Positions 1 through 64,000 of a stretch of DNA of 64,000 nt are shown in pieces. Source of the stretch: Methanocalculus natronophilus (lineage in GTDB: Archaea > Halobacteriota > Methanomicrobia > Methanomicrobiales > Methanocorpusculaceae). The notes beneath the pieces were generated by a model that had not been told where the DNA came from, ran no database searches, and saw only the letters and a list, made by a program, of their open reading frames with translations. Each line of letters begins with the position of its first letter. Within the stretch, counting starts at the first letter, position 1. The DNA lies in the NCBI RefSeq assembly GCF_038751955.1, contig NZ_JBCEXH010000003.1, positions 76,740 to 140,739 on the forward strand, given 5' to 3'. The translations under genes and the position numbers were made by a program.

Positions 1-339
1 GATTCAGATTCAATTGATGAAGACCTCCTGATACCTGAAACGGGGTTCTCGTCTGATGAATCTCTCTTTTCTCATGACGGAACGTCTCCTCCTGATGAAA
101 CGTCTCCTCCAGATGAGGATCTCCTAAAAACAGATCATATTCCAGAGGATGATTTTTTCATGCAGGCGCATGATATCATCGATCAGCCTGATCTCTCAGA
201 CGAAGCAGATCTCCCGCATCAGGAACCATGGCCGGATGAGGTGGATGAAGCTGTATCTGCAGATTCAGATTCAATTGATGAAGACCTCCTGATACCTGAA
301 ACGGGGTTCTCGTCTGACGAATCTCTCTTTTCTCATGAC
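1..339 (+). repeat. Direct repeat in the acidic region of the TPR gene (period 261 bp)
   Basis: Bases 1-78 recur at 262-339 in the same reading frame with a single mismatch near position 57, so an 87-residue acidic module is duplicated. The window starts inside the first copy, so more copies may lie upstream. A smaller 18-bp tandem duplication (ACGTCTCCTCCTGATGAA type) sits at about 82-117. The near identity implies recent duplication or ongoing homogenisation. Confidence 0.85.
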
Positions 340-2025
340 GAAATGTCTCCACCAGATGACGAGGATGGAGTTATACAAGGCCTCCGGCAAAGAGGTGAGC
401 AACAGCTCCTGGAAGGCAGGATACCTGATGCTCTCTCCTCCTTTGAAGAGGCGCTCAGGCTTGACCCGACAGATTATACGTCTTGTGTTGGGCTTGCCAA
501 AACATTCCTTCTCCTCTTTCGCTTTGATGAAGCAGTCGCTGTTCTTGAAGAGCTGGTTGGAAGCGGCTATGACGATCCCGTTCTCTGGGAGCTCTACGGC
601 AAGGGACTGGAAGGGCTGAACCGGCTTGATGAGGCGCTGTATGCATACAATCATCTGCCTGACTTTCCTGCATCCAGCAAAGGATTGCTCCTCTCTCACC
701 TGGGTATGCATGACGAAGCGGTTGCAGCATTTGGCTCAGCAGGGGATCCGGCTCTCCTGGAAACGCCTGCACTTGTTGCCTTTACAAACTCCCTGATCGC
801 ACTTGGACATGTAGACCAGGCCCTTGATATCATTGGATCCCTCGGGGGTGAGGTGGGTGATGATACCGAGATCCTCTTTTTATATGCTGAGCTGCTTATG
901 ATGGCTGATCGCCCCGAAGATGCACTTTCTGTCTATGACCGTGCCGTATCTCCAGATCAGCCTGATGGATGGGCTGAGAGGGGTGATCTTCTGTCTTTGC
1001 TTGGACGGTATGAAGAGGCAGTCTCATCCTATGAACGATTCCTTCACTCACATCCAGACGATTCCGAGGTATTATACAGGTATGCATCGGCACTATCAGA
1101 TCTTGGGAGATATGATGAGGCAATAGCAACATATGCCCGTGGGCTGCGGCGTGCTCCCGATAATCCCCTGCTGGCACGAGGGCTTGCTTCATCACTGTAT
1201 CAGGTTGGCAGGCTTGAGGATGCACTGACATCCTGTGAGCGCTGGCTTGATCTGAATCCGGATGACCCCGATGCATGGTATGGACATGCCCGGCTTCTGG
1301 TCAAGATGGGAAAATACCAGGATGCGTTTTCATCAGTTGAACGGGCTATCAGGGATAAGCAGAATAATGCAAAGGCATGGTATCTTCGTGGTGTCATTCA
1401 GGGCAGGCTTGGGCGATATCCAAATGCATTGACATCTGCTGAGAAGGCGCTTGCTTTGGATACCGGTTATGCAGATGCATGGATCCTCAAGGGAACAGTT
1501 CTCCATCGTCTTCAGCGATACAAGGATGCATTGGGCTCGCTTGATACTGCGGTGGAACTGACACCCGGTGATGCGAGCGCCTGGTATATCCGTGGCACTA
1601 TACTTGGCAGCATGGGCCGTTTTGACGATGCACTCGAATCATTTGACAGGTCCTTATCCATCAATGCCGGGAGTGCTGTTGTCTGGAATGCACGTGCCCT
1701 CCTGCTTCACCAGCTTGGCCGTTTTGAAGAGGCTGTCTCTTCAGGCAGGGAGGCTCTCGAGGTTGATGCAGGGTTTTCTTCTGCCTGGCAGACGCAGGCA
1801 CAGGCACTTCTGCGGCTCGGGCGTTTTGATGAGGCGCTTCTTGCGCTTGAACATGCCCTTGATGCCCAGCCTGACAGGCACAGGCTCTGGTATGCGAGGG
1901 GCAGGGCTCTTGTGGAACTCAACCAGTTTGACGAGGCACTTCTCTCATTTGAGAAAGCATATGATATACAGCCGGATCAGGCATATCTTGAAGAGATACG
2001 GAGATGCAGGCAGAAAAGAGGGTGA
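1..2025 (+). CDS. TPR-repeat protein with acidic N-terminal region (5' end outside window)
   Basis: The frame is open from base 1, so the true start lies upstream and the ATG at 160 is only an internal Met. The first ~120 residues in the window are acidic and rich in Asp, Glu, Ser and Pro, with no predicted fold. From about base 370 to the stop there are about 16 consecutive 34-residue tetratricopeptide repeats, each with the usual W/Y-x-x-G...L-G-R-x-x-E-A pattern (for example LLSLLGRYEEAVSSYERFL). TPR arrays of this length are protein-binding scaffolds. No enzymatic domain is visible, and no signal peptide can be judged because the N terminus is missing. The partner is unknown; the convergent PPK2 neighbour gives no clue. 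TPR identity is certain, function is not. Confidence 0.9.
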   Translation, partial: DSDSIDEDLLIPETGFSSDESLFSHDGTSPPDETSPPDEDLLKTDHIPEDDFFMQAHDIIDQPDLSDEADLPHQEPWPDEVDEAVSADSDSIDEDLLIPETGFSSDESLFSHDEMSPPDDEDGVIQGLRQRGEQQLLEGRIPDALSSFEEALRLDPTDYTSCVGLAKTFLLLFRFDEAVAVLEELVGSGYDDPVLWELYGKGLEGLNRLDEALYAYNHLPDFPASSKGLLLSHLGMHDEAVAAFGSAGDPALLETPALVAFTNSLIALGHVDQALDIIGSLGGEVGDDTEILFLYAELLMMADRPEDALSVYDRAVSPDQPDGWAERGDLLSLLGRYEEAVSSYERFLHSHPDDSEVLYRYASALSDLGRYDEAIATYARGLRRAPDNPLLARGLASSLYQVGRLEDALTSCERWLDLNPDDPDAWYGHARLLVKMGKYQDAFSSVERAIRDKQNNAKAWYLRGVIQGRLGRYPNALTSAEKALALDTGYADAWILKGTVLHRLQRYKDALGSLDTAVELTPGDASAWYIRGTILGSMGRFDDALESFDRSLSINAGSAVVWNARALLLHQLGRFEEAVSSGREALEVDAGFSSAWQTQAQALLRLGRFDEALLALEHALDAQPDRHRLWYARGRALVELNQFDEALLSFEKAYDIQPDQAYLEEIRRCRQKRG

Positions 2026-2070
2026 GGCAGGTCCTTTTTTCCTCGTTGTGAACGCTATCGTATTTGTCAC

Positions 2071-2970
2071 TCACTCATTTTCAAGGTTTATGAGTGCTTC
2101 TTCAAGTTCTCTCATACGCTCTTTGGTTGTCTCGGGATACCGAAGGTCGAGACGGTTGATGGTACGGACAAGCAGATCTGCAACCACGGTGCGTGCAACC
2201 CACTTATAATCTGCGGGAATAATGTACCAGGGCGCTTCGTTTGTACTTGTCCGATAAAATGCCTTTTCATAGCTCGCCTGGTATACCTCCCAGTACTGCC
2301 GTTCTGTGAGGTCTGAAAGTGAGAATTTCCAGTGCTTCTTCTCAGTCTTCAACCGGGAGATCAGCCGGTTCTTCTGCTCTTTCTTTGAGATATTGAAAAA
2401 AACTTTCAGGATAATTGTTCCATTTTCGATTAAATGCTGCTCAAATGTAACGATATCCCGATACCTGGCATCCCAGAACGCTTCAGTTCCATACCCGGGT
2501 GGAAGACGCTGGCCGTCCAGGATAGCAGGGTGTACCTTTGGAACCAGGACATCTTCATAATAGGATCGGTTGAAGATTCCGATCTCACCTCTCCGTGGCA
2601 ATGCTTTCCAGAACCGCCAGAGAAAGCTATGATCCAGCTCATATTGTGTCGGAACTCCAAAGCTCGTGACCCTGCACCCCTGTGGATTTACTCCGGACAT
2701 CACGTGTTTGATTGTCCCGTCCTTTCCAGAGGTATCCATACCCTGGAGGATGACCAAAATTGCATACCGGTTATCAGCCCAGAGGAGTTCCTGAGCTGAG
2801 GTGAGCGCTTCCTTATTCTCCTCAAGAATATCTGCAGCCCTGGATTTTACCGCATTCTTCCCTTCTCCCTTTAATTCTTCAGTCTGTGCCCAACCGGTAT
2901 TAAAATCGGTCAGACTGACCAATTTACCCGGCTTTACAAGTAACTTCTCTATGAAACTCTCTTTGATCAC
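2071..2970 (-). CDS. ppk2: Polyphosphate kinase 2 family protein
   Basis: At 299 aa this has the usual length of a single-domain PPK2 enzyme. These transfer phosphate between inorganic polyphosphate and nucleotides (AMP/ADP/GDP, depending on class). The Walker A motif GMDTSGKDG lies near residue 76 and a Walker-B-like segment GEIGIFNRSYYEDVLV near 128, followed by the family's basic lid region (KNRLISRLKTEKKHWKFS). The start is GTG at 2968-2970; no better in-frame start was seen. It is a single gene convergent with the TPR gene. Family is clear; substrate class (AMP versus ADP) cannot be read safely from the sequence. Confidence 0.93.
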   Translation of the reverse strand: MIKESFIEKLLVKPGKLVSLTDFNTGWAQTEELKGEGKNAVKSRAADILEENKEALTSAQELLWADNRYAILVILQGMDTSGKDGTIKHVMSGVNPQGCRVTSFGVPTQYELDHSFLWRFWKALPRRGEIGIFNRSYYEDVLVPKVHPAILDGQRLPPGYGTEAFWDARYRDIVTFEQHLIENGTIILKVFFNISKKEQKNRLISRLKTEKKHWKFSLSDLTERQYWEVYQASYEKAFYRTSTNEAPWYIIPADYKWVARTVVADLLVRTINRLDLRYPETTKERMRELEEALINLENE

Positions 2971-3076
2971 GTCAAACCCTATTGTGGATTATTCTCAAAA
3001 GAAATAAGGTTTGTTTCAGTGGACGACATCTCTCTCTGAGACGCATTTTTTGTGTTCAACAGGATTGATGAATAGA

Positions 3077-3084
3077 TTTATATG
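3077..3084 (+). promoter_or_regulatory. TATA-like box for the zinc-ribbon membrane gene
   Basis: TTTATATG is centred 27 bp before the ATG at 3108. That is the archaeal TATA-to-TSS distance, so a leaderless transcript starting at the ATG is likely. It also favours this ATG over the in-frame GTG at 3102. Confidence 0.5.
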
Positions 3085-3107
3085 TTTCTTAATCAATTTA
3101 AGTGGAC

Positions 3108-3461
3108 ATGAATACACTTGATCTCCATTGTCCTCAATGTGGTGAACCCACACTACATGTTGAGCAGCCTTCAGATAATGAGATCTGGATCAAGTGCGGA
3201 ACATGTAATCTCTTTATCGGTATCTCTGAAGAGGAGTGGCACCAAATCAGGCATTCAGAGAATATTGAGGGGAGGATCAGGTCATTATATGAGAAAGATC
3301 ATCCGGGGGTGCGCTCAGGGTCTCTCTGCAGGGTGTGCTATAACCTTTATGAGGAGCGGTGCAGATTCGGGATATGCAGCCCCTGTGTCTTTAAGATGCT
3401 CACCATTCTTGTTATCCTGATGGTGGTAGCATCGTTTACTATCTGGTTTGGCGTTTTTTGA
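3108..3461 (+). CDS. Small zinc-ribbon protein with C-terminal membrane anchor
   Basis: About 117 aa. The N terminus carries a zinc-ribbon pattern, CPQCGE with a second pair CGTC about 23 residues later. A further Cys cluster (CRVC, then C, CSPC) follows near residues 80-98. The last ~20 residues are hydrophobic and form one transmembrane helix, which would tether a cytosolic metal-binding head to the membrane. A GTG six bases upstream (3102) is possible, but the ATG fits the TATA spacing. It stands alone between PPK2 and the DHPS-like gene. No family function is recognised. Confidence 0.75.
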   Translation: MNTLDLHCPQCGEPTLHVEQPSDNEIWIKCGTCNLFIGISEEEWHQIRHSENIEGRIRSLYEKDHPGVRSGSLCRVCYNLYEERCRFGICSPCVFKMLTILVILMVVASFTIWFGVF

Positions 3462-3484
3462 GGGTATCTCCCGATGCTTCATCC

Positions 3485-4909
3485 CTAAAACTCGCCATCC
3501 TGTTCAAAACTCCGTCCAAACCTGATGGCAAGCTCGGCTTTATAGAGTTCCCTGCCCAGGTATGCCGCATGATCGAGGCGTGATACCCAGCCGTTTCTCT
3601 CTATAGCAGAAAAAATCCTGCCTGCATCGATATCACGGATGGCAACACCTTTTCGCTCAGCTATGATCTGGTTGTCTGCAACCCCGATCCTGAAATTGCC
3701 CATTGGATCATAGACCAGGGGATAATCTTCATCTTCATTCTCCAGGAGCGTGGTATAGGTGACTGGTGGCTCGTTTCGCCTTCGCTTCTCTTTAATGACA
3801 AAGAGATCGACTCCAAGGTCTTTTGGGTATGGCCGCTCCTGCATAAGGCTCATCATCATGGTTGCCTTCCGCATCTCCTGGATTGCACCTTTGGTCTTGT
3901 CTGAATGTTCGCTTGTAAAGATCAGTGAAGCTCCAACTTCGGCTGCCATAGCCGCAAGAAGTGCATTTGCGCCCGGGGAGTCGGCATCCAGAAGCTCAAC
4001 GACATTTCCGGCGCCAAAGAAGATCGGCACATCTGTTTGAAGAGTGGAAAAGCCTGCAAGTGCCCTGACAAGACCGGATCCTGCTGGCGGGAGGATGGGA
4101 TCTGCGATGATGCACTCGATCCCGCAGGCTCGTGCTGCATCCAGGTTTGCAGCAAGTCCTGCTTCGCCAGGTACAACGACTGCGGCAGCCCCCGCATCTG
4201 CAATTGCTGATCCAACCAGTGGAATGTTCTCTTCCTGGAGTGAGAGGATAAGATCAGCCCGCGGGAGCGCTGCCCTGATAAGCTCAGGGTCCTGTGTATC
4301 TGCTGCAAGCGGCCGGTCGATTCCCTCAAGTGCTGCGAACGTGGAGATACAATCATCAGGGGTGGCATCAAAGCCAAAACCGAGATCCACGATATCGGCA
4401 CCGGATGCGAAGAAACGGCCTACAGCAGATCGGATATCGGGGTGCCGGTGTGCATCCATGATCTCTGCGACCACTTTCATCCTGCTTCCGCCGCCTACCT
4501 TCAGTCCCCTGATGAAAAAGTCCGGCTCTGCTTCCTCTTCAAGTAACGCAAGACTCTCCATTGCCTGATCCCGTTTCATCCGGAGAATGAGATCATCTGC
4601 AGGAATAGTTCTTGAGAGCTGGATATGACCGACACCCGGCAGAATCATTGCCAGATCAGCGGCATGCCGTGGTCCAAGATAGACTGGAACTCCTGTTCTG
4701 GCTTCAACAGACGAGAAATCCGCTGTGCACATCCCGGATACGATTACAAAGTCATATGATTGGGAATTGACGAGCGTGATGAGCCGCTCAGGAGATATAA
4801 AAGATGCCACTTCTCCGATCACAACCACATCGCACGAATGGCCGGATTCAACGGCAGCTTCCCTGACCATCACTTCAGTCTGGGTGCCGGTAACAAGCAG
4901 GATACGCAT
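3485..4909 (-). CDS. Dihydropteroate synthase-related protein (archaeal type)
   Basis: 474 aa. Residues ~1-145 form an archaeal-specific N-terminal domain (begins MRILLVTGTQTEVMVREAA). Residues ~150-350 form a DHPS-like TIM barrel with the segment GADIVDLGFGFDATPDDC, and a ~120-residue C-terminal extension follows. This matches the long DHPS-related family found in methanogens, suspected to act in tetrahydromethanopterin synthesis at the pterin/arylamine coupling step. That role is inferred, because bacterial-type pABA chemistry is not used in this pathway. mptD lies in the same window at 28.8 kb but not in the same operon. The start ATG is at 4909; the next gene upstream (fprA) ends 118 bp away on the same strand, so cotranscription is possible. 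Confidence 0.8.
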   Translation of the reverse strand: MRILLVTGTQTEVMVREAAVESGHSCDVVVIGEVASFISPERLITLVNSQSYDFVIVSGMCTADFSSVEARTGVPVYLGPRHAADLAMILPGVGHIQLSRTIPADDLILRMKRDQAMESLALLEEEAEPDFFIRGLKVGGGSRMKVVAEIMDAHRHPDIRSAVGRFFASGADIVDLGFGFDATPDDCISTFAALEGIDRPLAADTQDPELIRAALPRADLILSLQEENIPLVGSAIADAGAAAVVVPGEAGLAANLDAARACGIECIIADPILPPAGSGLVRALAGFSTLQTDVPIFFGAGNVVELLDADSPGANALLAAMAAEVGASLIFTSEHSDKTKGAIQEMRKATMMMSLMQERPYPKDLGVDLFVIKEKRRRNEPPVTYTTLLENEDEDYPLVYDPMGNFRIGVADNQIIAERKGVAIRDIDAGRIFSAIERNGWVSRLDHAAYLGRELYKAELAIRFGRSFEQDGEF

Positions 4910-5027
4910 GGCGGTATGGTTGTCTTCAGGTTACTTGAAGATGGCGAAAGAGCCCTCAGTTCCACTCCGGGAGAAGAACCGGGGATGGAATCAAAAAAGA
5001 GAGGGTTTGTATTCCGGCAATCTTTGA

Positions 5028-6251
5028 TCAGGCAATCTTTTCTGCCATCTCAAGTCCTGCTTCAAATGCAGCATCCAGTTCGCCTTCATCAGGGACAAAC
5101 CTGACTTCAAGTGTTCCAGTACCGGTAAACCCTGCATCTGCCAGCTCCCGGGCAACAAAGGTGGCAGCTCCACCACGTCCTCCCATTGAGCCGAAGGTAT
5201 ATGCAAATCGCTCACCGGTCCTGTCGAAATGGAGGCCTTTGAGATAGTAGATGAGATCTCCGATACTTGGATAGGGCATATCATTGATTGCCGGGACACC
5301 AATCATGATCGCTTTTGACTCAAGGATGTGCTTGACGATCTCAGATCGCTCATCATTGTGCAGGTTAAAGATTTTGACATCAGCTCCACCTGCCATGACG
5401 CCTTCTGCAAGGGCTTGTGCAAGTTTTGCAGTTGAGCCATGCATCGTATCATAGATGATTGTTACCTTCTTCTTCATGGATTGGCCGGTTGCCCAGCCGA
5501 CATATCCATTGATTACTCTCGATGGATCTGTCCAGATCTGGCCGTGTGAAGGGGCTATCATCCTAACCTTTGACAGCAGGTCAAGATCTGTCAGTTCCTC
5601 TGCTTTCTTCAGGAAGAGGGGTGTCAGGGGAACGATCAGGTTTGCATAAAACTTCTGTGCTGCATCCATCAGGACTGTCTCCGGAATGTCTGTGTCATAC
5701 CGTCCGGTGCAACAGAGGTGCTGGGCAAATGCATCATTTGGGAAGAGTATGCCATCTTCAACAAAGAGCGTAAACATCGAATCAGGCCAGTGGAGGAGCG
5801 GAGCCTGAACAAATGCAAGTGTCTTGCCCCCGATATCAAGGGTATCGCCGGTCTTCACATGGCAAAAGGTTGCATCCTGCAGGCCGCTGTAGTGGCGGAG
5901 CAGACCGCTCTGACATACCTCTGTACAGTAAATTGGTGCATCCGGGAATCTCTTATGGATCTCTGGAAGCGCTCCCGAATGGTCTTTTTCCGCATGGTTC
6001 TGGATGATAATGTCTATCATCTCCGGCCTTCCTTCTGAGGCACAGGCATCTGCAATCCGCCCCCACATCTGCTGGGACTGGCCAGGATAGACGTTGTCAA
6101 TCAACACCGTCTTCTCTCCAAAGACCAGGTATGCATTGTATGAGGTTCCGTCAAGGGTATATCCATGATAGGTTCGGATATCCCAGTCAAGGGTGCCTAC
6201 CCAGTAGACACCATCTGCGATCTTCTCTGCTTTTGCTTTCATTGGACTCAT
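5028..6251 (-). CDS. fprA: F420H2 oxidase / flavodiiron protein FprA
   Basis: 407 aa, the standard length for a two-domain flavodiiron protein. The N-terminal metallo-beta-lactamase-like domain has the diiron motif HAEKDHSG near residue 85 and further His/Asp ligands downstream. The C-terminal flavodoxin domain begins near residue 265 ([24 protein letters not shown] phosphate loop). In methanogens these enzymes reduce O2 to water with F420H2, a cytosolic oxygen defence. ATG 6249-6251 is used; an in-frame ATG three codons later also exists. The upstream region has an inverted repeat next to the TATA box, so redox-dependent control is plausible. Divergent from the antiporter-like gene at 6426. 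Confidence 0.95.
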
Positions 6252-6254
6252 CTC

Positions 6255-6290
6255 GTTCGTATCTGTACGATTGTTCTATTGTTTACGAAC
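6255..6290 (-). promoter_or_regulatory. Inverted repeat in the fprA promoter/leader
   Basis: GTTCGTA (6255-6261) and TACGAAC (6284-6290) form a perfect 7-bp inverted repeat with a 22-bp spacer. The far arm abuts an A/T-rich TATA candidate for the leftward fprA promoter (about 6291-6299, AAATATAAA on this strand). It could be an operator or an RNA hairpin in the leader. A second inverted repeat, TCCGAT/ATCGGA, lies at 6303-6318. Confidence 0.45.
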
Positions 6291-6333
6291 AAATATAAAA
6301 ATTCCGATTTTGATCGGAGATCCCAAAAGCGGC

Positions 6334-6343
6334 AAAATATAAG
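6334..6343 (+). promoter_or_regulatory. TATA-like box for the 647-aa antiporter subunit
   Basis: AAAATATAAG at 6334-6343 predicts a start site near 6367 and a leader of about 60 nt before the ATG at 6426. A second A/T-rich candidate (GGTATAATAG) lies at about 6362-6371. Confidence 0.35.
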
Positions 6344-6425
6344 AGTCTTCCATTCAAAAACGGTATAATAGACATTTCTCAGTATACCGATCTCTTCAGA
6401 CCGTGGTATCAGGAGTTGGATCCAG

Positions 6426-8369
6426 ATGACATTCGCAACCCAACAGGCACTTATTCTCCTTCTGGTACTCGCAGTTCCCTTTATTGGTGCCTTCGCCTGC
6501 TATGGTCTGGGGAGGTATTCGAGCAGGCTTCGGGATTTTTCTGTTAGTGTGACCAGTGTTCTGACGTTTGCTATCATTGGCTTTGGCATTCCCTATGCGA
6601 TACCAAATCTCACCATTCGCATTCCAATAGAGAGTGAGCACCTCTTCTATACACCGGTTCTTGCACTCACTCCATTATCCTATACGGTTCTGCTCATCTC
6701 TATCTTTGTCTGGATGTGTGCTGGTCTCTTTGCACTTGGGTATATGCCTGAAGAACAGCGGACAAACAGGTTCTATTCCTTCTGGCTTTTTACCCTGTTT
6801 GCAACGCTTGGCGTTCTCATTGCAGGGGATTTCATCTCTCTCTATACCAGTTTTGAACTCCTGACACTCTCGACATTCATCCTCATCAACCATGCAAAGA
6901 CCCAGGAATCCCTGGCTGCCGCACGGAAATATCTCTTCCTCGGACTGTTTGGCGGCTTTTTCATCCTGGCAGGCATAGGTCTTTTGTATACTGTCACCGG
7001 CTCAATTGCCGTTGCACCTGTCTATGGACTTTCACAGGAGATGGCAGCGCTCATATCGGTATGCATGATCATCGGGTTTGGTGTGAAGGCTGGTATCTAT
7101 CCTCTCCATGTCTGGCTGCCTGATGCCCACACGGCTGCACCGACACCCGCTTCTTCTATTCTGTCAGGAGTGATGATTAAGGTCGGTGCATATGGTATCA
7201 TCATCACCTCGTTTTTTATTCTGGCGCCGACCGGCTTCTTCGAACCCCTCTCCCTCTTCAACTCGAAAGCTGGCATCCTTCTGATCTGGATTGCCCTCAT
7301 CACCATGATCTTTGCGGTCTTTCTCGCACTGATGCAGACAAATTCAAAACGGATGCTTGCCTACCACAGTATCAGCCAGATGGGTTTTATTATCCTTGGA
7401 ATCGGCTGCGGGCTCTATCTTGGCGAGGCAGGCGCTACCGGGTATGCGGGAGGACTGTATCACCTGGTGAACCATGCACTCTTCAAAGCCCTCCTCTTCC
7501 TGTCAGTCGGTGCAGTATTTCTCAGGACCGGGGAGCTGAATATGTACCGTATTGGCGGGCTCTTCAGGAGCATGCCTTTTGTAGGTATTGCAATGGCTGT
7601 TGGTGTCTTTGCCATCTCAGGCGTTCCGGGATTCAACGGGTTTGTCAGCAAGGCGTTTATCCACCATGCCCTGGTGGATGCCCAGGCTCTCGGGGGATTA
7701 CTTCTCCTTCCTGCAGAGGCTATCTTCATCATCGCCTGTGGAGGGACTGTTGCATCAACTGGAAAGCTGCTTCTTTTCACGTTTTTTGGTGAAAAGAAGG
7801 CACATGTTAGTTATACTGGCAGAACACCCCTCCTCGTGACTGCAGGACTTGTGGGGCTGATGATCCCAATCATCCTCCTTGGCCTCTTTCCAGGCCTTGG
7901 AATGAGCCTGATTCTTCCTGCTGCTGCCGTCTTTCCGTTTTCCATTCCGGGCATCGAATACCTCGCCGGATACCTTGGAGCCGGGGGATCTGCGGTTTAT
8001 ACGTCATATACCCTCGGTATGGCCGGCCTTGAGATCCTGGTCGGCCTTGGTATCTTTGTTGCCTATGTCATCTTTGGATGGTTCCACTGGGAGAAGCAGA
8101 TTCCGTCTGCCATCTCTCCTGATGCATGGTACAAACGATCAACAGGAGCAATTCTTCGCTTCTCCCACCTGGTAGGAGTTGATCTCCTCACAAGGATTCA
8201 GCAGGCGACGGGATCAGCTGATCAGTACCTCCAGAAGAAACATTCCTCAGTATCGCTTCGTCACAAGAGCAAAATCGACTATCTCTCGACCATTGAGGGA
8301 GGCATCCTCCTGATCACACTCGTCCTTGGCATGTACCTGGTGCTCTTTACACTGATTCCCCTGCTCTGA
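6426..8369 (+). CDS. Proton-conducting membrane transporter, NuoL/HyfB/MnhA-type
   Basis: 647 aa, almost entirely hydrophobic, with about 16 predicted transmembrane helices. The proton-antiporter signature is clear: a Glu in helix 5 (YTSFELLTLSTF), GFGVKAGIYPLHVWLPDAHTAAPTPASSI near residue 215, and a Lys/His-bearing helix near 345 (YHLVNHALFKALLFL). This is the large antiporter-like subunit found in complex I, formate hydrogenlyase-type hydrogenases and Mrp antiporters. It is longer than the MnhD proteins next door and resembles HyfB or the N-terminal part of MnhA. It is convergent with the mnh operon rather than part of it, and no hydrogenase genes are nearby. Ion translocation is certain as a class; the complex it joins is unknown. 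Confidence 0.85.
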   Translation: MTFATQQALILLLVLAVPFIGAFACYGLGRYSSRLRDFSVSVTSVLTFAIIGFGIPYAIPNLTIRIPIESEHLFYTPVLALTPLSYTVLLISIFVWMCAGLFALGYMPEEQRTNRFYSFWLFTLFATLGVLIAGDFISLYTSFELLTLSTFILINHAKTQESLAAARKYLFLGLFGGFFILAGIGLLYTVTGSIAVAPVYGLSQEMAALISVCMIIGFGVKAGIYPLHVWLPDAHTAAPTPASSILSGVMIKVGAYGIIITSFFILAPTGFFEPLSLFNSKAGILLIWIALITMIFAVFLALMQTNSKRMLAYHSISQMGFIILGIGCGLYLGEAGATGYAGGLYHLVNHALFKALLFLSVGAVFLRTGELNMYRIGGLFRSMPFVGIAMAVGVFAISGVPGFNGFVSKAFIHHALVDAQALGGLLLLPAEAIFIIACGGTVASTGKLLLFTFFGEKKAHVSYTGRTPLLVTAGLVGLMIPIILLGLFPGLGMSLILPAAAVFPFSIPGIEYLAGYLGAGGSAVYTSYTLGMAGLEILVGLGIFVAYVIFGWFHWEKQIPSAISPDAWYKRSTGAILRFSHLVGVDLLTRIQQATGSADQYLQKKHSSVSLRHKSKIDYLSTIEGGILLITLVLGMYLVLFTLIPLL

Positions 8370-8441
8370 TTCAACTCTTCTGCCCCTGATGCAGACGAAT
8401 GGGTGACGGTATGGTATTGGTGGTTTTGATGACTTCTTCTG

Positions 8442-9944
8442 TCATGGCAATGCGTACCCGGCGAGTATCTGCTGCACAATATCTCTTGCGGGATCAAGCG
8501 GGAAGAATGGTGAAAAAGTAAAGATCCCAAAGAGTATGACGACGATTGCAGTGAAGATTAACGGGCCCCTGATGAGCCAGGTCAGTCTTATCTCCGGTCG
8601 ATCCCTTCCATGTTCTGCCGGGAAGTAGGCATGGTATATCGGGGGGAGGAAATACGCTGCATTCAAAAGAGCGCTTGTCAGCAGTATGAGGACAAAGATG
8701 GGAGCTTCAGCCTCAAATGATCCTGATATGAGGAACCATTTGGTGATAAAACCAGCCGTTAAGGGGATGCCTATCATGCCAAGTCCGGCAATGGTAAAGG
8801 CTGCCCATGTATAGGGCATCTCATCTGCAAGACCTTTCATCTCGGAGATCAGCTTCTTTCCTGTTGCAACAAAGACTGCTCCTGCACAGAAGAAGAGCGT
8901 AATCTTCATAAATGCCTGGTTCATCAGGTGGACAATAGCTCCCTCAAGAGCTGCCGGAGTCAGGAGTGCAGCACCAAGGACGATATAGGAGAGCTGGCTT
9001 ACAGTCGAGTAGGCGAGCCGCATCTTCAGGTTGTCCTGCGAGAGTGCGATTATGGATGCGACCAGAATGGTGATTGAAGCTGCAGCTGCAAGAAATGGTG
9101 CGACACCGATCTCCCTGACAAGTTCAATGCCAAACACAAAGAAGAGAACGCGAAGCAGGCCAAATGCTCCGGCCTTGACAACAGCCACCGCATGCAGAAG
9201 TGCAGATACCGGTGTCGGGGCAACCATCGCGGCAGGGAGCCAGCCGTGAAGCGGCATGATCGCCGCCTTGACTCCAACGCCGATCATGAAGATAAAGAAG
9301 AGCATCCTGAGGATATCCGGGGCAGCTGATCCTGCAAGAATGCCTCCGTCTGCAAAGTCAAGTGTTCCGGTCAGGGTATAGGTGAGGATAATGCCAAAGA
9401 GGAGGATGATCCCGCCGCTCATCAGGTAGGCAAGGTATTTCCTGCCTGCCGCCATTGCCTCGGGTGTCTGGTTATGCACAACAAGCGGGTAGGTTGCAAA
9501 GGTGAGGAGCTCATAGAAGATGAAGAATGTGAGCAGGTTGCCTGAAAAGGCGATACCAACGGTTGAGCCGACACAGACGGCAAAGGAGAGGTAATACCGG
9601 GTCTGGTTCGGTTCATTGAGAGACCGCATATACCCGATTGAGTAGATGGATGTCACTATCCAGAGGAGGGATGAGAGGAACGCAAAATAGATGCCAAAGA
9701 GATCAACTTTGAGTGAGAAAGGGACACCCGGCAGGAGGTTGACGGGATCGAAGAGGTAGACTGCTCCTGCGGTAATGGAGAGATAGAGGAGAAAGACCAG
9801 TCCGAATTTAATAAAGGCCGCAGCAAGGGTGATTCCCTCATTCAGGTACCGTATTCTGTTGCCGAGGAGTGCTGTGATTACGGCTGCTCCAAAGGATATA
9901 AGGATGGTATAAGCGGGAACAGCCGAGTGTATGATCTCGGGCAT
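8442..9944 (-). CDS. mnhD: Mrp/Mnh antiporter subunit D (second copy)
   Basis: 500 aa, about 14 transmembrane helices, NuoM/NuoN-type. Seen motifs: YELLTFATYPLVVH (helix 5 Glu), GVGVKAAIMPLHGWLPAAMVAPTPVSALLHAVAVVKAG, and LMNQAFMKITLFFCAG. It is the last gene of the operon; its ATG (9944) overlaps the stop of the upstream mnhD as TAATG. Two D-type subunits in tandem are typical of archaeal Mrp modules. It acts in the cytoplasmic membrane as part of a multisubunit Na+/H+ antiporter, or of a complex coupled to one. Confidence 0.9.
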   Translation of the reverse strand: MPEIIHSAVPAYTILISFGAAVITALLGNRIRYLNEGITLAAAFIKFGLVFLLYLSITAGAVYLFDPVNLLPGVPFSLKVDLFGIYFAFLSSLLWIVTSIYSIGYMRSLNEPNQTRYYLSFAVCVGSTVGIAFSGNLLTFFIFYELLTFATYPLVVHNQTPEAMAAGRKYLAYLMSGGIILLFGIILTYTLTGTLDFADGGILAGSAAPDILRMLFFIFMIGVGVKAAIMPLHGWLPAAMVAPTPVSALLHAVAVVKAGAFGLLRVLFFVFGIELVREIGVAPFLAAAASITILVASIIALSQDNLKMRLAYSTVSQLSYIVLGAALLTPAALEGAIVHLMNQAFMKITLFFCAGAVFVATGKKLISEMKGLADEMPYTWAAFTIAGLGMIGIPLTAGFITKWFLISGSFEAEAPIFVLILLTSALLNAAYFLPPIYHAYFPAEHGRDRPEIRLTWLIRGPLIFTAIVVILFGIFTFSPFFPLDPARDIVQQILAGYALP

Positions 9945-11431
9945 TATATTCCACCCCCCGGGAGCAACAGCATCGCCGCGGGCCTGATGAGATCCATTGG
10001 AATCTCTACAAGGAACCCGATCAGAATTGAGGCAACAGCGAGTGTCATGATAGGTATGAGATTCATTCTGCGGGGATCATGGGGACGGGTTCTCTGATCG
10101 GGTTCATCGAAGTATGCGCTGTTTATGATTCTGAAGAAGTAGAGTGCTGTAAGAAGTGTCCAGAAGAGGATTGTTCCGGCATATATCCAGAGTCCCGAAT
10201 CAATAGCCGCATTTGCGACATAGACTTTGCTCATAAAACCCCCTGATAACGGTATGCCGATGATTGATATCGCAGCCATCGAGAAGGCTCCCATCGTGTA
10301 GGGCATCGTCTGGCCAAGGCCCCGAAACTGGAAGATGGTCCTGATACCGGCCTGTATCAGGAGTACATCTGCACAGAGAAAGAGACAGGCTTTTGCAAGT
10401 GCATGGGTGATGATTAAAAGGATTGCACCTTCCAGTCCGGCAAGTGTCCCGATACTCATGCCAAGGACGACACAACCGATATTTGCACCAGACGAATAGG
10501 CAAACATCTTCCTGATATCGATCTGCCGGATTGCCATGATGGAGCAGACAACAATAGCAAGCGCACCAAGGAGTGCAAGGATTGACTGGAGCGGGACCTG
10601 GTCTACGGTAATGACGGGGCCTGAGACGGTATAGATGATCCGGATCAGGGCGACAAGCCCTGCTTTCAGTGCGAGTGTTGAGATGACGGGTGCAATTGAG
10701 GGTGCATACGCATAGGCATCAGGCATCCAGATATGGAGTGGGAAGAGGCCGGTCTTGGTGCTGAGCCCGGCAATGAGGAGGGCAATGCCTGCAAGCACCG
10801 TCCATGAGCTGCTGATTGGAGGCAGAATCTCTGCCATAAGCTGCATGTTCAGCGTTCCGGTGCTGATATACAGAAACCCGATTCCAATAAGGATGAATGC
10901 CGATCCGGCAGATCCGATCAGGAGGTACTTGTATCCTGCAAGGAGTCCCCGGCCGTCTCCTCCAAGGGCAACAAGCCCATACATTGCAATTGCCAGGATC
11001 TCAAGGAGGATAAAGAGGGTGAAGATATCGGCACAGATGACAATCCCCTGCATTGCGCCGACTGCAAGGAGGATTGCCGTGTAGAAGAATACTGTTTTTC
11101 TTCCCCCGATCTCTGTGATTGGATCCTGTGCATACAGGATCGTCAGCAATCCTATTGCCAGGATCACTACCGAGATTGTGATTCCGAGATAGTCTGTCTC
11201 AAAGGCGATGCCAAGCGGTGGTGCAATGCCCGAGAGATGGTATGTGACAGGTCCTGATGCTGCCACTTCTGCGAGGAGCATGAGTGCTGAGAGGAGCGTT
11301 CCACCCACTGCAATGAGTGTTATTCTCCGTGCCCATCCCTCGATGAAGTAGCTGATCACCGGAAGCAGGTATGCGGCAACAAACGGGATCAATACGATCA
11401 GGATCGGAAGGTGCAGGGTAATGGCGCTCAT
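9944..11431 (-). CDS. mnhD: Mrp/Mnh antiporter subunit D (first copy)
   Basis: 495 aa, about 14 transmembrane helices. Motifs: ILLEILAIAMYGLVALGG, GLSTKTGLFPLHIWMPDAYAYAPSIAPVISTLALKAGLVAL, and IITHALAKACLFLCA. Its ATG overlaps the mnhC stop (ATGA at 11428-11431). It differs clearly from the second D subunit, so this is an old duplication with separate roles. Product: proton or sodium channel subunit of the Mrp antiporter. Confidence 0.9.
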   Translation of the reverse strand: MSAITLHLPILIVLIPFVAAYLLPVISYFIEGWARRITLIAVGGTLLSALMLLAEVAASGPVTYHLSGIAPPLGIAFETDYLGITISVVILAIGLLTILYAQDPITEIGGRKTVFFYTAILLAVGAMQGIVICADIFTLFILLEILAIAMYGLVALGGDGRGLLAGYKYLLIGSAGSAFILIGIGFLYISTGTLNMQLMAEILPPISSSWTVLAGIALLIAGLSTKTGLFPLHIWMPDAYAYAPSIAPVISTLALKAGLVALIRIIYTVSGPVITVDQVPLQSILALLGALAIVVCSIMAIRQIDIRKMFAYSSGANIGCVVLGMSIGTLAGLEGAILLIITHALAKACLFLCADVLLIQAGIRTIFQFRGLGQTMPYTMGAFSMAAISIIGIPLSGGFMSKVYVANAAIDSGLWIYAGTILFWTLLTALYFFRIINSAYFDEPDQRTRPHDPRRMNLIPIMTLAVASILIGFLVEIPMDLIRPAAMLLLPGGGI

Positions 11432-11811
11432 AACTCTTCCATCAGCCTCCGTGCATCAAGTGTTCCATACTGCCGGTAAATCAGGACGGCAAAGGAGAGG
11501 GCAAGTGCCGTCATGCAGAGGGTGACAACAATTGCAGTCAGCATCATTGCTGAGGGGAGTGGATTTGCATAGAGTATGGTCTCCTGGGAAAGATCAATTG
11601 CATCTTTTGGAAATATCGGCGCAACCCCCCCTTCCACATCCCCAAGCGAGATATAGAAGAGGAAGATCGCGGTCTCTATGATATTCAGGCCAATAAATTT
11701 TTTAATGAGGTTTCGCTTTGCAATCATCGCATAGAGGCCGATCATGATGAGCACGATTGAGACCCAGTAGTTGTAGTGGCCCAGAATGAACCCGGGATCA
11801 AGGTAGTTCAT
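11428..11811 (-). CDS. mnhC: Mrp/Mnh antiporter subunit C (NuoK-like)
   Basis: 127 aa with three transmembrane helices, NuoK/MnhC family. Conserved stretch: IGLYAMIAKRNLIKKFIGLNIIETAIFLFYISLG. After helix 2 there is a loop (DVEGGVAPIFPKDAID), then ANPLPSAMMLTAIVVTLCMTALALSF, a close match to the family core. Overlaps mnhB upstream and mnhD downstream by 4 bp each, so translation is probably coupled. Confidence 0.92.
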   Translation of the reverse strand: MNYLDPGFILGHYNYWVSIVLIMIGLYAMIAKRNLIKKFIGLNIIETAIFLFYISLGDVEGGVAPIFPKDAIDLSQETILYANPLPSAMMLTAIVVTLCMTALALSFAVLIYRQYGTLDARRLMEEL

Positions 11812-12236
11812 TCTTCACCCCCGGCAATTGCGAGGATTATAAGAAAGACGATCGAGAAGACGGCAAGACCGATTCCTATCTCGACAAGTGTGATTGCTAT
11901 TGCGTGAATCGCATCCGGGCGGTATGGCAGGGGAATCGTGCCATACTCAAAGATATTTCCACCGGCAGGGAGTGCGAGAACTGCGGTCAGGATGAAGATC
12001 AGGCATCCCGCACTCCCAATTATCCAGAGCCTCCGCCGTTGTGCAAATCGCCTCACCTCGTTGATACCCATGCCGATTGCTGCCAGAATAAGAGCGCTTG
12101 TAATGATGCTTCCTGCCTGGAAGCCACCTCCTGCCCCGGCATGCCCATGCAGCATCACGTAGGCTCCAAACAGCAGGAGGAACGGAACCATCAGACGGGA
12201 GACTGTCCTGACGATGATATCGCTACTCAAAATCAT
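11808..12236 (-). CDS. mnhB: Mrp/Mnh antiporter subunit B
   Basis: About 142 aa with four transmembrane helices. Conserved MnhB core: VPFLLLFGAYVMLHGHAGAGGGFQAGSIITSALIL. The frame is open upstream to 12290, but the start there would overlap the previous gene by 68 bp. The ATG at 12236 is preceded directly by AGGAGGG, which is too close. A TTG two codons later (12228-12230) has better spacing from that Shine-Dalgarno and may be the real start. Confidence 0.88.
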   Translation of the reverse strand: MILSSDIIVRTVSRLMVPFLLLFGAYVMLHGHAGAGGGFQAGSIITSALILAAIGMGINEVRRFAQRRRLWIIGSAGCLIFILTAVLALPAGGNIFEYGTIPLPYRPDAIHAIAITLVEIGIGLAVFSIVFLIILAIAGGEE

Positions 12237-12771
12237 CCCTCCTGACCCTGCCTTGTATGAAGAGGCCGATGATGATGATCCCAACAGCAAAGATAACAGT
12301 CACTTCACCAAGCGTATCAAAAGCCCGGAAGTATGCAATAATTGAGGTGACCACATTCGAAACACCCATGATCTTCTGCCCTTCCTCGATGTAGGGGTTC
12401 CCGGTTACTGTTGCACCAGGAGAGTCCGGGCTTCCGAATGCGGGCATCCCTGCAGCTGCAAGGGCTAGAATTGCCCCGACTGTCAGAACAACCACAAGGG
12501 GTCCGATCCTGATTTTGTTGTCGTCAGTCTCTTCCTCCATCCTGGCAGTCATCCTGATGGCGAGGATGAAGAGGGCGGTTGTTATCCCTGCACCAATGGC
12601 TGCTTCAGTCAGTGCTACGTCTGGAGAGTTGAGCTGGGCATAGATGATCGCCATCAGAAACGAGTATACCGAGAGGATCATGGCGGCAACAAGGAGATCT
12701 CTGCTCCTGAGAGCCCAGATGGCAAGGACGATTAAAGCAAGGAGGAGTGCCCCGTTTAAAAACCAGATCAT
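12223..12771 (-). CDS. Mrp-type antiporter subunit: DUF4040 (MbhD) plus MbhE-like fusion
   Basis: 182 aa. Residues 1-80 match the DUF4040 or MnhA C-terminal module (SVYSFLMAIIYAQLNSPDVALTEAAIGAGITTALFILAI). Residues ~125-180 match the MbhE or MnhB-N module (NVVTSIIAYFRAFDTLGEVTVIFAVGIIIIGLF). In Pyrococcus Mbh/Mrp clusters these are often separate small proteins; here they are fused. Its ATG (12769-12771) overlaps the mnhG stop as ATGA. Membrane subunit of the antiporter. Confidence 0.85.
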   Translation of the reverse strand: MIWFLNGALLLALIVLAIWALRSRDLLVAAMILSVYSFLMAIIYAQLNSPDVALTEAAIGAGITTALFILAIRMTARMEEETDDNKIRIGPLVVVLTVGAILALAAAGMPAFGSPDSPGATVTGNPYIEEGQKIMGVSNVVTSIIAYFRAFDTLGEVTVIFAVGIIIIGLFIQGRVRRDDFE

Positions 12772-13111
12772 CTCTTCTCCTCCAGGGTGTCTGCATACTC
12801 ATCAGTTTCACCAAGGTTTTCCGGCCTGATTCCTGACCAGTATGCAGCTTTTGAGAGTGACTGGGCGGCTGTCGGGCTTGAGATGAAGAGGAAGACTGCT
12901 ATTGCAAGTACTTTTACAGACAGGAGACTGAAGCCTTCAATGAGGGCTATTCCAAGAAGAATACAGGTTTGTCCAAGTGTATCGCACTTTGTTGTTGCAT
13001 GGAGACGGCAGAAGAAGTCAGGAAACCTGATGATGCCGATTGATCCGACTAAAAAAAAAAGCTGCCTGCAAGGAGGAGCGTTGCAGCAATGATCGTAACA
13101 GGCGCGATCAT
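12768..13111 (-). pseudogene. mnhG: mnhG, interrupted by a frameshift in a T10 homopolymer
   Basis: This fills the only apparent gap in the mnh operon. Reading from ATG 13109-13111 gives MIAPVTIIAATLLLAGSFFF and then a stop, at the run of ten T (ten A on the + strand, 13051-13060). Adding one base in the run restores a full MnhG of about 114 aa containing the family signature GSIGIIRFPDFFCRLHATTK, and it ends at 12768. Start and end overlap mnhF and the next gene by 4 bp exactly as in an intact operon, which argues that the reading frame was functional recently or still is. Possible causes are a sequencing error in the homopolymer, programmed or stochastic slippage, or a true null allele. Confidence 0.85.
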
Positions 13112-13374
13112 GAGAAGATCCTCCCGGTTGTCAGGTAGCGTGATGCAACAATTGTCACAAGAAAACCAAGCAGTGCATACGTGAGGGCGATATCGACGAT
13201 GAAGGGCTGGCCGATATAGGTGGCGATGATGACGAGCATGACTGCGGTTGTCGTTCCGATGACATTGATTGCCATAATACGGTCAGGGAGGGTTGGGCCT
13301 TCTGCAACCCTGTAGAGGCAGAGGAGTGCGGCGATCCCAAGAATAACCGCAGAGATTATCAGGACTGTTTCCAT
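13108..13374 (-). CDS. mnhF: Mrp/Mnh antiporter subunit F
   Basis: 88 aa, three transmembrane helices. MnhF family core: LCLYRVAEGPTLPDRIMAINVIGTTTAVMLVIIATYIGQPFIVDIALTYALLGFLVTIVASRYL. ATG 13374 lies inside the end of mnhE (16-bp overlap), and its stop overlaps the mnhG start. Confidence 0.93.
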   Translation of the reverse strand: METVLIISAVILGIAALLCLYRVAEGPTLPDRIMAINVIGTTTAVMLVIIATYIGQPFIVDIALTYALLGFLVTIVASRYLTTGRIFS

Positions 13375-13880
13375 TTGTTACCTCCGCTAAAGAGTGTTGC
13401 AACCGCATCCCTGATCTCGGTGGTCTTCTGCTGACCGGGATCAGGCTTTTTGAGGTAGTGGATGAATGTATCGCCACTGCTGTTGATGTCGAGGGTGAGG
13501 GTTCCCGGTGTCAGCGTTATCGAATTTCCAAATGTGGTCAGGGCTGTCGGGGAAGTGAGATCGGTTTTGAATCTTCTGACTGCAGGTGAGATCGGAAGGT
13601 TTGGGTGGAGGGTTATCCATATAACCTCGATATTTGCCCTGATGATCTCAACCTGGAGCCTGAGGATGTATGGGATCAGGTGGAGGAGAAAGACTCCATA
13701 TTCCCGGATGCCCTGCCTTGTTTCAACTGATTGAATAACCGGGAAGAACCAGGCGATAAGCGATGATGCGATGATGCCCATCCCGAGATGTACCGGGTCA
13801 AGATATCCTGAGAGGATGATCCAGAAGAGAAAGAGGATTACCGCTGTCAGAATGATCTGAAATGGTTTTCTCCCGGTCAT
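13359..13880 (-). CDS. mnhE: Mrp/Mnh antiporter subunit E
   Basis: 173 aa. Two N-terminal transmembrane helices (FQIILTAVILFLFWIILSGYLDPVHLGMGIIASSLIAWFF), then a cytoplasmic domain with the MnhE motif IEVIWITLHPNLPISPAVRRFKTDLTSPTALTTFGNSITLTPGTLTLDI. First gene of the leftward operon mnhE-F-G-DE-B-C-D-D. The 177-bp spacer to the restriction-modification operon is a divergent promoter region. Confidence 0.93.
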   Translation of the reverse strand: MTGRKPFQIILTAVILFLFWIILSGYLDPVHLGMGIIASSLIAWFFPVIQSVETRQGIREYGVFLLHLIPYILRLQVEIIRANIEVIWITLHPNLPISPAVRRFKTDLTSPTALTTFGNSITLTPGTLTLDINSSGDTFIHYLKKPDPGQQKTTEIRDAVATLFSGGNKWKQS

Positions 13881-14025
13881 ATGGTATTCTCGTCTGTTTG
13901 GATTAAAAAAGATATTGGTATTTGTCGAGGACGTATTCCTCTCGTAATCATCAAAAACGAGCGGGGCTTACGTAGTGGATCAATATGTATTTTATCGGTG
14001 ACATCTTACTATTGAATCAAACCAG

Positions 14026-14034
14026 GTATAAAAC
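14026..14034 (+). promoter_or_regulatory. TATA box of the restriction-modification operon
   Basis: GTATAAAAC is centred about 28 bp before the ATG at 14058, consistent with a leaderless methyltransferase transcript. No Shine-Dalgarno is seen in front of the ATG. Confidence 0.55.
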
Positions 14035-14057
14035 AGAATCAATACACAGGACTTTCA

Positions 14058-15287
14058 ATGTTGCTCACAAATGAGGAGAAACGGGTTAAAATTTATTCAA
14101 TTGAGCAGACGCCAACCAGATCTCATGATGTGACAGCCAACACCCCTCTTGAGTGCCTGAACATGAACTGGACCGAAAAAGAGCTTCCTGAAAGGGAACG
14201 GACAAAGCATGTTCACCGCCTGCACCCCTATCTTGGTAAATACATACCCCAGCTTGTGGAAATATTTCTCAGAAAGTACTTCTCCAGAGGAGAGACAGTC
14301 CTTGATCCATTCTCTGGATCAGGAACGACACTTGTACAGGCACATGAGCTTGGCATCAACTCAATCGGGTTTGATATTTCTGCATTTAATGTTCTCCTTG
14401 CCCGGGCAAAGACACAGGATTATGATCTGCTGAGTATGAAACGTGAAGTCCTTGATATACTGAATAAGGTTCAAGCGGCGACCCAGGTGGATTCAGCACA
14501 GAGTCGGTTGTGGTTTGGGTGTACGCAAGGTCCATATCTCTCCGATACGAACAACGAGTATCTTGAGAGGTGGTTTGCACCAAAAGCTCGTGAGGAGCTG
14601 CTCACCTATCGATATTTTATCGAATCCGGGGATTATCAATATAAAGATCTACTCAAAATCATACTCTGCCGTTCTGCCAGATCAGCACGGCTAACAACAC
14701 ATTTTGACCTGGATTTTCCAAAGAATCCGGTAAACGAGCCGTACCATTGTTATAAACATAACCGGATCTGCCAGCCGACACAGGAAGCTTTCAAATTTAT
14801 AAAACGATATAGTCACGATACGATTAAGCGTGTATCTGAATTTGCCTCTCTGAGAACTGATGCAAGCGTGGCTGTATATCATGATGATTGTCGGAAAGTC
14901 GACTTTCCAGAGGTTGATGGGGTTATAACAAGTCCACCATATGTTGGATTAATAGATTATCATGAGCAGCATACGTATGCGTATAATCTCCTCGGTCTTG
15001 AAGATAAAAGGGAGTGTGAAATCGGCCCTGCATCCAATGGAAAGAGTATGTCTGCAAAAGAAGCATACCAGAAGGACATCATCGATGTATTCAGGCGGAT
15101 TCTTCATTCAGTGCATGAAGATGGAAGATTAATCGTTGTTGCCAATGACAGGGATAATCTCTATGGTGATATCGCTGCATCACTGGATGTTGAAGTGGAA
15201 AATGTGATAGAACGGCATGTCAACCGTAGGACCGGCAGGCGTTCAAGTGAGTTCTTTGAATCTATTTTTATCTGGCGTAAAGCATGA
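14058..15287 (+). CDS. Type II DNA methyltransferase (probable N4-cytosine)
   Basis: 409 aa. The SAM-binding motif I, LDPFSGSGTTLVQAHELG, is near residue 82 and the catalytic motif IV, TSPPYVGLIDYHEQHTYAYN, near 293. The roughly 200 residues between them probably hold the target-recognition region. Motif I before a distant motif IV is alpha-like topology; the TSPPY form of motif IV is typical of N4-cytosine enzymes. The following gene, 15 bp downstream, is a PD-(D/E)XK endonuclease, so this is the protecting half of a restriction-modification system. It methylates the host copies of the recognition site. Confidence 0.88.
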   Translation: MLLTNEEKRVKIYSIEQTPTRSHDVTANTPLECLNMNWTEKELPERERTKHVHRLHPYLGKYIPQLVEIFLRKYFSRGETVLDPFSGSGTTLVQAHELGINSIGFDISAFNVLLARAKTQDYDLLSMKREVLDILNKVQAATQVDSAQSRLWFGCTQGPYLSDTNNEYLERWFAPKAREELLTYRYFIESGDYQYKDLLKIILCRSARSARLTTHFDLDFPKNPVNEPYHCYKHNRICQPTQEAFKFIKRYSHDTIKRVSEFASLRTDASVAVYHDDCRKVDFPEVDGVITSPPYVGLIDYHEQHTYAYNLLGLEDKRECEIGPASNGKSMSAKEAYQKDIIDVFRRILHSVHEDGRLIVVANDRDNLYGDIAASLDVEVENVIERHVNRRTGRRSSEFFESIFIWRKA

Positions 15288-15302
15288 ATTGAGGTACAAT
15301 TG

Positions 15303-16181
15303 ATGGATGAATCACAGGAGATGAAACAAGCGATTCAGTCAGTCATTATGGAATTAATGGATCGGGTTATGGAGAATGTTCTCTATACTGATCCGTTTCT
15401 AAAAGAGGAACACCTCTCAAAAAAACCTTTATATGCGGCGCTTGTGCCTGATGAAATCTTTAAAGGATCTCATTTCGAACGCAGGTTTGTCACACCGTTT
15501 GGAAAAGTCTGGGAGAAACTGGCAGTCGTTGCGGCAACACATGGTCTGGGCTATGCAGAGATGGGCTATCGTATTGATGGCTATGTGCCAAAAGGCCAGC
15601 TCCAACGAATTGCAGAGGTACTGAACAGGCTGGAGCATTCGGCAAGAGGAACAAGCAAAGTTCTTCCGGACTGGAAGAGAGAACTATCATATATACGAGA
15701 AGGAACTGGTGAACTCATCCATACAGCGGTGGTATGCGATCTCTATGTTGAAAATCAGGTGACAAACAAGCGGTATGCCTTTGAATTAAAGGCACCGATG
15801 CCAAATAGTGATCAGACGAAAGTGAGCAAAGAAAAAATCTTAAAATTGTGCTGTATGGAACCAAAAGTGGTTGATGGAGCCTTTTTTGCACTCCCCTATA
15901 ATCCCTATGGAGCACGTGAGCAGTATTCATGGAGTTTCCCTGCCAGGTGGTTTGATATGAAGCAGGATCACGTGGTGCTGATTGGTGAAGAATTCTGGAA
16001 TATGATTGGGGGTGCTGGTACTTACAATGCTTTTATTACAGCAGTAAACGAGATCGGCGTAGAGTATAAAGAGCGGATTTACAGGGAGTATCTTGGAATT
16101 GAACCTCCTGCAGCATATGTGCCCGAGCAGGCGCTGCTCCAGGAGCCTGCACCCGATTATCATCCAGATAATACTGAATAA
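15303..16181 (+). CDS. Type II restriction endonuclease, TdeIII/MjaII-like family
   Basis: 292 aa from the ATG at 15303, which has GAGGT a few bases upstream. A PD-(D/E)XK core is visible: VVCDLYVEN, then RYAFELKAPMPNSDQTKVSKEK, giving D...ExK near residues 142 and 161-163. The FELKAPMPNSDQTKVSKEKIL segment is characteristic, as I recall it, of the TdeIII-type family, whose known members cut GGNCC; the specificity here is inferred. Cotranscribed with the methyltransferase. It cleaves unmodified foreign DNA in the cytoplasm. Confidence 0.82.
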   Translation: MDESQEMKQAIQSVIMELMDRVMENVLYTDPFLKEEHLSKKPLYAALVPDEIFKGSHFERRFVTPFGKVWEKLAVVAATHGLGYAEMGYRIDGYVPKGQLQRIAEVLNRLEHSARGTSKVLPDWKRELSYIREGTGELIHTAVVCDLYVENQVTNKRYAFELKAPMPNSDQTKVSKEKILKLCCMEPKVVDGAFFALPYNPYGAREQYSWSFPARWFDMKQDHVVLIGEEFWNMIGGAGTYNAFITAVNEIGVEYKERIYREYLGIEPPAAYVPEQALLQEPAPDYHPDNTE

Positions 16182-16234
16182 CAAGTCTTTTGTTACATGC
16201 TCTTCTCAAAACGTATTTTCAGCAAAAAAAGACT

Positions 16235-16507
16235 TTACTTTTTCCACCGCTTCAGTTCCGGGAGGAACTTCCCTGTCATCTCCTTTGCCTCATCATACGG
16301 CATAATGCCCATATCACTGATCTGCTGCGAACAGAATTGAATCATCTCTTCCAGGGTAATTGTGTCATCAATATATGCTCCGTCCTGGTAGCAGTAACTG
16401 CAATACTCTTCTGACTTTGAGCCGTCTTTTTCTGTTCCGAAGTGCTCTTCTTCACTCATCGGCATGCCGCAGCTCTGGCAGAACGGGCCCTGTGGGATCT
16501 CTGTCAT
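16235..16507 (-). CDS. Small putative zinc-ribbon protein
   Basis: 90 aa. N-terminal FCQSCGMPMSEEEHFGTEKDG, then EEYCSYCYQDGAYID, gives two CxxC pairs with the spacing of the small 'putative zinc ribbon' family common in methanogens and bacteria. The rest (EEMIQFCSQQISDMGIMPYDEAKEM...LPELKRW) is the family's helical tail. Function is unknown for the family. Convergent with the restriction endonuclease gene. Confidence 0.85.
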   Translation of the reverse strand: MTEIPQGPFCQSCGMPMSEEEHFGTEKDGSKSEEYCSYCYQDGAYIDDTITLEEMIQFCSQQISDMGIMPYDEAKEMTGKFLPELKRWKK

Positions 16508-16690
16508 ACGAGATGGATTGACTTTTTCTGATAAAAAAGTACGCTTTTTGGTGGAGCTGGCAGCTTACTGGATTCAGTATTGGTGCCATGTATGTGTATC
16601 TTCTCCCAAAACAGGTTGTTTGCGCTGCGACCAGATCAGGACCAGGTCAGGAATGGAGCATTCATTACGCCCGGTGCCAATTGTACTGCT

Positions 16691-17680
16691 ATGATTCTTG
16701 AAGAGACACTCATCTTTCACTCTGAAGAGGACGCCAGTGTATTTCTAGAGTATCTGAAAGAGAGGGGTGTTCGTGCAAAGAAGAGCAATCGCGGGTATTC
16801 CACTGCAGAGACGGTTATAACCTGCTCTCTTGACGGGTACATCTCGTGGCTGTCGGCTGTAGCCGGTGACTATGCTGCAAGCCAGGGTGATGGCAGTCCC
16901 CTGCCGTATCCCTGTTCCGAAACGGATCTTCGGGTTTTTGAACAACAACTCGACCTTCTACAGAGGACACTGGTAAAACTGGAAGAACTGCTGATGAACA
17001 AAACGATCGGGGATGTTGTCTATACCAAAGATCAGGTGCAGAAGGCAATAATGGCACTCCTGTCCCGTCCTCAGGGAGATGCAGAAGCACTCTTTTTTGA
17101 TCCAGGCGAGTATGATGTCTGGATACCGATTGATATAATCTTCAGGGAAAACCACGTGGTTGTTGATTCTCCCGATGGCTATCGTCTCGATATGACTGTT
17201 GATCCGGGATCACTTCTCTATACAAGCAGTTTTAATCCCGACTCCCCGGAGCTGAGAAAACGAACAGAAGCATATAATCCGACATTCAGAAAAGAGTATT
17301 ATGTCTCATCAGAATGTACTGTCAATACAGATCCTGCACTCTACCTCTGTGATGAGATGCATGCAATCCCCGATATCATCTCATCTCTTTCTGTTGATGA
17401 TGCTTCAAGGGACACGTTTTTGGAGAACTATTATCTGAAGCGCCAGATTCTGGCGATGATTATGACGATTGTTGCACACAATGAGTCAGTATCCCTGATC
17501 GATCTCAGCAGGGAGATTGCCTGCTTTTCGATACCCGCAGATGATGGGAGTGAAGGATGTACGATTCATCTTGATCCTTCAATTGCAAAGATACTCGTTG
17601 ACGAACTGATCGCAGCTAAACTTCTGTCTGGCACAAATCGGCTGCTCAAGTTCGGAAAGGCAATGCGGAAGAAGGGATGA
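16691..17680 (+). CDS. Hypothetical protein, 329 aa
   Basis: The open frame begins at 16580, but the upstream 37 residues are Cys- and Gln-rich and look non-coding. The ATG at 16691 starts a more typical protein (MILEETLIFHSEEDASVFLEYL). No signal peptide or transmembrane helix is seen. The first ~60 residues could be a small ferredoxin-like fold. A charged helix follows (EQQLDLLQRTLVKLEELLMNK), then a mixed region, and a C-terminal part (SLIDLSREIACFSIP...LVDELIAAKLLSGTNRLLKFGKAMRKKG) that could be a winged-helix-like tail. I do not recognise the family. It lies two genes after a restriction-modification pair, which may or may not be meaningful. Confidence 0.6.
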   Translation: MILEETLIFHSEEDASVFLEYLKERGVRAKKSNRGYSTAETVITCSLDGYISWLSAVAGDYAASQGDGSPLPYPCSETDLRVFEQQLDLLQRTLVKLEELLMNKTIGDVVYTKDQVQKAIMALLSRPQGDAEALFFDPGEYDVWIPIDIIFRENHVVVDSPDGYRLDMTVDPGSLLYTSSFNPDSPELRKRTEAYNPTFRKEYYVSSECTVNTDPALYLCDEMHAIPDIISSLSVDDASRDTFLENYYLKRQILAMIMTIVAHNESVSLIDLSREIACFSIPADDGSEGCTIHLDPSIAKILVDELIAAKLLSGTNRLLKFGKAMRKKG

Positions 17681-17761
17681 GCTGGATGAGTGTTGTCGTA
17701 TGCAGGATGTGTATTGATAGTATGATAGAGCACATATATCTACCATTGAGGAGTTCTGACG

Positions 17762-18046
17762 ATGCCACAGACTGATCCTATCCTGCTCCACCTGCTTCTC
17801 TACGCGGTGCTGAATATCTTCTCGTTCTTCACATTCGCAGATGACAAGCTGAAGGCAAGGAACAATTCATGGAGGACGAGTGAGAAACGGCTGCTCATCT
17901 ATGCCTTTGTCGGCCCGATTGGTGCGCTTGCAGGGATGAGATTTTTCCGCCATAAGACGCAGAAGATCACATTCAAAGCAGTATATCTCTTCCTCCTGCT
18001 CCATATCATCCTGATTGGGTATTATCTGATGCCCATGCTATCCTGA
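17762..18046 (+). CDS. DUF1294 family membrane protein
   Basis: 94 aa with three to four transmembrane helices. The family signature is clear: WRTSEKRLLIYAFVGPIGALAGMRFFRHKTQKITFKAVYLFLLL. GAGGAG precedes the ATG at 17762 by 6-8 bases, a strong ribosome-binding site for an archaeon. Function is unknown for the family. Confidence 0.9.
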   Translation: MPQTDPILLHLLLYAVLNIFSFFTFADDKLKARNNSWRTSEKRLLIYAFVGPIGALAGMRFFRHKTQKITFKAVYLFLLLHIILIGYYLMPMLS

Positions 18047-18212
18047 TGATTGCGCAGGAAAGTGGTGAAGTCTGTTGCATCTGCAGACTCTTGTCGCGTT
18101 TCCCGCAGAAATACCTCTGCGGGGTTCTCATGTGGATGCGGTCTGGTGCTTCTCCGGGCTCCATTATTTAAAAAAAGAATAAATTGGAAATAAATGGCCT
18201 GAAAACAGGGTA

Positions 18213-18695
18213 TTATTTCCTCACGCACACCTCATTGTCCAGAAAACGCGGCTCCCCTCCCTGCACCGGATAATATCCTGCCCGGATACAGAACTCGTCG
18301 CCGGTGAGGATGTCTATGATAGTGAATGTCGCCTGATAAGCTCCATCTGATACCCTGACTTCACGTGTTGTGACTGTTCCTGTTTCAGTGATGGTGATCA
18401 CCCGTCCATCAGGCATGACTGTTGGCTCATCCGGTATTGTAGCCGGGAGGAAATTATCTTTCATCTCGACTATGACTATTGAGCCATCCGGCAGATCGGT
18501 TCTGCCCCTGACAACCAGATCCGCCTGCACCACTCCGGGAGCATAACCAAAGGTGACCTCATGGTCCAGAAGAGGGTCTGGTCCGTCCCAATCCACCGGT
18601 GCTCCCGGCTGCTCCTGCTCGCTTGCACACCCGGCAGCAGCGACCAGTCCGATTATAATGATCCCAGTAAGGAAACTGCATAGCTCTCTCTTCAT
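18213..18695 (-). CDS. Secreted lipoprotein, hypothetical
   Basis: 160 aa. It starts with a Lys/Arg n-region, a hydrophobic stretch IIIIGLVAAAGC, and a lipobox-type Cys at residue 23, so it is exported and lipid-anchored. The mature part is acidic and beta-rich, with no known domain (DLVVRGRTDLPDGSIVIVEMKD...). Two late Cys (FCIRAGY, NEVCVRK) may pair outside the cell. Monocistronic. Confidence 0.7.
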   Translation of the reverse strand: MKRELCSFLTGIIIIGLVAAAGCASEQEQPGAPVDWDGPDPLLDHEVTFGYAPGVVQADLVVRGRTDLPDGSIVIVEMKDNFLPATIPDEPTVMPDGRVITITETGTVTTREVRVSDGAYQATFTIIDILTGDEFCIRAGYYPVQGGEPRFLDNEVCVRK

Positions 18696-18903
18696 GGTAA
18701 CCAGATCTGCAATTGAGGATGATAAGAATTCCCAGCGTCTGAAAGGTTGGGAGCGGGGGTGGTGTGTTGAATATTTCCTCCCCCGGTTCCAAATACTCCT
18801 TCATCCTCGCCTGCACCCATGCCCGTGCCGGACTTGCAACGAATGGGGCAATTAAGATCATTCTGCTAAGTGGCTCTCCTGTAATTAACAACACAGGGTG
18901 TGG
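18696..18903. other. Intergenic region with no supported gene
   Basis: About 210 bp between the lipoprotein gene and the small membrane protein gene. Short overlapping frames exist on both strands but have no family resemblance. I see only the promoter region of the lipoprotein gene and the terminator of its neighbour. Confidence 0.4.
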
Positions 18904-18911
18904 AAAAAAAA
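18904..18911 (-). terminator. Oligo-T terminator after the 61-aa membrane protein
   Basis: A run of eight A on the + strand reads as T8 in the leftward transcript, 11 bp past the stop codon at 18923. T-runs are the usual archaeal terminators. Confidence 0.5.
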
Positions 18912-18922
18912 GTGCTGTAACA

Positions 18923-19108
18923 CTACTTCTCTGCCTGTCTTGTTACCCTGAATAAGGTATTGATGAGGAGAATAGAGAATACGAGTATTGCAAACACCGA
19001 GATATAGAATCCAATCCCGGTGACTCCTGTTGCAATGCTGTAGATATTGACAAGAATGACAATGATGCTTCCTGCGATGATGATCAGATCTTTTTTCGTA
19101 ACGTGCAT
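18923..19108 (-). CDS. Small two-helix membrane protein
   Basis: 61 aa: a short basic N terminus (MHVTKKDL), then two hydrophobic helices (IIIAGSIIVILVNIYSIATGV and GFYISVFAILVFSILLINTLF) and a basic tail. This is a normal composition for a real small membrane protein. No family recognised. Followed by a T8 terminator. Confidence 0.6.
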   Translation of the reverse strand: MHVTKKDLIIIAGSIIVILVNIYSIATGVTGIGFYISVFAILVFSILLINTLFRVTRQAEK

Positions 19109-19292
19109 ATGGTAGTTATTGTATTGAATGATATTACAATTCCCTCATGTTTTAGTTCGATTGCACACCATCGCTGTTATACAGGCTATTGGGATCTGCT
19201 TCCATAGAAAAAAACGTATTTCGTCTCATAGTACTACCACAAAGCACATTGCGCTTCTCAATCAATCTAGTTGAAAGATTACTGGTCATTCG

Positions 19293-20387
19293 ATGAATAC
19301 ATCACCATCCTCATGCAATTCTCCACATCTCAATACCCTTGAAGAGATCGGCTGGAATGAAGAGTTCGAACGATCATTTTCAAAATATAACGGGCCGTAT
19401 ATCCCAGGCCGCGTCGCCTGCCGGCAGAAAACGGTATTTGATCTGCTTATAAAAGATGGACAGGTCACAGCCGGACTATCCGGAGCATTGCGTAAACTTG
19501 GCCGGTATCCTGCTGTTGGGGATTTTGTCGTTCTGTTTAGCCAGCCAGAGGCAGGAACCCTGACAATTGTTGATATCCTCCCACAAAAGTCCCGGTTTTC
19601 GAGGGGGAGACCGGGCCGGGAGAGCTTCGATCAGGTGATTGCTGCAAATATTGATTATGTGTTCATCGTCACCGCAGCAGGCCATGATTTTAATCTCCGC
19701 CGAATTGAACGCTACCTCGTTATTGCCCATGCATCTGGTGTCTGTCCGGTTGTTGTGCTGAATAAAACCGATCTTGCAGATGATCAGGCAATACTGATTG
19801 ATGAAATCCTTTCAATCTCTTCAGATGTACAGGTTATTCCGATCAGTGCGATGAGTGGGAAGGGTGTTGAAGGCCTTGACCCGTATCTGTTGCCAGGAAA
19901 AACAATCGCCCTCATCGGATCGTCAGGTGTAGGAAAATCAACACTCATAAATCGTCTTCTGGATAATCCGGTGCAGGAGACCTCGCACATCCGTGAAAGT
20001 GATGGAAAAGGCCGCCACACAACGACAGTCCGCCAGCTATTCATCCTGAAGAGCGGTGCACTCATGATTGACAACCCCGGCCTGCGGGAGGTTGGCATTG
20101 GCTGTGCATCTGCTGGTATCGCAGATACCTTTCCGGATGTTTTGGAACTGGCAGAAGAATGCAGGTTCTCAGACTGCCAACACGAAGAGGAGCCGGGTTG
20201 TGCGGTGAAGGCAGCAGTACAAAACAGGCTCCTCTCAGCATCCCGTCTTGAGAGCTATCAACGCCTGATGCGGGAACTTGCATTCGAAGAGGAGAAGGCG
20301 GAGATTGGACTTGTGCAATATGAGAGAAAACGCTGGAAAGGCATAGCAAAATTCGCAAAAGAGACTCAGAAGAGAAAGGAGACGTAA
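19293..20387 (+). CDS. rsgA: Ribosome small-subunit-dependent GTPase A (RsgA/YjeQ)
   Basis: 364 aa. Circularly permuted GTPase: OB-fold at ~60-110, G4 NKTD near 158, then G1 GSSGVGKSTLINRL near 213, and G3 DNPG near 264. The C-terminal zinc knuckle CRFSDCQHEEEPGC is at ~290-305. RsgA matures the 30S subunit in bacteria. Its occurrence in an archaeon points to acquisition from bacteria, though homologues are known in some methanogens. The gene ends 17 bp before the convergent tRNA-Leu. Confidence 0.93.
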   Translation: MNTSPSSCNSPHLNTLEEIGWNEEFERSFSKYNGPYIPGRVACRQKTVFDLLIKDGQVTAGLSGALRKLGRYPAVGDFVVLFSQPEAGTLTIVDILPQKSRFSRGRPGRESFDQVIAANIDYVFIVTAAGHDFNLRRIERYLVIAHASGVCPVVVLNKTDLADDQAILIDEILSISSDVQVIPISAMSGKGVEGLDPYLLPGKTIALIGSSGVGKSTLINRLLDNPVQETSHIRESDGKGRHTTTVRQLFILKSGALMIDNPGLREVGIGCASAGIADTFPDVLELAEECRFSDCQHEEEPGCAVKAAVQNRLLSASRLESYQRLMRELAFEEEKAEIGLVQYERKRWKGIAKFAKETQKRKET

Positions 20388-20404
20388 ACAATAGAAAATG
20401 TAGA

Positions 20405-20489
20405 TGCGAGGGACCGGATTCGAACCGGCGAACACCTACGTGAATAGGCCCTGAACCTATCGCCTTTGACCTGGCTCGGCAACCCTCGC
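20405..20489 (-). tRNA. tRNA-Leu (anticodon CAG)
   Basis: The reverse strand folds as a class II tRNA: acceptor GCGAGGG/CCCUCGC, D arm GCCGAGCCAGGUCAAAGGC, anticodon stem AUAGG/CCUAU with loop UUCAGGG (anticodon CAG), a long variable arm, and T arm with loop UUCGAAU. Discriminator A. CCA is not encoded and no intron is seen. Confidence 0.96.
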
Positions 20490-20517
20490 GCCTGTGCTCT
20501 TACCTCTATGATTTCAT

Positions 20518-20530
20518 CGGCTATAAATAT
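20518..20530 (-). promoter_or_regulatory. TATA box of tRNA-Leu
   Basis: On the minus strand the sequence reads ACATATTTATAGC, centred about 35 bp upstream of the mature tRNA 5' end. This is a strong archaeal box A allowing for a short 5' leader. Confidence 0.5.
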
Positions 20531-20611
20531 GTCCACAATTGATCCGGGGGCCGGGGTGAAAATGGTGATTATGTGCAAAATTGTGTAAATATACGTGGCA
20601 TAGCCAAACCA

Positions 20612-20724
20612 GGTGGCGCATATAGGGTGGCGCAGATAAAGTACAATAGTTGCATAGTGTGCCGATAGGAACAGCCGGCACAGCATTGGCACCTGTCACT
20701 GTCACTATCACTGGCACCTGTCAC
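20612..20724. repeat. Short direct repeats between tRNA-Leu and TBP genes
   Basis: GGTGGCGCA occurs at 20612-20620 and 20626-20634 (14-bp period). TGGCACCTGTCAC occurs at 20687-20699 and 20712-20724 (25-bp period), with TGTCAC and TATCAC hexamers between, giving a 6-bp rhythm. The 350-bp spacer 20490-20838 holds no supported gene. These repeats could be regulator sites. Confidence 0.6.
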
Positions 20725-20838
20725 GAGGGTGTTCTCCTCTCGCGAGGTCTTTTATAGCATGGTAAAATAAAATGCAGATCAGGCTTTAAAACACCCGCCC
20801 GTTGGATGCCATAAATCTTTCTCCATCATTATTATGGT

Positions 20839-21426
20839 ATGCCAGACTTCATATGTACGAGGATGGCAGATCAAACCAATGAACAGTACGACTCCCTGAA
20901 GATAGAGAATATCGTTGCTTCAGGAGTGATTGCAGATACTATTGATCTTTTGGCAATATCTGAGCATATTGAAGGATGTGAGCTCAATACCAAACGGTTT
21001 CCCGGTGCGGTCTACAGGATCACAGATCCAAAGATGGCCTCACTCATCTTCTCCTCCGGCAAAGTTGTCCTGACCGGTATCAAAAACGAAGGTGATCTCG
21101 ACCGCGGGCTTGCATTGATCATTCAATCGCTCAATGGTGCTGGTGTGGAAACCCATGCAGAGCCGGATGTCAAAATAACCAATATCGTCTGCTCGTATGA
21201 CATGGGAAAACCAATCAACCTGAATAAAGTCGTCATCACCCTTCAGCTTGAGAATATCGAGTATGAACCTGAGCAGTTTCCGGGCCTTGTCTACAGAATT
21301 GAGGATCCAAAGATCGTAGCCCTTCTCTTCTCCTCAGGCAAGATTATCCTGACAGGAGGAAAGAACCTGCAGGATGTCAGGGCCGGACTTGGTGTTCTTG
21401 AACAGCACCTGGCAGACATTCTCTAA
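20839..21426 (+). CDS. tbp: TATA-box-binding protein
   Basis: 195 aa. It contains the two imperfect ~90-residue repeats of TBP: IENIVASGVIADTIDLLAISEHIEGCELNTKRFPGAVYRI...LIFSSGKVVLTG, and ITNIVCSYDMGKPINLNKVVITLQLENIEYEPEQFPGLVYRI...LLFSSGKIILTG. It binds archaeal box A and recruits TFB and RNA polymerase. CATAAATC near 20810-20817 lies about 26 bp before the ATG at 20839, suggesting a leaderless mRNA. An in-frame ATG at 20863 (MADQTNEQ) would give 187 aa, nearer the usual length, and is the main alternative. Confidence 0.95.
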   Translation: MPDFICTRMADQTNEQYDSLKIENIVASGVIADTIDLLAISEHIEGCELNTKRFPGAVYRITDPKMASLIFSSGKVVLTGIKNEGDLDRGLALIIQSLNGAGVETHAEPDVKITNIVCSYDMGKPINLNKVVITLQLENIEYEPEQFPGLVYRIEDPKIVALLFSSGKIILTGGKNLQDVRAGLGVLEQHLADIL

Positions 21427-21434
21427 TTTTTTTT
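21427..21434 (+). terminator. Oligo-T terminator after tbp
   Basis: Eight T directly after the TAA stop codon of tbp, before the convergent helicase gene. Typical archaeal intrinsic termination signal. Confidence 0.6.
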
Positions 21435-21473
21435 GCAAACGATTGTTTATCGTAACCAATCGGCAGGCTCGCC

Positions 21474-24206
21474 TCACCAGAACCGGTGCGTCATGATATA
21501 TTTCCTCTCTGCTTTCAGGATCTCTTTATAGAATGCGTCTCCTGCGGCATGCGTATGCAGTATCCGTGATGCCGCTTCAGGGCCGACACCCCGTCCCGCA
21601 AGTGCGACAATCGCTTTTTTCCCACTTGAGAGAACCATATTTGCAGACCTGAGCATGCGCATCTCAACCTCCTTCTCTTCAGGGGTTTTCTTCTTCTTCC
21701 GTGCAACCCGGTAATTCTCATCTTCATATGGCTTCAGTGCGGCAACGAGGCGGGCTCCGCACTTCGGGCACTCCGGCCGGTCTGGTGCCCGTTCAACAAT
21801 TGTCCGCTGTTTCCAGTTCCGGCAGTGCATACAGGCCAGTATCACCTCCTGCGCATTCAGCCGCCTCTTCAGCTGTGCGATCACTGCCTGATCCATATCC
21901 GGCGGAGCAATCAAATCACGCGAACTGAAGAGCCCTTCAGCTCCAAGTAGAGAAAGTGCGCCTGTACCGACTTCAATTGATCCAGAGCGGATCTCAGAGA
22001 TGAGCCTCCCGGCAATTGCGACATCCATATACCTGCTGAAGAGCTCCCGGTACACCTCTCTCTCAATGACACTTCCGTCAAAATGTTCGCTCAGACGATG
22101 AATGCTTATCTTCTCATATTCAGCATCCGCATCAATTGCACCGAACTTCTTTGCAACAGCAACAAGCTTCCATTTATAGAGGGCAGTCCTCTTCATCGCT
22201 ATCCTGAGGATCCCCCCGATATGATCCGCCTCAAGCGAGGAGAGGATCTCCTGGACATCAACTGTGCCAACGCTCTTTGGGAGGCGGAGGAATATCCGGT
22301 AGGCATTCACTTCAATGCCAACACTTGTCCCAAACCTGGCGGAGATCAGAATTGAGAGAGCACGCCCGAGAGCCTCGTTTGCCTTATGCCCCCCACAAAT
22401 ATTTATGATGACGCCTTCTTTCGTATGCTCAAGCATCACAAGCCTGTCAGTTGGAACCGGCGTCCTGTTCTTCTCCATCTCCCGAAGAATCCGTTTGCAG
22501 TACTCTGTTGATTCTTCATCTGCCCCATAATCACTGAAATTCTGCACTCTCCTGAGCGCACCTGCTTCCCGGGCAATCTCAAATGGAACCGGGATCTGTT
22601 CCCCCTCCCAGGACGGGAGTTCACCGACACTGCGGGGTGCTGGTTCAACTGTTACCATATCCTCAAGCACCTCAAGCACCCGCCAGAGCCTGCCCCGTGT
22701 GATAAAGACTGCACCCGTATGAATCCACCCGACAACAAACGACTCATCAAGGGTTCCGATTGTCTTTCTCGTTACATAATCAAGGATACGGAACTTTCGC
22801 TCATCTGTAATCATCGAGAGGTTGGTCTGGAGGTACTTCCGGGCTCTCCCTGTCCTGATCAGGTGCGCATCATCCTTTTTGATCAGGCGGTGCTCCTCCA
22901 TCCTGGCAATACAGGCATCAAGGAGGTCGCCACAGGATGCAACAGGCCATGCTCTCTTTAAAATAGATCGGATCCGCTCTATCTCAAATTCTCCCCGTTC
23001 AACTGCAATTGCCGCCACCTGGTTTGCGATCACATCCGCCGGGCAGAGAGGGGGTGCCAGCTCCTCGGTTTTGTTCCGGATTGCCCGATCAGCAATCACG
23101 AGCGATTCGAGGAGGTCGTCAAATCCTGTCGCAAGAATTGTGCCCCGGGAGATCTGGTCAAGGCGGTGGCCGGCTCTGCCCACACGCTGGATCAGGCGGG
23201 AGACATCACGGGGAGATCCAAACTGGATCACATGCTCAATATGGCCGATATCGATCCCAAGTTCCATCGAACTTGTGCAGACGAGACACCTGATCTCTCC
23301 TTTTGAAAACCGCTCCTCTGCATCAATCCTGACCTCTTTTGAGAGCGATCCATGATGCACCTCCAGATCCCCCCGATGGATGAGATGGTGGCCAATCGCC
23401 TCGGCAACAGACCTGGTATTGACGAAAACAAGTGTCGATCTCTTCTTCTCTATCTCCTGCTCTATTCTCTTCACCTGATCCTCAAAACGATCTCCCGCAT
23501 AGATCACATTCAGTGAGAGCCTGGATGCAACCGGGACCTCGATGATGCCAAATGGCCTCTCTCCGCAGAGAAATGATCCCACGGTCTCTGGGTTTCCAAC
23601 TGTTGCAGAAATGCCAATCCGCTGGAACTCACCCGCATGCTCGACAATTCGTTCAAGTGCAATAGCAAGCTGTACTCCGCGTTTTCCATCTGCAAGCTCA
23701 TGGATCTCATCAACGATCACATGCCTGATACCAGCCATATGCTTCCGCAGCCGGTGGCCCATCATCATTGACTGGATGGTTTCCGGTGTCGTAATCAGGA
23801 GATCGGGTGGCTTCAGTGCCTGCTTCCTTCGTTCAGCAGGTGTTGTGTCGCCGTGCCGCACGCCAACCGTCAGCCCGAGTTCTCTGCACCACCAGGTGAG
23901 GCGGTGGAGCATGTCGCGGTTTAAGGACCGGAGAGGGGTGATATAGAGGGCTGAAAAACCATCCTTTCGCTCACTATTGAGAAGAGCATGAAAGACCGGA
24001 AGCATTGCGCTCTCGGTCTTACCGGTTCCGGTCGGGGCAATCAGGATCTGGTGCTCTTTCGAGAGGAGCGGCGGGATCGCACGGAGCTGGATCTCGGAGA
24101 GATCAGTAAACCCGCGCTTCTGAAGCAAAGCTCTAATCCGTTCGTCGAGCTGGTCCGGTATTCTGATCAGATCTGAGGGATTCGAGTGTATCGATGTAGG
24201 TTCCAT
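21474..24206 (-). CDS. Lhr-type DEAD/DEAH helicase (Lhr-core) with C-terminal zinc finger
   Basis: 910 aa. Motif I APTGTGKTESA (~59), Ia TPLRSLNRDM (~91), motif II DEIHEL (~167), motif III SATVGN (~199), motif VI QRVGRAGHRLDQ (~340). After the two RecA domains come the winged-helix and Lhr-core-specific domains. A zinc finger, CMHCRNW...CPKCGARL, lies near 795-830, then a short helix-hairpin-helix-like segment (GRGVGPEAASRILH). Lhr-core proteins are 3'-to-5' DNA and DNA:RNA helicases in repair. The start overlaps the preceding phosphoesterase gene by 74 bp, so the two are translationally linked, a pairing widespread for Lhr-core. Confidence 0.93.
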   Translation of the reverse strand: MEPTSIHSNPSDLIRIPDQLDERIRALLQKRGFTDLSEIQLRAIPPLLSKEHQILIAPTGTGKTESAMLPVFHALLNSERKDGFSALYITPLRSLNRDMLHRLTWWCRELGLTVGVRHGDTTPAERRKQALKPPDLLITTPETIQSMMMGHRLRKHMAGIRHVIVDEIHELADGKRGVQLAIALERIVEHAGEFQRIGISATVGNPETVGSFLCGERPFGIIEVPVASRLSLNVIYAGDRFEDQVKRIEQEIEKKRSTLVFVNTRSVAEAIGHHLIHRGDLEVHHGSLSKEVRIDAEERFSKGEIRCLVCTSSMELGIDIGHIEHVIQFGSPRDVSRLIQRVGRAGHRLDQISRGTILATGFDDLLESLVIADRAIRNKTEELAPPLCPADVIANQVAAIAVERGEFEIERIRSILKRAWPVASCGDLLDACIARMEEHRLIKKDDAHLIRTGRARKYLQTNLSMITDERKFRILDYVTRKTIGTLDESFVVGWIHTGAVFITRGRLWRVLEVLEDMVTVEPAPRSVGELPSWEGEQIPVPFEIAREAGALRRVQNFSDYGADEESTEYCKRILREMEKNRTPVPTDRLVMLEHTKEGVIINICGGHKANEALGRALSILISARFGTSVGIEVNAYRIFLRLPKSVGTVDVQEILSSLEADHIGGILRIAMKRTALYKWKLVAVAKKFGAIDADAEYEKISIHRLSEHFDGSVIEREVYRELFSRYMDVAIAGRLISEIRSGSIEVGTGALSLLGAEGLFSSRDLIAPPDMDQAVIAQLKRRLNAQEVILACMHCRNWKQRTIVERAPDRPECPKCGARLVAALKPYEDENYRVARKKKKTPEEKEVEMRMLRSANMVLSSGKKAIVALAGRGVGPEAASRILHTHAAGDAFYKEILKAERKYIMTHRFW

Positions 24207-24906
24207 CGCTGAGAAACACTTCTGCGGTATCTATCCTGATGCTCCGTGAAAGCGGGGAGATGCCGCTTTCCGGTAGTGTTCTGATATCGATTCCACCTGC
24301 ATATTCATAAAACGCAGGCATAAGGAGAAGCCGGGTTGGTCTTTTTGCATGCTTCATCCTGAGTACTGCTTCATCCACTTCGGCCAGGAGAAATGCAGGA
24401 CTTCCCCTGAGCGAACACCCAACCTCATCATAGAGGTGGAGCACCGGATGATGATGGCCGGAGACGATCAGGTGTCCGGCAAGATCAGGAGACGGATAGG
24501 TATGGCCGTGGAGATAGCCTGTGCCATCGATGACAACCCCGTTCTTTGGAAGCAGCTCTCCCTCTTCCATGTAGCGTTCGATCCCGACATCATGGTTTCC
24601 GGGGAGAAGCCCAATTGGCACCCTCTTTCTGATGGTATTGAGCACACCTGGAAGTTCCGTATGCTCCTGCCAGGTTATGCGGGGAACAGAATGCTTCAGG
24701 TCTCCAAGAAGAATTACCAGATCCGGATCTGTTGTATCGATGCATGCTATGATACGGGAGAGCCTTTCTTCTGTACTGCTTTTCAGATGCCATCCTGCAG
24801 CATCAAGCGCACTTTCGACACCAAGATGAATGTCAGCGAGAACAAGCACCCGCATCTCCCCTGTCACCAGGAGTGCCGGGCCTTCCGGGATGAATCGGGG
24901 TTTCAT
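24133..24906 (-). CDS. Calcineurin-like metallophosphoesterase (COG1407-type, Lhr-associated)
   Basis: About 257 aa. Metallophosphoesterase motifs: LADIHLGVE (D-x-H, ~24), LLGDLKH (G-D, ~70), GNHD (~107), and HGHTYPSP / GHHHP (~135-150). The ATG at 24906 overlaps the upstream stop as ATGA, which fixes the start; the frame extends 12 residues further upstream, but those are not needed. It lies in one operon with the RPA-associated gene and the Lhr helicase, so a role in DNA repair end-processing is likely but untested here. Confidence 0.9.
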   Translation of the reverse strand: MKPRFIPEGPALLVTGEMRVLVLADIHLGVESALDAAGWHLKSSTEERLSRIIACIDTTDPDLVILLGDLKHSVPRITWQEHTELPGVLNTIRKRVPIGLLPGNHDVGIERYMEEGELLPKNGVVIDGTGYLHGHTYPSPDLAGHLIVSGHHHPVLHLYDEVGCSLRGSPAFLLAEVDEAVLRMKHAKRPTRLLLMPAFYEYAGGIDIRTLPESGISPLSRSIRIDTAEVFLSDGTYIDTLESLRSDQNTGPARRTD

Positions 24907-25631
24907 AAAAGACGGATAATGTCGTTTGTCGGCATGTAACATTCTCCTTCTTCAAGGAGCTCTGTCAGAATGGTTTTTGTTTGATCATCTCCTATTCCGG
25001 CATCAGATGCGGCACTGAAGATATCGGCAACCAGTGCCCCGTTTGATCCGGACTGTGCGTGGATGATCTGTATCATCTGCTCTCTGGGATCTGCGGCAAC
25101 GGGAAGGTTCTCTTTGCTCTTTCCCGCGACTTCAAGTGCCCTTTTCACCATGGTGGCAATTGCCACCTGCTCTTCAGTCAGATCGCCTGCCAGCTCAAGC
25201 CTTCGGATGGTATCCTCCGCGCAGAGGTGCAGGTACCGGTCACGGTCTGATCGTTCGACGATCTGGAGGGCGTCTGCGATGATGATGATCTCCTCTCTGC
25301 CGCGCTGCGCAAGCTCTCCGGCGAGTGCGACGAATGCAGGGGGCGGGGTTGCTGCAAGAAGGTCAGCAACAAGCGGACAGGAACGGTTTACCGTAACATT
25401 CAACCCACCTGTTGGATCGCTCACCCGTGCCTCAACCGATCTGCTTGACTGGACATGCACTTCAGTCAGTACGCCTATCATAAAAAGCCGGTTCAGTACA
25501 GCCTTCGTTGGGGTGACAAAACCCTCTTCTCTCCGTACTGCCCGATGGCACTCATCAGCAAAGATCCAACTGACGGGATCTGTTCCATATCCCATTGCAG
25601 CATACTTGTCTACCGGGTATCTCAAGAGCAT
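24903..25631 (-). CDS. RPA-associated OB-fold protein (COG3390-type)
   Basis: About 242 aa from the ATG at 25631 (the frame runs to 25676; a shorter start at 25595, MGYGTDPVSW, is possible). Residues ~50-110 look like an OB fold (TPTKAVLNRLFMIGVLTEVHVQSSRSVEARVSDPTGGLNVTV). The C-terminal ~60 residues look like a winged helix (VADIFSAASDAGIGDDQTKTILTELLEEGECY). This domain order matches the archaeal 'RPA family/RPA-associated protein' group that pairs with single-stranded-DNA-binding RPA. First gene of an operon with the phosphoesterase and Lhr helicase, and divergent from rfcS and mcm, so the setting is DNA replication and repair. Confidence 0.75.
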   Translation of the reverse strand: MLLRYPVDKYAAMGYGTDPVSWIFADECHRAVRREEGFVTPTKAVLNRLFMIGVLTEVHVQSSRSVEARVSDPTGGLNVTVNRSCPLVADLLAATPPPAFVALAGELAQRGREEIIIIADALQIVERSDRDRYLHLCAEDTIRRLELAGDLTEEQVAIATMVKRALEVAGKSKENLPVAADPREQMIQIIHAQSGSNGALVADIFSAASDAGIGDDQTKTILTELLEEGECYMPTNDIIRLL

Positions 25632-25640
25632 ATCGATAAG

Positions 25641-25650
25641 TAGTATACTT
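25641..25650. promoter_or_regulatory. Shared palindromic TATA-like element between divergent repair and replication operons
   Basis: TAGTATACTT contains the palindrome AGTATACT. It is centred about 33 bp before the rfcS ATG (25679), a good distance for the rightward promoter. On the left it is only 14 bp from the ATG at 25631, so if it also serves leftward transcription the real start of the RPA-associated protein would be the ATG at 25595. Confidence 0.35.
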
Positions 25651-25678
25651 TTCATCAGGTGAGTTCCAATGATCATGT

Positions 25679-26647
25679 ATGGAGGATATCCACGGGATCT
25701 GGATCGAGAAGTACCGCCCTTCCAGCCTGGCTGATATGGTGGGTCACAAAGATATCGTCGAGCGCCTGCAGAGTTATGTCAAACGAGGCAGCCTCCCCCA
25801 CCTCCTCTTCACCGGAAGCCCGGGTGTCGGGAAGACGACGGCGGCTGTGGCGCTTGCCCGCGAGCTCTTCGGCGAGGACTGGAGGATGAACTTCCGCGAA
25901 CTGAATGCCTCCGACGAACGGGGAATCGACGTTGTCAGGAACCAGATAAAGCAGTTCGCACGAACCCAGCCGATCGGTTCTGCCACCTTCAAGGTTCTCT
26001 TCCTTGACGAAGCCGATGCGCTGACACCGGATGCACAGGCAGCATTGCGGAGAACCATGGAAAATTATGCAGAGAGCTGCCGTTTTATCCTCTCCTGCAA
26101 CTACTCGTCAAAGATCATCGATCCCATCCAGAGCAGATGTGCCCTCTACCGGTTCAAACCACTCACCGGTGACGATATAAAAGAAGAGATCCGCAGGATC
26201 GCAGGCAGGGAAGGCCTGACCCTGACCCCGGATGGAGAAGATGCCATTGTGTATGTCGCGCAGGGTGATATGAGAAAAGCCGTGAATGCACTCCAGGGAG
26301 CAGCAGTTGTCACAGCAACTATTTCTGAAGAGGAGGTCTATGGGATTACCCAGAATGCCCGTCCCGAAGAGATAGCGGATCTCATCAGCCTCTCTTTGTC
26401 GGGCGATTTTGAGCGCGCAGAACGGCATCTCTCCTCCCTAACCAGGGAAAGGGGAATTGCACCAAATGAAATCCTTGCCAGGTGTTACCGGCATATCCTT
26501 GCACTTGAGATTGACAGGCTACTCAAAGTGGAGTTGATCGATCATGTCGGTGAGGCTGACTTCCGGATATCAGAGGGTGCAACAAGCGATCTCCAGATGG
26601 AGGCGATGATTGCGCGGTTTGTGCTTTCGGCATCAAAATACATTTGA
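25679..26647 (+). CDS. rfcS: Replication factor C small subunit
   Basis: 322 aa. Clamp-loader AAA+ signatures: [21 protein letters not shown] (RFC box II), [14 protein letters not shown] (Walker A, ~45), [20 protein letters not shown] (Walker B, ~110), [16 protein letters not shown] (sensor and SRC arginine finger). It loads the PCNA clamp at primer ends. AGGTGAG lies upstream at 25658-25664. Stop is 2 bp before the mcm ATG, so the two genes form one operon. A second small subunit is at 34889. Confidence 0.96.
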
Positions 26648-26649
26648 GG

Positions 26650-28782
26650 ATGGATGAGAGAGTGTCTGGTGAACTGGATTTTGAAACGGATGAGACTGAT
26701 AAAGCCAGGGAATGGGCTGATTTCCTCTCAAAAAAATATAAACCCGAACTCCGGTCTATTGGCAGGGAGTTCCCCCATAACCGATCACTCATTATCAATT
26801 ATGAAACCCTTCAGAAATTTGGAAAAAGCGGTGTCAAGCTTGCCGATGAACTGATCACCTATCCAAACAAGGTATTTGCCGAAGTGCGCGATGCGATCAG
26901 GGCGCATAATCTCCTTGCCCGCAAGGATGCACATGAGATCATCCAGAGGATGAATATCCGGTTTGTCAACCTCCCGAGAAAGACCCTTGTCCGTGACATA
27001 CGGTCTGACCAGATGAACACCTTCGTCTCGGTTGAGGGGATCATCAGGAAGACAACCGAGGTGCGCCCCCGGATCGTTGAGGCGGTCTTCCGGTGTGCAA
27101 GCGGCCACATGACAATCCGTGAACAGGGATATGGAAAGTTCAATGAGCCTGACTCCTGCGGGATGGCAGACTGTACCCATAAGCGACTTGAACTTATTCC
27201 AAACCGCTCAAAATTCATCGATGCCCAGAAGATCCGTATACAGGAGCTCCCCGAAGGGCTCAGGGGCGGTGAACAGCCTCAGACACTTGATATTGATGCA
27301 ACAGACGACCTGACAGGCATTGCGGCACCAGGAGATCGGGTGATTGTCAATGGCGTATTAAAATCAATTCAGCGGATGGTACAGGGTACAAAGAGCACGA
27401 CCTTTGATATCTATCTGGACTGCAACTCGGTGGAATTTGGTGAAAAAGAGTTTGAAGAAGTGAATATCACCGAGGAGGATGAAGCTGCCATACTGGAACT
27501 CTCTCAGGATCCCTTCCTCTACCGGAAGATCGCCCACTCTATCGCACCCACAATCTATGGGAATGATGATGTCAAAGAGGCGGTATCGCTTCAGCTCTTC
27601 TCCGGAATATCCAAAGAGATGCCTGATGGAAGTACCCTCAGGGGCGATATCCATATCCTTCTCGTTGGTGATCCGGGTATTGCAAAGTCGCAGCTTTTGC
27701 GGTATGTGGTAAAACTCTCGCCGCGGGGAATCTATACCTCCGGAAAATCCGCAACATCCGCCGGTCTGACTGCTGCCGCGGTGAAGGATGAATTCGGGGA
27801 CGGACGCTGGACACTTGAGGCAGGAGCACTTGTGCTTGCCGATATGGGTATTGCCGGTGTGGACGAGATGGACAAGATGCAGAAGGATGATCGATCATCT
27901 CTGCATGAAGCAATGGAGCAGCAGACAATCTCGATTGCAAAAGCAGGCATCACTGCAACCCTGAAGTCCCGGTGTGCACTTCTCGGTGCTGCCAACCCGA
28001 AACTCGGGAGATTTGATGAGTATGTCGGGATATCTGAGCAGATCAATATGCCCCCGTCCCTCCTCTCCCGGTTTGATCTCATCTTCATCATGACCGATAA
28101 ACCCGAGAAGCAGCGGGACGAGGCAATAGCCCAGCATATTCTCAAGGCACACTCGGTTGGCGAGCTGATCATGCAGCATAGGAAAAGCCCGATTGACGGG
28201 GTAAACGAGGAGTATATCGAACGGGAACTGGCTCCTGTCACACCCGAAATCGATCCGGTGATGTTCCGGAAGTATATCGCCTATGCCAAGAGAAACTGTT
28301 TCCCGATCATCACCCAGGAAGCCAAAAATACCCTGGTTGACTATTATATGAAACTCCGGAACCTCGCATCACCTGACAAACCCGTTCCGGTGACTGCCCG
28401 CCAGCTTGAGGCGCTCGTCAGGCTTGCAGAGGCGAGCGCGAGGACCCGCCTCTCACCATCAATTGAGACCGATGATGCGATCCGGGTGATCCGGATAGTT
28501 GATACCTGCCTGAGGAAGGTTGCCTATGATCCCCAGACCGGATCATATGATATCGACAAGATTGCAACCGGCGTATCAAAACAGAGCAGGGATCTTATCC
28601 GGAGTATCAAGGAGACGATCCGCCACTTGGGCGATGAAAGCGGGACTGCCCGGGTTGATCAGGTCATTGATGATCTTGTGCAGAAAGGGTTTTCACGCGA
28701 TGCGATAGAAAAGCAGATAGATCTGCTTCTCAGGGGAGGCGAAGCCCTTTCACCGAGAAACGGGCTTATCAAACTGATCTAG
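26650..28782 (+). CDS. mcm: Replicative helicase MCM
   Basis: About 710 aa, normal for archaeal MCM, with no intein. N-terminal domain with an OB fold and a zinc site (FRCASGHMTIRE...DSCGMADCTHKRLELI). AAA+ domain: Walker A GDPGIAKSQLLRYV (~338), Walker B GVDEMDKMQKDD (~402), sensor 1 GAANPKLGRF, arginine finger PPSLLSRFDLIF (~478). The C-terminal winged helix begins near 630. The frame opens at a TTG (26644) overlapping the rfcS stop, but the ATG at 26650 is the natural start. It unwinds DNA at the replication fork. Confidence 0.96.
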   Translation: MDERVSGELDFETDETDKAREWADFLSKKYKPELRSIGREFPHNRSLIINYETLQKFGKSGVKLADELITYPNKVFAEVRDAIRAHNLLARKDAHEIIQRMNIRFVNLPRKTLVRDIRSDQMNTFVSVEGIIRKTTEVRPRIVEAVFRCASGHMTIREQGYGKFNEPDSCGMADCTHKRLELIPNRSKFIDAQKIRIQELPEGLRGGEQPQTLDIDATDDLTGIAAPGDRVIVNGVLKSIQRMVQGTKSTTFDIYLDCNSVEFGEKEFEEVNITEEDEAAILELSQDPFLYRKIAHSIAPTIYGNDDVKEAVSLQLFSGISKEMPDGSTLRGDIHILLVGDPGIAKSQLLRYVVKLSPRGIYTSGKSATSAGLTAAAVKDEFGDGRWTLEAGALVLADMGIAGVDEMDKMQKDDRSSLHEAMEQQTISIAKAGITATLKSRCALLGAANPKLGRFDEYVGISEQINMPPSLLSRFDLIFIMTDKPEKQRDEAIAQHILKAHSVGELIMQHRKSPIDGVNEEYIERELAPVTPEIDPVMFRKYIAYAKRNCFPIITQEAKNTLVDYYMKLRNLASPDKPVPVTARQLEALVRLAEASARTRLSPSIETDDAIRVIRIVDTCLRKVAYDPQTGSYDIDKIATGVSKQSRDLIRSIKETIRHLGDESGTARVDQVIDDLVQKGFSRDAIEKQIDLLLRGGEALSPRNGLIKLI

Positions 28783-28791
28783 GTGATATCT

Positions 28792-29115
28792 ATGCCAACA
28801 GAACGAGAAATGGCAGTATTTGAAGCTGCAATAAAACTCGGTGCCCTCTACCACCAGTTTGTCGGCACCCCGGTCTCACCGGAGACCGCAGATACAATTG
28901 AGGCGGCAATCGAGTCAGCTGTCCGGCTCCAGCCGTATGTGACGGATGTCCGTGTATCCCTCGACCGCTCAGTCATGCTTGAGAATCCCTTTGGGTATTC
29001 CGAGGTGCAGGGGCGGATGTTTGATGTCACGGTCTCGACTAAGGTCGGGGATGCAACCTGCACTGCCCGCCTGAACTATGAGAACGGATATCCGATGATG
29101 TCTATTCAGGATTAA
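28792..29115 (+). CDS. mptD: Dihydroneopterin aldolase, archaeal MptD type
   Basis: 107 aa. Strong match to the small archaeal family: EMAVFEAAIKLGALYHQFVGTPVSPETADTIEAAIE...QPYVTDVRVSL...NPFGYSEVQGRMFDVTVSTKVGD...YENGYPMMSIQD. It converts 7,8-dihydroneopterin to 6-hydroxymethyl-dihydropterin in tetrahydromethanopterin synthesis. The ATG at 28792 has GGTGAT about 5 bases upstream; a GTG at 28783 is less likely. Follows mcm by 9 bp and precedes the TatD-like gene by 1 bp. Confidence 0.9.
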   Translation: MPTEREMAVFEAAIKLGALYHQFVGTPVSPETADTIEAAIESAVRLQPYVTDVRVSLDRSVMLENPFGYSEVQGRMFDVTVSTKVGDATCTARLNYENGYPMMSIQD

Positions 29116-29116
29116 A

Positions 29117-29944
29117 ATGCAGAAACCCCGTTTTCCCATAACAGATGATCATATGCATATCGATCCCGTAAACGGGATCGGGCTGAAGGCTGTATCCGAG
29201 TTTGCACGATCCGGTGGCACACACATCTTTCTTGTCACAAAACCGTCCTGGTCATTTGGAATTGACCCTGTTACACCACAGGACTATCTGCCTGTTTTTG
29301 AGAAGACGATCAGCCTTGCCAGGGAATGCTCTGGCGCGGGTGTTGTCACCTATCCGATACTTGGAGTGCATCCGGCAGAGATCTCGCGTCTGACAGAGCG
29401 TCTGAGTGTCGCAGATGCAGAAGCCCTGATGACAGGCGCCCTTGAGCTGGCCTCCGGCTTTGTCTCTGATGGGGCAGCTGTAGCCCTGAAGAGCGGCAGG
29501 CCGCATTATGAATGTGATCCCGCGCTCATGGAGGCCTCAAACCGGATACTATATGCTGCCCTGGAACTGTCAGCGGATCTTGGATCTGCTGTTCAGCTGC
29601 ATGCCGAGAGTGGAACCTGTTCTGATGTCAAAACGATGGCTGAAAAGGCAGGTATTGATCCAAAACGGGTGGTCAAACACTTTGCATCTCCGGATACACC
29701 GCTTCACCCCTCGTTTATTGCCAATCATGAGGCGATTGCAACCTATGCAGAGCGCAAACTCCCCTTTACCATGGAGAGTGACTTTATTGATGAAGCAGAC
29801 CGGCCCGGTTCGGTTCTTGGCCCGCGTTCGGTTCCCCGGTTCACGCTGCGGCACCTGGGCGAGGGCACCCTCTCAGAGGATGATATCTGGAGAATCCATG
29901 CAGAGGTTCCTGAGAAGGTGTATGGTGTCCCGATCTCGCTCTGA
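29117..29944 (+). CDS. TatD-like metal-dependent hydrolase
   Basis: 275 aa TIM-barrel amidohydrolase of the TatD-related archaeal group. Metal ligands: DDHMHIDP (H-x-H, residue ~12), YPILGVHPAEI (~77), QLHAESGT (~154), KHFASPD (~180), TMESDFIDE (~223). Substrate is unknown; relatives include 3'-5' exonucleases and other phosphodiesterases. One bp after mptD, so cotranscribed with replication and pterin genes. Confidence 0.82.
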   Translation: MQKPRFPITDDHMHIDPVNGIGLKAVSEFARSGGTHIFLVTKPSWSFGIDPVTPQDYLPVFEKTISLARECSGAGVVTYPILGVHPAEISRLTERLSVADAEALMTGALELASGFVSDGAAVALKSGRPHYECDPALMEASNRILYAALELSADLGSAVQLHAESGTCSDVKTMAEKAGIDPKRVVKHFASPDTPLHPSFIANHEAIATYAERKLPFTMESDFIDEADRPGSVLGPRSVPRFTLRHLGEGTLSEDDIWRIHAEVPEKVYGVPISL

Positions 29945-29967
29945 TACGAACCGATCATTTTTGCATC

Positions 29968-30279
29968 ATGAATCCCCAATTATACAATGAAATGTTTTTG
30001 AAGATTCACACCGGCCCCGGGGGCGAGCGGGTGGTTGCTGTCTGTGATCGTGAGCTCATGGATACAACGATCTCGGATGGAGCGATCCAGATAACAATCA
30101 CCAGCGATTTCTATGGAGATACTCTGGCAACAGAAGAGGACGTCAGGGCAGCTCTTCTCTCAGCAGAAAACGGCAATATCATCGGATCACGTGTTGTCGC
30201 ACTTGCAGTCTCGCTTGGACTGGTTGATCCCGATTCATGCCTGGTAATCAACAGCATTCCGCATGCCCAGTTTATCTGA
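29968..30279 (+). CDS. DUF424 family protein
   Basis: 103 aa. It begins NEMFLKIHTGPGGERVVAVCDRELMDTTISDG and continues with a charged helix (TEEDVRAALLSAENGNIIGSRVVALAVSLGLVDPDSCLVI), which matches the archaeal DUF424 family. Members sit next to translation genes and are suspected to work with the ribosome or eIF2B-like proteins. Here it precedes nmd3. Function not established. Confidence 0.82.
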   Translation: MNPQLYNEMFLKIHTGPGGERVVAVCDRELMDTTISDGAIQITITSDFYGDTLATEEDVRAALLSAENGNIIGSRVVALAVSLGLVDPDSCLVINSIPHAQFI

Positions 30280-30289
30280 CAGGAATACC

Positions 30290-31336
30290 ATGAGCATCAG
30301 GGAAGCTATCTGCCCACGGTGCGGCAGCCCGACTGACGACGGGCTCTGCGGCAGCTGCAGGCTGAATGAGATAGAATGGGCAGTGATTCAGCCCCGGGTC
30401 TCTGCCATCCTCTGCCCGACCTGCGGGTCAAGGAAAGTTGGGAGTACCTGGTCTGACATTGAGGTGGACAGGGATACGCTCGGCAGGTCTTTAATTTTTG
30501 AATCACTCCGGATGCACAAGGATCTCAAAAACCAGGACGTCACGGTGGATATCCGTGATATAAGCTCAAACCGGTCCCGGGCGGAAGTCAACATCAGAGG
30601 AGTCTGTTACGGGATCCCTGTCTCTGACACATTCCGGGTGCTGATCGCCTGGGGTAAGGAACAATGTGACCGGTGCTGTCGGATCAGCGGCAGCTATTAT
30701 GAGGGTATCATCCAGGTCAGGGGAGAAGGCAGGCTCCCAACCGAATGGGAAGCCAGGAGAAGTGCAGAGATCGCGTTTCAGGCCGAGGATGCTGCCCAGA
30801 CCGGCGGAGATCGCCTCTCATTTGTATCATCTGTCGACGCTACAAAGGATGGTGTTGATATCATCGTCTCTTCCCTTGGCTTTGGGCAGGGAATCGTCAA
30901 TGACATATCCTCCTATTTCGGTGCAAAGTCGACGTCACATCCGAAACTGGTTGGAGAAAAGGAAGGGAAAAAGCTGTACCGTGTCACCTGGTCAGTCAGG
31001 CTCCCAAGGATCGTCCGTGGAGATGTCATCGCCGTCGCCGGACGCTACTTCCAGGTTACGGGATCTGATGGGACAACACTCAGGACACGGGATCTCCTCA
31101 CCTCCGCACCACGGAGTATCCGAAATGAAGAGACGATAGCGGTGATCGGCAATAGAAGAGATGCCGAAGAAGCAATGGTCACCTTCCGGGAAGGAGAGAC
31201 GATTGGGATTCTGGATCCGGGATCACATCTTCCCCATGAGCTTCCAGCTCCTGCCGGGTGCAGAGCTGATGCAGGAGCGATCGTCTCCATACTCCGTGAC
31301 GGGGAGACATTGGTTATTGTCGGCTGCCAGGAGTGA
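30290..31336 (+). CDS. NMD3-like 60S-export/ribosome-associated protein, archaeal
   Basis: About 348 aa. Two N-terminal zinc ribbons: CPRCGSPTDDGLCGSC and, after ~25 residues, CPTCGSRKVG. A long beta-rich region with the NMD3 pattern follows (LSFVSSVDATKDGVDIIVSSLGFGQGIVNDISSYFGAKSTSHPKLVGEKEGKKLYRVTWSVRLPR). The ATG at 30290 has AGGA 6 bases upstream. The upstream in-frame ATG (30263) overlaps DUF424. Eukaryotic NMD3 exports 60S subunits; in archaea it probably binds the large subunit during late assembly. Confidence 0.88.
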   Translation: MSIREAICPRCGSPTDDGLCGSCRLNEIEWAVIQPRVSAILCPTCGSRKVGSTWSDIEVDRDTLGRSLIFESLRMHKDLKNQDVTVDIRDISSNRSRAEVNIRGVCYGIPVSDTFRVLIAWGKEQCDRCCRISGSYYEGIIQVRGEGRLPTEWEARRSAEIAFQAEDAAQTGGDRLSFVSSVDATKDGVDIIVSSLGFGQGIVNDISSYFGAKSTSHPKLVGEKEGKKLYRVTWSVRLPRIVRGDVIAVAGRYFQVTGSDGTTLRTRDLLTSAPRSIRNEETIAVIGNRRDAEEAMVTFREGETIGILDPGSHLPHELPAPAGCRADAGAIVSILRDGETLVIVGCQE

Positions 31337-31346
31337 ATCGGAACCG

Positions 31347-32222
31347 ATGCGCGCAAGGATACTGCCTGCCGGGGCACTCCCGGAACTCAAAACCCTCGAA
31401 TGGGTTGATCAGACACGAAGGCCGTACCGGGAGGGTGATATGGTCTATGTCCCGGTGCGGGAGGAGTATCCCTGTGATCTGCATATACCCAACCGCCGGA
31501 GAAGGGGGAGGGGATACCAGCGGCTTGGTGATACCATCATCTTTCATGGCAGGCGTCCGTCGGCATCTGATCTTTTTGATATCCATGCCTTTGAGCAGCC
31601 GTCCTGCATTCTTTTTATGCCCTCACATACAGGCAGATGCCGGATACCCGCCTGTGAAGTCATTTCAGGAACACCGCACGAGGTGCTTCACCGGGAATCG
31701 GGGTTTTCATACCGGCTTCATCCGGCAAACGTGATGTTCTCCCAGGGGAACCGCCCCGAGAAGGAACGGATCGGATCATGCGTCCGATCATCACCGGCAC
31801 ATGAGCGGATCGCAGATATGTTCGCCGGAATCGGCTACTTTACGCTTCATGCAGCAGATGCAGGCGGTTCTGTGCATGCAATGGAGATAAACCCCACATC
31901 ATACCGCTATCTCCAGCAGAATATCCGGGAGAACGGGTTGTCTGCCAGGGTTCATGCAGAATGCGGGGACTGCAGGGATCTCCTCTCAGGCACCTATTCC
32001 CGCATCATCATGGGACATTTTGAGGCAGAAGCATATCTTCATGATGCACTCTGCCATAGTGAAGCGGGAAGCACACTCCATCTCCATACCCTTGACCCTG
32101 ACCCTGAGCGCGTTGCTGCAATGGTTTTGGATCATGGATATGATGCTGCTATAACTGTGCATAAGGTAAAGAAATATGCGCCACAGATATGGCACTCTGT
32201 AATGGATGTGGTGGTTGAATGA
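31347..32222 (+). CDS. Trm5/Taw2-family tRNA modification enzyme, probable Taw2
   Basis: About 291 aa from the ATG at 31347; the open frame starts earlier inside nmd3, but that part is a shadow. The C-terminal half is a class I SAM fold: IADMFAGIGYFTLHAADAGGSVHAMEINPTSYRYLQQNIRENGL. The active-site segment reads IIMGHFEAEAYLHDAL, where Trm5 methyltransferases have an NPP-type motif. The MG-h form is closer to TYW2/Taw2, which transfers the 3-amino-3-carboxypropyl group of SAM during wyosine synthesis at tRNA-Phe G37. Assignment to Taw2 over Trm5 is a reading of that motif only. Confidence 0.75.
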   Translation: MRARILPAGALPELKTLEWVDQTRRPYREGDMVYVPVREEYPCDLHIPNRRRRGRGYQRLGDTIIFHGRRPSASDLFDIHAFEQPSCILFMPSHTGRCRIPACEVISGTPHEVLHRESGFSYRLHPANVMFSQGNRPEKERIGSCVRSSPAHERIADMFAGIGYFTLHAADAGGSVHAMEINPTSYRYLQQNIRENGLSARVHAECGDCRDLLSGTYSRIIMGHFEAEAYLHDALCHSEAGSTLHLHTLDPDPERVAAMVLDHGYDAAITVHKVKKYAPQIWHSVMDVVVE

Positions 32223-33343
32223 GGCAGACACTTGAAGGGAAACTGGTTGTGCTTGCGGTGACAGGAAGCATTGCCGCAGTTGAGACGGTAAAGCTTGCCC
32301 ATGAACTCAGGCGGAGAGGGGCAACCGTTCAGGCTGTGATGTCGCATGCTGCAACGGGGATCATCAGTCCTGCCTCACTCACCTATGCAACAGGGAGAGA
32401 CACAATCGTCGATATCTCGGGCCATGTCGAGCATGTCTGGTATTCAGGGGATGAAGGAAAGGCCGATCTTCTCCTGATTGCGCCCTGTACTGCAAATACC
32501 ATCAGTAAGATTGCTGTTGGGATCGATGATACCACGGTCACCACCTTTGCCACAACTGCTCTTGGCAGTGGCCAGCCCGTTGTGGTTGTCCCGGCAATGC
32601 ACCACTCGATGTTTAAGCATCAGGCGATAGTGAAGAATCTTGAGACGCTGATCGGCTTTGGCATTGATCTTGTGCTCCCCAGGATTGAAGAGGGGAAGGC
32701 AAAAATCGCGTCAATTGAAGAGATTGTCCTCTGGGTTGAGCGTGCCCTTATGCGGGGGTCGCTCTGTGGAAAGCGGGTTGCCATAACCAGTGGTGCCTGC
32801 CGGGAGCCGCTTGACGATGTCCGTGTGATCACAACGCGATCAAGCGGCCAGATGGGCCGTGCGTTTGCGAATGAAGCCTTCCGCCTGGGTGCCGAGGTGA
32901 TTGTCATCCATAGCAGTCACTTCCCTGCAGTCCGGAATGTCCCTGTGGAGACTGCAGGCGAGATGTATGACGCGGTTCTGAAGGTGCTGGATGAGGGGGT
33001 TGACATCTACATCAGTGCAGCAGCAATCTCTGATTACGCCCCGGAACGGTTCCCCGGAAAGATACCTTCCGGTACCGGACAATCGATCCGGCTGGACCCG
33101 CTTCCGAAGGTGATCGAGAGCGCACTGGCAACTCCCGGTGTGACGACGATAGGCTTCAAGCTCGGGGATGATGCAGCAGTTGCAGGCAGGGATCTGCTGA
33201 AACGGGGTGCATCCATGGTGGTTGCAAACCCCCCAACCGTTCTGGGATCAGAGCGTGGGTCATTTCTGATACTTGGTGACTCCCTTGAGCTTGAGGTTGG
33301 ATCAAAGGAGGAGGTGGCCTTCGAGGTATGCCGTCGTCTGTAA
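32219..33343 (+). CDS. coaBC: CoaBC: phosphopantothenoylcysteine synthetase/decarboxylase
   Basis: 374 aa bifunctional enzyme. N-terminal HFCD flavoprotein (decarboxylase): VLAVTGSIAAVETVKLAHELRRRGATV, APCTANTISKIAVGIDD, PAMHHSMF. C-terminal synthetase from ~180: VAITSGACREPLDDVRVITTRSSGQMGRAFANEAFRLGAEVIVIH. It makes phosphopantothenoylcysteine and then phosphopantetheine for CoA. Start overlaps the previous stop as ATGA; the end overlaps pantoate kinase by 16 bp. This heads a compact CoA cluster. Confidence 0.95.
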   Translation: MRQTLEGKLVVLAVTGSIAAVETVKLAHELRRRGATVQAVMSHAATGIISPASLTYATGRDTIVDISGHVEHVWYSGDEGKADLLLIAPCTANTISKIAVGIDDTTVTTFATTALGSGQPVVVVPAMHHSMFKHQAIVKNLETLIGFGIDLVLPRIEEGKAKIASIEEIVLWVERALMRGSLCGKRVAITSGACREPLDDVRVITTRSSGQMGRAFANEAFRLGAEVIVIHSSHFPAVRNVPVETAGEMYDAVLKVLDEGVDIYISAAAISDYAPERFPGKIPSGTGQSIRLDPLPKVIESALATPGVTTIGFKLGDDAAVAGRDLLKRGASMVVANPPTVLGSERGSFLILGDSLELEVGSKEEVAFEVCRRL

Positions 33344-34173
33344 CCGCCTTCTCTCCCGGCCATATCTCTGGATATTTCTGCAGGAAGATTGGCCGTGATC
33401 CCCGGGAGACTGGAAGTCTTGGGGCAGGGATTGTCCTCAAAGACGGTGTCACTGTGCGGGTTATGCCTGCAGAAGCGACAACTGTTGCCATATCTGCTGC
33501 CGGAGAAGAGAGTTTTGGGTCTCCCCCAATAGAAGAGGCTCTCAGGAGACTGAACCTGCAGGCATCTGTTGAAACAGTCTCCCCCCTCCCGATTGGATCC
33601 GGCTTTGGCCTCTCGGCAGCCTCGCTCCTGGCTTTTCTCCTGGCAGCTGACAGGCTCTTCTCGCTTAACCTTGGAATACATGACCTATACCAGATGGCCC
33701 ATGAGATCGAGGTTCTCCATGGCAATGGCCTTGGTGATGTTGCAGCGATCTGCGGCGGGGGACTTGCATGCCGGACTGCTCCCGGTATCGATGGGGTAGA
33801 GCGTCGTATCTTTGCTATCAGCGATTCCATCTCGATCATCACCGCTGGCCCGATTGCAACAAGGGACGTCCTTCTGTCTGCAGAAACTATGGAGCAGGTG
33901 GACGCTGCCTATCCCGGAAGATGCCCGGCAGATCTCCTGGATCTTCTTCGTCTCTCCCGCCGGTTTGCAGAGTCTTCCGGCCTGGTTACGAAAGCCGTGC
34001 GGCGCATGCTCAATGCCTGTGATGATGCCGGGATTGCTGCCAGCATGACGATGCTTGGTGACGGTGTCTTTGCAGCAGGCGAAGAGGCAGCAGCTCAACT
34101 CTCCGGGTTTGGAAAGGTGTATTGCACGGGAATTGCAGATTATGGACCCCGTCTGCAGGACGTGGTCTCATGA
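33328..34173 (+). CDS. Pantoate kinase (archaeal GHMP kinase)
   Basis: 281 aa. GHMP-kinase features: AFSPGHISGYF (motif 1), SPLPIGSGFGLSAASLLAFLLAADRLF (ATP-binding motif 2, ~86), and a C-terminal motif 3 (AASMTMLGDGVFAAGEEAAAQLSGFG). This is the archaea-specific pantoate kinase that, with phosphopantothenate synthetase, replaces bacterial PanC/CoaA. It sits between coaBC and the synthetase gene, a strong context match. Confidence 0.93.
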   Translation: MPSSVTAFSPGHISGYFCRKIGRDPRETGSLGAGIVLKDGVTVRVMPAEATTVAISAAGEESFGSPPIEEALRRLNLQASVETVSPLPIGSGFGLSAASLLAFLLAADRLFSLNLGIHDLYQMAHEIEVLHGNGLGDVAAICGGGLACRTAPGIDGVERRIFAISDSISIITAGPIATRDVLLSAETMEQVDAAYPGRCPADLLDLLRLSRRFAESSGLVTKAVRRMLNACDDAGIAASMTMLGDGVFAAGEEAAAQLSGFGKVYCTGIADYGPRLQDVVS

Positions 34174-34889
34174 TTCCACCAGATCATCCGCGGTACCGCT
34201 CACTGACTGTCCGCGAGTCACTGGCAGAGGCTGCACGAACCGGCCTTGTCTCACTTGAAGGACTCGCCGCTCACGGGCGGGGTGAAGCCTTCGACTACCT
34301 GCTTGGTGAGATGACGACTGCAAGTGCGGCAGCAGCAGAACGGCTTGCCGCAGAGCTGCTCCTCTCGGCGCGGCAACCGGTCATCTCGGTGAATGGAAAC
34401 GCTGCCGCACTGGCAGCACCGGCAATTGCTGATCTCCAGGAGGCATCCGGTGCTGCTGTTGAAGTGAATCTCTTTCACAGGACAGAGGCGAGAATGGCAC
34501 TCATCTCGGATCATCTTCAGAAGCATGGTGTCACGGTTCTCTCCGGGGACTGCGACCGGCTTGTGCCCCTGGATCATGATCGCGGCCTCTGCCTGCCCCA
34601 TGGGATCGGCTCAGCCGATCTTGTTCTTGTTATGCTCGAAGATGGTGACAGGTGCACTGCGCTGCGGAAGATGAATAAGATCGTCATTGCAATTGATTTA
34701 AACCCTCTTTCACGGACAGCACAGGCTGCAACACTGACGATTGTGGATGAACTGACGCGGGCGCTCCCTGCAATCACTGCATTCTGCAGGCAGGAGCAGA
34801 TGAGTGGATCGGACTCAATCCCGGATACAATCGATAACGGGAAGTTCCTCTCCGATGCAAAGATAGAGATGAAGAAGAGGTTGGACTGA
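34170..34889 (+). CDS. 4-phosphopantoate-beta-alanine ligase (phosphopantothenate synthetase)
   Basis: 239 aa from the ATG at 34170, which overlaps the pantoate kinase stop as ATGA. Begins IPPDHPRYRSLTVRESLAEAARTGLVSLEGLAAHGRGEAFDYLLGE, the archaeal phosphopantothenate synthetase (former DUF137) signature. Further conserved segments are VISVNGNAAALA, HRTEARMALI, VVAIDLNPLSRTA-like IVIAIDLNPLSRTAQAA, and IVDELTRALP. It condenses phosphopantoate with beta-alanine using ATP. Completes the archaeal route upstream of CoaBC. Confidence 0.94.
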   Translation: MIPPDHPRYRSLTVRESLAEAARTGLVSLEGLAAHGRGEAFDYLLGEMTTASAAAAERLAAELLLSARQPVISVNGNAAALAAPAIADLQEASGAAVEVNLFHRTEARMALISDHLQKHGVTVLSGDCDRLVPLDHDRGLCLPHGIGSADLVLVMLEDGDRCTALRKMNKIVIAIDLNPLSRTAQAATLTIVDELTRALPAITAFCRQEQMSGSDSIPDTIDNGKFLSDAKIEMKKRLD

Positions 34890-35881
34890 TGCTCTGGATT
34901 GAGAAATACAGGCCCGGGACTCTTGATGAGATCCTGGGAGCAGAGCATATCAGGGAGATGCTCACCCAGTTTGCCAGTACCGGATCGTTTCCGCATCTCC
35001 TCCTGTCAGGACCAAAGGGATCTGGAAAGACTGCAACGCTCTGGTGTTTCCTGCAGCGTGTCTATGGAACATCGGTTCAGGAAAATACAACAATTATCCC
35101 CTCAGGCACGCTCTTTTCACAGGGGAAGGCATATCTTGAGGCAAACGAGAAGTTCTCTCACCTCTACCAGAAGAACCAGGGCGTTCTCTCAAATTTCAAA
35201 TATATCGTCAGGTGGCATGCCTCTCTCCGTCCATTGAATGCCGACTTCCGTGTGGTTGTCTTTGATGAGGCTGATGCCCTGACTCATGAGGCTCAGCAGT
35301 CGCTGAGGCGGACAATGGAGCGGTTCAGCTCCACCTGCCGGTTTGTCTTTGTCACAACACGCCCCTCTGCACTCATTGATCCATTACGATCCCGATCCCT
35401 CCCGCTTGCGTTCCCCCCGGTTGCGAGCAACCTGGTTGCTGCACGCCTCACGGAGATTCTTCAGGCAGAAAGGAGTGAAGGCGTGGTTTCATCTGATGAT
35501 ATCGAGCTCCTTGCACTGGCGGTCAGGGGGGATCTGCGAAAGGCGATCATGCATCTGCAGGTTGCAGTTGAAACAGCAACTCCGGTTGATCCGGGCTCAA
35601 TTGATGACACAGAGACCGCCCGCATTGCTCATTCCATAATCGAAGCGGTCAGGCGGGGAGAGTCACAGAATGCGCAGAAGCTGGCAGAAAGCCTGATGAT
35701 AGAGTATGGACTCTCAGCACGGGAGCTCCTTGCAGCGCTCTGGGAAGAGCTGAATACCTGTTGCCGGGATCCTGATCTGAGCCTTCTTCTGGCAAAGAGC
35801 GATGCTTCACTGATCGCATCCGGCAATGAATATCTGCAGGTGAATGCCCTGCTGACCACGTTAGAGGAGATGCAGTTATGA
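34889..35881 (+). CDS. Second RFC small-subunit paralogue
   Basis: 330 aa clamp-loader AAA+ protein. MLWIEKYRPGTLDEILGAEHIREML (box II), GPKGSGKTATLWCFLQ (Walker A, ~45), VFDEADALTHEAQQSLRRTMERFSSTCRFVFV (Walker B and sensor 1). The canonical SRC motif reads DPLRSRSLPL, keeping the arginine finger but losing the Cys. It is more diverged than rfcS at 25679. Methanosarcina and haloarchaea carry a three-subunit RFC (RFC1, RFC2, RFCL); this is the likely RFC2. TGATG overlap with the gene before, ATGA with the one after. Confidence 0.88.
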   Translation: MLWIEKYRPGTLDEILGAEHIREMLTQFASTGSFPHLLLSGPKGSGKTATLWCFLQRVYGTSVQENTTIIPSGTLFSQGKAYLEANEKFSHLYQKNQGVLSNFKYIVRWHASLRPLNADFRVVVFDEADALTHEAQQSLRRTMERFSSTCRFVFVTTRPSALIDPLRSRSLPLAFPPVASNLVAARLTEILQAERSEGVVSSDDIELLALAVRGDLRKAIMHLQVAVETATPVDPGSIDDTETARIAHSIIEAVRRGESQNAQKLAESLMIEYGLSARELLAALWEELNTCCRDPDLSLLLAKSDASLIASGNEYLQVNALLTTLEEMQL

Positions 35882-36615
35882 GCAGAACCAAGGTGCAGGC
35901 CCATTATGATGAAGTTGCAGATGTCTATGACCAGCGGTATGATCTCAGGCAGGGGCGGCTCTACCACCACCACTTAAGCGGTATCATACTTGATCGGGTT
36001 CTGGATCACGGCACCCTGCTGGATCTCGGGTGTGGAACCGGCCTTTTCATTGAGCACTACACTGCTGCCGGTGGAGATGCTGTCGGCCTTGACATCTCGC
36101 CTGGCATGGTTGGAATCGGGAAAGTGCGCTGTCCGGATGCCGAATATATTGTTGGAACAGCTGATATTCTCCCATTTGAAGATGAGAGTTTTGACTCTGT
36201 TGCAAGCCTCCTTGCCTTCACCTACCTGCCAGATCCTGAAGCGATGCTGCGTGAGTCCTACAGGATCCTGAAGCCCGGTGGCAGCATCGCTGTTGTGACG
36301 CTTGGAAGGAACATGATGACCTGGATGGTTCCGTTCTTCTATCGTCTTGGCGAACGGATCGGGTATCGGAAGATTGGTGTTGGAGATTTTGGGGAGCATT
36401 ACTACTCTGAGAAAGAGATGGTGGAGATGTTTAAACGGGCAGGTTTTACTGAGGTGTCCTCAACACGCTGCTCGTTTGCCCACTATACTCTCTCACCCCG
36501 GATCTTTGCCTTTGCCCAGCAGGTTGAGGGATTCGTCGAGCGCCGCCTTCCTGTCTTTGCATTCAATGTCTGTGTGAGCGGGAAGAAAGAAGGGGGGGAT
36601 TTATCCAAGAAGTGA
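35878..36615 (+). CDS. Class I SAM-dependent methyltransferase (UbiE-like)
   Basis: 245 aa. Motif I LLDLGCGTGLFIEHY (~42), motif II VGLDISPGMVGIG, post-I DILPFEDESFDSVASLLAFTYLPDPEAMLRESYRILKPGGSIAVV. Small-molecule-type Methyltransf_11 domain; substrate unknown. Last gene of the coaBC-rfc2 operon. Its 3' end overlaps the convergent AIR-synthase-like gene by 15 bp. Confidence 0.88.
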   Translation: MSRTKVQAHYDEVADVYDQRYDLRQGRLYHHHLSGIILDRVLDHGTLLDLGCGTGLFIEHYTAAGGDAVGLDISPGMVGIGKVRCPDAEYIVGTADILPFEDESFDSVASLLAFTYLPDPEAMLRESYRILKPGGSIAVVTLGRNMMTWMVPFFYRLGERIGYRKIGVGDFGEHYYSEKEMVEMFKRAGFTEVSSTRCSFAHYTLSPRIFAFAQQVEGFVERRLPVFAFNVCVSGKKEGGDLSKK

Positions 36616-37917
36616 GAGGATCCGCTCTTTCTTCTTCAATGCAGCGTCTGCTGCACGGTCGATATGCTTCTTCATCTCCTCAAAATCTCCGCTCTGCTTC
36701 TCAACAACTTTTTTCAGGGGTGTGTATGCCGCCTCCCGGAACTGGGGCGCAAAATCAATCTCCGCTCCCTCCGAGAGCAGGACAGATTCAGGCGGACCCT
36801 CCTCTGCCCGGCCGATCTGGTGTACTTTTGTTCCTGTTGCCTCGATCACCTGGATGACGCGGTCTGCTGCTTCTGGTGGAACAGCCACCAGGAGTGCGTC
36901 GAGTGAGACGCCGAGATAATCGATTCCGAGCTTGTTCAGGAGCTCAAAAATTGCCGGATTCACAAGAGATCTGGCTTTCTCCTCCTCAATTATGATCCTG
37001 CACCCGGCGGTTTTTGCCATCTCAAAGATGTCTCCCCTGAGGCCGCCGTTTGTGACATCGGTCATTGCGTGGATCTCTCTGAAGACCGGGTCCCTGATGA
37101 GGGCAGCACAGGCATGGAGGAAATGCAGGTTGATTGTATAGTCCACATATTCTGCATTGCCTGAATAGAGTGCGGCTGTAGCAACAGTCCCGCCGCCTGC
37201 TCCCTCGGTCATCAGGAAGAGGTCGCCGGGTTGTATCTGCCTGCGTGCGGTGATATGGTCTGCAACCCCGACAACCCCAACACAGCCGGTCATCCGGTCT
37301 CCAAGTACCATGTCGCCCCCGATTCTCAGGGTGGATCCGGCGATGAGCGGGACATTGAGGGCTTCTGCAACCGTGGTGACGCCGGCAGTATAGTCGAATA
37401 TCTTTGCGACATCGCCGTCATCGGCGACATGGATGTCGGAGATGAGGCCAACAGGTGTTGCGCCCATCACGTAGACGTCCCTGAGGGTTGCCCGGGTGGC
37501 ATGGAATCCTGCGAGGAAGGGAAAGTCGGAGAGGCGGGAGTGCATGCCGTCGACTGTGGCGATGATGTAGGTGCCGCCTGCCTGGACAACCCCTCCGTCA
37601 TCCATCTCGGTGACGCCGACTGATGCGCCGGTATCGCCGATGATCTGGGCGATCTTTGCATGTGCATAGAAGTCACCGGTTCCGCGGGATCCAACCCCGA
37701 ACTCACCCATCGAGACCCCGGATCGCTCGTACGTGAAGAGGTCACTCTCAAGCCCGTCTGTCAGGCTGACCTCTTCGATTGCCGCGTCTGCAAATGATTC
37801 GGCATACTCGTGGGAGATGCTTTTGATCTCAAGAATCCTGTCTCGGAGACTGGTCCGCAGGTCTTCATCAGAGCACCCGGCACTTCTCTGCCTGCGTATG
37901 TACCCTTCAATATCCAT
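36601..37917 (-). CDS. AIR-synthase-related protein (PurM/HypE/SelD superfamily)
   Basis: 439 aa from the ATG at 37917; the frame extends 51 residues upstream, but those are Cys/His-rich and unlike the family. PurM-like signatures: ATVDGMHSRLSDFPFLAGFHATRATLRDVYVMGATPVGLI, GVTTVAEALNVPLIAGSTLRIGGD, AMTDVTNGGLRGDIFEMA, GIDYLGVSLDALLVAVPPEAADRVI. An extra ~90-residue N-terminal helical region and a C-terminal charged helix distinguish it from PurM itself. The superfamily activates amide, carbamoyl or selenide groups with ATP. Methanogens carry several such paralogues of unknown substrate; the reaction here is not known. Confidence 0.78.
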   Translation of the reverse strand: MDIEGYIRRQRSAGCSDEDLRTSLRDRILEIKSISHEYAESFADAAIEEVSLTDGLESDLFTYERSGVSMGEFGVGSRGTGDFYAHAKIAQIIGDTGASVGVTEMDDGGVVQAGGTYIIATVDGMHSRLSDFPFLAGFHATRATLRDVYVMGATPVGLISDIHVADDGDVAKIFDYTAGVTTVAEALNVPLIAGSTLRIGGDMVLGDRMTGCVGVVGVADHITARRQIQPGDLFLMTEGAGGGTVATAALYSGNAEYVDYTINLHFLHACAALIRDPVFREIHAMTDVTNGGLRGDIFEMAKTAGCRIIIEEEKARSLVNPAIFELLNKLGIDYLGVSLDALLVAVPPEAADRVIQVIEATGTKVHQIGRAEEGPPESVLLSEGAEIDFAPQFREAAYTPLKKVVEKQSGDFEEMKKHIDRAADAALKKKERILSLLG

Positions 37918-38082
37918 GTACCGTGGTGTTGCACGTACATGGCAATAAAGGCGTGATGCACGGTTGCCGGAGAGAGGATCGTTTTCCCGGCCCTGTGAAG
38001 AGAGGGCGCATGCGCTGAAACCGCAATCCTCTGCACCCGGATCGCAATCCTGATGTGGAAGAGCAGACAAGAGTTCATTAGT

Positions 38083-38901
38083 ATGAGCGGAGAAGGCCCG
38101 TATACTGCCTGTTCGATCGCCGGGTCGGATTCGGGCGGAGGCGCAGGAATCCAGGCTGATCTGAAGACCTTTGCTGCATACGGGGTCTATGGTCTCTCTG
38201 TTGTGACTGCGGTGACTGCCCAGAATACAGGGAGGGTTGCAGGTGCATGGGTACAGTCAGGTGAGTCTGTTGCAGTGCAGATGGCAACACTCTGCGAGGA
38301 GTTTCATGTATCTGCCTGGAAGACAGGGATGCTTGGCACACCTGGAGTTATTGAGGCGGTCATTGACAACCTGCCTGCCGGTGCAGAGCTTGTGCTGGAT
38401 CCGGTCATCGTCTCCACAAGCGGCCACCGCCTCCTCTCTGAAGATGCACTCACCCTGCTTATCGAGGGGCTGCTTCCTGTTGCCTCTCTTGTGACGCCGA
38501 ATATCCCTGAGGCTGAGGCGTTGACGGGACTCTCGCCTATCTGTAATCTGGATGATATGCGGGAAGCGGGATCGCTCCTCCTAGCTGGGGGTGCAGGTGC
38601 GGTGATCGTGAAGGGCGGCCATCTTGAGGGTGGAGAGGCAACAGATATCCTGCTGGATTCGCATGGTGAGATGGTGCTGTCAGGGCCACGGTATCCGTAT
38701 GCTGTTCATGGATCGGGGTGCACGTTTGCTGCTGCTCTGACAGCAGAACGTGCCTGTGGCCGTGATGCGCAGGCTGCGTTTCAGGGGGCAAAACGGTTTA
38801 TCGACGGTGCAATCCGGCATGCAATCCGGTTTTCTTCAGGCGGAACTGTGCCCGATCCCTTCTTTGAACGCAGCAGAACCGGGAACAAACCGATCCATTA
38901 A
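38083..38901 (+). CDS. thiD: Hydroxymethylpyrimidine/phosphomethylpyrimidine kinase
   Basis: About 272 aa from the ATG at 38083. ThiD motifs: ACSIAGSDSGGGAGIQADLKTFAAYGVYGLSVVTAVTAQNT at the N terminus, VLDPVIVSTSGHRLL, TPNIPEAEALTG, VIVKGGH, HGSGCTFAAALTAERACG (ribokinase-type anion hole). Phosphorylates HMP and HMP-P for thiamine. No ThiN domain is fused, unlike in many archaea. thiC lies at 56.1 kb in the same window. Divergent from the AIR-synthase-like gene. Confidence 0.94.
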   Translation: MSGEGPYTACSIAGSDSGGGAGIQADLKTFAAYGVYGLSVVTAVTAQNTGRVAGAWVQSGESVAVQMATLCEEFHVSAWKTGMLGTPGVIEAVIDNLPAGAELVLDPVIVSTSGHRLLSEDALTLLIEGLLPVASLVTPNIPEAEALTGLSPICNLDDMREAGSLLLAGGAGAVIVKGGHLEGGEATDILLDSHGEMVLSGPRYPYAVHGSGCTFAAALTAERACGRDAQAAFQGAKRFIDGAIRHAIRFSSGGTVPDPFFERSRTGNKPIH

Positions 38902-38928
38902 TCAGATCCAATTGACCATCACTCAACA

Positions 38929-39369
38929 ATGGATGCGACCGATTCTGCTATCCTTGCTGCGCTGATGGGAGATGCGAAGGTGCCACTTGCGGATCTTGGC
39001 AAACAGCTCTCCATCGCACCCTCAACGGTCTTCAAGCGGATCGAGCGGATGAAGCAGGAGGGAGTGATTGAGCGGTTCACGATTGCCGTCAATCCGGAGT
39101 TTTTTCCCCGCAGACTTGTTGCATTCCTCTCTATCAAGGTTGATCCCGGTGCAGCTGATGATCTGATCGGGTTCCTGCAGCAGAAGGAGGTTGTCCGTGA
39201 GGTATTCGAGGTGCTTGAGCCAAATGATTATCTCGTGAAGACGGTGACTGCTGATACCAGTGAGCTGAAGAACGATCTGATCTATCCGCTCTCGGCACTG
39301 CCGGGTGTCCGTGAGGTGAATACTATCCTCGCGGTAAAGAAGATCAAGGAGCAGACATATGTTGGCTGA
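38929..39369 (+). CDS. Lrp/AsnC family transcriptional regulator
   Basis: 146 aa. N-terminal winged HTH: DATDSAILAALMGDAKVPLADLGKQLSIAPSTVFKRIERMKQEGVIERF. C-terminal RAM/AsnC effector domain: VAFLSIKVDPGAADDLIGFLQQKEVVREVFEVLEPNDYLVKTVTADTSELKNDL. Likely a dimeric DNA-binding regulator responding to an amino acid or similar small molecule. 27 bp after thiD; target genes unknown. Confidence 0.93.
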   Translation: MDATDSAILAALMGDAKVPLADLGKQLSIAPSTVFKRIERMKQEGVIERFTIAVNPEFFPRRLVAFLSIKVDPGAADDLIGFLQQKEVVREVFEVLEPNDYLVKTVTADTSELKNDLIYPLSALPGVREVNTILAVKKIKEQTYVG

Positions 39370-39438
39370 TTGCTGTGAGCCCGGGTGCGGGCTGGATGCG
39401 GGCCTTGGGTGCGGGCCAGGGGGCAGGGTGGTGCAATA

Positions 39439-39714
39439 ATGGCATTTGAGGCATTATATGGCCTGCTTGCCATCATCACGCTCGTGATGGGTGCGGTGTT
39501 GAATGTGCTTGTGTATCTCTCATACACGCGGGTGAAGGAGCAGACGCTCCTGCTCTTCAACCTTGGCCTCTTCCTGCTGGTGATCGGGATTGTCTTCTCG
39601 GATATTGTTTCGATGATCATGGGAGAGGGAGCTCTGGCGTACTGGTCGATTGTGATCTCGCGGCTTCTCCAGATTGCCGGAATCGGGTGCATGATCACGG
39701 GGGTTCTCAGGTAG
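39439..39714 (+). CDS. Small three-helix membrane protein
   Basis: 91 aa from the ATG at 39439. The upstream in-frame part is a GC-rich run of GGGTGCGGGC-like units and is not convincing protein. Three hydrophobic helices: EALYGLLAIITLVMGAVLNVLVYLSY, LLLFNLGLFLLVIGIVFSDIVSMIM, and SIVISRLLQIAGIGCMITGVL. Short basic and acidic loops. No family recognised. Confidence 0.65.
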   Translation: MAFEALYGLLAIITLVMGAVLNVLVYLSYTRVKEQTLLLFNLGLFLLVIGIVFSDIVSMIMGEGALAYWSIVISRLLQIAGIGCMITGVLR

Positions 39715-39823
39715 ATGGTGGCGTGCTTTTGTGTACTGAAGGGTAATGAGAGGATACTGACTGGTTTTGGATTGTAATTGAGAGTATGTAGGGAAGACTG
39801 ATAGTTTCCGGGAGTTGGCTGGC

Positions 39824-40252
39824 ATGAAAATTGGATCGGGTTTTGCACGTGACTGGACGATCAGCAAGACTTCCAGGTTCTTTGGGAAGAACCGGATTGC
39901 CGGTCCACTTCTTGGCCGTATTGCAGCAGATGCGGACCCTCTTGTCCGCGAGGCGGTTGCCAGGCATGCAGCTGAACTTGGGCGGGCAGATGGATCTGGT
40001 CTGAAGGAGCGGATCCCAGACGATGATCCCCTGACCCTCATTGAGGGTTTTCTCCTTGCGGCAGGTCTGCCCTATGAGCGGATAGGGGATGGGGAGATCC
40101 GTATTCGAAAGGATTTTTCCCGGATTGATGATACGAATCTTGTAGTGGGAGATATTGCGCTTCCCTACCTCCGGGGCCTCCTCGAGAGCGCCCTCCCCGA
40201 CTGGCATCTGCATGAGACGGAGTTAGATTTCCGGTGCAGAGTAAAAAAATAA
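39824..40252 (+). CDS. Hypothetical protein, 142 aa
   Basis: Starts at the ATG at 39824 (a TTG at 39815 is in frame). MKIGSGFARDWTISKTSRFFGKNRIAGPLLGRIAADADPLVREAV is basic and soluble; the C terminus (IALPYLRGLLESALPDWHLHETELDFRCRVKK) is mixed. No signal peptide, no transmembrane helix, no motif recognised. Codon use looks normal for the region, so it is probably a real gene. Monocistronic, upstream of the pilin. Confidence 0.6.
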   Translation: MKIGSGFARDWTISKTSRFFGKNRIAGPLLGRIAADADPLVREAVARHAAELGRADGSGLKERIPDDDPLTLIEGFLLAAGLPYERIGDGEIRIRKDFSRIDDTNLVVGDIALPYLRGLLESALPDWHLHETELDFRCRVKK

Positions 40253-40340
40253 AATTTCGATCATTTCGTATTTTTGAAATATTATTCGAAACTTCTTCTG
40301 ATGTGTATGTGTTCTTCACCGATATTCCGGCTCACCACAG

Positions 40341-40352
40341 ACTATATATACC
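40341..40352 (+). promoter_or_regulatory. TATA box of the pilin gene
   Basis: ACTATATATACC predicts transcription from about 40370, giving an unusually long leader of roughly 80 nt before the ATG at 40454. A second A/T element (ACTATAGC) follows about 15 bp later. Confidence 0.45.
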
Positions 40353-40453
40353 AACTATAGCAATTACTCCTCATACCTACCCCATATCGCCGGATGGGTG
40401 CAAGATTTCATTTTTGCAGGGCCGGCGGATGGTGTGGTCGTGAGGTGTAAAAA

Positions 40454-40849
40454 ATGACGATGAAGAGAAATGATGATGCGGTCTCACCCGTCATCGGTGT
40501 GATCCTGATGGTCGCCATCACCGTGATCCTGGCTGCAGTCATTGCAGCATTTGTGTTTGGTCTCGTCGGCGGCGTCGAAGGAGCAAAGGTTGTGGGTGTG
40601 ACTGCAACAAAGATTAATGACACTGCAGTAGGATTTACCTGGCAGGGTGGTGCCGATCTGGGAGCACTTATTAATGCAACTGCATTACTTGATGGAAATG
40701 ATGAACAGGTGGTTGGGGATAAGCCATATACTGTTGGATCCAGAGATATAGTTGACTTTAAAGGAGAAGATGTTGCAGGAAAGAGAGTTACTCTTGTTGG
40801 CGAGTTCGAGGATGGAATAAAACAAGTACTCCTTGAGCGAACCTTTTAA
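40454..40849 (+). CDS. Archaeal type IV pilin-like protein (DUF1628/pilin_N)
   Basis: 131 aa. The N terminus MTMKRNDDAVSPVIGVILMVAITVILAAVIAAFVFGLVG is the classical archaeal pilin signal: a short charged leader, the DDAVSPVIG cleavage region, and a 20-residue hydrophobic helix that forms the pilus core. Prepilin peptidase would cleave near the DDA/VSPVIG junction. The exported domain (~85 aa) is a small beta-rich head. GAGGTG precedes the ATG. Adhesion or surface pilus subunit; other pilus genes are not in the window. Confidence 0.9.
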   Translation: MTMKRNDDAVSPVIGVILMVAITVILAAVIAAFVFGLVGGVEGAKVVGVTATKINDTAVGFTWQGGADLGALINATALLDGNDEQVVGDKPYTVGSRDIVDFKGEDVAGKRVTLVGEFEDGIKQVLLERTF

Positions 40850-41514
40850 ACTCCATTCTCTTTTTTTCCTATTACGTATTCAACCATCCGCGCCGCCACC
40901 TTCTCCCGCTCGCCGCCGCATTTCCGTGCGATCGCGAGATGATGGTCGATCAGCCATTTGAGATCGGGATCGTGGTTCATCAGGTACCGGGTGCCGTGCA
41001 CCGCCGCCTCGATGATGGCATTGAAGCCCCGGTTCACCGGGTACATGGAGCAGATGCGCACCTCCTCTCTGACTGGGGTGAGGGTGATGCTGTATGCCTC
41101 GCTGCTCTCGCTGACAACCGCTGCCCGGAAGGCAACCCAGGCTTCGGCGGCAGCGAGGCGGTGCATCTCCATGCCATCAATTACCTCTGGCACAAAAGAA
41201 TCATCTGCCAGATCGCCAAACGCCGTCTCCACATAGATGACCGGGTCATGGATGATGTTTGCGACAAACCAGCCGTCACGGACGATATTCTCTGCGGTGT
41301 GACTTCCTTTGAAGAGGGCAAGGGCGAACTTCCCGTTCCGGTAGATAACACCCATTGGTGCGGCATTCAGGTGCGTGGTGCCGATCACCTCGTTGATCCC
41401 CTCCCTGAGGATGGTGCTCCTGGTGGAGGAAGTACCGGGGCCAGTGTTGGCCGGGCCGGTGGTGTCGGTGGTGCCGGTGCCGGGGCCGGTGGTGGGAGAT
41501 GGAATCAGTCCCAT
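40846..41514 (-). CDS. DUF447 family protein with Thr/Gly/Pro-rich N-terminal extension
   Basis: 222 aa from the ATG at 41514, inside the last bases of the CitG-like gene. The core begins ILREGINEVIGTTHLNAAPMGVIYRNGKFALALFKGSHTAENI and continues to DLKWLIDHHLAIARKCGGERE, the DUF447 (COG2457) flavin-reductase-like split barrel. It is preceded by about 30 residues of PTTGPGTGTTDTTGPANTGPG type low complexity, unusual for this cytosolic family. As I recall, COG2457 and CitG-like genes also occur in tetrahydromethanopterin gene sets of methylotrophic bacteria, so a C1-cofactor role is a reasonable guess. Function unproven. Confidence 0.8.
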   Translation of the reverse strand: MGLIPSPTTGPGTGTTDTTGPANTGPGTSSTRSTILREGINEVIGTTHLNAAPMGVIYRNGKFALALFKGSHTAENIVRDGWFVANIIHDPVIYVETAFGDLADDSFVPEVIDGMEMHRLAAAEAWVAFRAAVVSESSEAYSITLTPVREEVRICSMYPVNRGFNAIIEAAVHGTRYLMNHDPDLKWLIDHHLAIARKCGGEREKVAARMVEYVIGKKENGV

Positions 41515-42308
41515 CGCCACCCCTCCCTGAGTGCGACATAGATCCCGGCGATGGCAATATCTGCTAAAGATCCCGGGTTGATCCCGGATGCAATACATTC
41601 CTCATCAAATTCGGTGATAGAGAGCTCACCCCTGCAGACAGCCTGCGCCCGGAGCCGCGTCTCTTCGGCAACCGCCTCGCCGAACTTCTTTGCGATGAAG
41701 GTATCGGGAACCTCAGCCATCAGCTGGATAAATACCGGGCTGATCCCCCGTGCGCCATCAGATCGCCTGAGCAGTGCATCGGCAAACCGCCGGGTGAGCG
41801 AAAACCCCTCCACAATCTCGCGGCAGACCATATCGCGGGGGGCTGAATATGCCATGACATCATAAAGCGTCATGTGGCTCTCCCTGATCTGCTTAATTGA
41901 TTCCGGATCACGGACATCAAGGTCGTCTGACTGAAGCACCCGGACCTCGGTCTCAGCAAATGCCTGATAGAAGAGAACCGCATCGTCGACTGTTGTTGCC
42001 TGCATGATGCTTGCTGCTTCCTGGATATCCTGCCCGGCAAGAAGCGGCATAAGGAGAATAAACGCTCCAAAATGTGTATTGCCCCCTAAATGGCAGTTTG
42101 TCCTGATAACTGCGTCATAGAGGCCAGCGCCGATCCCAAGCCTTCCTTCTGACACTGCATCAAAGGAAGGGCGGCAGGCGATCACTGAAGCAAGAAAATG
42201 CTCGAGCCTGGTGTCGGGATAGTCGTGGCACCGATCAACATTGCCTGGTTTTGGGTGTGCCGTCACCTCAAGCATCATCGCGAGCTGCGCAAGCTCAGCA
42301 TTTGACAT
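41505..42308 (-). CDS. CitG/MdcB-like triphosphoribosyl-dephospho-CoA synthase family protein
   Basis: 267 aa from the ATG at 42308, which overlaps the upstream gene by 14 bp. Conserved core: LEVTAHPKPGNVDRCHDYPDTRLEHFLASVIACRPSF, GAGLYDAVIRTNCHLGGNTHFGAFILLMPLL. In bacteria the family makes the prosthetic group of citrate or malonate lyase from ATP and dephospho-CoA. No such lyase is seen here, so the archaeal paralogue probably makes a related nucleotide adduct. Operon: marker-9 fusion, this gene, DUF447. Confidence 0.85.
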   Translation of the reverse strand: MSNAELAQLAMMLEVTAHPKPGNVDRCHDYPDTRLEHFLASVIACRPSFDAVSEGRLGIGAGLYDAVIRTNCHLGGNTHFGAFILLMPLLAGQDIQEAASIMQATTVDDAVLFYQAFAETEVRVLQSDDLDVRDPESIKQIRESHMTLYDVMAYSAPRDMVCREIVEGFSLTRRFADALLRRSDGARGISPVFIQLMAEVPDTFIAKKFGEAVAEETRLRAQAVCRGELSITEFDEECIASGINPGSLADIAIAGIYVALREGWRWD

Positions 42309-43428
42309 CGGCGGGCACTTCACAAAAGATGTCCTCCATGATCTTCTCTGCAAGTCTCCGTTTCTGCTTCATATACTCAGTTTTGGAATTGCCAAGCTGT
42401 TTCAGGGTCATATCCCTGAACATGCAGGGAGTTGAGCTCTTGCAGCACCAGGCGAGGCTCCCAAAGCAGGTGTGGGATCCCTGATGCAGTGGCGTCCCCT
42501 CAGTTGCCGCCTGCTTCAGTTGCACATAGGTTTTTCGTTCAAGGCCGATTCCCTGTAAAATCGGAAGAAGCGGACACTCCTTCACCGGCATGCAGCAGAA
42601 AGTGAGGGCGCGGAGATCCCCTCCCCGGCAGAGCTGTTTTGGGGCATTATACCAGCCGACATCGTCAGCGTACCTGCGGATGGCGGCGTCAAGTCCTTTG
42701 AGCGTATGGAGATCAGACCTGCGGGCAAGAGAGACGAGATCTGCGCCATGGGAGAACTGCTCCATCACGCGGTCATAGGAGTGCATCGAGTTGTTGGCGA
42801 TGATCTGGAGGGGGCAGGCGTTCCTGATCTGGCGGATCTTCTGGTACCCGAAATCCATCAGATCGATATGGATGATGTCGGCACCGGCCTTCCAGAGCGC
42901 CTCTGCAAGCGCCTTTTCGTCAGTCAGTCCGGCACGGATCTTCACCGAGACGCAGACATCCATCTTCTTCAGGCCCCTGACGGCTTCACAGAGGTCATGG
43001 TGATGGGTGAGGTAATACTCTCCGCATCCCGCATCGATCATTGGCTGTTGTCGGCAATGGGCGTCAATTTCGTATACGGCGATATCACCGAGTTCATCTG
43101 CGAGACGGACAAACGATGACGGTTTCTTTCCCCTGAGATTGATACCCGGAACAATGTCAGATCCCTTTAGCTTCGCTACTTCGGACCGTATCCCCTCGAC
43201 CGGATCAGCAAAGAAAAACTCCTTCCTCCCGGCTTCTGCAAGATCGTGGCTTGCAAGTATCGTCTCCTCGTCTATAGAGAACCCTCCGAGGAAGGCAGCG
43301 CCGATATGGCCTCTCCTCTCAAGCGCATATGCCGCATCCACGATTCCCGCCATGGATGCAAGCGCAATTGGTGTCCGAACTATCTGCTGGTTTACCAGGA
43401 GTTCAAAACGTTCGTACGCCTCCATCAT
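42295..43428 (-). CDS. NifR3/Dus-like TIM barrel fused to methanogenesis marker 9 domain
   Basis: About 377 aa from the Met pair at 43423-43428; the frame is open to 43509 but those residues look like leader. Residues ~1-240 are a dihydrouridine-synthase-like (nifR3) barrel: TPIALASMAGIVDAAYAL, ADIIHIDLMDFGYQKIRQIRNACPLQIIANNSMHSYDRVMEQFSHGADLVSLAR. The C terminus carries the marker-9 Cys pattern: LTFCCMPVKECP, then LAWCCKSSTPC about 45 residues later, eight Cys in all with neighbours. The marker-9 domain is known only from methanogens and has no assigned function; it probably binds a metal or Fe-S cluster. First gene of the leftward operon, divergent from cfbA. Confidence 0.88.
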   Translation of the reverse strand: MMEAYERFELLVNQQIVRTPIALASMAGIVDAAYALERRGHIGAAFLGGFSIDEETILASHDLAEAGRKEFFFADPVEGIRSEVAKLKGSDIVPGINLRGKKPSSFVRLADELGDIAVYEIDAHCRQQPMIDAGCGEYYLTHHHDLCEAVRGLKKMDVCVSVKIRAGLTDEKALAEALWKAGADIIHIDLMDFGYQKIRQIRNACPLQIIANNSMHSYDRVMEQFSHGADLVSLARRSDLHTLKGLDAAIRRYADDVGWYNAPKQLCRGGDLRALTFCCMPVKECPLLPILQGIGLERKTYVQLKQAATEGTPLHQGSHTCFGSLAWCCKSSTPCMFRDMTLKQLGNSKTEYMKQKRRLAEKIMEDIFCEVPADVKC

Positions 43429-43454
43429 AGATTCTTTATAATTAGCAATGATAG

Positions 43455-43522
43455 GGGATATCCCTTTGCATCTGTTTTTTTGATCCGGATCGATAACACT
43501 TTTTAGCATCAGTTGTACAACT
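43455..43522. promoter_or_regulatory. Palindrome cluster in the marker-9/cfbA divergent promoter
   Basis: Three perfect palindromes occur in 68 bp: GGGATATCCC (43455-43464), GATCCGGATC (43482-43491) and AGTTGTACAACT (43511-43522). The last sits between a T-rich TATA candidate (~43500-43506) and the cfbA ATG at 43531. A repressor bound there would block the rightward promoter. The spacing suggests a leaderless cfbA mRNA. Confidence 0.5.
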
Positions 43523-43530
43523 CTTCTATA

Positions 43531-43935
43531 ATGGCTAAGAAAGGCTTACTACTGGTTGGACACGGGAGCAAACTTCCCCATAACAAAGAACTTGTCGAGA
43601 GCACTGCCGCGTTCATTGCAGCAAAGAACAATGGATATGTTGTCAAATCCGGGTTCATGAGCATGAACGAACCAAATGTTCCTGATGCAATAGAGGCGTT
43701 TGCAGACGAGGATATCAACCTCCTTGTTGTTGTTCCGTTATTCCTTGCAAAGGGCGTCCACATATTAAAGGATATCCCAGGCATCCTGGGACTGGAAGAA
43801 GGGAAGAAGAAGGGATCCATCACCCTGAAAGGAACGGAGATTCCCCTTGTCTACGCCGATCCTATCGGATCTGATCCCCTGCTTGCCGAACTGATGCTGA
43901 AGAATGCGGAGAATGCCATCCGCGATCATCTCTGA
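43531..43935 (+). CDS. cfbA: Sirohydrochlorin nickelochelatase CfbA
   Basis: 134 aa, the short CbiX form typical of methanogens. Conserved: AKKGLLLVGHGSKLPHNKELVESTAAFIAAK, VKSGFMSMNEPNVPDAI, VVVPLFLAKGVHILKDIPGILGL (metal-binding His residues), PLVYADPIGSDPLLAELML. It inserts Ni2+ into sirohydrochlorin, the first committed step to coenzyme F430. The ATG at 43531 is preferred to the upstream in-frame start (43513), which lies inside the palindrome. First gene of cfbA-E-D-B. Confidence 0.95.
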   Translation: MAKKGLLLVGHGSKLPHNKELVESTAAFIAAKNNGYVVKSGFMSMNEPNVPDAIEAFADEDINLLVVVPLFLAKGVHILKDIPGILGLEEGKKKGSITLKGTEIPLVYADPIGSDPLLAELMLKNAENAIRDHL

Positions 43936-43942
43936 TCTCCCC

Positions 43943-45139
43943 ATGCGGCTGCTCATCCTTGATACCATCCATGGCGGAGGCGTCATCGCCTCCGCTCTCC
44001 GTGAGCAGGGACTGAGCGTTGACTGCGTGGATGTATACCGGGGCAGCGACGGAATCTCAATAGAGACTGCCCAAAATACCCGGTATTCCTGTTGTATCGC
44101 ACCGGTTCACCTTGACCCGGCACACCCTCTTCTTCATGCCGGGATACCGGTTATCTCGCATCACCTGGCAGCAGGCATGCTCATCGGGGACAACCCGCCA
44201 GAGCCGTTCATCGAGATCACCGGAGAGCGCGGAAAGACGACAACAGCATTTGCACTGGCTCACCTGATGCCGGAACGTGGAGTTCTCCATTCATCCAGTG
44301 GCACAATCCGCTACCCGGAGATGGAGATGATCAGCAGATCAAGCATCACGCCTGCAAGCCTTCTTGCTCCTGCAGCAGAGGCACGCGCCATGAACGGGTG
44401 GTTCATTGGCGAATGCTCGCTTGGTGTTTCGGGAAGAGGGGATCTTGGTATCCTCACCTCAGATACCGATTACCGGATAGCAAATGGCAAATCGTCTGCG
44501 CTCGCTGCCAAACTGGAGCACCTGAAGACCTGTAAACAACTCCTCCTCCCGGACGGCATCAGAGGAATTGATCATCCCGATCAGCACAGGGTGGGCGCAA
44601 TCGCTTCCTGCGATGATACCACAGTCACATATGAGTATAAACAGATCTCCGGATCCTTTACCAATCCTCTCCTCTCCCTGAAAGGATATCAGGAACCGCT
44701 CACCTGTGCTGCTGCTGCTGCCTGCCTCCTCGGAACCGATCCCGCACCCCTTGCCCGGTTCAATGCACTTCCCGGGCGAATGCGGATATGGGAGGAGAAT
44801 GGCTGTATCTTTGTTGATGCGTCAAACAGCGGGACAAACAGGGAGACGACACGAGAAGCAGCAGCATATGCCCGGAGAAACCATCCCGGCTCCCCTCTTC
44901 ATCTCGTGATCGGCCAGGACGAACACGCAGTCTGCGAAAATTTTGCAGACGCGGATATCCGGATGGCAATAGAAGAGATAGAGCCAGACAAACTTACCAT
45001 AGTCCAGAGAAACCAGGATTATGATTTCGGATCCCGGTACCCGGAATCTGATGCCAAACGATCCCTGGATGAGGCAATCCGGGATGCTGCCAGGAAACCC
45101 GGATCAATTATTCTTCTGGCAGTAAAAACATGGAGATAA
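43943..45139 (+). CDS. cfbE: Coenzyme F430 synthetase CfbE (Mur ligase-like)
   Basis: 398 aa from the ATG at 43943, 7 bp after the cfbA stop. Mur-ligase P-loop EITGERGKTTTAFALAHL (~75), and a C-terminal ligase domain with FVDASNSGTNRETTREAAAYARR and LVIGQDEHAVCENFADADI. It closes the carbocyclic F ring of seco-F430 with ATP, the last step to F430. Gene order with cfbA, cfbD and cfbB supports the call. Confidence 0.93.
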   Translation: MRLLILDTIHGGGVIASALREQGLSVDCVDVYRGSDGISIETAQNTRYSCCIAPVHLDPAHPLLHAGIPVISHHLAAGMLIGDNPPEPFIEITGERGKTTTAFALAHLMPERGVLHSSSGTIRYPEMEMISRSSITPASLLAPAAEARAMNGWFIGECSLGVSGRGDLGILTSDTDYRIANGKSSALAAKLEHLKTCKQLLLPDGIRGIDHPDQHRVGAIASCDDTTVTYEYKQISGSFTNPLLSLKGYQEPLTCAAAAACLLGTDPAPLARFNALPGRMRIWEENGCIFVDASNSGTNRETTREAAAYARRNHPGSPLHLVIGQDEHAVCENFADADIRMAIEEIEPDKLTIVQRNQDYDFGSRYPESDAKRSLDEAIRDAARKPGSIILLAVKTWR

Positions 45140-45146
45140 GATTTAG

Positions 45147-46208
45147 ATGCACTACATTCAGCCACGCCCAAGTTCCATTGTTGCCGCACTCTATACCGCC
45201 CGTGATCTCGGCGTTGATGTGGCCATACTGCACGGTCCATCCGGATGCTCATTTAAACATGCACGCCTCCTCGAAGAGGACGGGCTCCGGGTGATTACCA
45301 CCTCACTCCAGGAGAACGAATTCATCTTCGGTGGCCAGCCGGTGCTTGAGGACGTCCTCAGGTATGCAGAAGAGACCTTCTCCCCGGAACGGATGGCAGT
45401 TATCGGGACCTGTGTCTCGATGATCATTGGTGAGGATATGCAGGCGGCGATCGACTCATCCGGTATTACGACACCAACTATTCCAATGGATATCCACGCC
45501 GGGTTTTCCGAGAATATCGATGGGGTCATTGCAGCTCTTGAACCTGCTGCTGCAATCGGCTGGATATCTGCAGACGAGCTCGACCGGCAGCGGACGCTGC
45601 TTGCCCGCGCAAACGAGGTGGAGCGGCTCAGGGGGGCTGCCTCAAAGCGGTATATCGAGCCGGAACGCGGTGACTTGAAACATATTGCCGCACGCGCCCT
45701 CCTCGACCTTGCCAGAAGCGGCAGGCGCGGCATGGCAGTCATGAATGCGAAAAAAGAGACTGCATACATGTTCATCGATGAGCTCCTTGCCCTCCATGAG
45801 AAAGCGCCTGATGCTGATATCTCCTATCTTGCTAACCTTGACGACCGGGGACTCCCAAAAGTCAGATCAGATGCAGAACGGATACGGGATGAGGTCTCCC
45901 GGCGTGGCCTTGATCCAACAATCCTTGGATCACTCGATGAATATGGTGCAATTGGTGAGGATATCGGGGCAGCTATCCGGGAAAGGGATCCGGAGTTTCT
46001 CTTCATCGTTGGTGTCCCCCATGCTGTCCCTGCTGAATACACTGAGGGGATCGAGGTCTTCTCGATAACAAACGGCCCCCGGCAGGTGGCGCCGCTGCGG
46101 GAACTCGGCCACCGGCATGTGATGGTCGAAATTGATCTCCACCCAAAAACCCTGGGTGTCCGGTCGGTTGTTGAAGCAGAATTCGGGGCCGTGCTCAGGA
46201 GCATGTGA
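45147..46208 (+). CDS. cfbD: Ni-sirohydrochlorin a,c-diamide reductive cyclase subunit CfbD (NifD-like)
   Basis: 353 aa, shorter than NifD as expected. Cys ligands for the shared Fe-S cluster appear in HGPSGCSFKHARLLEEDGL (~35) and AVIGTCVSMIIGEDMQAAI (~95). With CfbC (NifH-like), it performs the six-electron ring reduction that gives seco-F430. cfbC is not found in this window. Ends by overlapping cfbB. Confidence 0.95.
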   Translation: MHYIQPRPSSIVAALYTARDLGVDVAILHGPSGCSFKHARLLEEDGLRVITTSLQENEFIFGGQPVLEDVLRYAEETFSPERMAVIGTCVSMIIGEDMQAAIDSSGITTPTIPMDIHAGFSENIDGVIAALEPAAAIGWISADELDRQRTLLARANEVERLRGAASKRYIEPERGDLKHIAARALLDLARSGRRGMAVMNAKKETAYMFIDELLALHEKAPDADISYLANLDDRGLPKVRSDAERIRDEVSRRGLDPTILGSLDEYGAIGEDIGAAIRERDPEFLFIVGVPHAVPAEYTEGIEVFSITNGPRQVAPLRELGHRHVMVEIDLHPKTLGVRSVVEAEFGAVLRSM

Positions 46209-47584
46209 TGCGGACCCTCCTCATATCCGGTGATCGATCAGGCTGCGGAAAGACGAGCATTACGCTTGCAATATCTGCTATCCTTGCAAAGCGGATGAAG
46301 GTCCAGACCTACAAGGTCGGGATGGATTATATCGATCCCAGTTACCTGACCGGTGTCACCGGGAGGCCCTGCCGGAACCTGGATAGTTATGTGCTGGATG
46401 ATGGCGAGCTCCGCGGAGTGTATGCGCATGCAGCAGAGGGAGCAGACATCGGGATTATCGAAGGTGTGCGGGGCCTCTATGAGGGTGCCGAGGTCCTTGG
46501 AGATGTCGGGAGTACAGCATCAATTGCCAAAACGCTTGGCGTTCATGTGATCCTGGTCATCAATGCAAAAAGTATCACACGCAGTGCTGCAGCCATTGTG
46601 AAAGGATTTATGGCATTTGATCCAGGTGTCAGGATCAAAGGGGTTATCCTGAATAATATATCCCCGGGACGGCATCTTGAGAAGGCGAAGGGTGCAATCG
46701 AACACTACTGCGGGATTCCGGTTATCGGGGCTGTCCCGCATACGCCGCAGATGGAGCTTGCAATGCGGCATCTCGGGCTTGTTCCCTATCGTGAAGGAAA
46801 CGCTGATTCTGACTTTACTGAACGGATTGACGAGATAACCCGTGTCATTGAAGAGTATATCGATATGGACGCGCTCTACGCGCTTGCAGACGAGCCAGCT
46901 TCCAGTGGGACACCCCTCCCTGTTCTGACGCAGAGAACGGTTGCTGATCTGAGGATCGGTATTGCATATGACGAGGCGATCAACTTTTACTATGCCGATC
47001 TCTATGATCTGCTCACTGCGCATGGAGCCAAACCTGTTTTCTTCTCCCTGATACATGACTCTCTTCCTGATGCAGACGGCTATATCCTCGGAGGCGGTTA
47101 TCCCGAACTGTATGGCCGTGAACTGGAGGAGAACGCCTCCATGCGGGAAGCAATAGTTCGTGCGGCAGAAGCAGGCGTTCCTATCTATGCCGAGTGCGGC
47201 GGGCTGATGTACCTCTGCCGATCCATACAGACAAAGGCGGGATGGCAGGGCAGGGAGAGTGCTTTCAGATACCAGATGTGTGGTCTTTTCCCGGGTGATG
47301 CATCAATTCCATCCCGGCGGGTGCTTGGGTATGTTGAGGGGAGATCACATGGCGGGCTGATGGGGGAGTCGGATTTCCGTGGCCATGAATTCCATTACAG
47401 CGAGATTGTGATGAATCCTGGTGAGAGGTATATGTTCAGGCTTTCAAGGGGCGAGGGTATTTTTGATGGAAACGATGGTATTGTCTACAAAAACGCCATC
47501 GGGAGCTATGCTCACCTGCATCCGGTTGCGAGCAGCGATATGTTTGCATCATTTCTCTCTGCCTGCCGGGATGGGAGCGTTTGA
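46208..47584 (+). CDS. cfbB: Ni-sirohydrochlorin a,c-diamide synthase CfbB
   Basis: 458 aa CobB/CbiA-type amidotransferase. N-terminal P-loop LLISGDRSGCGKTSITLAISAILAK, then TYKVGMDYIDPSYLTGVTGRPCRNLDSYVLDD. C-terminal class I glutaminase-like domain: ILGGGYPELYGRELEENASMREAI, AECGGLMYLCRSIQTK (nucleophile Cys), FRGHEFHYSEIVM. Amidates the a and c side chains. The ATG at 46208 overlaps the cfbD stop; an adjacent GTG at 46205 is less likely. Confidence 0.95.
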   Translation: MRTLLISGDRSGCGKTSITLAISAILAKRMKVQTYKVGMDYIDPSYLTGVTGRPCRNLDSYVLDDGELRGVYAHAAEGADIGIIEGVRGLYEGAEVLGDVGSTASIAKTLGVHVILVINAKSITRSAAAIVKGFMAFDPGVRIKGVILNNISPGRHLEKAKGAIEHYCGIPVIGAVPHTPQMELAMRHLGLVPYREGNADSDFTERIDEITRVIEEYIDMDALYALADEPASSGTPLPVLTQRTVADLRIGIAYDEAINFYYADLYDLLTAHGAKPVFFSLIHDSLPDADGYILGGGYPELYGRELEENASMREAIVRAAEAGVPIYAECGGLMYLCRSIQTKAGWQGRESAFRYQMCGLFPGDASIPSRRVLGYVEGRSHGGLMGESDFRGHEFHYSEIVMNPGERYMFRLSRGEGIFDGNDGIVYKNAIGSYAHLHPVASSDMFASFLSACRDGSV

Positions 47585-47625
47585 AAACGCAACACATACA
47601 TTGATCTTCTTTCCAATACCTGATC

Positions 47626-48498
47626 ATGGAAATCTACATCGACGGACAATTTGTTCCTGAGACTGAAGCGAAGGTCTCGGTCTTTGACCATGGATTCCTC
47701 TATGGGGATGGAGTTTTTGAAGGGATCAGGAGCTATAACGGGAAAATATTCCGGCTGAAAGAGCATGTCGACCGGCTCTATGACTCGGCAAAGACAATTG
47801 ATATGGCGGTTCCGGTTTCAAAGGAGGAGTTTGCTGATATCATCATTGAGACGGTCAGGAGAAACGGGTTGAAAGACGGCTATATCCGGCCGATTGTCAC
47901 CCGTGGTGTCGGCACGATGGGGCTTGATCCAACCCACTGTCCGAAGCCGACGGTCATCTGTATAGCAATTGAGTGGGGCGCGATGTATGGCGATCTCTAT
48001 GAGAAAGGGCTCACCGCGGTGACGGTTGCTGTCCGGAGGAACGCCCCTGACGCGCTTCCGCCGAATGTGAAGAGCATGAATTACCTGAATAATATCCTGG
48101 CAAAGATCGAGGCAAATTACAAAGGCGGGGATGAGGCGATCTTCTTTGATTCCATGGGACGAATCTCAGAAGGGTCTGGAGATAATATCTTTGTTGTCAA
48201 GAACGGGATCATCTATACGCCCTATACCTACACGAACCTGAAAGGAATCACCAGGGATATTTTAATGGAGATTGCAGAATCGCTTGGGATCCAGGTGAGA
48301 GAGGTTGAGCTTGGGTTCTTTGATCTCTATACCGCAGATGAGGTGATTGTCACCGGAACTGCTGCAGAGATTGCGCCAATCGTCACAATCGATGGGAGGA
48401 GTATTGGAAGCGGCCGGCCTGGCCCGATAACAAAACAGATCATGGCGGCCTTCAAGACGATCACCGAGCAGGAAGGAACACCCGTCTATACCGAATGA
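47626..48498 (+). CDS. ilvE: Branched-chain amino acid aminotransferase
   Basis: 290 aa, fold-type IV PLP enzyme. [51 protein letters not shown] at the N terminus, PLP lysine in [32 protein letters not shown] (~150-160), then [17 protein letters not shown] and [15 protein letters not shown]. Final step of Val, Leu and Ile synthesis. 41 bp after cfbB, so possibly read through from the cfb operon. No ilv or leu genes are nearby. Confidence 0.96.
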
Positions 48499-48501
48499 AT
48501 A

Positions 48502-48605
48502 CTGCATGATACAACTGCATAACTCCGCTGGATAACATCGCTGCATAACGCCGCTGCATGATACCGCTGGATTATACAACTGCATAACACTGCTGCATGA
48601 TCCCA
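48502..48605. repeat. Tandem array of eight 13-bp units
   Basis: Eight head-to-tail copies of a 13-bp unit, consensus CTGCATAAcaCCG, at 48502, 48515, 48528, 48541, 48554, 48567, 48580 and 48593. Copies differ at positions 4 and 7-12. Because 13 is not a multiple of 3, the array is not a coding repeat. It lies 3 bp after ilvE in a 300-bp spacer that otherwise holds only a GC-rich stretch with a small inverted repeat (GTGTC/GACAC near 48626-48643) and the tRNA promoter. Confidence 0.9.
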
Positions 48606-48799
48606 TGCCACAGTGCCACAACCGGGTGTCTCGTCACGACACTCTGTAGTGGCTTTGATGCAGCTTCATCGTGGCTTGTGCCGTGACGTCGTCATCTCTG
48701 CCCTGTCTCCGTCTGGCAGCCGAATACCGGATCGGCAAAGACGATATCAATATCTTTTTATTTCCTGACGACTACCTTGTATAGCACTTTTGTTGCATC

Positions 48800-48872
48800 G
48801 CTGATATAGTGTAGTGGCCAATCATGTCGGCCTTTCACGCCGACGACTGGGGTTCAAATCCCCATATCAGCA
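48800..48872 (+). tRNA. tRNA-Glu (anticodon UUC)
   Basis: Acceptor GCTGATA/TATCAGC, D arm beginning TAGTGTAGTGGCCAATCA, anticodon stem GTCGG..CCGAC around loop CTTTCAC (anticodon TTC), T arm TGGGG-TTCAAAT-CCCCA. Discriminator A; CCA not encoded; no intron. A T-rich TATA candidate (TCTTTTTATTTC) lies about 40 bp upstream. Confidence 0.96.
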
Positions 48873-49252
48873 CTCAGATTGCTTTTCTTCGCATTTTATC
48901 GCTTATTTGTGTTTTTCTGGTCGTTGGAGCAGAACTATAAACCCGGACTCTTCTATGCCTCATGCGTTCCGGAAATGGGCCAGTACGCACTTGGGAGTCT
49001 CATATATCAGGCACGGAGAAGGAGCACGTTTTGAGATGATTGTTCCAGAGGGCGCCTGGAGGAAGGGGAGCGGTACCTGACTGGTTATGTGAGGGGGGAT
49101 CACCCATATTTTGCTTTTTGAAAAGACGAGTGAAGGTGAGCCACAGCCCAGGTTGCGGCCCGAGTTGATGCAAGAGAGACAATCGAAACTCTACGTGCCA
49201 TTATGGGCATGGTTCTGGAGATAGGCGGTTTTAACAAAATTGCGGTTATTGA
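48873..49252. other. Gene-poor stretch, probable decayed coding sequence
   Basis: No intact gene supported over 380 bp. Near 49143-49230 one + frame reads as a protein-like C terminus (VDARETIETLRAIMGMVLEIGGF) after an in-frame stop, with no start. Near 49005-49060 another frame reads HGEGARFEMIVPEGAW. These look like remnants of disrupted genes, next to an area with other remnants. The families are not identified. Confidence 0.35.
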
Positions 49253-49456
49253 TTATAATTTCTTCCTCTGTTTCTCTCTTTCAAGTAATCGTTTATTCAA
49301 AGCTTCAGTATCGTCAGGAAGCCACTCATGCCGCTCTTTTGTGTAATCCCCACTTCCAGACTCATAGCTCTGAATAAAACGAGCCATATCAACAGGTCCA
49401 AGAGCTTTGCTCAATGCGCAAATACCCTCTTTCCGAATCTCACTGATTGTTTTCAT
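49253..49456 (-). CDS. Putative antitoxin of the PIN-domain pair
   Basis: 67 aa: MKTISEIRKEGICALSKALGPVDMARFIQSYESGSGDYTKERHEWLPDDTEALNKRLLEREKQRKKL. The 'I/L-REGI-AL-LGPV-MARFIQ-YE-GSGDYTKERHEWL' pattern is a small conserved family seen next to PIN genes in methanogens and cyanobacteria, as I recall. Overlaps the toxin gene by 17 bp and follows it, so the toxin is encoded first, the reverse of most VapBC loci. Highly charged, helical; no classical DNA-binding motif seen. Confidence 0.75.
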   Translation of the reverse strand: MKTISEIRKEGICALSKALGPVDMARFIQSYESGSGDYTKERHEWLPDDTEALNKRLLEREKQRKKL

Positions 49457-49889
49457 TTTCTAACACCTCCATGAGCCATATTAGTGGATTTTCGACCCGA
49501 ATTGATAAATCAGGGATATTGCGGGAGATGGTTATTAGCTTTTTATCAGTGGTAAGAAGTAAAGCTTCCCCCGATTGCGCACATGCCAGATGCAGAGCAT
49601 CATAGTGTTTCAGTCCCATTTTCATATATCGGGTTGCCTGTTCAAATACACTCTCATTGTACTCTATATATTCGTTGATGAGATATAATTTCTGCTCTAC
49701 TTTCAATCGCTTTTCAATATCAGGTATGAAGGAGATTTCATCATCAATGACAACACTGCCGATCAATTCCCAGTCATGGAGACATCGATCAAGAATCGCA
49801 AGCACCGCATTTGCTTCCAATGCAATCTTCTCTTGCTGAAGATTGTCACATGGTCTGCATAGACAACAGACATCCAAATAGATTCTCAT
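49440..49889 (-). CDS. PIN-domain protein, putative toxin
   Basis: 149 aa. PIN-type nuclease: N-terminal acidic residue in MRIYLDVCCLCRP (D5), a further acidic cluster IDDEISFIPDIEKR, the central HYDALHLACAQSGEALLLTTDKKLI (conserved D residues, ~108 and ~123). This fits a VapC-like single-stranded RNase. The ATG at 49889 lies inside a palindrome, suggesting autoregulation. Transcribed leftward with the antitoxin gene. Confidence 0.85.
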   Translation of the reverse strand: MRIYLDVCCLCRPCDNLQQEKIALEANAVLAILDRCLHDWELIGSVVIDDEISFIPDIEKRLKVEQKLYLINEYIEYNESVFEQATRYMKMGLKHYDALHLACAQSGEALLLTTDKKLITISRNIPDLSIRVENPLIWLMEVLENENNQ

Positions 49890-49903
49890 TTGATTCCAAA
49901 TGA
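49886..49903 (-). promoter_or_regulatory. Palindrome over the PIN-toxin start codon
   Basis: TCATTTG-ATTC-CAAATGA: perfect 7-bp arms at 49886-49892 and 49897-49903 with a 4-bp centre. The toxin ATG (minus strand, 49887-49889) is within the left arm. A/T-rich TATA-like sequence (GATAAAG on the minus strand) lies just upstream. Probable operator for the toxin-antitoxin complex, or a hairpin masking the start codon. Confidence 0.55.
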
Positions 49904-50019
49904 AACTTTATCACCAGAATTAATAAATCCTATAGTTCTTGTGCTCAGTATCGACATTCTGAAGGAAACACTATTAATCCTCGCTCAAAAGAGTCATAAA
50001 TATAGCACGTAATGCCCCC

Positions 50020-50168
50020 ACCTGCCCCTTCTGCGCCCCAGCCTCCTCCGGTATCGTCCTCGCAAACTTCCCACACCTTTCTTCCGATATGACCTCTACT
50101 CGGTGAGCCCCGGTTACCTGCTGCTCATCCCTTTCCGGCACGTGGGCTCGTTCTTCGAGGCAACGGGC
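50020..50168 (+). pseudogene. HIT-family hydrolase remnant, frameshifted and truncated
   Basis: Reading TCPFCAPASSGIVLAN from 50020 and then, after a single frameshift near 50050-50075, FFRYDLYSVSPGYLLLIPFRHVGSFFEAT to about 50168, gives the N-terminal half of a HIT-type (histidine triad) protein including the CPFC and PGxLLxIPxRH landmarks. The final HxHxH triad is missing because an IS110 fragment replaces the C-terminal half. No valid start codon is seen upstream in frame. Confidence 0.75.
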
Positions 50169-50336
50169 ATCTACTGGGTGCCTGTTTATACCATACTCGA
50201 ACATGCTGTACCAACGTTTGTTGCAAATCCATACTTCATTAAATACGTCCCCTCTTCAAAGACAGATACCAAAGATGCAGTATGGATTGCTGAAATCTGT
50301 TTGGAGGGTCACTTCAAAGCTTCGTATCGAAAATAG
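50155..50336 (+). pseudogene. IS110-family transposase fragment
   Basis: EATGIYWVPVYTILEHAVPTFVANPYFIKYVPSSKTDTKDAVWIAEICLEGHFKAS matches the DEDD-domain segment of IS110 transposases (usual form ESTGIYWVPV...NP..IK..PG.KTD.KDA.WIAEL). About 58 residues are left, in frame with the upstream HIT half. Both ends of the transposase are gone. The fragment ends where the IS200/IS605 element begins. Confidence 0.8.
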
Positions 50337-50423
50337 GCTAATCCCCGCCATTTCAAAGGTGGGATACAGCCGCCTCCACATCACCACAATGTAAATTGCA
50401 TATGGTGTAGCATAGTATTTTTA

Positions 50424-50834
50424 ATGGTAAACCCCGAGCATTGGATAAGCGCGAGAGGCTGCGTATACAATGTTAATTACCATTTCGTATGGTCAGTAAA
50501 ATACCGGCGTAAAGTCCTGGTTGGGGACGTTGCAGAGCGGCTGAGAGAGTTGCATGAGTCCATAGCTCACGAGCGGGGTTTTCTCCTGCATGAGCAGGAG
50601 ATCATGCCCGATCACGTTCACCTGCTCATCACCGCTCATCCCAAGCACGCTCCCGCTACGATGGTGAAGATTCTTAAAGGGATCACAGCTAAGAAACTCT
50701 TTGAGTCGTTCCCCGATCTTCGTCAACCCCTCTGGAAAGGACATCTCTGGAACCCCTCCTATTATGTAGGTACCTGTGGGGATGTAACGAAGGATGTTAT
50801 CCGGAATTACATCAACACTCAGAAAGAAAAGTGA
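50424..50834 (+). CDS. tnpA: IS200-type HUH transposase TnpA
   Basis: 136 aa, full length. HUH motif in IMPDHVHLLITAHPKH (~63) and the catalytic Tyr in SYYVGTCGDVTKDVIRNYI (~112). It excises and integrates the element as single-stranded DNA using end hairpins. ATG at 50424. 4 bp upstream of tnpB. Confidence 0.95.
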   Translation: MVNPEHWISARGCVYNVNYHFVWSVKYRRKVLVGDVAERLRELHESIAHERGFLLHEQEIMPDHVHLLITAHPKHAPATMVKILKGITAKKLFESFPDLRQPLWKGHLWNPSYYVGTCGDVTKDVIRNYINTQKEK

Positions 50835-50837
50835 CTC

Positions 50838-51965
50838 ATGGCAATCAAAGCGTACCAGTATCGATTATACCCTACCAGGAAGCAGATCACCATTCTTGAG
50901 CGGACGCTTGAGAACTGTCGGTGGGTCTACAATGAAACGCTTGCCATGAGGAAGAATGCCTGGGAGCAGGAGCAGAGGTCCGTATCGTACCTGGAAACCA
51001 AACGCCAGCTTCCTCTCTGGAAACAGCAGAGACCCGACCTGAAGTCAGTTCATTCACAAGTACTTCAGGACGTGTCGCACCGGGTAGAACTGGCGTATCA
51101 GGCATTCTACAAAAGAGTCCAAAACGGCGAGAAAGAAGTGGGATATCCCCGGTTCAAAGGGAAATACCGGTATGATAGTATCTCGTATACCCAATCCGGG
51201 TTCCACCTGAAGAGTGAGGGGACAATCCTGCATCTTTCCAAGATTGGGGATATCCCGATGGTGTATCACCGCCCGATTGAGGGGGTTATCAAACGGGTCA
51301 CTATTCGTCGGACCTCAACCGGGAAGTGGTATACCAGCTTTACTGTGAAAATGGACGAGCCAAAACCCGCAGACCCAATTCCTCTCACTGAGTGTTCAGT
51401 TGTGGGGATTGATGTCGGGCTCACAACATTCTGTACTCTCTCTGACGGCACCACTATTGAGAACCCCCGGTGGTTTCGTACAGAAGAGAAACGTCTTGCC
51501 AAAGCACAACGGAAGTTCTCAAGGTGTGAGAAAGGCACCCCCAAACGAAGGAAACAACGGTTGGTTGTTGCTCGGATCCATGAAACGATTGCGAACCGGA
51601 GGAGGGACTTTGCATATAAAACCGCACATACCCTGACTCAGACGTACGATCTGCTTGTGTTTGAAGATCTGACCATCAAAACCATGATGAAAAACCACAG
51701 TCTTGCAAAGAGTATTGGCGATGCTGCCTGGAACCTTTTAATTTCAACAACCATCAACAAAGCGGAAGAAGCTGGTTGTCAGGTTGTTCTTGTGAATCCA
51801 GCGCAGACGACGCAAATGTGTTCGATCTGTGGAACAATCGTGAAAAAGACACTCTCTGATCGCGTCCATACCTGCTCTCATTGTGGGTTAATCATGGATC
51901 GCGATCTGAATGCGTCTCGTAATATTATGAGATTGGGGCTACAATCTCTTGCAAATACTGCATAG
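50838..51965 (+). CDS. tnpB: TnpB, RNA-guided nuclease of IS605
   Basis: 375 aa. N-terminal IKAYQYRLYPTRKQITILERTLENCRWVYN (OrfB helix-turn-helix), RuvC catalytic residues in VVGIDVGLTTFCTLSDG (D, ~193), LLVFEDLTIKTMM (E, ~275), and DRDLNASRNIMR (D, ~353), and a zinc finger CSICG...CSHCG (~330-350). All catalytic positions are present, so it is probably active. TnpB cuts DNA guided by an RNA from the element's right end, favouring element retention. Confidence 0.95.
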   Translation: MAIKAYQYRLYPTRKQITILERTLENCRWVYNETLAMRKNAWEQEQRSVSYLETKRQLPLWKQQRPDLKSVHSQVLQDVSHRVELAYQAFYKRVQNGEKEVGYPRFKGKYRYDSISYTQSGFHLKSEGTILHLSKIGDIPMVYHRPIEGVIKRVTIRRTSTGKWYTSFTVKMDEPKPADPIPLTECSVVGIDVGLTTFCTLSDGTTIENPRWFRTEEKRLAKAQRKFSRCEKGTPKRRKQRLVVARIHETIANRRRDFAYKTAHTLTQTYDLLVFEDLTIKTMMKNHSLAKSIGDAAWNLLISTTINKAEEAGCQVVLVNPAQTTQMCSICGTIVKKTLSDRVHTCSHCGLIMDRDLNASRNIMRLGLQSLANTA

Positions 51966-51995
51966 ATGCCCCTGACGTTAGTAGGGGGAGTAGTC
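51850..51995 (+). ncRNA. Predicted omega/reRNA of the IS605 right end
   Basis: By analogy with characterised TnpB elements, the 3' end of tnpB plus the right-end hairpin (CCCCTGACGTTAGTAGGGG) should be the guide-RNA scaffold, with the guide starting just past the element end, near TGAATTAGGTTTTATC. Inferred from family knowledge; boundaries are approximate. Confidence 0.45.
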
Positions 51996-52057
51996 ACTGA
52001 ATTAGGTTTTATCTGATGTTGATATTACTAAAAAATGGTGAGATCCTCTCCTCTTCC

Positions 52058-52975
52058 TCATGCTCCGGTATAGATCTTCCATGCCTCGTCGACGGTTGCT
52101 CCTTCGACAGTTATTGCATAGATTGCATTTGAGAACCTGACAGCTGCTGCAAGCTCTTTCTGGTGGATATTCCTGCCGGTGGCATTGCCTGCCGCCCCGC
52201 CGGTATGGATCTGGTCATAGAGTTCATCTAAGAACTTCCTCTCATCAATTGACGATCCGCCTGCACAGACTACCCGCGTCCTGCCGGCAGCAAGCACCGC
52301 CTCGTTCAGGAGGTCTGACGATTTCGCACCCTCTTTCTTCGGGGCATTCACTTTTACGTAATCTGCACCAAGAGAGGCTGCAACTCCGGCTGCACCTGCG
52401 ATGAGATGCGGATCCTTCTCATCTTTGACTGCAATCCCACGCGGGTAGATCCAGAGCACGACCAGGAGCCCGTTTGCATGTGCATCCAGGATCACCTGCT
52501 GCGCCTCCCGCATCATCTCTGCCTCGTACTGGGATCCGATATAGATGGTATAGCCGACAGCGACAATGGCAAGGCCTGTTCTGTCGCGGAGATCAACTGC
52601 ATCCTGCACAGATACGAGGAGTGGGCTGTAGGGGTCTTTCTGCTCTGTCTTCACAAGATGCGTCTTTGAATTGAGCTTGACCAGATACGGCACATCAGGA
52701 TAATCCATCCCATACCGTGCAATCAGGCCATACTGCGTGGCAAAGACTCCCACCCTGCTCTGGGATGCGATTGTAAAGAGGTGATCCGGCGTTGCATCAT
52801 CCTCATGAATACCCTCCCCAAAAAAGTCGTCATTCAGGTGCTCAACCTTCTGATCTCCTGCAAAAAGCATCAGGCGGCCGGTACCCCTGGTCACCCGCTG
52901 ATAATTTGAGATGAATGTATCGACTGCCGGAAACGGCACATCGAGTGGAACCGAGAAGACATCTTCTGTTGTCAT
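52058..52975 (-). CDS. Class I fructose-bisphosphate aldolase family (DeoC/FbaB type)
   Basis: About 305 aa from ATG 52975; five codons more are possible. TIM-barrel aldolase: LMLFAGDQKVEHLNDDF, PYLVKLNSKTHL, IVAVGYTIYIGSQYE, VLWIYPRGIAV, GADYVKVNAPKKEG (probable Schiff-base Lys), RVVCAGGSS (phosphate loop). Archaeal aldolases of this type act in gluconeogenesis; related methanogen proteins make 2-amino-3,7-dideoxyheptulosonate for aromatics. Which reaction is not decided by these motifs. Confidence 0.85.
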   Translation of the reverse strand: MTTEDVFSVPLDVPFPAVDTFISNYQRVTRGTGRLMLFAGDQKVEHLNDDFFGEGIHEDDATPDHLFTIASQSRVGVFATQYGLIARYGMDYPDVPYLVKLNSKTHLVKTEQKDPYSPLLVSVQDAVDLRDRTGLAIVAVGYTIYIGSQYEAEMMREAQQVILDAHANGLLVVLWIYPRGIAVKDEKDPHLIAGAAGVAASLGADYVKVNAPKKEGAKSSDLLNEAVLAAGRTRVVCAGGSSIDERKFLDELYDQIHTGGAAGNATGRNIHQKELAAAVRFSNAIYAITVEGATVDEAWKIYTGA

Positions 52976-53083
52976 ACCAGAGAATATCATCCCGAAGCTG
53001 ATTAATGGTTGCGGATGGTACCGGTGCCAGGTGCTTCCGGCTATTTGGAACTTTTGAAAAAAGAGGGGTTTTTGGTATCCTTT

Positions 53084-53512
53084 CTACTCGATATGGATAA
53101 CCTGATGTCCTTTCCCTGAATCTTTCGTACAGGTGATCTCAAGGATGCCATTGATGCAGGTCATCCTGGTATTGTCAGGATCAACCTGGGGAATATCTAC
53201 GACTGCAATCGGGCTTTTCTGTTCATGCGAGATGATATGCAGGCGCCCGCCCTCAAAGAAGATCCGGATCTGATCGGGATCATATCCCGAGACATCGGTT
53301 GTAATCATCAGATCATCGTTGATCTCATAGATCTCAACCTGTTGCTCCCTCTCTTCAGGGAAAAAGTCAGGTGAATCTACTGGAAATCCACCTATCACTA
53401 CACGGAATCCAAGGATATGGGGAAACGGCAGCCCCGGATCCATTGACTCCTCCATAATCTTCCGTACCGCGTCAATAAGTTCCCTGTATGCATCTGATGG
53501 TTTTTCGCTCAT
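53084..53512 (-). CDS. Hsp20/alpha-crystallin family small heat-shock protein
   Basis: 142 aa. Alpha-crystallin domain ~57-140: QVEIYEINDDLMITTDVSGYDPDQIRIFFEGGRLHIISHEQKSPIAVVDIPQVDPDNTRMTCINGILEITCTK. The usual A-x-x-x-N-G-h-L-x-h motif is NGILEITC. The N-terminal arm holds LPFPHILGFRVVIGG. Holdase chaperone. 20 bp downstream of the cdc48 gene on the same strand, so probably one stress operon. Confidence 0.88.
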   Translation of the reverse strand: MSEKPSDAYRELIDAVRKIMEESMDPGLPFPHILGFRVVIGGFPVDSPDFFPEEREQQVEIYEINDDLMITTDVSGYDPDQIRIFFEGGRLHIISHEQKSPIAVVDIPQVDPDNTRMTCINGILEITCTKDSGKGHQVIHIE

Positions 53513-53532
53513 TGCTTATTTCACACTCAGTC

Positions 53533-55926
53533 TCAATCCTCTGCCAGAGCAGATTCCACTTCTTCTGTAGTCTTTCGGATCACATCAAACTGTTTGCTAC
53601 CCGAGAGGACCAGATCACGAAGCTTCTCTGCCTCTGCAGCACTCTGCTCACTCTTCTCAATCATGAGCGCACGTTTTGCGACATTCAGCCCCTTTTCAAG
53701 CACCTTCCGCTGCTCTTCGTTATAGAGGTACTCCCAGGACTGCCGCTCGGCTTCCAGGATGGTGTCACTGTCAAGCGACGGCTTCACCTTCTGCTGTGCA
53801 CGGATCACATGCTCTTTGGTGACACGGACATTCTCCATTGCATCTTTCATCTCCTGCTCGCTCCTGCCACTCATGTTGGTGATGAAGTCACGGATTGCAT
53901 AGAGTTTGGCTTCACGGACAAGCGCCTCGATATCTGCTCCCACATACCCCTTCGTCTCTGTAACGAGGGCATCGAGATCGATATCCCGTGCAAGCACACC
54001 TTCGTCATCCCTGAGGTAGACATTGAAGATCTGCTTCCGTCCCTCATCATCAGGTGGCGGGACAAAGATATGCCGCTCAAGCCGCCCGGGACGCATGAGT
54101 GCAGGATCCATCATATCGGGCCTGTTTGTCGCGCCGATAACAACAACATCCTTCAGTTCCTCAAGCCCGTCGAGTTCGGTCAGGATCTGGCTGACCACAC
54201 TCTCGGTTACATGGGATGAGCCCATGTAGGTGCCCCGCCGTGGAACAAGTGCATCCACCTCGTCAAAGAAGATGATCGACGGGGATGCCTGCCGCGCTTT
54301 CCTGAAGATCTCCCGCACTCCTTTCTCGGATTCTCCAACCCATTTCGAGAGGAGTTCGGGTCCCTTGATGGATATAAAGTTACATTCACTCTCATTTGCA
54401 ACCGCTTTTGCAAGGAGCGTCTTTCCGGTACCCGGAGGGCCGAAGAGGAGGATGCCTTTTGGCGGCTTTGTGGTGAGCTTCTGGAAGAGATCGGGGTACC
54501 TGAGCGGCCACTCGACTGCTTCCTTCAGCTCGCTCTTCACATGCTCAAGTCCCCCGACATCGCTCCAGCGGATATCCGGAACCTCAACGAGAACCTCTCT
54601 CATTGCGCTTGGCTCTACATGCTTTATTGCCTCATCAAAGTCCTCGCGCACCACCTTCAGTTCGTCCAGGAGTTCAGCTGGGATCTCTTCATCAACATTA
54701 ATCCTTGGAATGATCTTTCTGAGCGCATGCATCGCGGCTTCCTTCACCAGAAGGGCGAGATCAGCCCCGACAAATCCGTGGGTGATGTCAGCAAACCGGG
54801 TAAGGTCAACATCATCTGCAAGCGGGACGCCTCTGCTGTGGATCTGCAGGACTTCAAGCCGCCCTTTCTTGTCGGGGATACCGATCTCGATCTCGCGATC
54901 GAACCTGCCCCCGCGCCTGAGAGCGGGATCGATGGCATCCGGTATGTTTGTGGCGCCGATGACAATCACCTGTCCCCGGCTCTTCAGCCCGTCCATCAGG
55001 GCAAGAAGCTGGGCAACAACCCGCCGCTCAACTTCCCCTTTGGTGTCTTCGCGTTTTGGGGCTATCGAGTCTATCTCGTCGATGAAGATGATCGTCGGCG
55101 CATTCTCCTGTGCCTCTTCGAAGACTTCACGGAGTTTGCCTTCAGACTCTCCATAGTATTTGCTCATGATCTCAGGGCCCGAGAGGGTGATGAAGTGTGC
55201 ATCCACTTCGCTGGCAACCGCACGGGCGATCAGGGTCTTGCCTGTCCCTGGCGGCCCATAGAGCAGAACGCCTTTTGGGGGCTCGATACCGAGCTTTTCG
55301 AAGAGTTCCGGGTGGCGTAGCGGGAGCTCGATCATCTCGCGGACAAACTGGAGTTCGCGGCCAAGCCCGCCGATATCCTCGTAATGGATATCAGAGACAC
55401 CCTCCCGTCCCTTATCGCCTTCATAGGGTGTCTCTTTCAGCTCAATCTCAGTCTCTTCAGAAACGATTGCAACGCCCTTCGGGCTTACTTTCGCGATAAC
55501 AAAGGTAAGCGGGTTCCCAAGGACATTCACCCGTACGGTCTGTCCCTGGGAGACTGATCTCCCAAGGAGCATCCGCCTGAGGTACTGCTCACCGCCGACA
55601 AGACGGATCGGCTGGGTGGGCTGGATGGTCACTTTTGTTGCATATCCTGCCTCCAGCTTCCTGATCCTGACCCGATCGTCAATACCGGCACTGGCATTGC
55701 TCCTGACATTTCCGTCAATCCTGATAACAGACCGTCCGGTATCTTCGGGGAAACCCGGCCAGACGATGGCAGCGGCTTTCTTCCTCCCCGAGATCTCAAT
55801 AACATCCCCTGAGACCAGGTTTAACTGCTTCATAACATCAATTGAGAGGCGGGCAATGCCCCGTCCGGCATCGCCATGAGCTGCCTCCTTGACAACAAGA
55901 TCCATGTATTCTTTATCTGTGGGCAT
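53533..55926 (-). CDS. CDC48/VAT-type AAA+ ATPase
   Basis: 797 aa, the length of VAT. N domain (double-psi barrel, ~1-180: [25 protein letters not shown]). D1: [18 protein letters not shown] (Walker A), [24 protein letters not shown] (Walker B). D2: [33 protein letters not shown]. Unfolds proteins for the proteasome. The ATG at 55926 follows AAGGTGAT at good spacing, which decides it over the GTG at 55935. Confidence 0.96.
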
Positions 55927-55962
55927 AGTAATCACCTTGATTTACCATACGTTAGTCTTGTT

Positions 55963-55976
55963 CAATATATATAATT
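55963..55976 (-). promoter_or_regulatory. TATA box of the cdc48-hsp20 operon
   Basis: On the minus strand, AATTATATATATTG, a strong box A, predicts a start near 55938-55942 and a ~15-nt leader that carries the Shine-Dalgarno AAGGTGAT. Confidence 0.6.
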
Positions 55977-56061
55977 TTCTATTGATCGGGATTTAGGATT
56001 CCACATCAGTGGTTACGGCAAATCTGTAATATCTCCGTGGGTTAAAAAAGCTGACGGAATG

Positions 56062-56069
56062 AAAAAAAA
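56062..56069 (-). terminator. Oligo-T terminator after thiC
   Basis: T8 in the leftward transcript directly after the thiC stop codon at 56070-56072, followed by a further T-run about 15 bp later. Confidence 0.55.
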
Positions 56070-57347
56070 TTAGAAATTAAAGTGTTTACTGACGATCTTT
56101 AATGCACAATAATCTCCGCACATCGTGCATGCGTCAGTATCTGCAGGGGATCGGCTGTCCCTGATATGCCGGGCATGTGCAGGATTCATCGCGACAGCAA
56201 ACTGACGCTCCCAGTCAAGATCCCGGCGGGCATGCCCCATCTCAAGGTCAAGTGCCCTGGTCTTCTTCAGCTTGACCATATCTCCGGCATGTGCCGCAAT
56301 CCGTGAGGATATCACTCCTTCATAGACTTCCTTTGGTGTCGGGAGTGCAAGGTGCTCTGCCGGGGTGACATAGCAGATGAAGTCTGCTCCTGCTGAGGAT
56401 GAAACAGCAGCGCCGATCGCTGCCACACGGTCATCATAGCCGGGTGCGATATCGGTGACGAGTGGCCCGAGCATATAGAATGGCTTGTTATTGGTGACCC
56501 GCTTCTGGAGCTGGACATTTGTTGCAATCTCATCAAGCGGGATATGGCCCGGCCCCTCCACAATCGCCTGTACACCAAACTCATTTGCCTTGTCTGCCAG
56601 TTCCGCATTTATCAGGAGTTCCTGGATCTGGGCACGGTCTGTTGCATCATGCACTGCTCCTGCACGCATGCCGTTTCCAAAGGAGAGTGTCACTTCATGC
56701 TCTTTCATGATCTCAAGGAGGTAGTCATACCGGCGGTAGAGAGGGTTTTCGGTCTCGTTATGGAGCATCCAGGCGGTCATGAATGCACCGCCACGGGAGA
56801 CAAGGCCCCCATGCCTGCCCTGGTTCTGGAGCCGCTTCATCGTCTCCCAGTTGATCCCGGTATGGATCGCCATGAAGTTCGTGCCAAGCTTCGCCTGATC
56901 CTCTGTCGCCTTGAAGAGGTCGTCTTCATCCATGTGTACAACAGCGCCTTTCTTCCGTGCAGCCTCAATGAATGCCTGGTAGAGGGGAACAGATCCGACA
57001 GAGAGGGTGGTATTCTCTATGACTCTCTGCCGTATCTGCAGGAAATCTCCACCTGTTGAGAGCTCCATTAAGGTATCTGCACCGGCAAGTTCCGCCTGCC
57101 GTGCCTTCTCAACTTCCTCTTCAATATCCACAATATCTGAGGATGTTCCGATGGAGGCATTCACTTTTGTCCTGAGGCCCTCACCGATTCCGCAGATCTT
57201 CACATCCCTGTATGGGCTCATCGGAATGACAATATGCCCTCCGGCAATACTGCGCCTGATAAAATCTTCTGTGACTCCTTCAGATTGTGCAACACGTTTC
57301 ATCTCTTCGGTAATGATGCCGCGCCTGGCATCTTCCAGTATTGTCAT
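56070..57347 (-). CDS. thiC: Phosphomethylpyrimidine synthase ThiC
   Basis: 425 aa from the ATG at 57347. Radical-SAM-like B12-independent enzyme converting AIR to HMP-P for thiamine. Conserved core: [122 protein letters not shown], ending with the 4Fe-4S Cys motif [11 protein letters not shown]. Shorter N terminus than bacterial ThiC, as in archaea. No TPP riboswitch is seen in the 175-bp upstream region. Confidence 0.97.
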
Positions 57348-57523
57348 GCAGAGTACAATGATCAAATAGAAGATAAAGCCTTTTATTTCTCAAAAAAAGC
57401 TCAATTTTACTTTCTTTCTTGGCAATAAATATTGTTTACATTATCTTCTCAAAAGTTGTTCTGGTGCAGCCTGACATACCTTAAATAAAATTCAGAGCCA
57501 ATATTTTTAATGCTGGTGAATAA

Positions 57524-58246
57524 TTGCTCGTTAATTTTGGTGGTTTTATTCCAATCAGTACTGTCGACTGGCCCGGACGTGCCGTATGTACGGTATTCCT
57601 GCGCGGCTGCCCGGTCAGGTGCGACTACTGCCATAATGCAGACCTCCAGAATGGCAGCGATCTCCGTTTGGTGGATGAGATCCTTGCGATGATACAATCA
57701 TCCTGTATAGCAGCATCCGGCGTCATATTCTCAGGCGGTGAACCGACACACCAGGGAGAAGCGCTCCGTGAACTGGCAAAGCGGTCAAGTGAGATGGGTA
57801 TTCGTGTCGGCATCCATACCAATGGTGTCTACCCCGAAACGCTCAGGGATCTCATCAGTGATGGATCGCTTCACCGGGTTGCCCTTGATATCAAGGCGCG
57901 GTGGAACCGATACGACAATCTCCTCAGGGAGAACTATTGCAGGGCTGTGAAAGAAACCCTCATTACCTGCCAAACAGCATATCTTAAAGGTGAACTCCCT
58001 GAATTTCAGGTTGTTATCACGCTCTTTCGCGGCTATGAGGATGAGGTCAAATATATCTCACGAGATACAATGCATCTCCCTCTTGTGCTTCAGCAGGGGG
58101 TATTCGGTGAGATTACACCACTCTCATCAGCCGAACTAAGGGTGATTGCTGATGGGTTAGGACGATCGGTCATAATCAGGACACGGGAAGATGGAGAATT
58201 TTACTATGAAGGTACTCGGACTGGTCGGTCTCCCGGCGAGCGGTAA
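57524..58246 (+). CDS. nrdG: NrdG-like radical-SAM activating enzyme (TTG start)
   Basis: 240 aa. Radical SAM motif RGCPVRCDYCHN (C-x3-C-x2-C, ~30), IFSGGEPTHQ (~68), and IHTNG. It resembles the activase of anaerobic ribonucleotide reductase, type NrdG/PFL-AE. The start is TTG at 57524 with GGTGA 6 bases upstream; no ATG fits, as the nearby ATG at 57510 is in another frame. No nrdD is in the window. The 3' end overlaps the UPF0200 gene by 41 bp. Confidence 0.85.
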   Translation: MLVNFGGFIPISTVDWPGRAVCTVFLRGCPVRCDYCHNADLQNGSDLRLVDEILAMIQSSCIAASGVIFSGGEPTHQGEALRELAKRSSEMGIRVGIHTNGVYPETLRDLISDGSLHRVALDIKARWNRYDNLLRENYCRAVKETLITCQTAYLKGELPEFQVVITLFRGYEDEVKYISRDTMHLPLVLQQGVFGEITPLSSAELRVIADGLGRSVIIRTREDGEFYYEGTRTGRSPGER

Positions 58247-58751
58247 AGGTGAATGCTCACGTATAGCAGAGGAGCTGGGCATCCCGGTCGTTGTCATGGG
58301 CGATGTTATCCGGCAGTATGCAGAAGAGGAAGGAGTGGATGCAACTGATCTCCACCTCGGCACCATCGCACGCCGTCTCAGGGAAGAGCAGGGGATGGCG
58401 GCTATTGCAGAGCTGACCATACCCGTGATCGAGGCTCTTGATGCTCATGTTGTCCTGGTCGATGGTATCAGGGGAGATGCCGAGGTTGCATTCTATCGCC
58501 GTCATTTTCCCGATTTTCTCTTAATTGCCATTGAATGCCCGTTCTCCGAGCGGTTACGGCGCCTGAAAGAGCGAAGGCGATCAGATGATATGCAGAGTGA
58601 AGACGATCTCAGGCTGCGCGATGAGCGTGAGTGCGGCTTTGGCCTTGCTACAGCAATGCACCATGCAGATGTCCGTATAGAGAATACAACGTCCCTTGAA
58701 GCTTTTCAGACACGGGTACGCGATATATTGAAAGATTTGGGCGGTTTATAA
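58206..58751 (+). CDS. UPF0200 family nucleotide kinase-like protein
   Basis: 181 aa from ATG 58206. P-loop LGLVGLPASGKGECSRIAEELGIPVVVMGDVIR, then DGIRGDAEVAFYRRHFPDFLLIAIECPFSERLRRLKERRRSDD: a small P-loop kinase resembling adenylate or dephospho-CoA kinases. The archaeal UPF0200 family has no proven substrate. Overlaps the radical-SAM gene and ends at the start of the next (TAATG). Confidence 0.85.
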   Translation: MKVLGLVGLPASGKGECSRIAEELGIPVVVMGDVIRQYAEEEGVDATDLHLGTIARRLREEQGMAAIAELTIPVIEALDAHVVLVDGIRGDAEVAFYRRHFPDFLLIAIECPFSERLRRLKERRRSDDMQSEDDLRLRDERECGFGLATAMHHADVRIENTTSLEAFQTRVRDILKDLGGL

Positions 58752-59521
58752 TGATTCAGGCTCTCTATTTCTCCTCATCATCGAAGGTATGGGATGATCC
58801 GGACTGGGTCTTTGGAATTGAGGAGATCGGCTATGACGGCTGGGAGATCTCAGCAGACGGCAACTACCGGCTTGATGAGAAGAGTAAAAAAGAGCGTTTG
58901 TCTGATGTCATAGCAAGTACCAGCCTGCAGGTGACTGTACATGCACCCTATGGCGATCTCAATCCTGCGTCCATAAATTATCCGATATGGCGTGAATCTG
59001 TCAGGCAGGTCTGCCTCTGTATCGAGCATGCAGCTGATCTGACAGACCGGGTGACGATCCATCCGGGGTATCTCTCACCCCTCTCAAAATATGACCCCGG
59101 GCGGGCATGGTCACTCCAGAAAGAGGCACTCACAGAAATCGGGAAAACCGCAGAGGATCATGGCATTCTTGCCTGCCTTGAAAATATGATCTCCATTAAG
59201 GAATTTCTCTGCCGGGATCCCGGGGAGCTCTTTGGTATGATTGAGGGAATTGAAGGTATCGGTACAACTATCGACATCGGCCATGCCAACACAACAGGCA
59301 CAGTTGATGAGTTTCTCAGGCACCTCGGATCAGCTGATCACCTGCATCTCCATGACAACCATGGATCCTCAGATGAGCATCTTGCCCTCAGGAGAGGAAC
59401 CGTTGACTGGAACCGTGTCTCGAAAGCCGTACTTGAATCATATTCGGGGATCGTTGTCGTTGAGGGCCGTAATCTCGTGGAAGCAGAGGAGAGCCTGCAT
59501 GTTGTCAGGGGGTGGCACTGA
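58751..59521 (+). CDS. Sugar phosphate isomerase/epimerase-like TIM barrel
   Basis: 256 aa, AP-endonuclease-2 / xylose-isomerase-like barrel. Metal site residues in TVHAPYGDLNPAS (H, ~60), VTIHPGYLSP (~97), ACLENMISIK (E, ~140), TTIDIGHANTTG (D/H, ~177), HLHDNHGSSDEHL (H, ~200), GIVVVEGRN (E). Typical of metal-dependent epimerases; substrate unknown. 10-bp overlap with RNase Z. Confidence 0.82.
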   Translation: MIQALYFSSSSKVWDDPDWVFGIEEIGYDGWEISADGNYRLDEKSKKERLSDVIASTSLQVTVHAPYGDLNPASINYPIWRESVRQVCLCIEHAADLTDRVTIHPGYLSPLSKYDPGRAWSLQKEALTEIGKTAEDHGILACLENMISIKEFLCRDPGELFGMIEGIEGIGTTIDIGHANTTGTVDEFLRHLGSADHLHLHDNHGSSDEHLALRRGTVDWNRVSKAVLESYSGIVVVEGRNLVEAEESLHVVRGWH

Positions 59522-60453
59522 TCGCCGGAGAGACACTCCATGTCCATTTCCTCGGGACTGCCGGAGCTCTCCCCACCCCACAGAGGAATCCATCCTGCAT
59601 CATGATCAGACGGGGCTCAGATACGATCCTCTTTGACTGTGGTGAGGGTGCACAGCAGCAGATGATGCGTGCGAGAACCGGTTTTACAGTCGATGCCATC
59701 TTTATCTCCCACTGGCATGCTGATCATTATCTCGGACTGTTTGGTCTTTTTGAAACGATGAGTTTTCATGGCAGAACCGATCCGATCCGGCTCTATGGCC
59801 CAAGGCGTCTCCATGAGGTCGTTGCTGTCATCAGGCAGCTGAACCAGACGATCAGCTTCCCAATTATTGCAGTTGAGCTTGAGGATGGGATGGAGGCTCT
59901 CTTTTCCGGCTACCGTGTCACCGCCTTTGCCACCCGGCATGGCTGTGAAAGTTATGGCTTTATTCTCAAGGAAGACGACAGGCCGGGGAGATTTAACAGG
60001 GAAGAGGCAATAGCGCTTGGTGTACGGCCAGGCCCGCTTTTTGGGCGTCTCCAGAGAGGTGAAACCGTCACTGTCTCTGTTGATGGGGAGGATCAGATCA
60101 TTACTCCCGGCGAGGTGATGGGTGCACCACGGCCGGGAAGAACAGTTGTGTATACGGGAGATACCCGGCCTCTCAGGGTCTGGCCAAAGGCGGCTGAGAG
60201 TGCAGATCTCCTCATCCACGATGCCACATTTGATGATTTGGAAAAAGAGCGTGCAGATGAGGTTTTTCATGCAACCGCCGGGAGTGCGGGTCAGGCCGCC
60301 CGGGATCTCGGGGTGATGCGGCTTGCTCTTGTTCATATCAGTTCACGGTATACCCAGACAGCAAATCATATACAGGATGCAAAAAAACACTATCAGGGAG
60401 AGGTGCTGTCTCCTACTGACTGCACAATGATCGAGATACCATTTCAGGATTGA
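59512..60453 (+). CDS. rnz: Ribonuclease Z (tRNA 3'-end processing)
   Basis: 313 aa. Metallo-beta-lactamase motif FISHWHADHYLGLFGL (~63-69), GTAGALPTPQRNPSC N-terminal loop, FDCGEGAQQQMMRA, HGCESYGF (~139), TGDTRPL (D, ~218), and HISSRYTQ (~284). Removes 3' trailers of pre-tRNAs, needed here as the tRNA genes in the window lack encoded CCA. The start is a GTG at 59512; no ATG is available. Confidence 0.95.
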   Translation: MALIAGETLHVHFLGTAGALPTPQRNPSCIMIRRGSDTILFDCGEGAQQQMMRARTGFTVDAIFISHWHADHYLGLFGLFETMSFHGRTDPIRLYGPRRLHEVVAVIRQLNQTISFPIIAVELEDGMEALFSGYRVTAFATRHGCESYGFILKEDDRPGRFNREEAIALGVRPGPLFGRLQRGETVTVSVDGEDQIITPGEVMGAPRPGRTVVYTGDTRPLRVWPKAAESADLLIHDATFDDLEKERADEVFHATAGSAGQAARDLGVMRLALVHISSRYTQTANHIQDAKKHYQGEVLSPTDCTMIEIPFQD

Positions 60454-60480
60454 GTATACCCATGGAAGGAGAAGGATCAG

Positions 60481-61686
60481 ATGAACCAGCTGATGACAGA
60501 TGTCGCCCGCCGTTACCGCGACTTCCTGACAGGGCTGGTTGCCCTTCTCATCACCACACTGCTTGCATCAGTTGCAGGCATCTATCTTGGTTCAGTACAT
60601 GACATCTTAATCCTCATACCTGGGCTGATGATCCTTGTCCCGGTTTCTATTAATATGCGGGGTGCAATTGCCGGGATACTCGCGTCCCGCCTCGCCTCGG
60701 CAATGCATCTTGGAGCATTTAATGTATCATACAACCGGGGAACTGTGCTTGGCGACAATCTCCAGGCCACGTTTATTCTCACAGTCGTAATCGGCGCAAT
60801 TGTCGGCTGTATCGGCTTTCTAATCGGTGAGCTGGCAGGATTGAAGATCATCACCATCACCGAGATGGTACTCATATCAGTCATCTCAAGCTGTATAGCC
60901 GGCCTTCTTGTCACTGCAGTGACACTTCTCGTCTCTCTTGCAACATACCGCTATGGCCTGGATCTCGATATGGTTGGGGCACCGACTGTGACAACGGCCG
61001 GTGATGTCATTACCCTGCCGCTTCTGGTCGTCACAGCTGTTTTTGTCGTGAACCTGACCGGATTCTGGCAGACTCTCTTATTGGTGCTGACTCTCGTTCT
61101 GCTTGGAATAAGCATACTTGGCATAGTGAAAGGCACGATGCTTGTCCGCTCCATCATATCCGAGGGGGTTCCGCTGCTTGCACCGCTCTGTATACTCGGG
61201 ACAATTGCGGGAGTTATCTATACAGACGGACTTGAAGATCTTGTTGCAACAGCAGCGCTCCTTATTATCATCCCGCCATTCATGAACGGGTGTGGAGCAA
61301 TAGGCGGGATCATCTGCTCAAAACTGGCGACCGGCATGCACATGGGATCGATTGAGCCCACACTTGTCCCTGGCCGCGAGGTATTCTCCGGGTTCTCGGA
61401 AAATTACCTCTATGCCCTGGTGATCCTCCCACTGATGGCAGCAATTGCGCATGGAGCCGCAGTCTTCATGGGTCTTGACTCTCCTGGTCTTCTTATGATG
61501 GTTGCAGTGACCATGACTGCCGGCGTCATCGTGGTGACGGGCCTGAATCTTCTTGCATACCTGACAGCCAGTGTATCATTTGCCCTTGGCTATGACCCCG
61601 ATAACTTTGGTATCCCGGTTGTCACAAGCTCTATCGATCTGGTTGGGGCAAGTGTGCTGATCCTGGTGATACACCTGCTCCTATAG
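60481..61686 (+). CDS. MgtE-type divalent cation transporter, two fused membrane domains
   Basis: 401 aa. Two homologous ~190-residue MgtE/SLC41 membrane domains in tandem. The first has ILIPGLMILVPVSINMRGAIAGILASRLASAMHLGAF, the second LLIIIPPFMNGCGAIGGIICSKLATGMHMGSIEP. The N-terminal cytosolic CBS sensor of bacterial MgtE is absent. GGAGAAGG precedes the ATG at 60481. The next gene probably supplies the regulatory domain in trans. Confidence 0.9.
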   Translation: MNQLMTDVARRYRDFLTGLVALLITTLLASVAGIYLGSVHDILILIPGLMILVPVSINMRGAIAGILASRLASAMHLGAFNVSYNRGTVLGDNLQATFILTVVIGAIVGCIGFLIGELAGLKIITITEMVLISVISSCIAGLLVTAVTLLVSLATYRYGLDLDMVGAPTVTTAGDVITLPLLVVTAVFVVNLTGFWQTLLLVLTLVLLGISILGIVKGTMLVRSIISEGVPLLAPLCILGTIAGVIYTDGLEDLVATAALLIIIPPFMNGCGAIGGIICSKLATGMHMGSIEPTLVPGREVFSGFSENYLYALVILPLMAAIAHGAAVFMGLDSPGLLMMVAVTMTAGVIVVTGLNLLAYLTASVSFALGYDPDNFGIPVVTSSIDLVGASVLILVIHLLL

Positions 61687-61721
61687 AGATAAGTAATGAA
61701 AGAGCCAGTACTACTGTAAAT

Positions 61722-62924
61722 ATGTTCGACCCTGACCGTCAGCCTGTCAACTTCAAAGATGTCCTCATTGAGATGAAAGATGTCTCAGAGTTGATGGTCG
61801 ATCTGGCATATTCTGCGATACTCTTTGAGAACAAGGAGATTTCGAGGGAAGTTATCAACCTGGAGGAGACGATGAACCAGCTCCTCTACCAGGCGCGGAT
61901 CACCAGTATTCTCGGAGCACGAAGAATGGAGGAGGCCGAATCCATGAGTGGCCTGCTTCAGATTGCTGAAGGTGCAGAACGGATCTCAAATGCTGCTTCA
62001 GAGATTGCAAAAGTACTGCTGAAAGACATCCGGATCCAGGCCCGGATGCGGCAGGCTCTTCCCGAGGCAGAAGAGGTGACAATCCGCGTCGAGATCCAGC
62101 CTGATAGCGAACTTGATGAGAGCGTCATTGGCGAGGTGCGTCTCCAGAGTACAACAGGTATGCTGGTCATCGCGATCCGCCGCGGCCGGGTCTGGACGTA
62201 TGGTCCGGATAAGCATACCCGCCTGAAAAAGGGTGATATCCTCATCGCCAAAGGGCCTGAAGATGGCATAGCGCCGCTTTCCAGGCAGGCTGGAGTTGAT
62301 CTGCCATCTATTGATCCGGCAATCGGGGCCGCTGTCGATGATCTCGATCGTGCGGTGCTGCTGATTGTAGAGATGAAAAATATCAGTGAACTGGCAGTTG
62401 GACTTGCCTATACCGCGCTCCTCTTTGACAGCAGGGATATCGCAGAAGAGGTGGTCTGGCTGAATGAACGGATGGACTCGATGCGGCATCGCCTGGATCT
62501 ATGGATCCTTGAAGCTGCAAAACGGGTGGAAGAGGTTGAGAGCCTCAGGGGGCTGTTGCATATGGGAGCATTTGCAGATGAGATCTGTAGTGCGGCCTTC
62601 TCTGTTGTCGATGTAATCAGGCGGGATATAGAAATCCCTCCCATATTCAGGAAGATCATCCGGGAGTCCGATGAGATCATCACCCATATCGAGGTGCAGC
62701 CTGCGTCCGCTCTTGCCGGGAAAACCCTCAAGGAAGCATCCCTTGGTTCTGTAACAGGAATGATCGTCCTTGCCATCAAGCGCGGTGATGCATGGATCTA
62801 CCGCCCCCGGAAACATGTCAAATTATATGACGGGGACACAATCATTGCAAAAGGCCGGCGTGATGGTGAATGCAGGCTACTGGCACTCAGTGTGCCACAG
62901 GAAGAACAAATTCATGTGGAGTAA
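61722..62924 (+). CDS. Duplicated PhoU-like / TrkA_C regulatory protein
   Basis: 400 aa, two repeats of about 200 residues. Each has a PhoU-like helical part (DVSELMVDLAYSAILFENKEISREVINLEETMNQL; MKNISELAVGLAYTALLFDSRDIAEEVVWLNERMD) and a TrkA_C/RCK_C module (STTGMLVIAIRRGRVWTYGPDKHTRLKKGDILIAKG; SVTGMIVLAIKRGDAWIYRPRKHVKLYDGDTIIAKG). Such proteins regulate ion channels or transporters by ligand binding. 35 bp after the MgtE-like gene, so a likely cytosolic regulator of that transporter. Confidence 0.9.
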   Translation: MFDPDRQPVNFKDVLIEMKDVSELMVDLAYSAILFENKEISREVINLEETMNQLLYQARITSILGARRMEEAESMSGLLQIAEGAERISNAASEIAKVLLKDIRIQARMRQALPEAEEVTIRVEIQPDSELDESVIGEVRLQSTTGMLVIAIRRGRVWTYGPDKHTRLKKGDILIAKGPEDGIAPLSRQAGVDLPSIDPAIGAAVDDLDRAVLLIVEMKNISELAVGLAYTALLFDSRDIAEEVVWLNERMDSMRHRLDLWILEAAKRVEEVESLRGLLHMGAFADEICSAAFSVVDVIRRDIEIPPIFRKIIRESDEIITHIEVQPASALAGKTLKEASLGSVTGMIVLAIKRGDAWIYRPRKHVKLYDGDTIIAKGRRDGECRLLALSVPQEEQIHVE

Positions 62925-62930
62925 TCAGGA

Positions 62931-64000
62931 ATGGTAAATTCTAAGGAAACAGTCTATAAACTTGGCCCCGGATGTGAGGTTGAGGATGTACAGCAGGGAG
63001 CAATATATACAGGAAAGGTGCAGGGTTTTGCAAACTTTGGAACGTTTGTGATGCTGAATAACAATGTCAAAGGCCTTGTTCATAAGAGCAATGCACTGAC
63101 ACAGCACCGTGAACGTGGAGACATTCTCGTGCAGGTTGCGCAGGTGCGGCCAAACGGCAATATTGACCTGCATGAAGTGATCCTTGATGACTATGAGACA
63201 AAAATTGTAAACAGGGTTGTTCAGACCACACTTCTTATTGACCTTGGAGCAAAAATTGGCAGACGCGTCACGGTTGAAGGTGAGCTTGCCCAGGTAAAAC
63301 AGACGAGTGGACCAACCATATTTACGATACTTGATGAATCCGGAACAGAGAATGCTGCAGCATTCATCGAAGCAGGTGTCCGGGCTTATCCTGAGGCAGA
63401 TACAGGCGATATTGTACAGATATCCGGAGAGGTGATGAAGCGGAACAACCAGCTCCAGATAGAGGTTTCTGCACTTCACCTGCTCAAAGGGGATGACGCC
63501 GAGACTGTCCGGGGACGAATCGAAGCAGCACTTGATACAAGAACTGAGCCCCCGGAGATACCCTTCCTTGTTGAGAGTGATGTGCTGACAAAACTGAAGC
63601 CTGAGATGCGAAAGCTGGCAAAGATCATCAGGCGTGCTGTCTTTACACAGCAGCCGATCATCCTCCGCCACCATGCAGACGCAGATGGTATTTCTGCTGC
63701 AGTTGCTGTTGAAACTGCGGTTGTCGCACTTATCAGGGAACATGCATCTGAGGGCGATTTCGACTACTATCTCTTCAAACGATCGCCATCAAAAGCTCCG
63801 TTCTATGAGATTGAGGATATCACCCGGGATCTTGACTTCATGCTGAAAGACAGCATACGGTTTGGCCAGAAACTCCCCCTTATATTCCTGATGGATAATG
63901 GCTCGACTGAAGAGGATATGCCTGCATACAAAATTGCACAGGTCTATGATCTGGATGTTGTGGTTGCGGACCATCATCATCCAGATGAGATCATCGATCA
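62931..64000 (+). CDS. S1/OB-fold DHH-family RecJ-like phosphoesterase (3' end outside window)
   Basis: From the ATG at 62931 the frame is open to the window end (356 codons). Residues ~18-80 form an S1 domain (GAIYTGKVQGFANFGTFVMLNNNVKGLVHKS). An OB fold follows at ~105-190 (GRRVTVEGELAQVKQTSGPTIFTILDE...GDIVQISGEV). The DHH phosphoesterase domain follows: ILRHHADADGISAAVAVETA (~243), LIFLMDNGSTEEDMPA (~321), VVADHHHPDE (~347). It matches the archaeal RecJ-like group with N-terminal nucleic-acid-binding domains; no DnaJ-type zinc finger is seen. Probably a single-strand nuclease or a GINS-associated factor. Confidence 0.88.
   Translation, partial: MVNSKETVYKLGPGCEVEDVQQGAIYTGKVQGFANFGTFVMLNNNVKGLVHKSNALTQHRERGDILVQVAQVRPNGNIDLHEVILDDYETKIVNRVVQTTLLIDLGAKIGRRVTVEGELAQVKQTSGPTIFTILDESGTENAAAFIEAGVRAYPEADTGDIVQISGEVMKRNNQLQIEVSALHLLKGDDAETVRGRIEAALDTRTEPPEIPFLVESDVLTKLKPEMRKLAKIIRRAVFTQQPIILRHHADADGISAAVAVETAVVALIREHASEGDFDYYLFKRSPSKAPFYEIEDITRDLDFMLKDSIRFGQKLPLIFLMDNGSTEEDMPAYKIAQVYDLDVVVADHHHPDEIID

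Follow-up and report, generated by a model that had tools for sequence, protein, structure and literature searches.

The leftward operon described here lies in a stretch of 64,000 nucleotides of Methanocalculus natronophilus (the window, referring to the whole of the DNA analysed). It very probably combines two genes of tetrahydromethanopterin (H4MPT) biosynthesis, encoding a CitG-like and a DUF447 protein, with a leading gene for the marker-9 protein, and it stands back to back with the operon for coenzyme F430. H4MPT is a one-carbon coenzyme, and beta-RFAP synthase (MptG) is the first committed enzyme of its synthesis. To our knowledge, genes for the methanopterin synthesis steps past RFAP synthase have been assigned only in part. 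The CitG-like and DUF447 proteins are placed in the H4MPT gene set because of their co-occurrence and adjacency with beta-RFAP synthase; judged from sequence, they are most likely missing members of the known pathway and not members of a new one. A gene set that follows RFAP synthase one to one, in bacterial as in archaeal genomes, supplies two named candidates with testable chemistry, and the CitG-like and DUF447 proteins leave the list of supposed methanogen-only mysteries. The methanogen-specific remainder at the locus is the eight-cysteine marker-9 domain.

Architecture of the two divergent operons

The positions of all features are compiled in Table 1. As an earlier note on this DNA had described, the three leftward genes overlap, by 14 bp between the marker-9 ORF (377 amino acids) and the CitG-like ORF and by 10 bp between the CitG-like and the DUF447 gene. 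The fusion of a nifR3 barrel to the marker-9 Cys domain, likewise claimed there, is confirmed by the score of TIGR03277 (152.5 bits, cut-off 96.2) and by archaeal-Dus motifs in the barrel. The barrel comprises residues ~26–236 and the Cys domain residues 258–365; across 33 aligned proteins, the cysteines C267, C278, C279, C285, C321, C328, C329, and C335 are invariant. On the opposite strand follow cfbA-E-D-B in this order, all four enzymes scoring above their NCBIfam cut-offs. The cfbA frame has its first possible start at a TTG (43513), and the start matching the homologues is the ATG at 43531, which therefore defines the gap between the operons.

Table 1 Features of the leftward operon, the divergent spacer, and the F430 operon (positions in the window)
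Feature	Position	Strand	Basis
DUF447 protein, proposed flavin-binding redox step (H4MPT synthesis)	40846..41514	-	PF04289, PF20766, homologues, RFAP adjacency
CitG-like protein, proposed phosphoribosyl/triphosphoribosyl transferase (H4MPT side chain)	41505..42308	-	PF01874, phyletic association (DUF447, RFAP synthase)
Marker-9 protein, archaeal Dus (nifR3) barrel and 8-Cys marker-9 domain	42295..43428	-	TIGR03277, TIGR00736, motifs
Divergent intergenic region, marker-9 gene to cfbA (102 bp)	43429..43530	.	ORF ends, homologous cfbA start
cfbA, sirohydrochlorin nickelochelatase	43531..43935	+	NF033198, 152.9 bits, cut-off 120
cfbE, coenzyme F430 synthase	43904..45139	+	NF033197, 309.9 bits, cut-off 250
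cfbD, Ni-sirohydrochlorin a,c-diamide reductive cyclase catalytic subunit	45147..46208	+	TIGR03282, 504.9 bits, cut-off 268.4
cfbB, Ni-sirohydrochlorin a,c-diamide synthase	46205..47584	+	NF033195, 620.9 bits, cut-off 560

Co-occurrence with beta-RFAP synthase

In bacteria, co-occurrence was determined in 80 genomes of the phylum of L121, 17 of which are DUF447-positive and 63 DUF447-negative. RFAP synthase is present in 17/17 of the positive genomes, adjacent to DUF447 each time, and in 0/63 of the negative ones; for CitG the counts are 16/17 and 0/63. The corresponding Fisher p values over the 80 genomes, uncorrected for shared ancestry, are ~1e-17 for RFAP synthase and ~6e-16 for CitG. Across the genomes surveyed, two exceptions may be assembly gaps: G453 carries RFAP synthase and DUF447 with CitG undetected, and G093 has RFAP matches with DUF447 absent. 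RFAP synthase lies directly next to DUF447 in 63 of the 76 bacterial loci with room for it, and a PabA-like gene adjoins DUF447 in 50/80 loci. Some of these clusters additionally hold CitG, a DHPS-like protein (TIGR00284), an MfnF-like protein, an Mpt_N dehydrogenase, and an AfpA-like flavoprotein. Exactly one CitG-type gene is found in 29 of 31 bacterial genomes with DUF447, and the CitG-like/DUF447 pair occurs, for example, in planctomycetes and Gemmatimonadetes.

Among archaea, both genes are present in 77/78 genera. The named controls M. jannaschii, H. volcanii, S. acidocaldarius, and M. acetivorans are positive for CitG, DUF447, and RFAP synthase; E. coli is positive for CitG only. Two haloarchaea, G008 and G049, lack DUF447 together with RFAP synthase, and G008, which was also tested for CitG, lacks this gene as well. 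In the Methanosarcinaceae-like locus L156, marker-9, CitG, and DUF447 are followed by a dihydromethanopterin reductase (TIGR02700, 328.5 bits, cut-off 251). By a published account (PMC8305020), haloarchaea work with tetrahydrofolate and are devoid of methanopterin-specific enzymes; given this, the RFAP-like, CitG, and DUF447 genes that they nonetheless carry count against the H4MPT assignment and raise the question of why the gene set is retained in them.

The marker-9 protein and the neighboring F430 genes

The marker-9 protein is loosely linked to the CitG-like and DUF447 genes and separable from both the H4MPT and the F430 pathway. It is a Dus-type flavoprotein barrel joined to an eight-Cys domain that probably binds a metal or an Fe-S cluster. 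The literature search returned no usable reports on marker 9, and single-sequence structure prediction of the protein was uninformative (mean pLDDT 34). The earlier note had marker-9 confined to methanogens, which in our sample holds for the Cys domain, with the reservation that one genome carrying it (G129) is without CfbD; the barrel extends further and is found, without the Cys domain, in archaeoglobal and haloarchaeal genomes.

A serious possibility, rated somewhat below even, is that marker-9 is an archaeal tRNA dihydrouridine synthase whose Cys domain would hold zinc or Fe-S, and that its position beside H4MPT genes is functionally incidental. The sequences DAHCR and SVKIR of the window protein conform to NxHC(K/R) and KxR and to the motifs D/N-x-H-C-R and KxR of the archaeal Dus subfamily (PMC3674756). 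The distribution of the barrel points the same way: it is missing from many genomes that retain RFAP synthase, CitG, and DUF447, and it is kept in the two haloarchaea without DUF447 and RFAP synthase; because of this mismatch, an obligate role of the Dus barrel in H4MPT synthesis is ruled out. Against an incidental position stands the order barrel-CitG-DUF447, which recurs both in many methanogen families and, without the Cys domain, in haloarchaea (L048, L157, and L160); the linkage is therefore old. A further point against this possibility is L035, where the Cys domain is retained with a barrel that has no recognizable HC motif. Marker-9 may perform an H4MPT-linked redox step in methanogens; for H4MPT synthesis in general, it is dispensable.

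The adjacency to the F430 genes is a feature of the window's order. Here, the divergent block of seven genes, meaning the trio and cfbA-E-D-B, is present in 24 of 27 sampled genera, the window's own and 23 further ones, and its recurrence in the latter excludes a chance arrangement. Co-regulation of the leftward operon with the F430 operon is therefore plausible within this order. Outside of it, none of 32 other marker-9/CfbD genera has the trio back to back with cfb. The earlier note envisaged a ~100-bp shared promoter. The operons are divergent and 102 bp apart in the window, but the length of the spacer varies widely among relatives, and in ~9/24 genera a gene for an Hjc-type nuclease occupies it at the head of the leftward operon; a conserved short shared promoter is doubtful on this evidence. 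Neither Rfam elements nor a tRNA were found in the divergent spacers tested.

It is quite unlikely that the trio forms an undescribed methanogen-specific pathway, for a cofactor or for RNA modification, that is controlled together with F430, as the earlier note had proposed. The trio is indeed conserved in several methanogen families, and besides the 24 genera with the divergent block, two genera outside the order have the cfb cluster 4–11 kb from the trio. However, the CitG-like/DUF447 pair is also found in non-methanogens, namely in archaeoglobal-type and haloarchaeal genomes without marker-9 and without CfbD, and tracks RFAP synthase, which largely refutes the proposal for these two proteins. 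Marker-9 and CfbD, in turn, separate in both directions: G129, ~100% complete, has the trio without CfbD, and G005, G014, and G030 have CfbD without marker-9. A general link to F430 outside the order is rejected for this reason, and even in the window's own family, G114 has the trio away from cfb. Of the original proposal, a pathway for a methanogenesis cofactor was the right class, as opposed to citrate or malonate lyase, but its restriction to methanogens and its sharing with F430 are not supported.

Proposed chemistry and comparison with known systems

By analogy with CitG, the CitG-like protein most likely adds the second, α-linked ribose of the H4MPT side chain. CitG forms the same type of bond on dephospho-CoA with ATP as the ribosyl donor, and CitX uses the triphosphate of the CitG product, with release of pyrophosphate. 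ATP is a β-nucleoside, and the ribose of methanopterin is held in an α-ribofuranosyl linkage. In this scheme, whose ribosyl donor, acceptor, and step order are all inferred, a 5-phosphorylated ribose would be transferred onto the 5-OH of the 1-deoxyribitol unit in α linkage, creating the second glycosidic bond. If ATP is the donor, the product would bear a 5-triphosphate, which could react with α-hydroxyglutarate in a CitX-like step that frees pyrophosphate. More weakly, the DUF447 protein can be proposed as a flavin-dependent reductase of the pathway, for example, for the conversion of the ribofuranose to the deoxyribitol.

A wider and only tentative reading joins these points: the CitG-like protein would be the ATP-using ribosyl transferase of methanopterin, haloarchaea would make a ribosylated H4MPT-like pterin, and marker-9 would be a methanogen-specific redox addition. 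Herein, the linkage of ATP would be inverted to α with release of adenine, and the remaining triphosphate would directly drive the attachment of α-hydroxyglutarate, meaning that CitG/CitX-type logic was recruited into pterin biosynthesis. Haloarchaea, believed to be folate-only, would use the same set of RFAP-like, CitG, and DUF447 proteins. A literature search found no paper connecting methanopterin with triphosphoribosyl chemistry.

The window protein shares with the triphosphoribosyl-dephospho-CoA synthases CitG and MdcB the superfamily (PF01874, 227.2 bits, cut-off 27) and the scaffold motifs E..PKPG, N[TV], and PG..AD. It differs by scoring far below the equivalog cut-offs (CitG, 36.1 versus 272.3 bits; MdcB, 26.2 versus 282.35 bits) and by NTHFG in place of NTHKG, a motif mostly replaced by NTHFG or NTNLG, which would fit related chemistry on another acceptor. 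It also differs in context: as the earlier note had observed, no citrate or malonate lyase genes (citX/citDEF, mdc) adjoin it in the window, unlike E. coli citG, which is grouped with citX, citF, citE, and citD. A role in supplying an acyl-carrier protein, as in citrate or malonate lyase, with a genuine CoA-derived prosthetic group is highly improbable for it and, for these scores, this context, and the substituted lysine of NTHKG, rejected, although annotated relatives are named accordingly (PDB 3h9p, for instance); the single-copy co-occurrence of the protein, too, is with RFAP synthase.

The window DUF447 protein (DUF447_N, 98.9 bits, cut-off 24; DUF447_C, 63.1 bits, cut-off 24.8) is homologous over most of its length to the structures 2nr4, 2iml, 2ptf (MTH_863), and 3b5m (E 4e-33 to 1e-9), entries that carry no assigned function; its N terminus of ~30 Gly/Thr/Pro-rich residues is unseen in the aligned homologues. 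A tblastn search with DUF447 against plasmids gave no match. The marker-9 barrel has its NxHC(K/R) and KxR motifs in common with the archaeal Dus proteins (COG0042 archaeal subfamily, TIGR00736/MJ0144 family) and differs from them by a TIGR00736 score of 94.9 bits, under the cut-off of 218.7, and by the additional 8-Cys domain.

The closest counterparts of the operon are the bacterial H4MPT clusters, with MptG, DUF447, afpA/dmrB, and DHPS-like genes, and the described methylotroph H4MPT gene island of afpA with orf19 to orf22 (PMC3615186), in which orf19 and orf20 would be the putative CitG-like and DUF447 genes. In bacteria, the CitG-like and DUF447 genes likewise track RFAP synthase and are physically grouped with it and with other H4MPT genes. 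In the window, by contrast, the pair is led by marker-9 and placed beside cfb, and RFAP synthase is encoded on another contig (G000:C6) of the same genome.

CitG-like and DUF447 genes as probable members of the tetrahydromethanopterin pathway

As far as genomic evidence can establish it, the pathway of both the CitG-like and the DUF447 gene is the biosynthesis of tetrahydromethanopterin (H4MPT). They track beta-RFAP synthase, the committed enzyme of this pathway (PMC6787355). Scanning the collection with the DUF447 alignment yielded 80 bacterial loci, mostly from planctomycetes and also from Gemmatimonadetes, Acidobacteria, and Anaerolineae. RFAP synthase immediately adjoins DUF447 in 63 of the 76 loci having room and a PabA-like gene in 50 of all 80, and other H4MPT-type genes recur around it; exactly one CitG-type gene is present in 29 of 31 bacterial genomes with DUF447. 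The sharpest co-occurrence test was provided by a bacterial phylum with patchy DUF447 (that of locus L121; 17 of 150 genomes), in which the 17 positive genomes were compared with 63 DUF447-negative ones. RFAP synthase occurs in 17/17 versus 0/63, each time beside DUF447, and CitG in 16/17 versus 0/63 (Fisher p ~1e-17 and ~6e-16, respectively, phylogeny uncorrected).

Within Halobacteriota, 77 of the 78 genera sampled have both genes, and some of these have neither marker-9 nor CfbD, an enzyme of coenzyme F430 synthesis. Hence, they are not methanogen-specific, and the undescribed pathway proposed in the earlier note is not supported for this pair. DUF447 and RFAP synthase are both missing from two related haloarchaeal-type genomes of one genus (G008 and G049), as is CitG from G008, the one of the two examined for it. 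At locus L156, marker-9, CitG, and DUF447 are followed by a dihydromethanopterin reductase gene (TIGR02700, above cut-off). Haloarchaea are described as relying on folate and having no methanopterin-specific enzymes (PMC8305020), yet RFAP-like, CitG-like, and DUF447 genes are found in haloarchaeal-type genomes (loci L048, L157, and L160; genomes G025, G044, and G099), where a Dus barrel precedes CitG.

Layout beside the F430 operon

The positions given in the earlier note are correct, both for the three leftward genes and for the four cfb genes that run rightward. CfbA, CfbE, CfbD, and CfbB all score above curated cut-offs in the profile search, and the divergent spacer from the marker-9 gene to the homology-based cfbA start is 102 bp. 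Because the leftward genes overlap by 14 bp (marker-9/CitG-like) and 10 bp (CitG-like/DUF447), they are likely carried on one transcript. The window DUF447 protein starts with a Gly/Thr/Pro-rich stretch of ~30 residues that is missing from aligned homologues, which would be either a true extension or a wrongly placed start. An archaeal type IV pilin gene is convergent with the DUF447 gene and slightly overlaps its end.

Features of the marker-9, CitG-like, and DUF447 locus and one marker-9 protein of another genome
Feature	Position	Strand
Marker-9 protein	window 42295-43428	leftward (-)
CitG-like	window 41505-42308	leftward (-)
DUF447	window 40846-41514	leftward (-)
Gly/Thr/Pro-rich N terminus of DUF447	window 41425-41514	-
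Type IV pilin (PF07790)	window 40454-40849	+
cfbA start (ATG)	window 43531	rightward
Marker-9 protein of genome G039	L035:10359-11312	

Gene order and cfb proximity were surveyed in one genome per genus across the phylum. Direct reading shows the DUF447-CitG-marker9/cfbA-E-D-B block in 24 of the 27 genera sampled in Methanomicrobiales (window counted). Among the exceptions, G268 and G125 seem to be due to broken contigs; the true one, G114 of the family Methanocorpusculaceae, has the trio at L032 without a cfb match and CfbD on a different contig. Outside the order, the close divergent layout occurs in 0 of 32 other genera having marker-9 and CfbD, a count limited by contig fragmentation; in G020 and G050, a distance of 4-11 kb separates the trio and the cfb cluster. 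The marker-9-cfbA spacer is itself variable, with ~9 genera holding a gene of ~150 aa on the marker-9 strand; the one member tested matches archaeal Hjc resolvase weakly, above cut-off (PF01870, 23.9 versus 21.1 bits). This conserved Hjc-type gene is seen at L134, L140, L141, L144, L145, L147, L149, and L152, and the window is without it there. The cfb adjacency is thus a trait at lineage level. Co-regulation of both operons within the order is possible, judging from gene arrangement.

The marker-9 protein

The marker-9 barrel bears archaeal Dus signatures (as described in PMC3674756), and its eight C-terminal cysteines are invariant in 33 proteins. The G039 protein keeps the Cys domain on a barrel without the HC motif or a TIGR00736 match. 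At L048, L157, and L160, a barrel without the Cys domain keeps the same order ahead of CitG and DUF447; hence, the linkage either is older than this domain or has outlived its loss. The barrel is missing from many genomes that retain H4MPT genes and is found in G008 and G049, which have neither DUF447 nor RFAP synthase; it thus does not serve H4MPT synthesis in general. The Cys domain is also present in G129, a near-complete genome that has the trio (L036, contig C3) and no CfbD match, so marker-9 may occur without F430 synthesis or alongside a diverged CfbD. The marker-9 protein may either dihydrouridylate tRNA or serve a redox step near H4MPT that is specific to methanogens.

Proposed chemistry and known systems

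In the CitG reaction, ATP donates its 5-triphosphoribosyl group to dephospho-CoA, and the bond formed is alpha-glycosidic. In methanopterin, the 5-OH of deoxyribitol bears an alpha-ribofuranosyl 5-phosphate. In the alignment, the CitG scaffold is kept and the NTHKG lysine is replaced in every H4MPT-associated protein examined, the motif mostly reading NTHFG in archaea and NTNLG in bacteria, as a change of acceptor would lead one to expect. The simplest role to propose for the CitG-like protein would be the second ribosyl transfer of the H4MPT side chain, with ATP or PRPP as candidate donor. With ATP, the alpha anomer would be accounted for by inversion, and an activated triphosphate would be left for alpha-hydroxyglutarate coupling. 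Solved structures exist among DUF447 homologues, which we take to be FMN-bound split barrels; a reductase role, weakly supported, would fit. In the methylotroph island, the gene order is orf19-orf20-afpA-orf21-orf22 (PMC3615186); orf19 and orf20 may correspond to the CitG-like and DUF447 genes.
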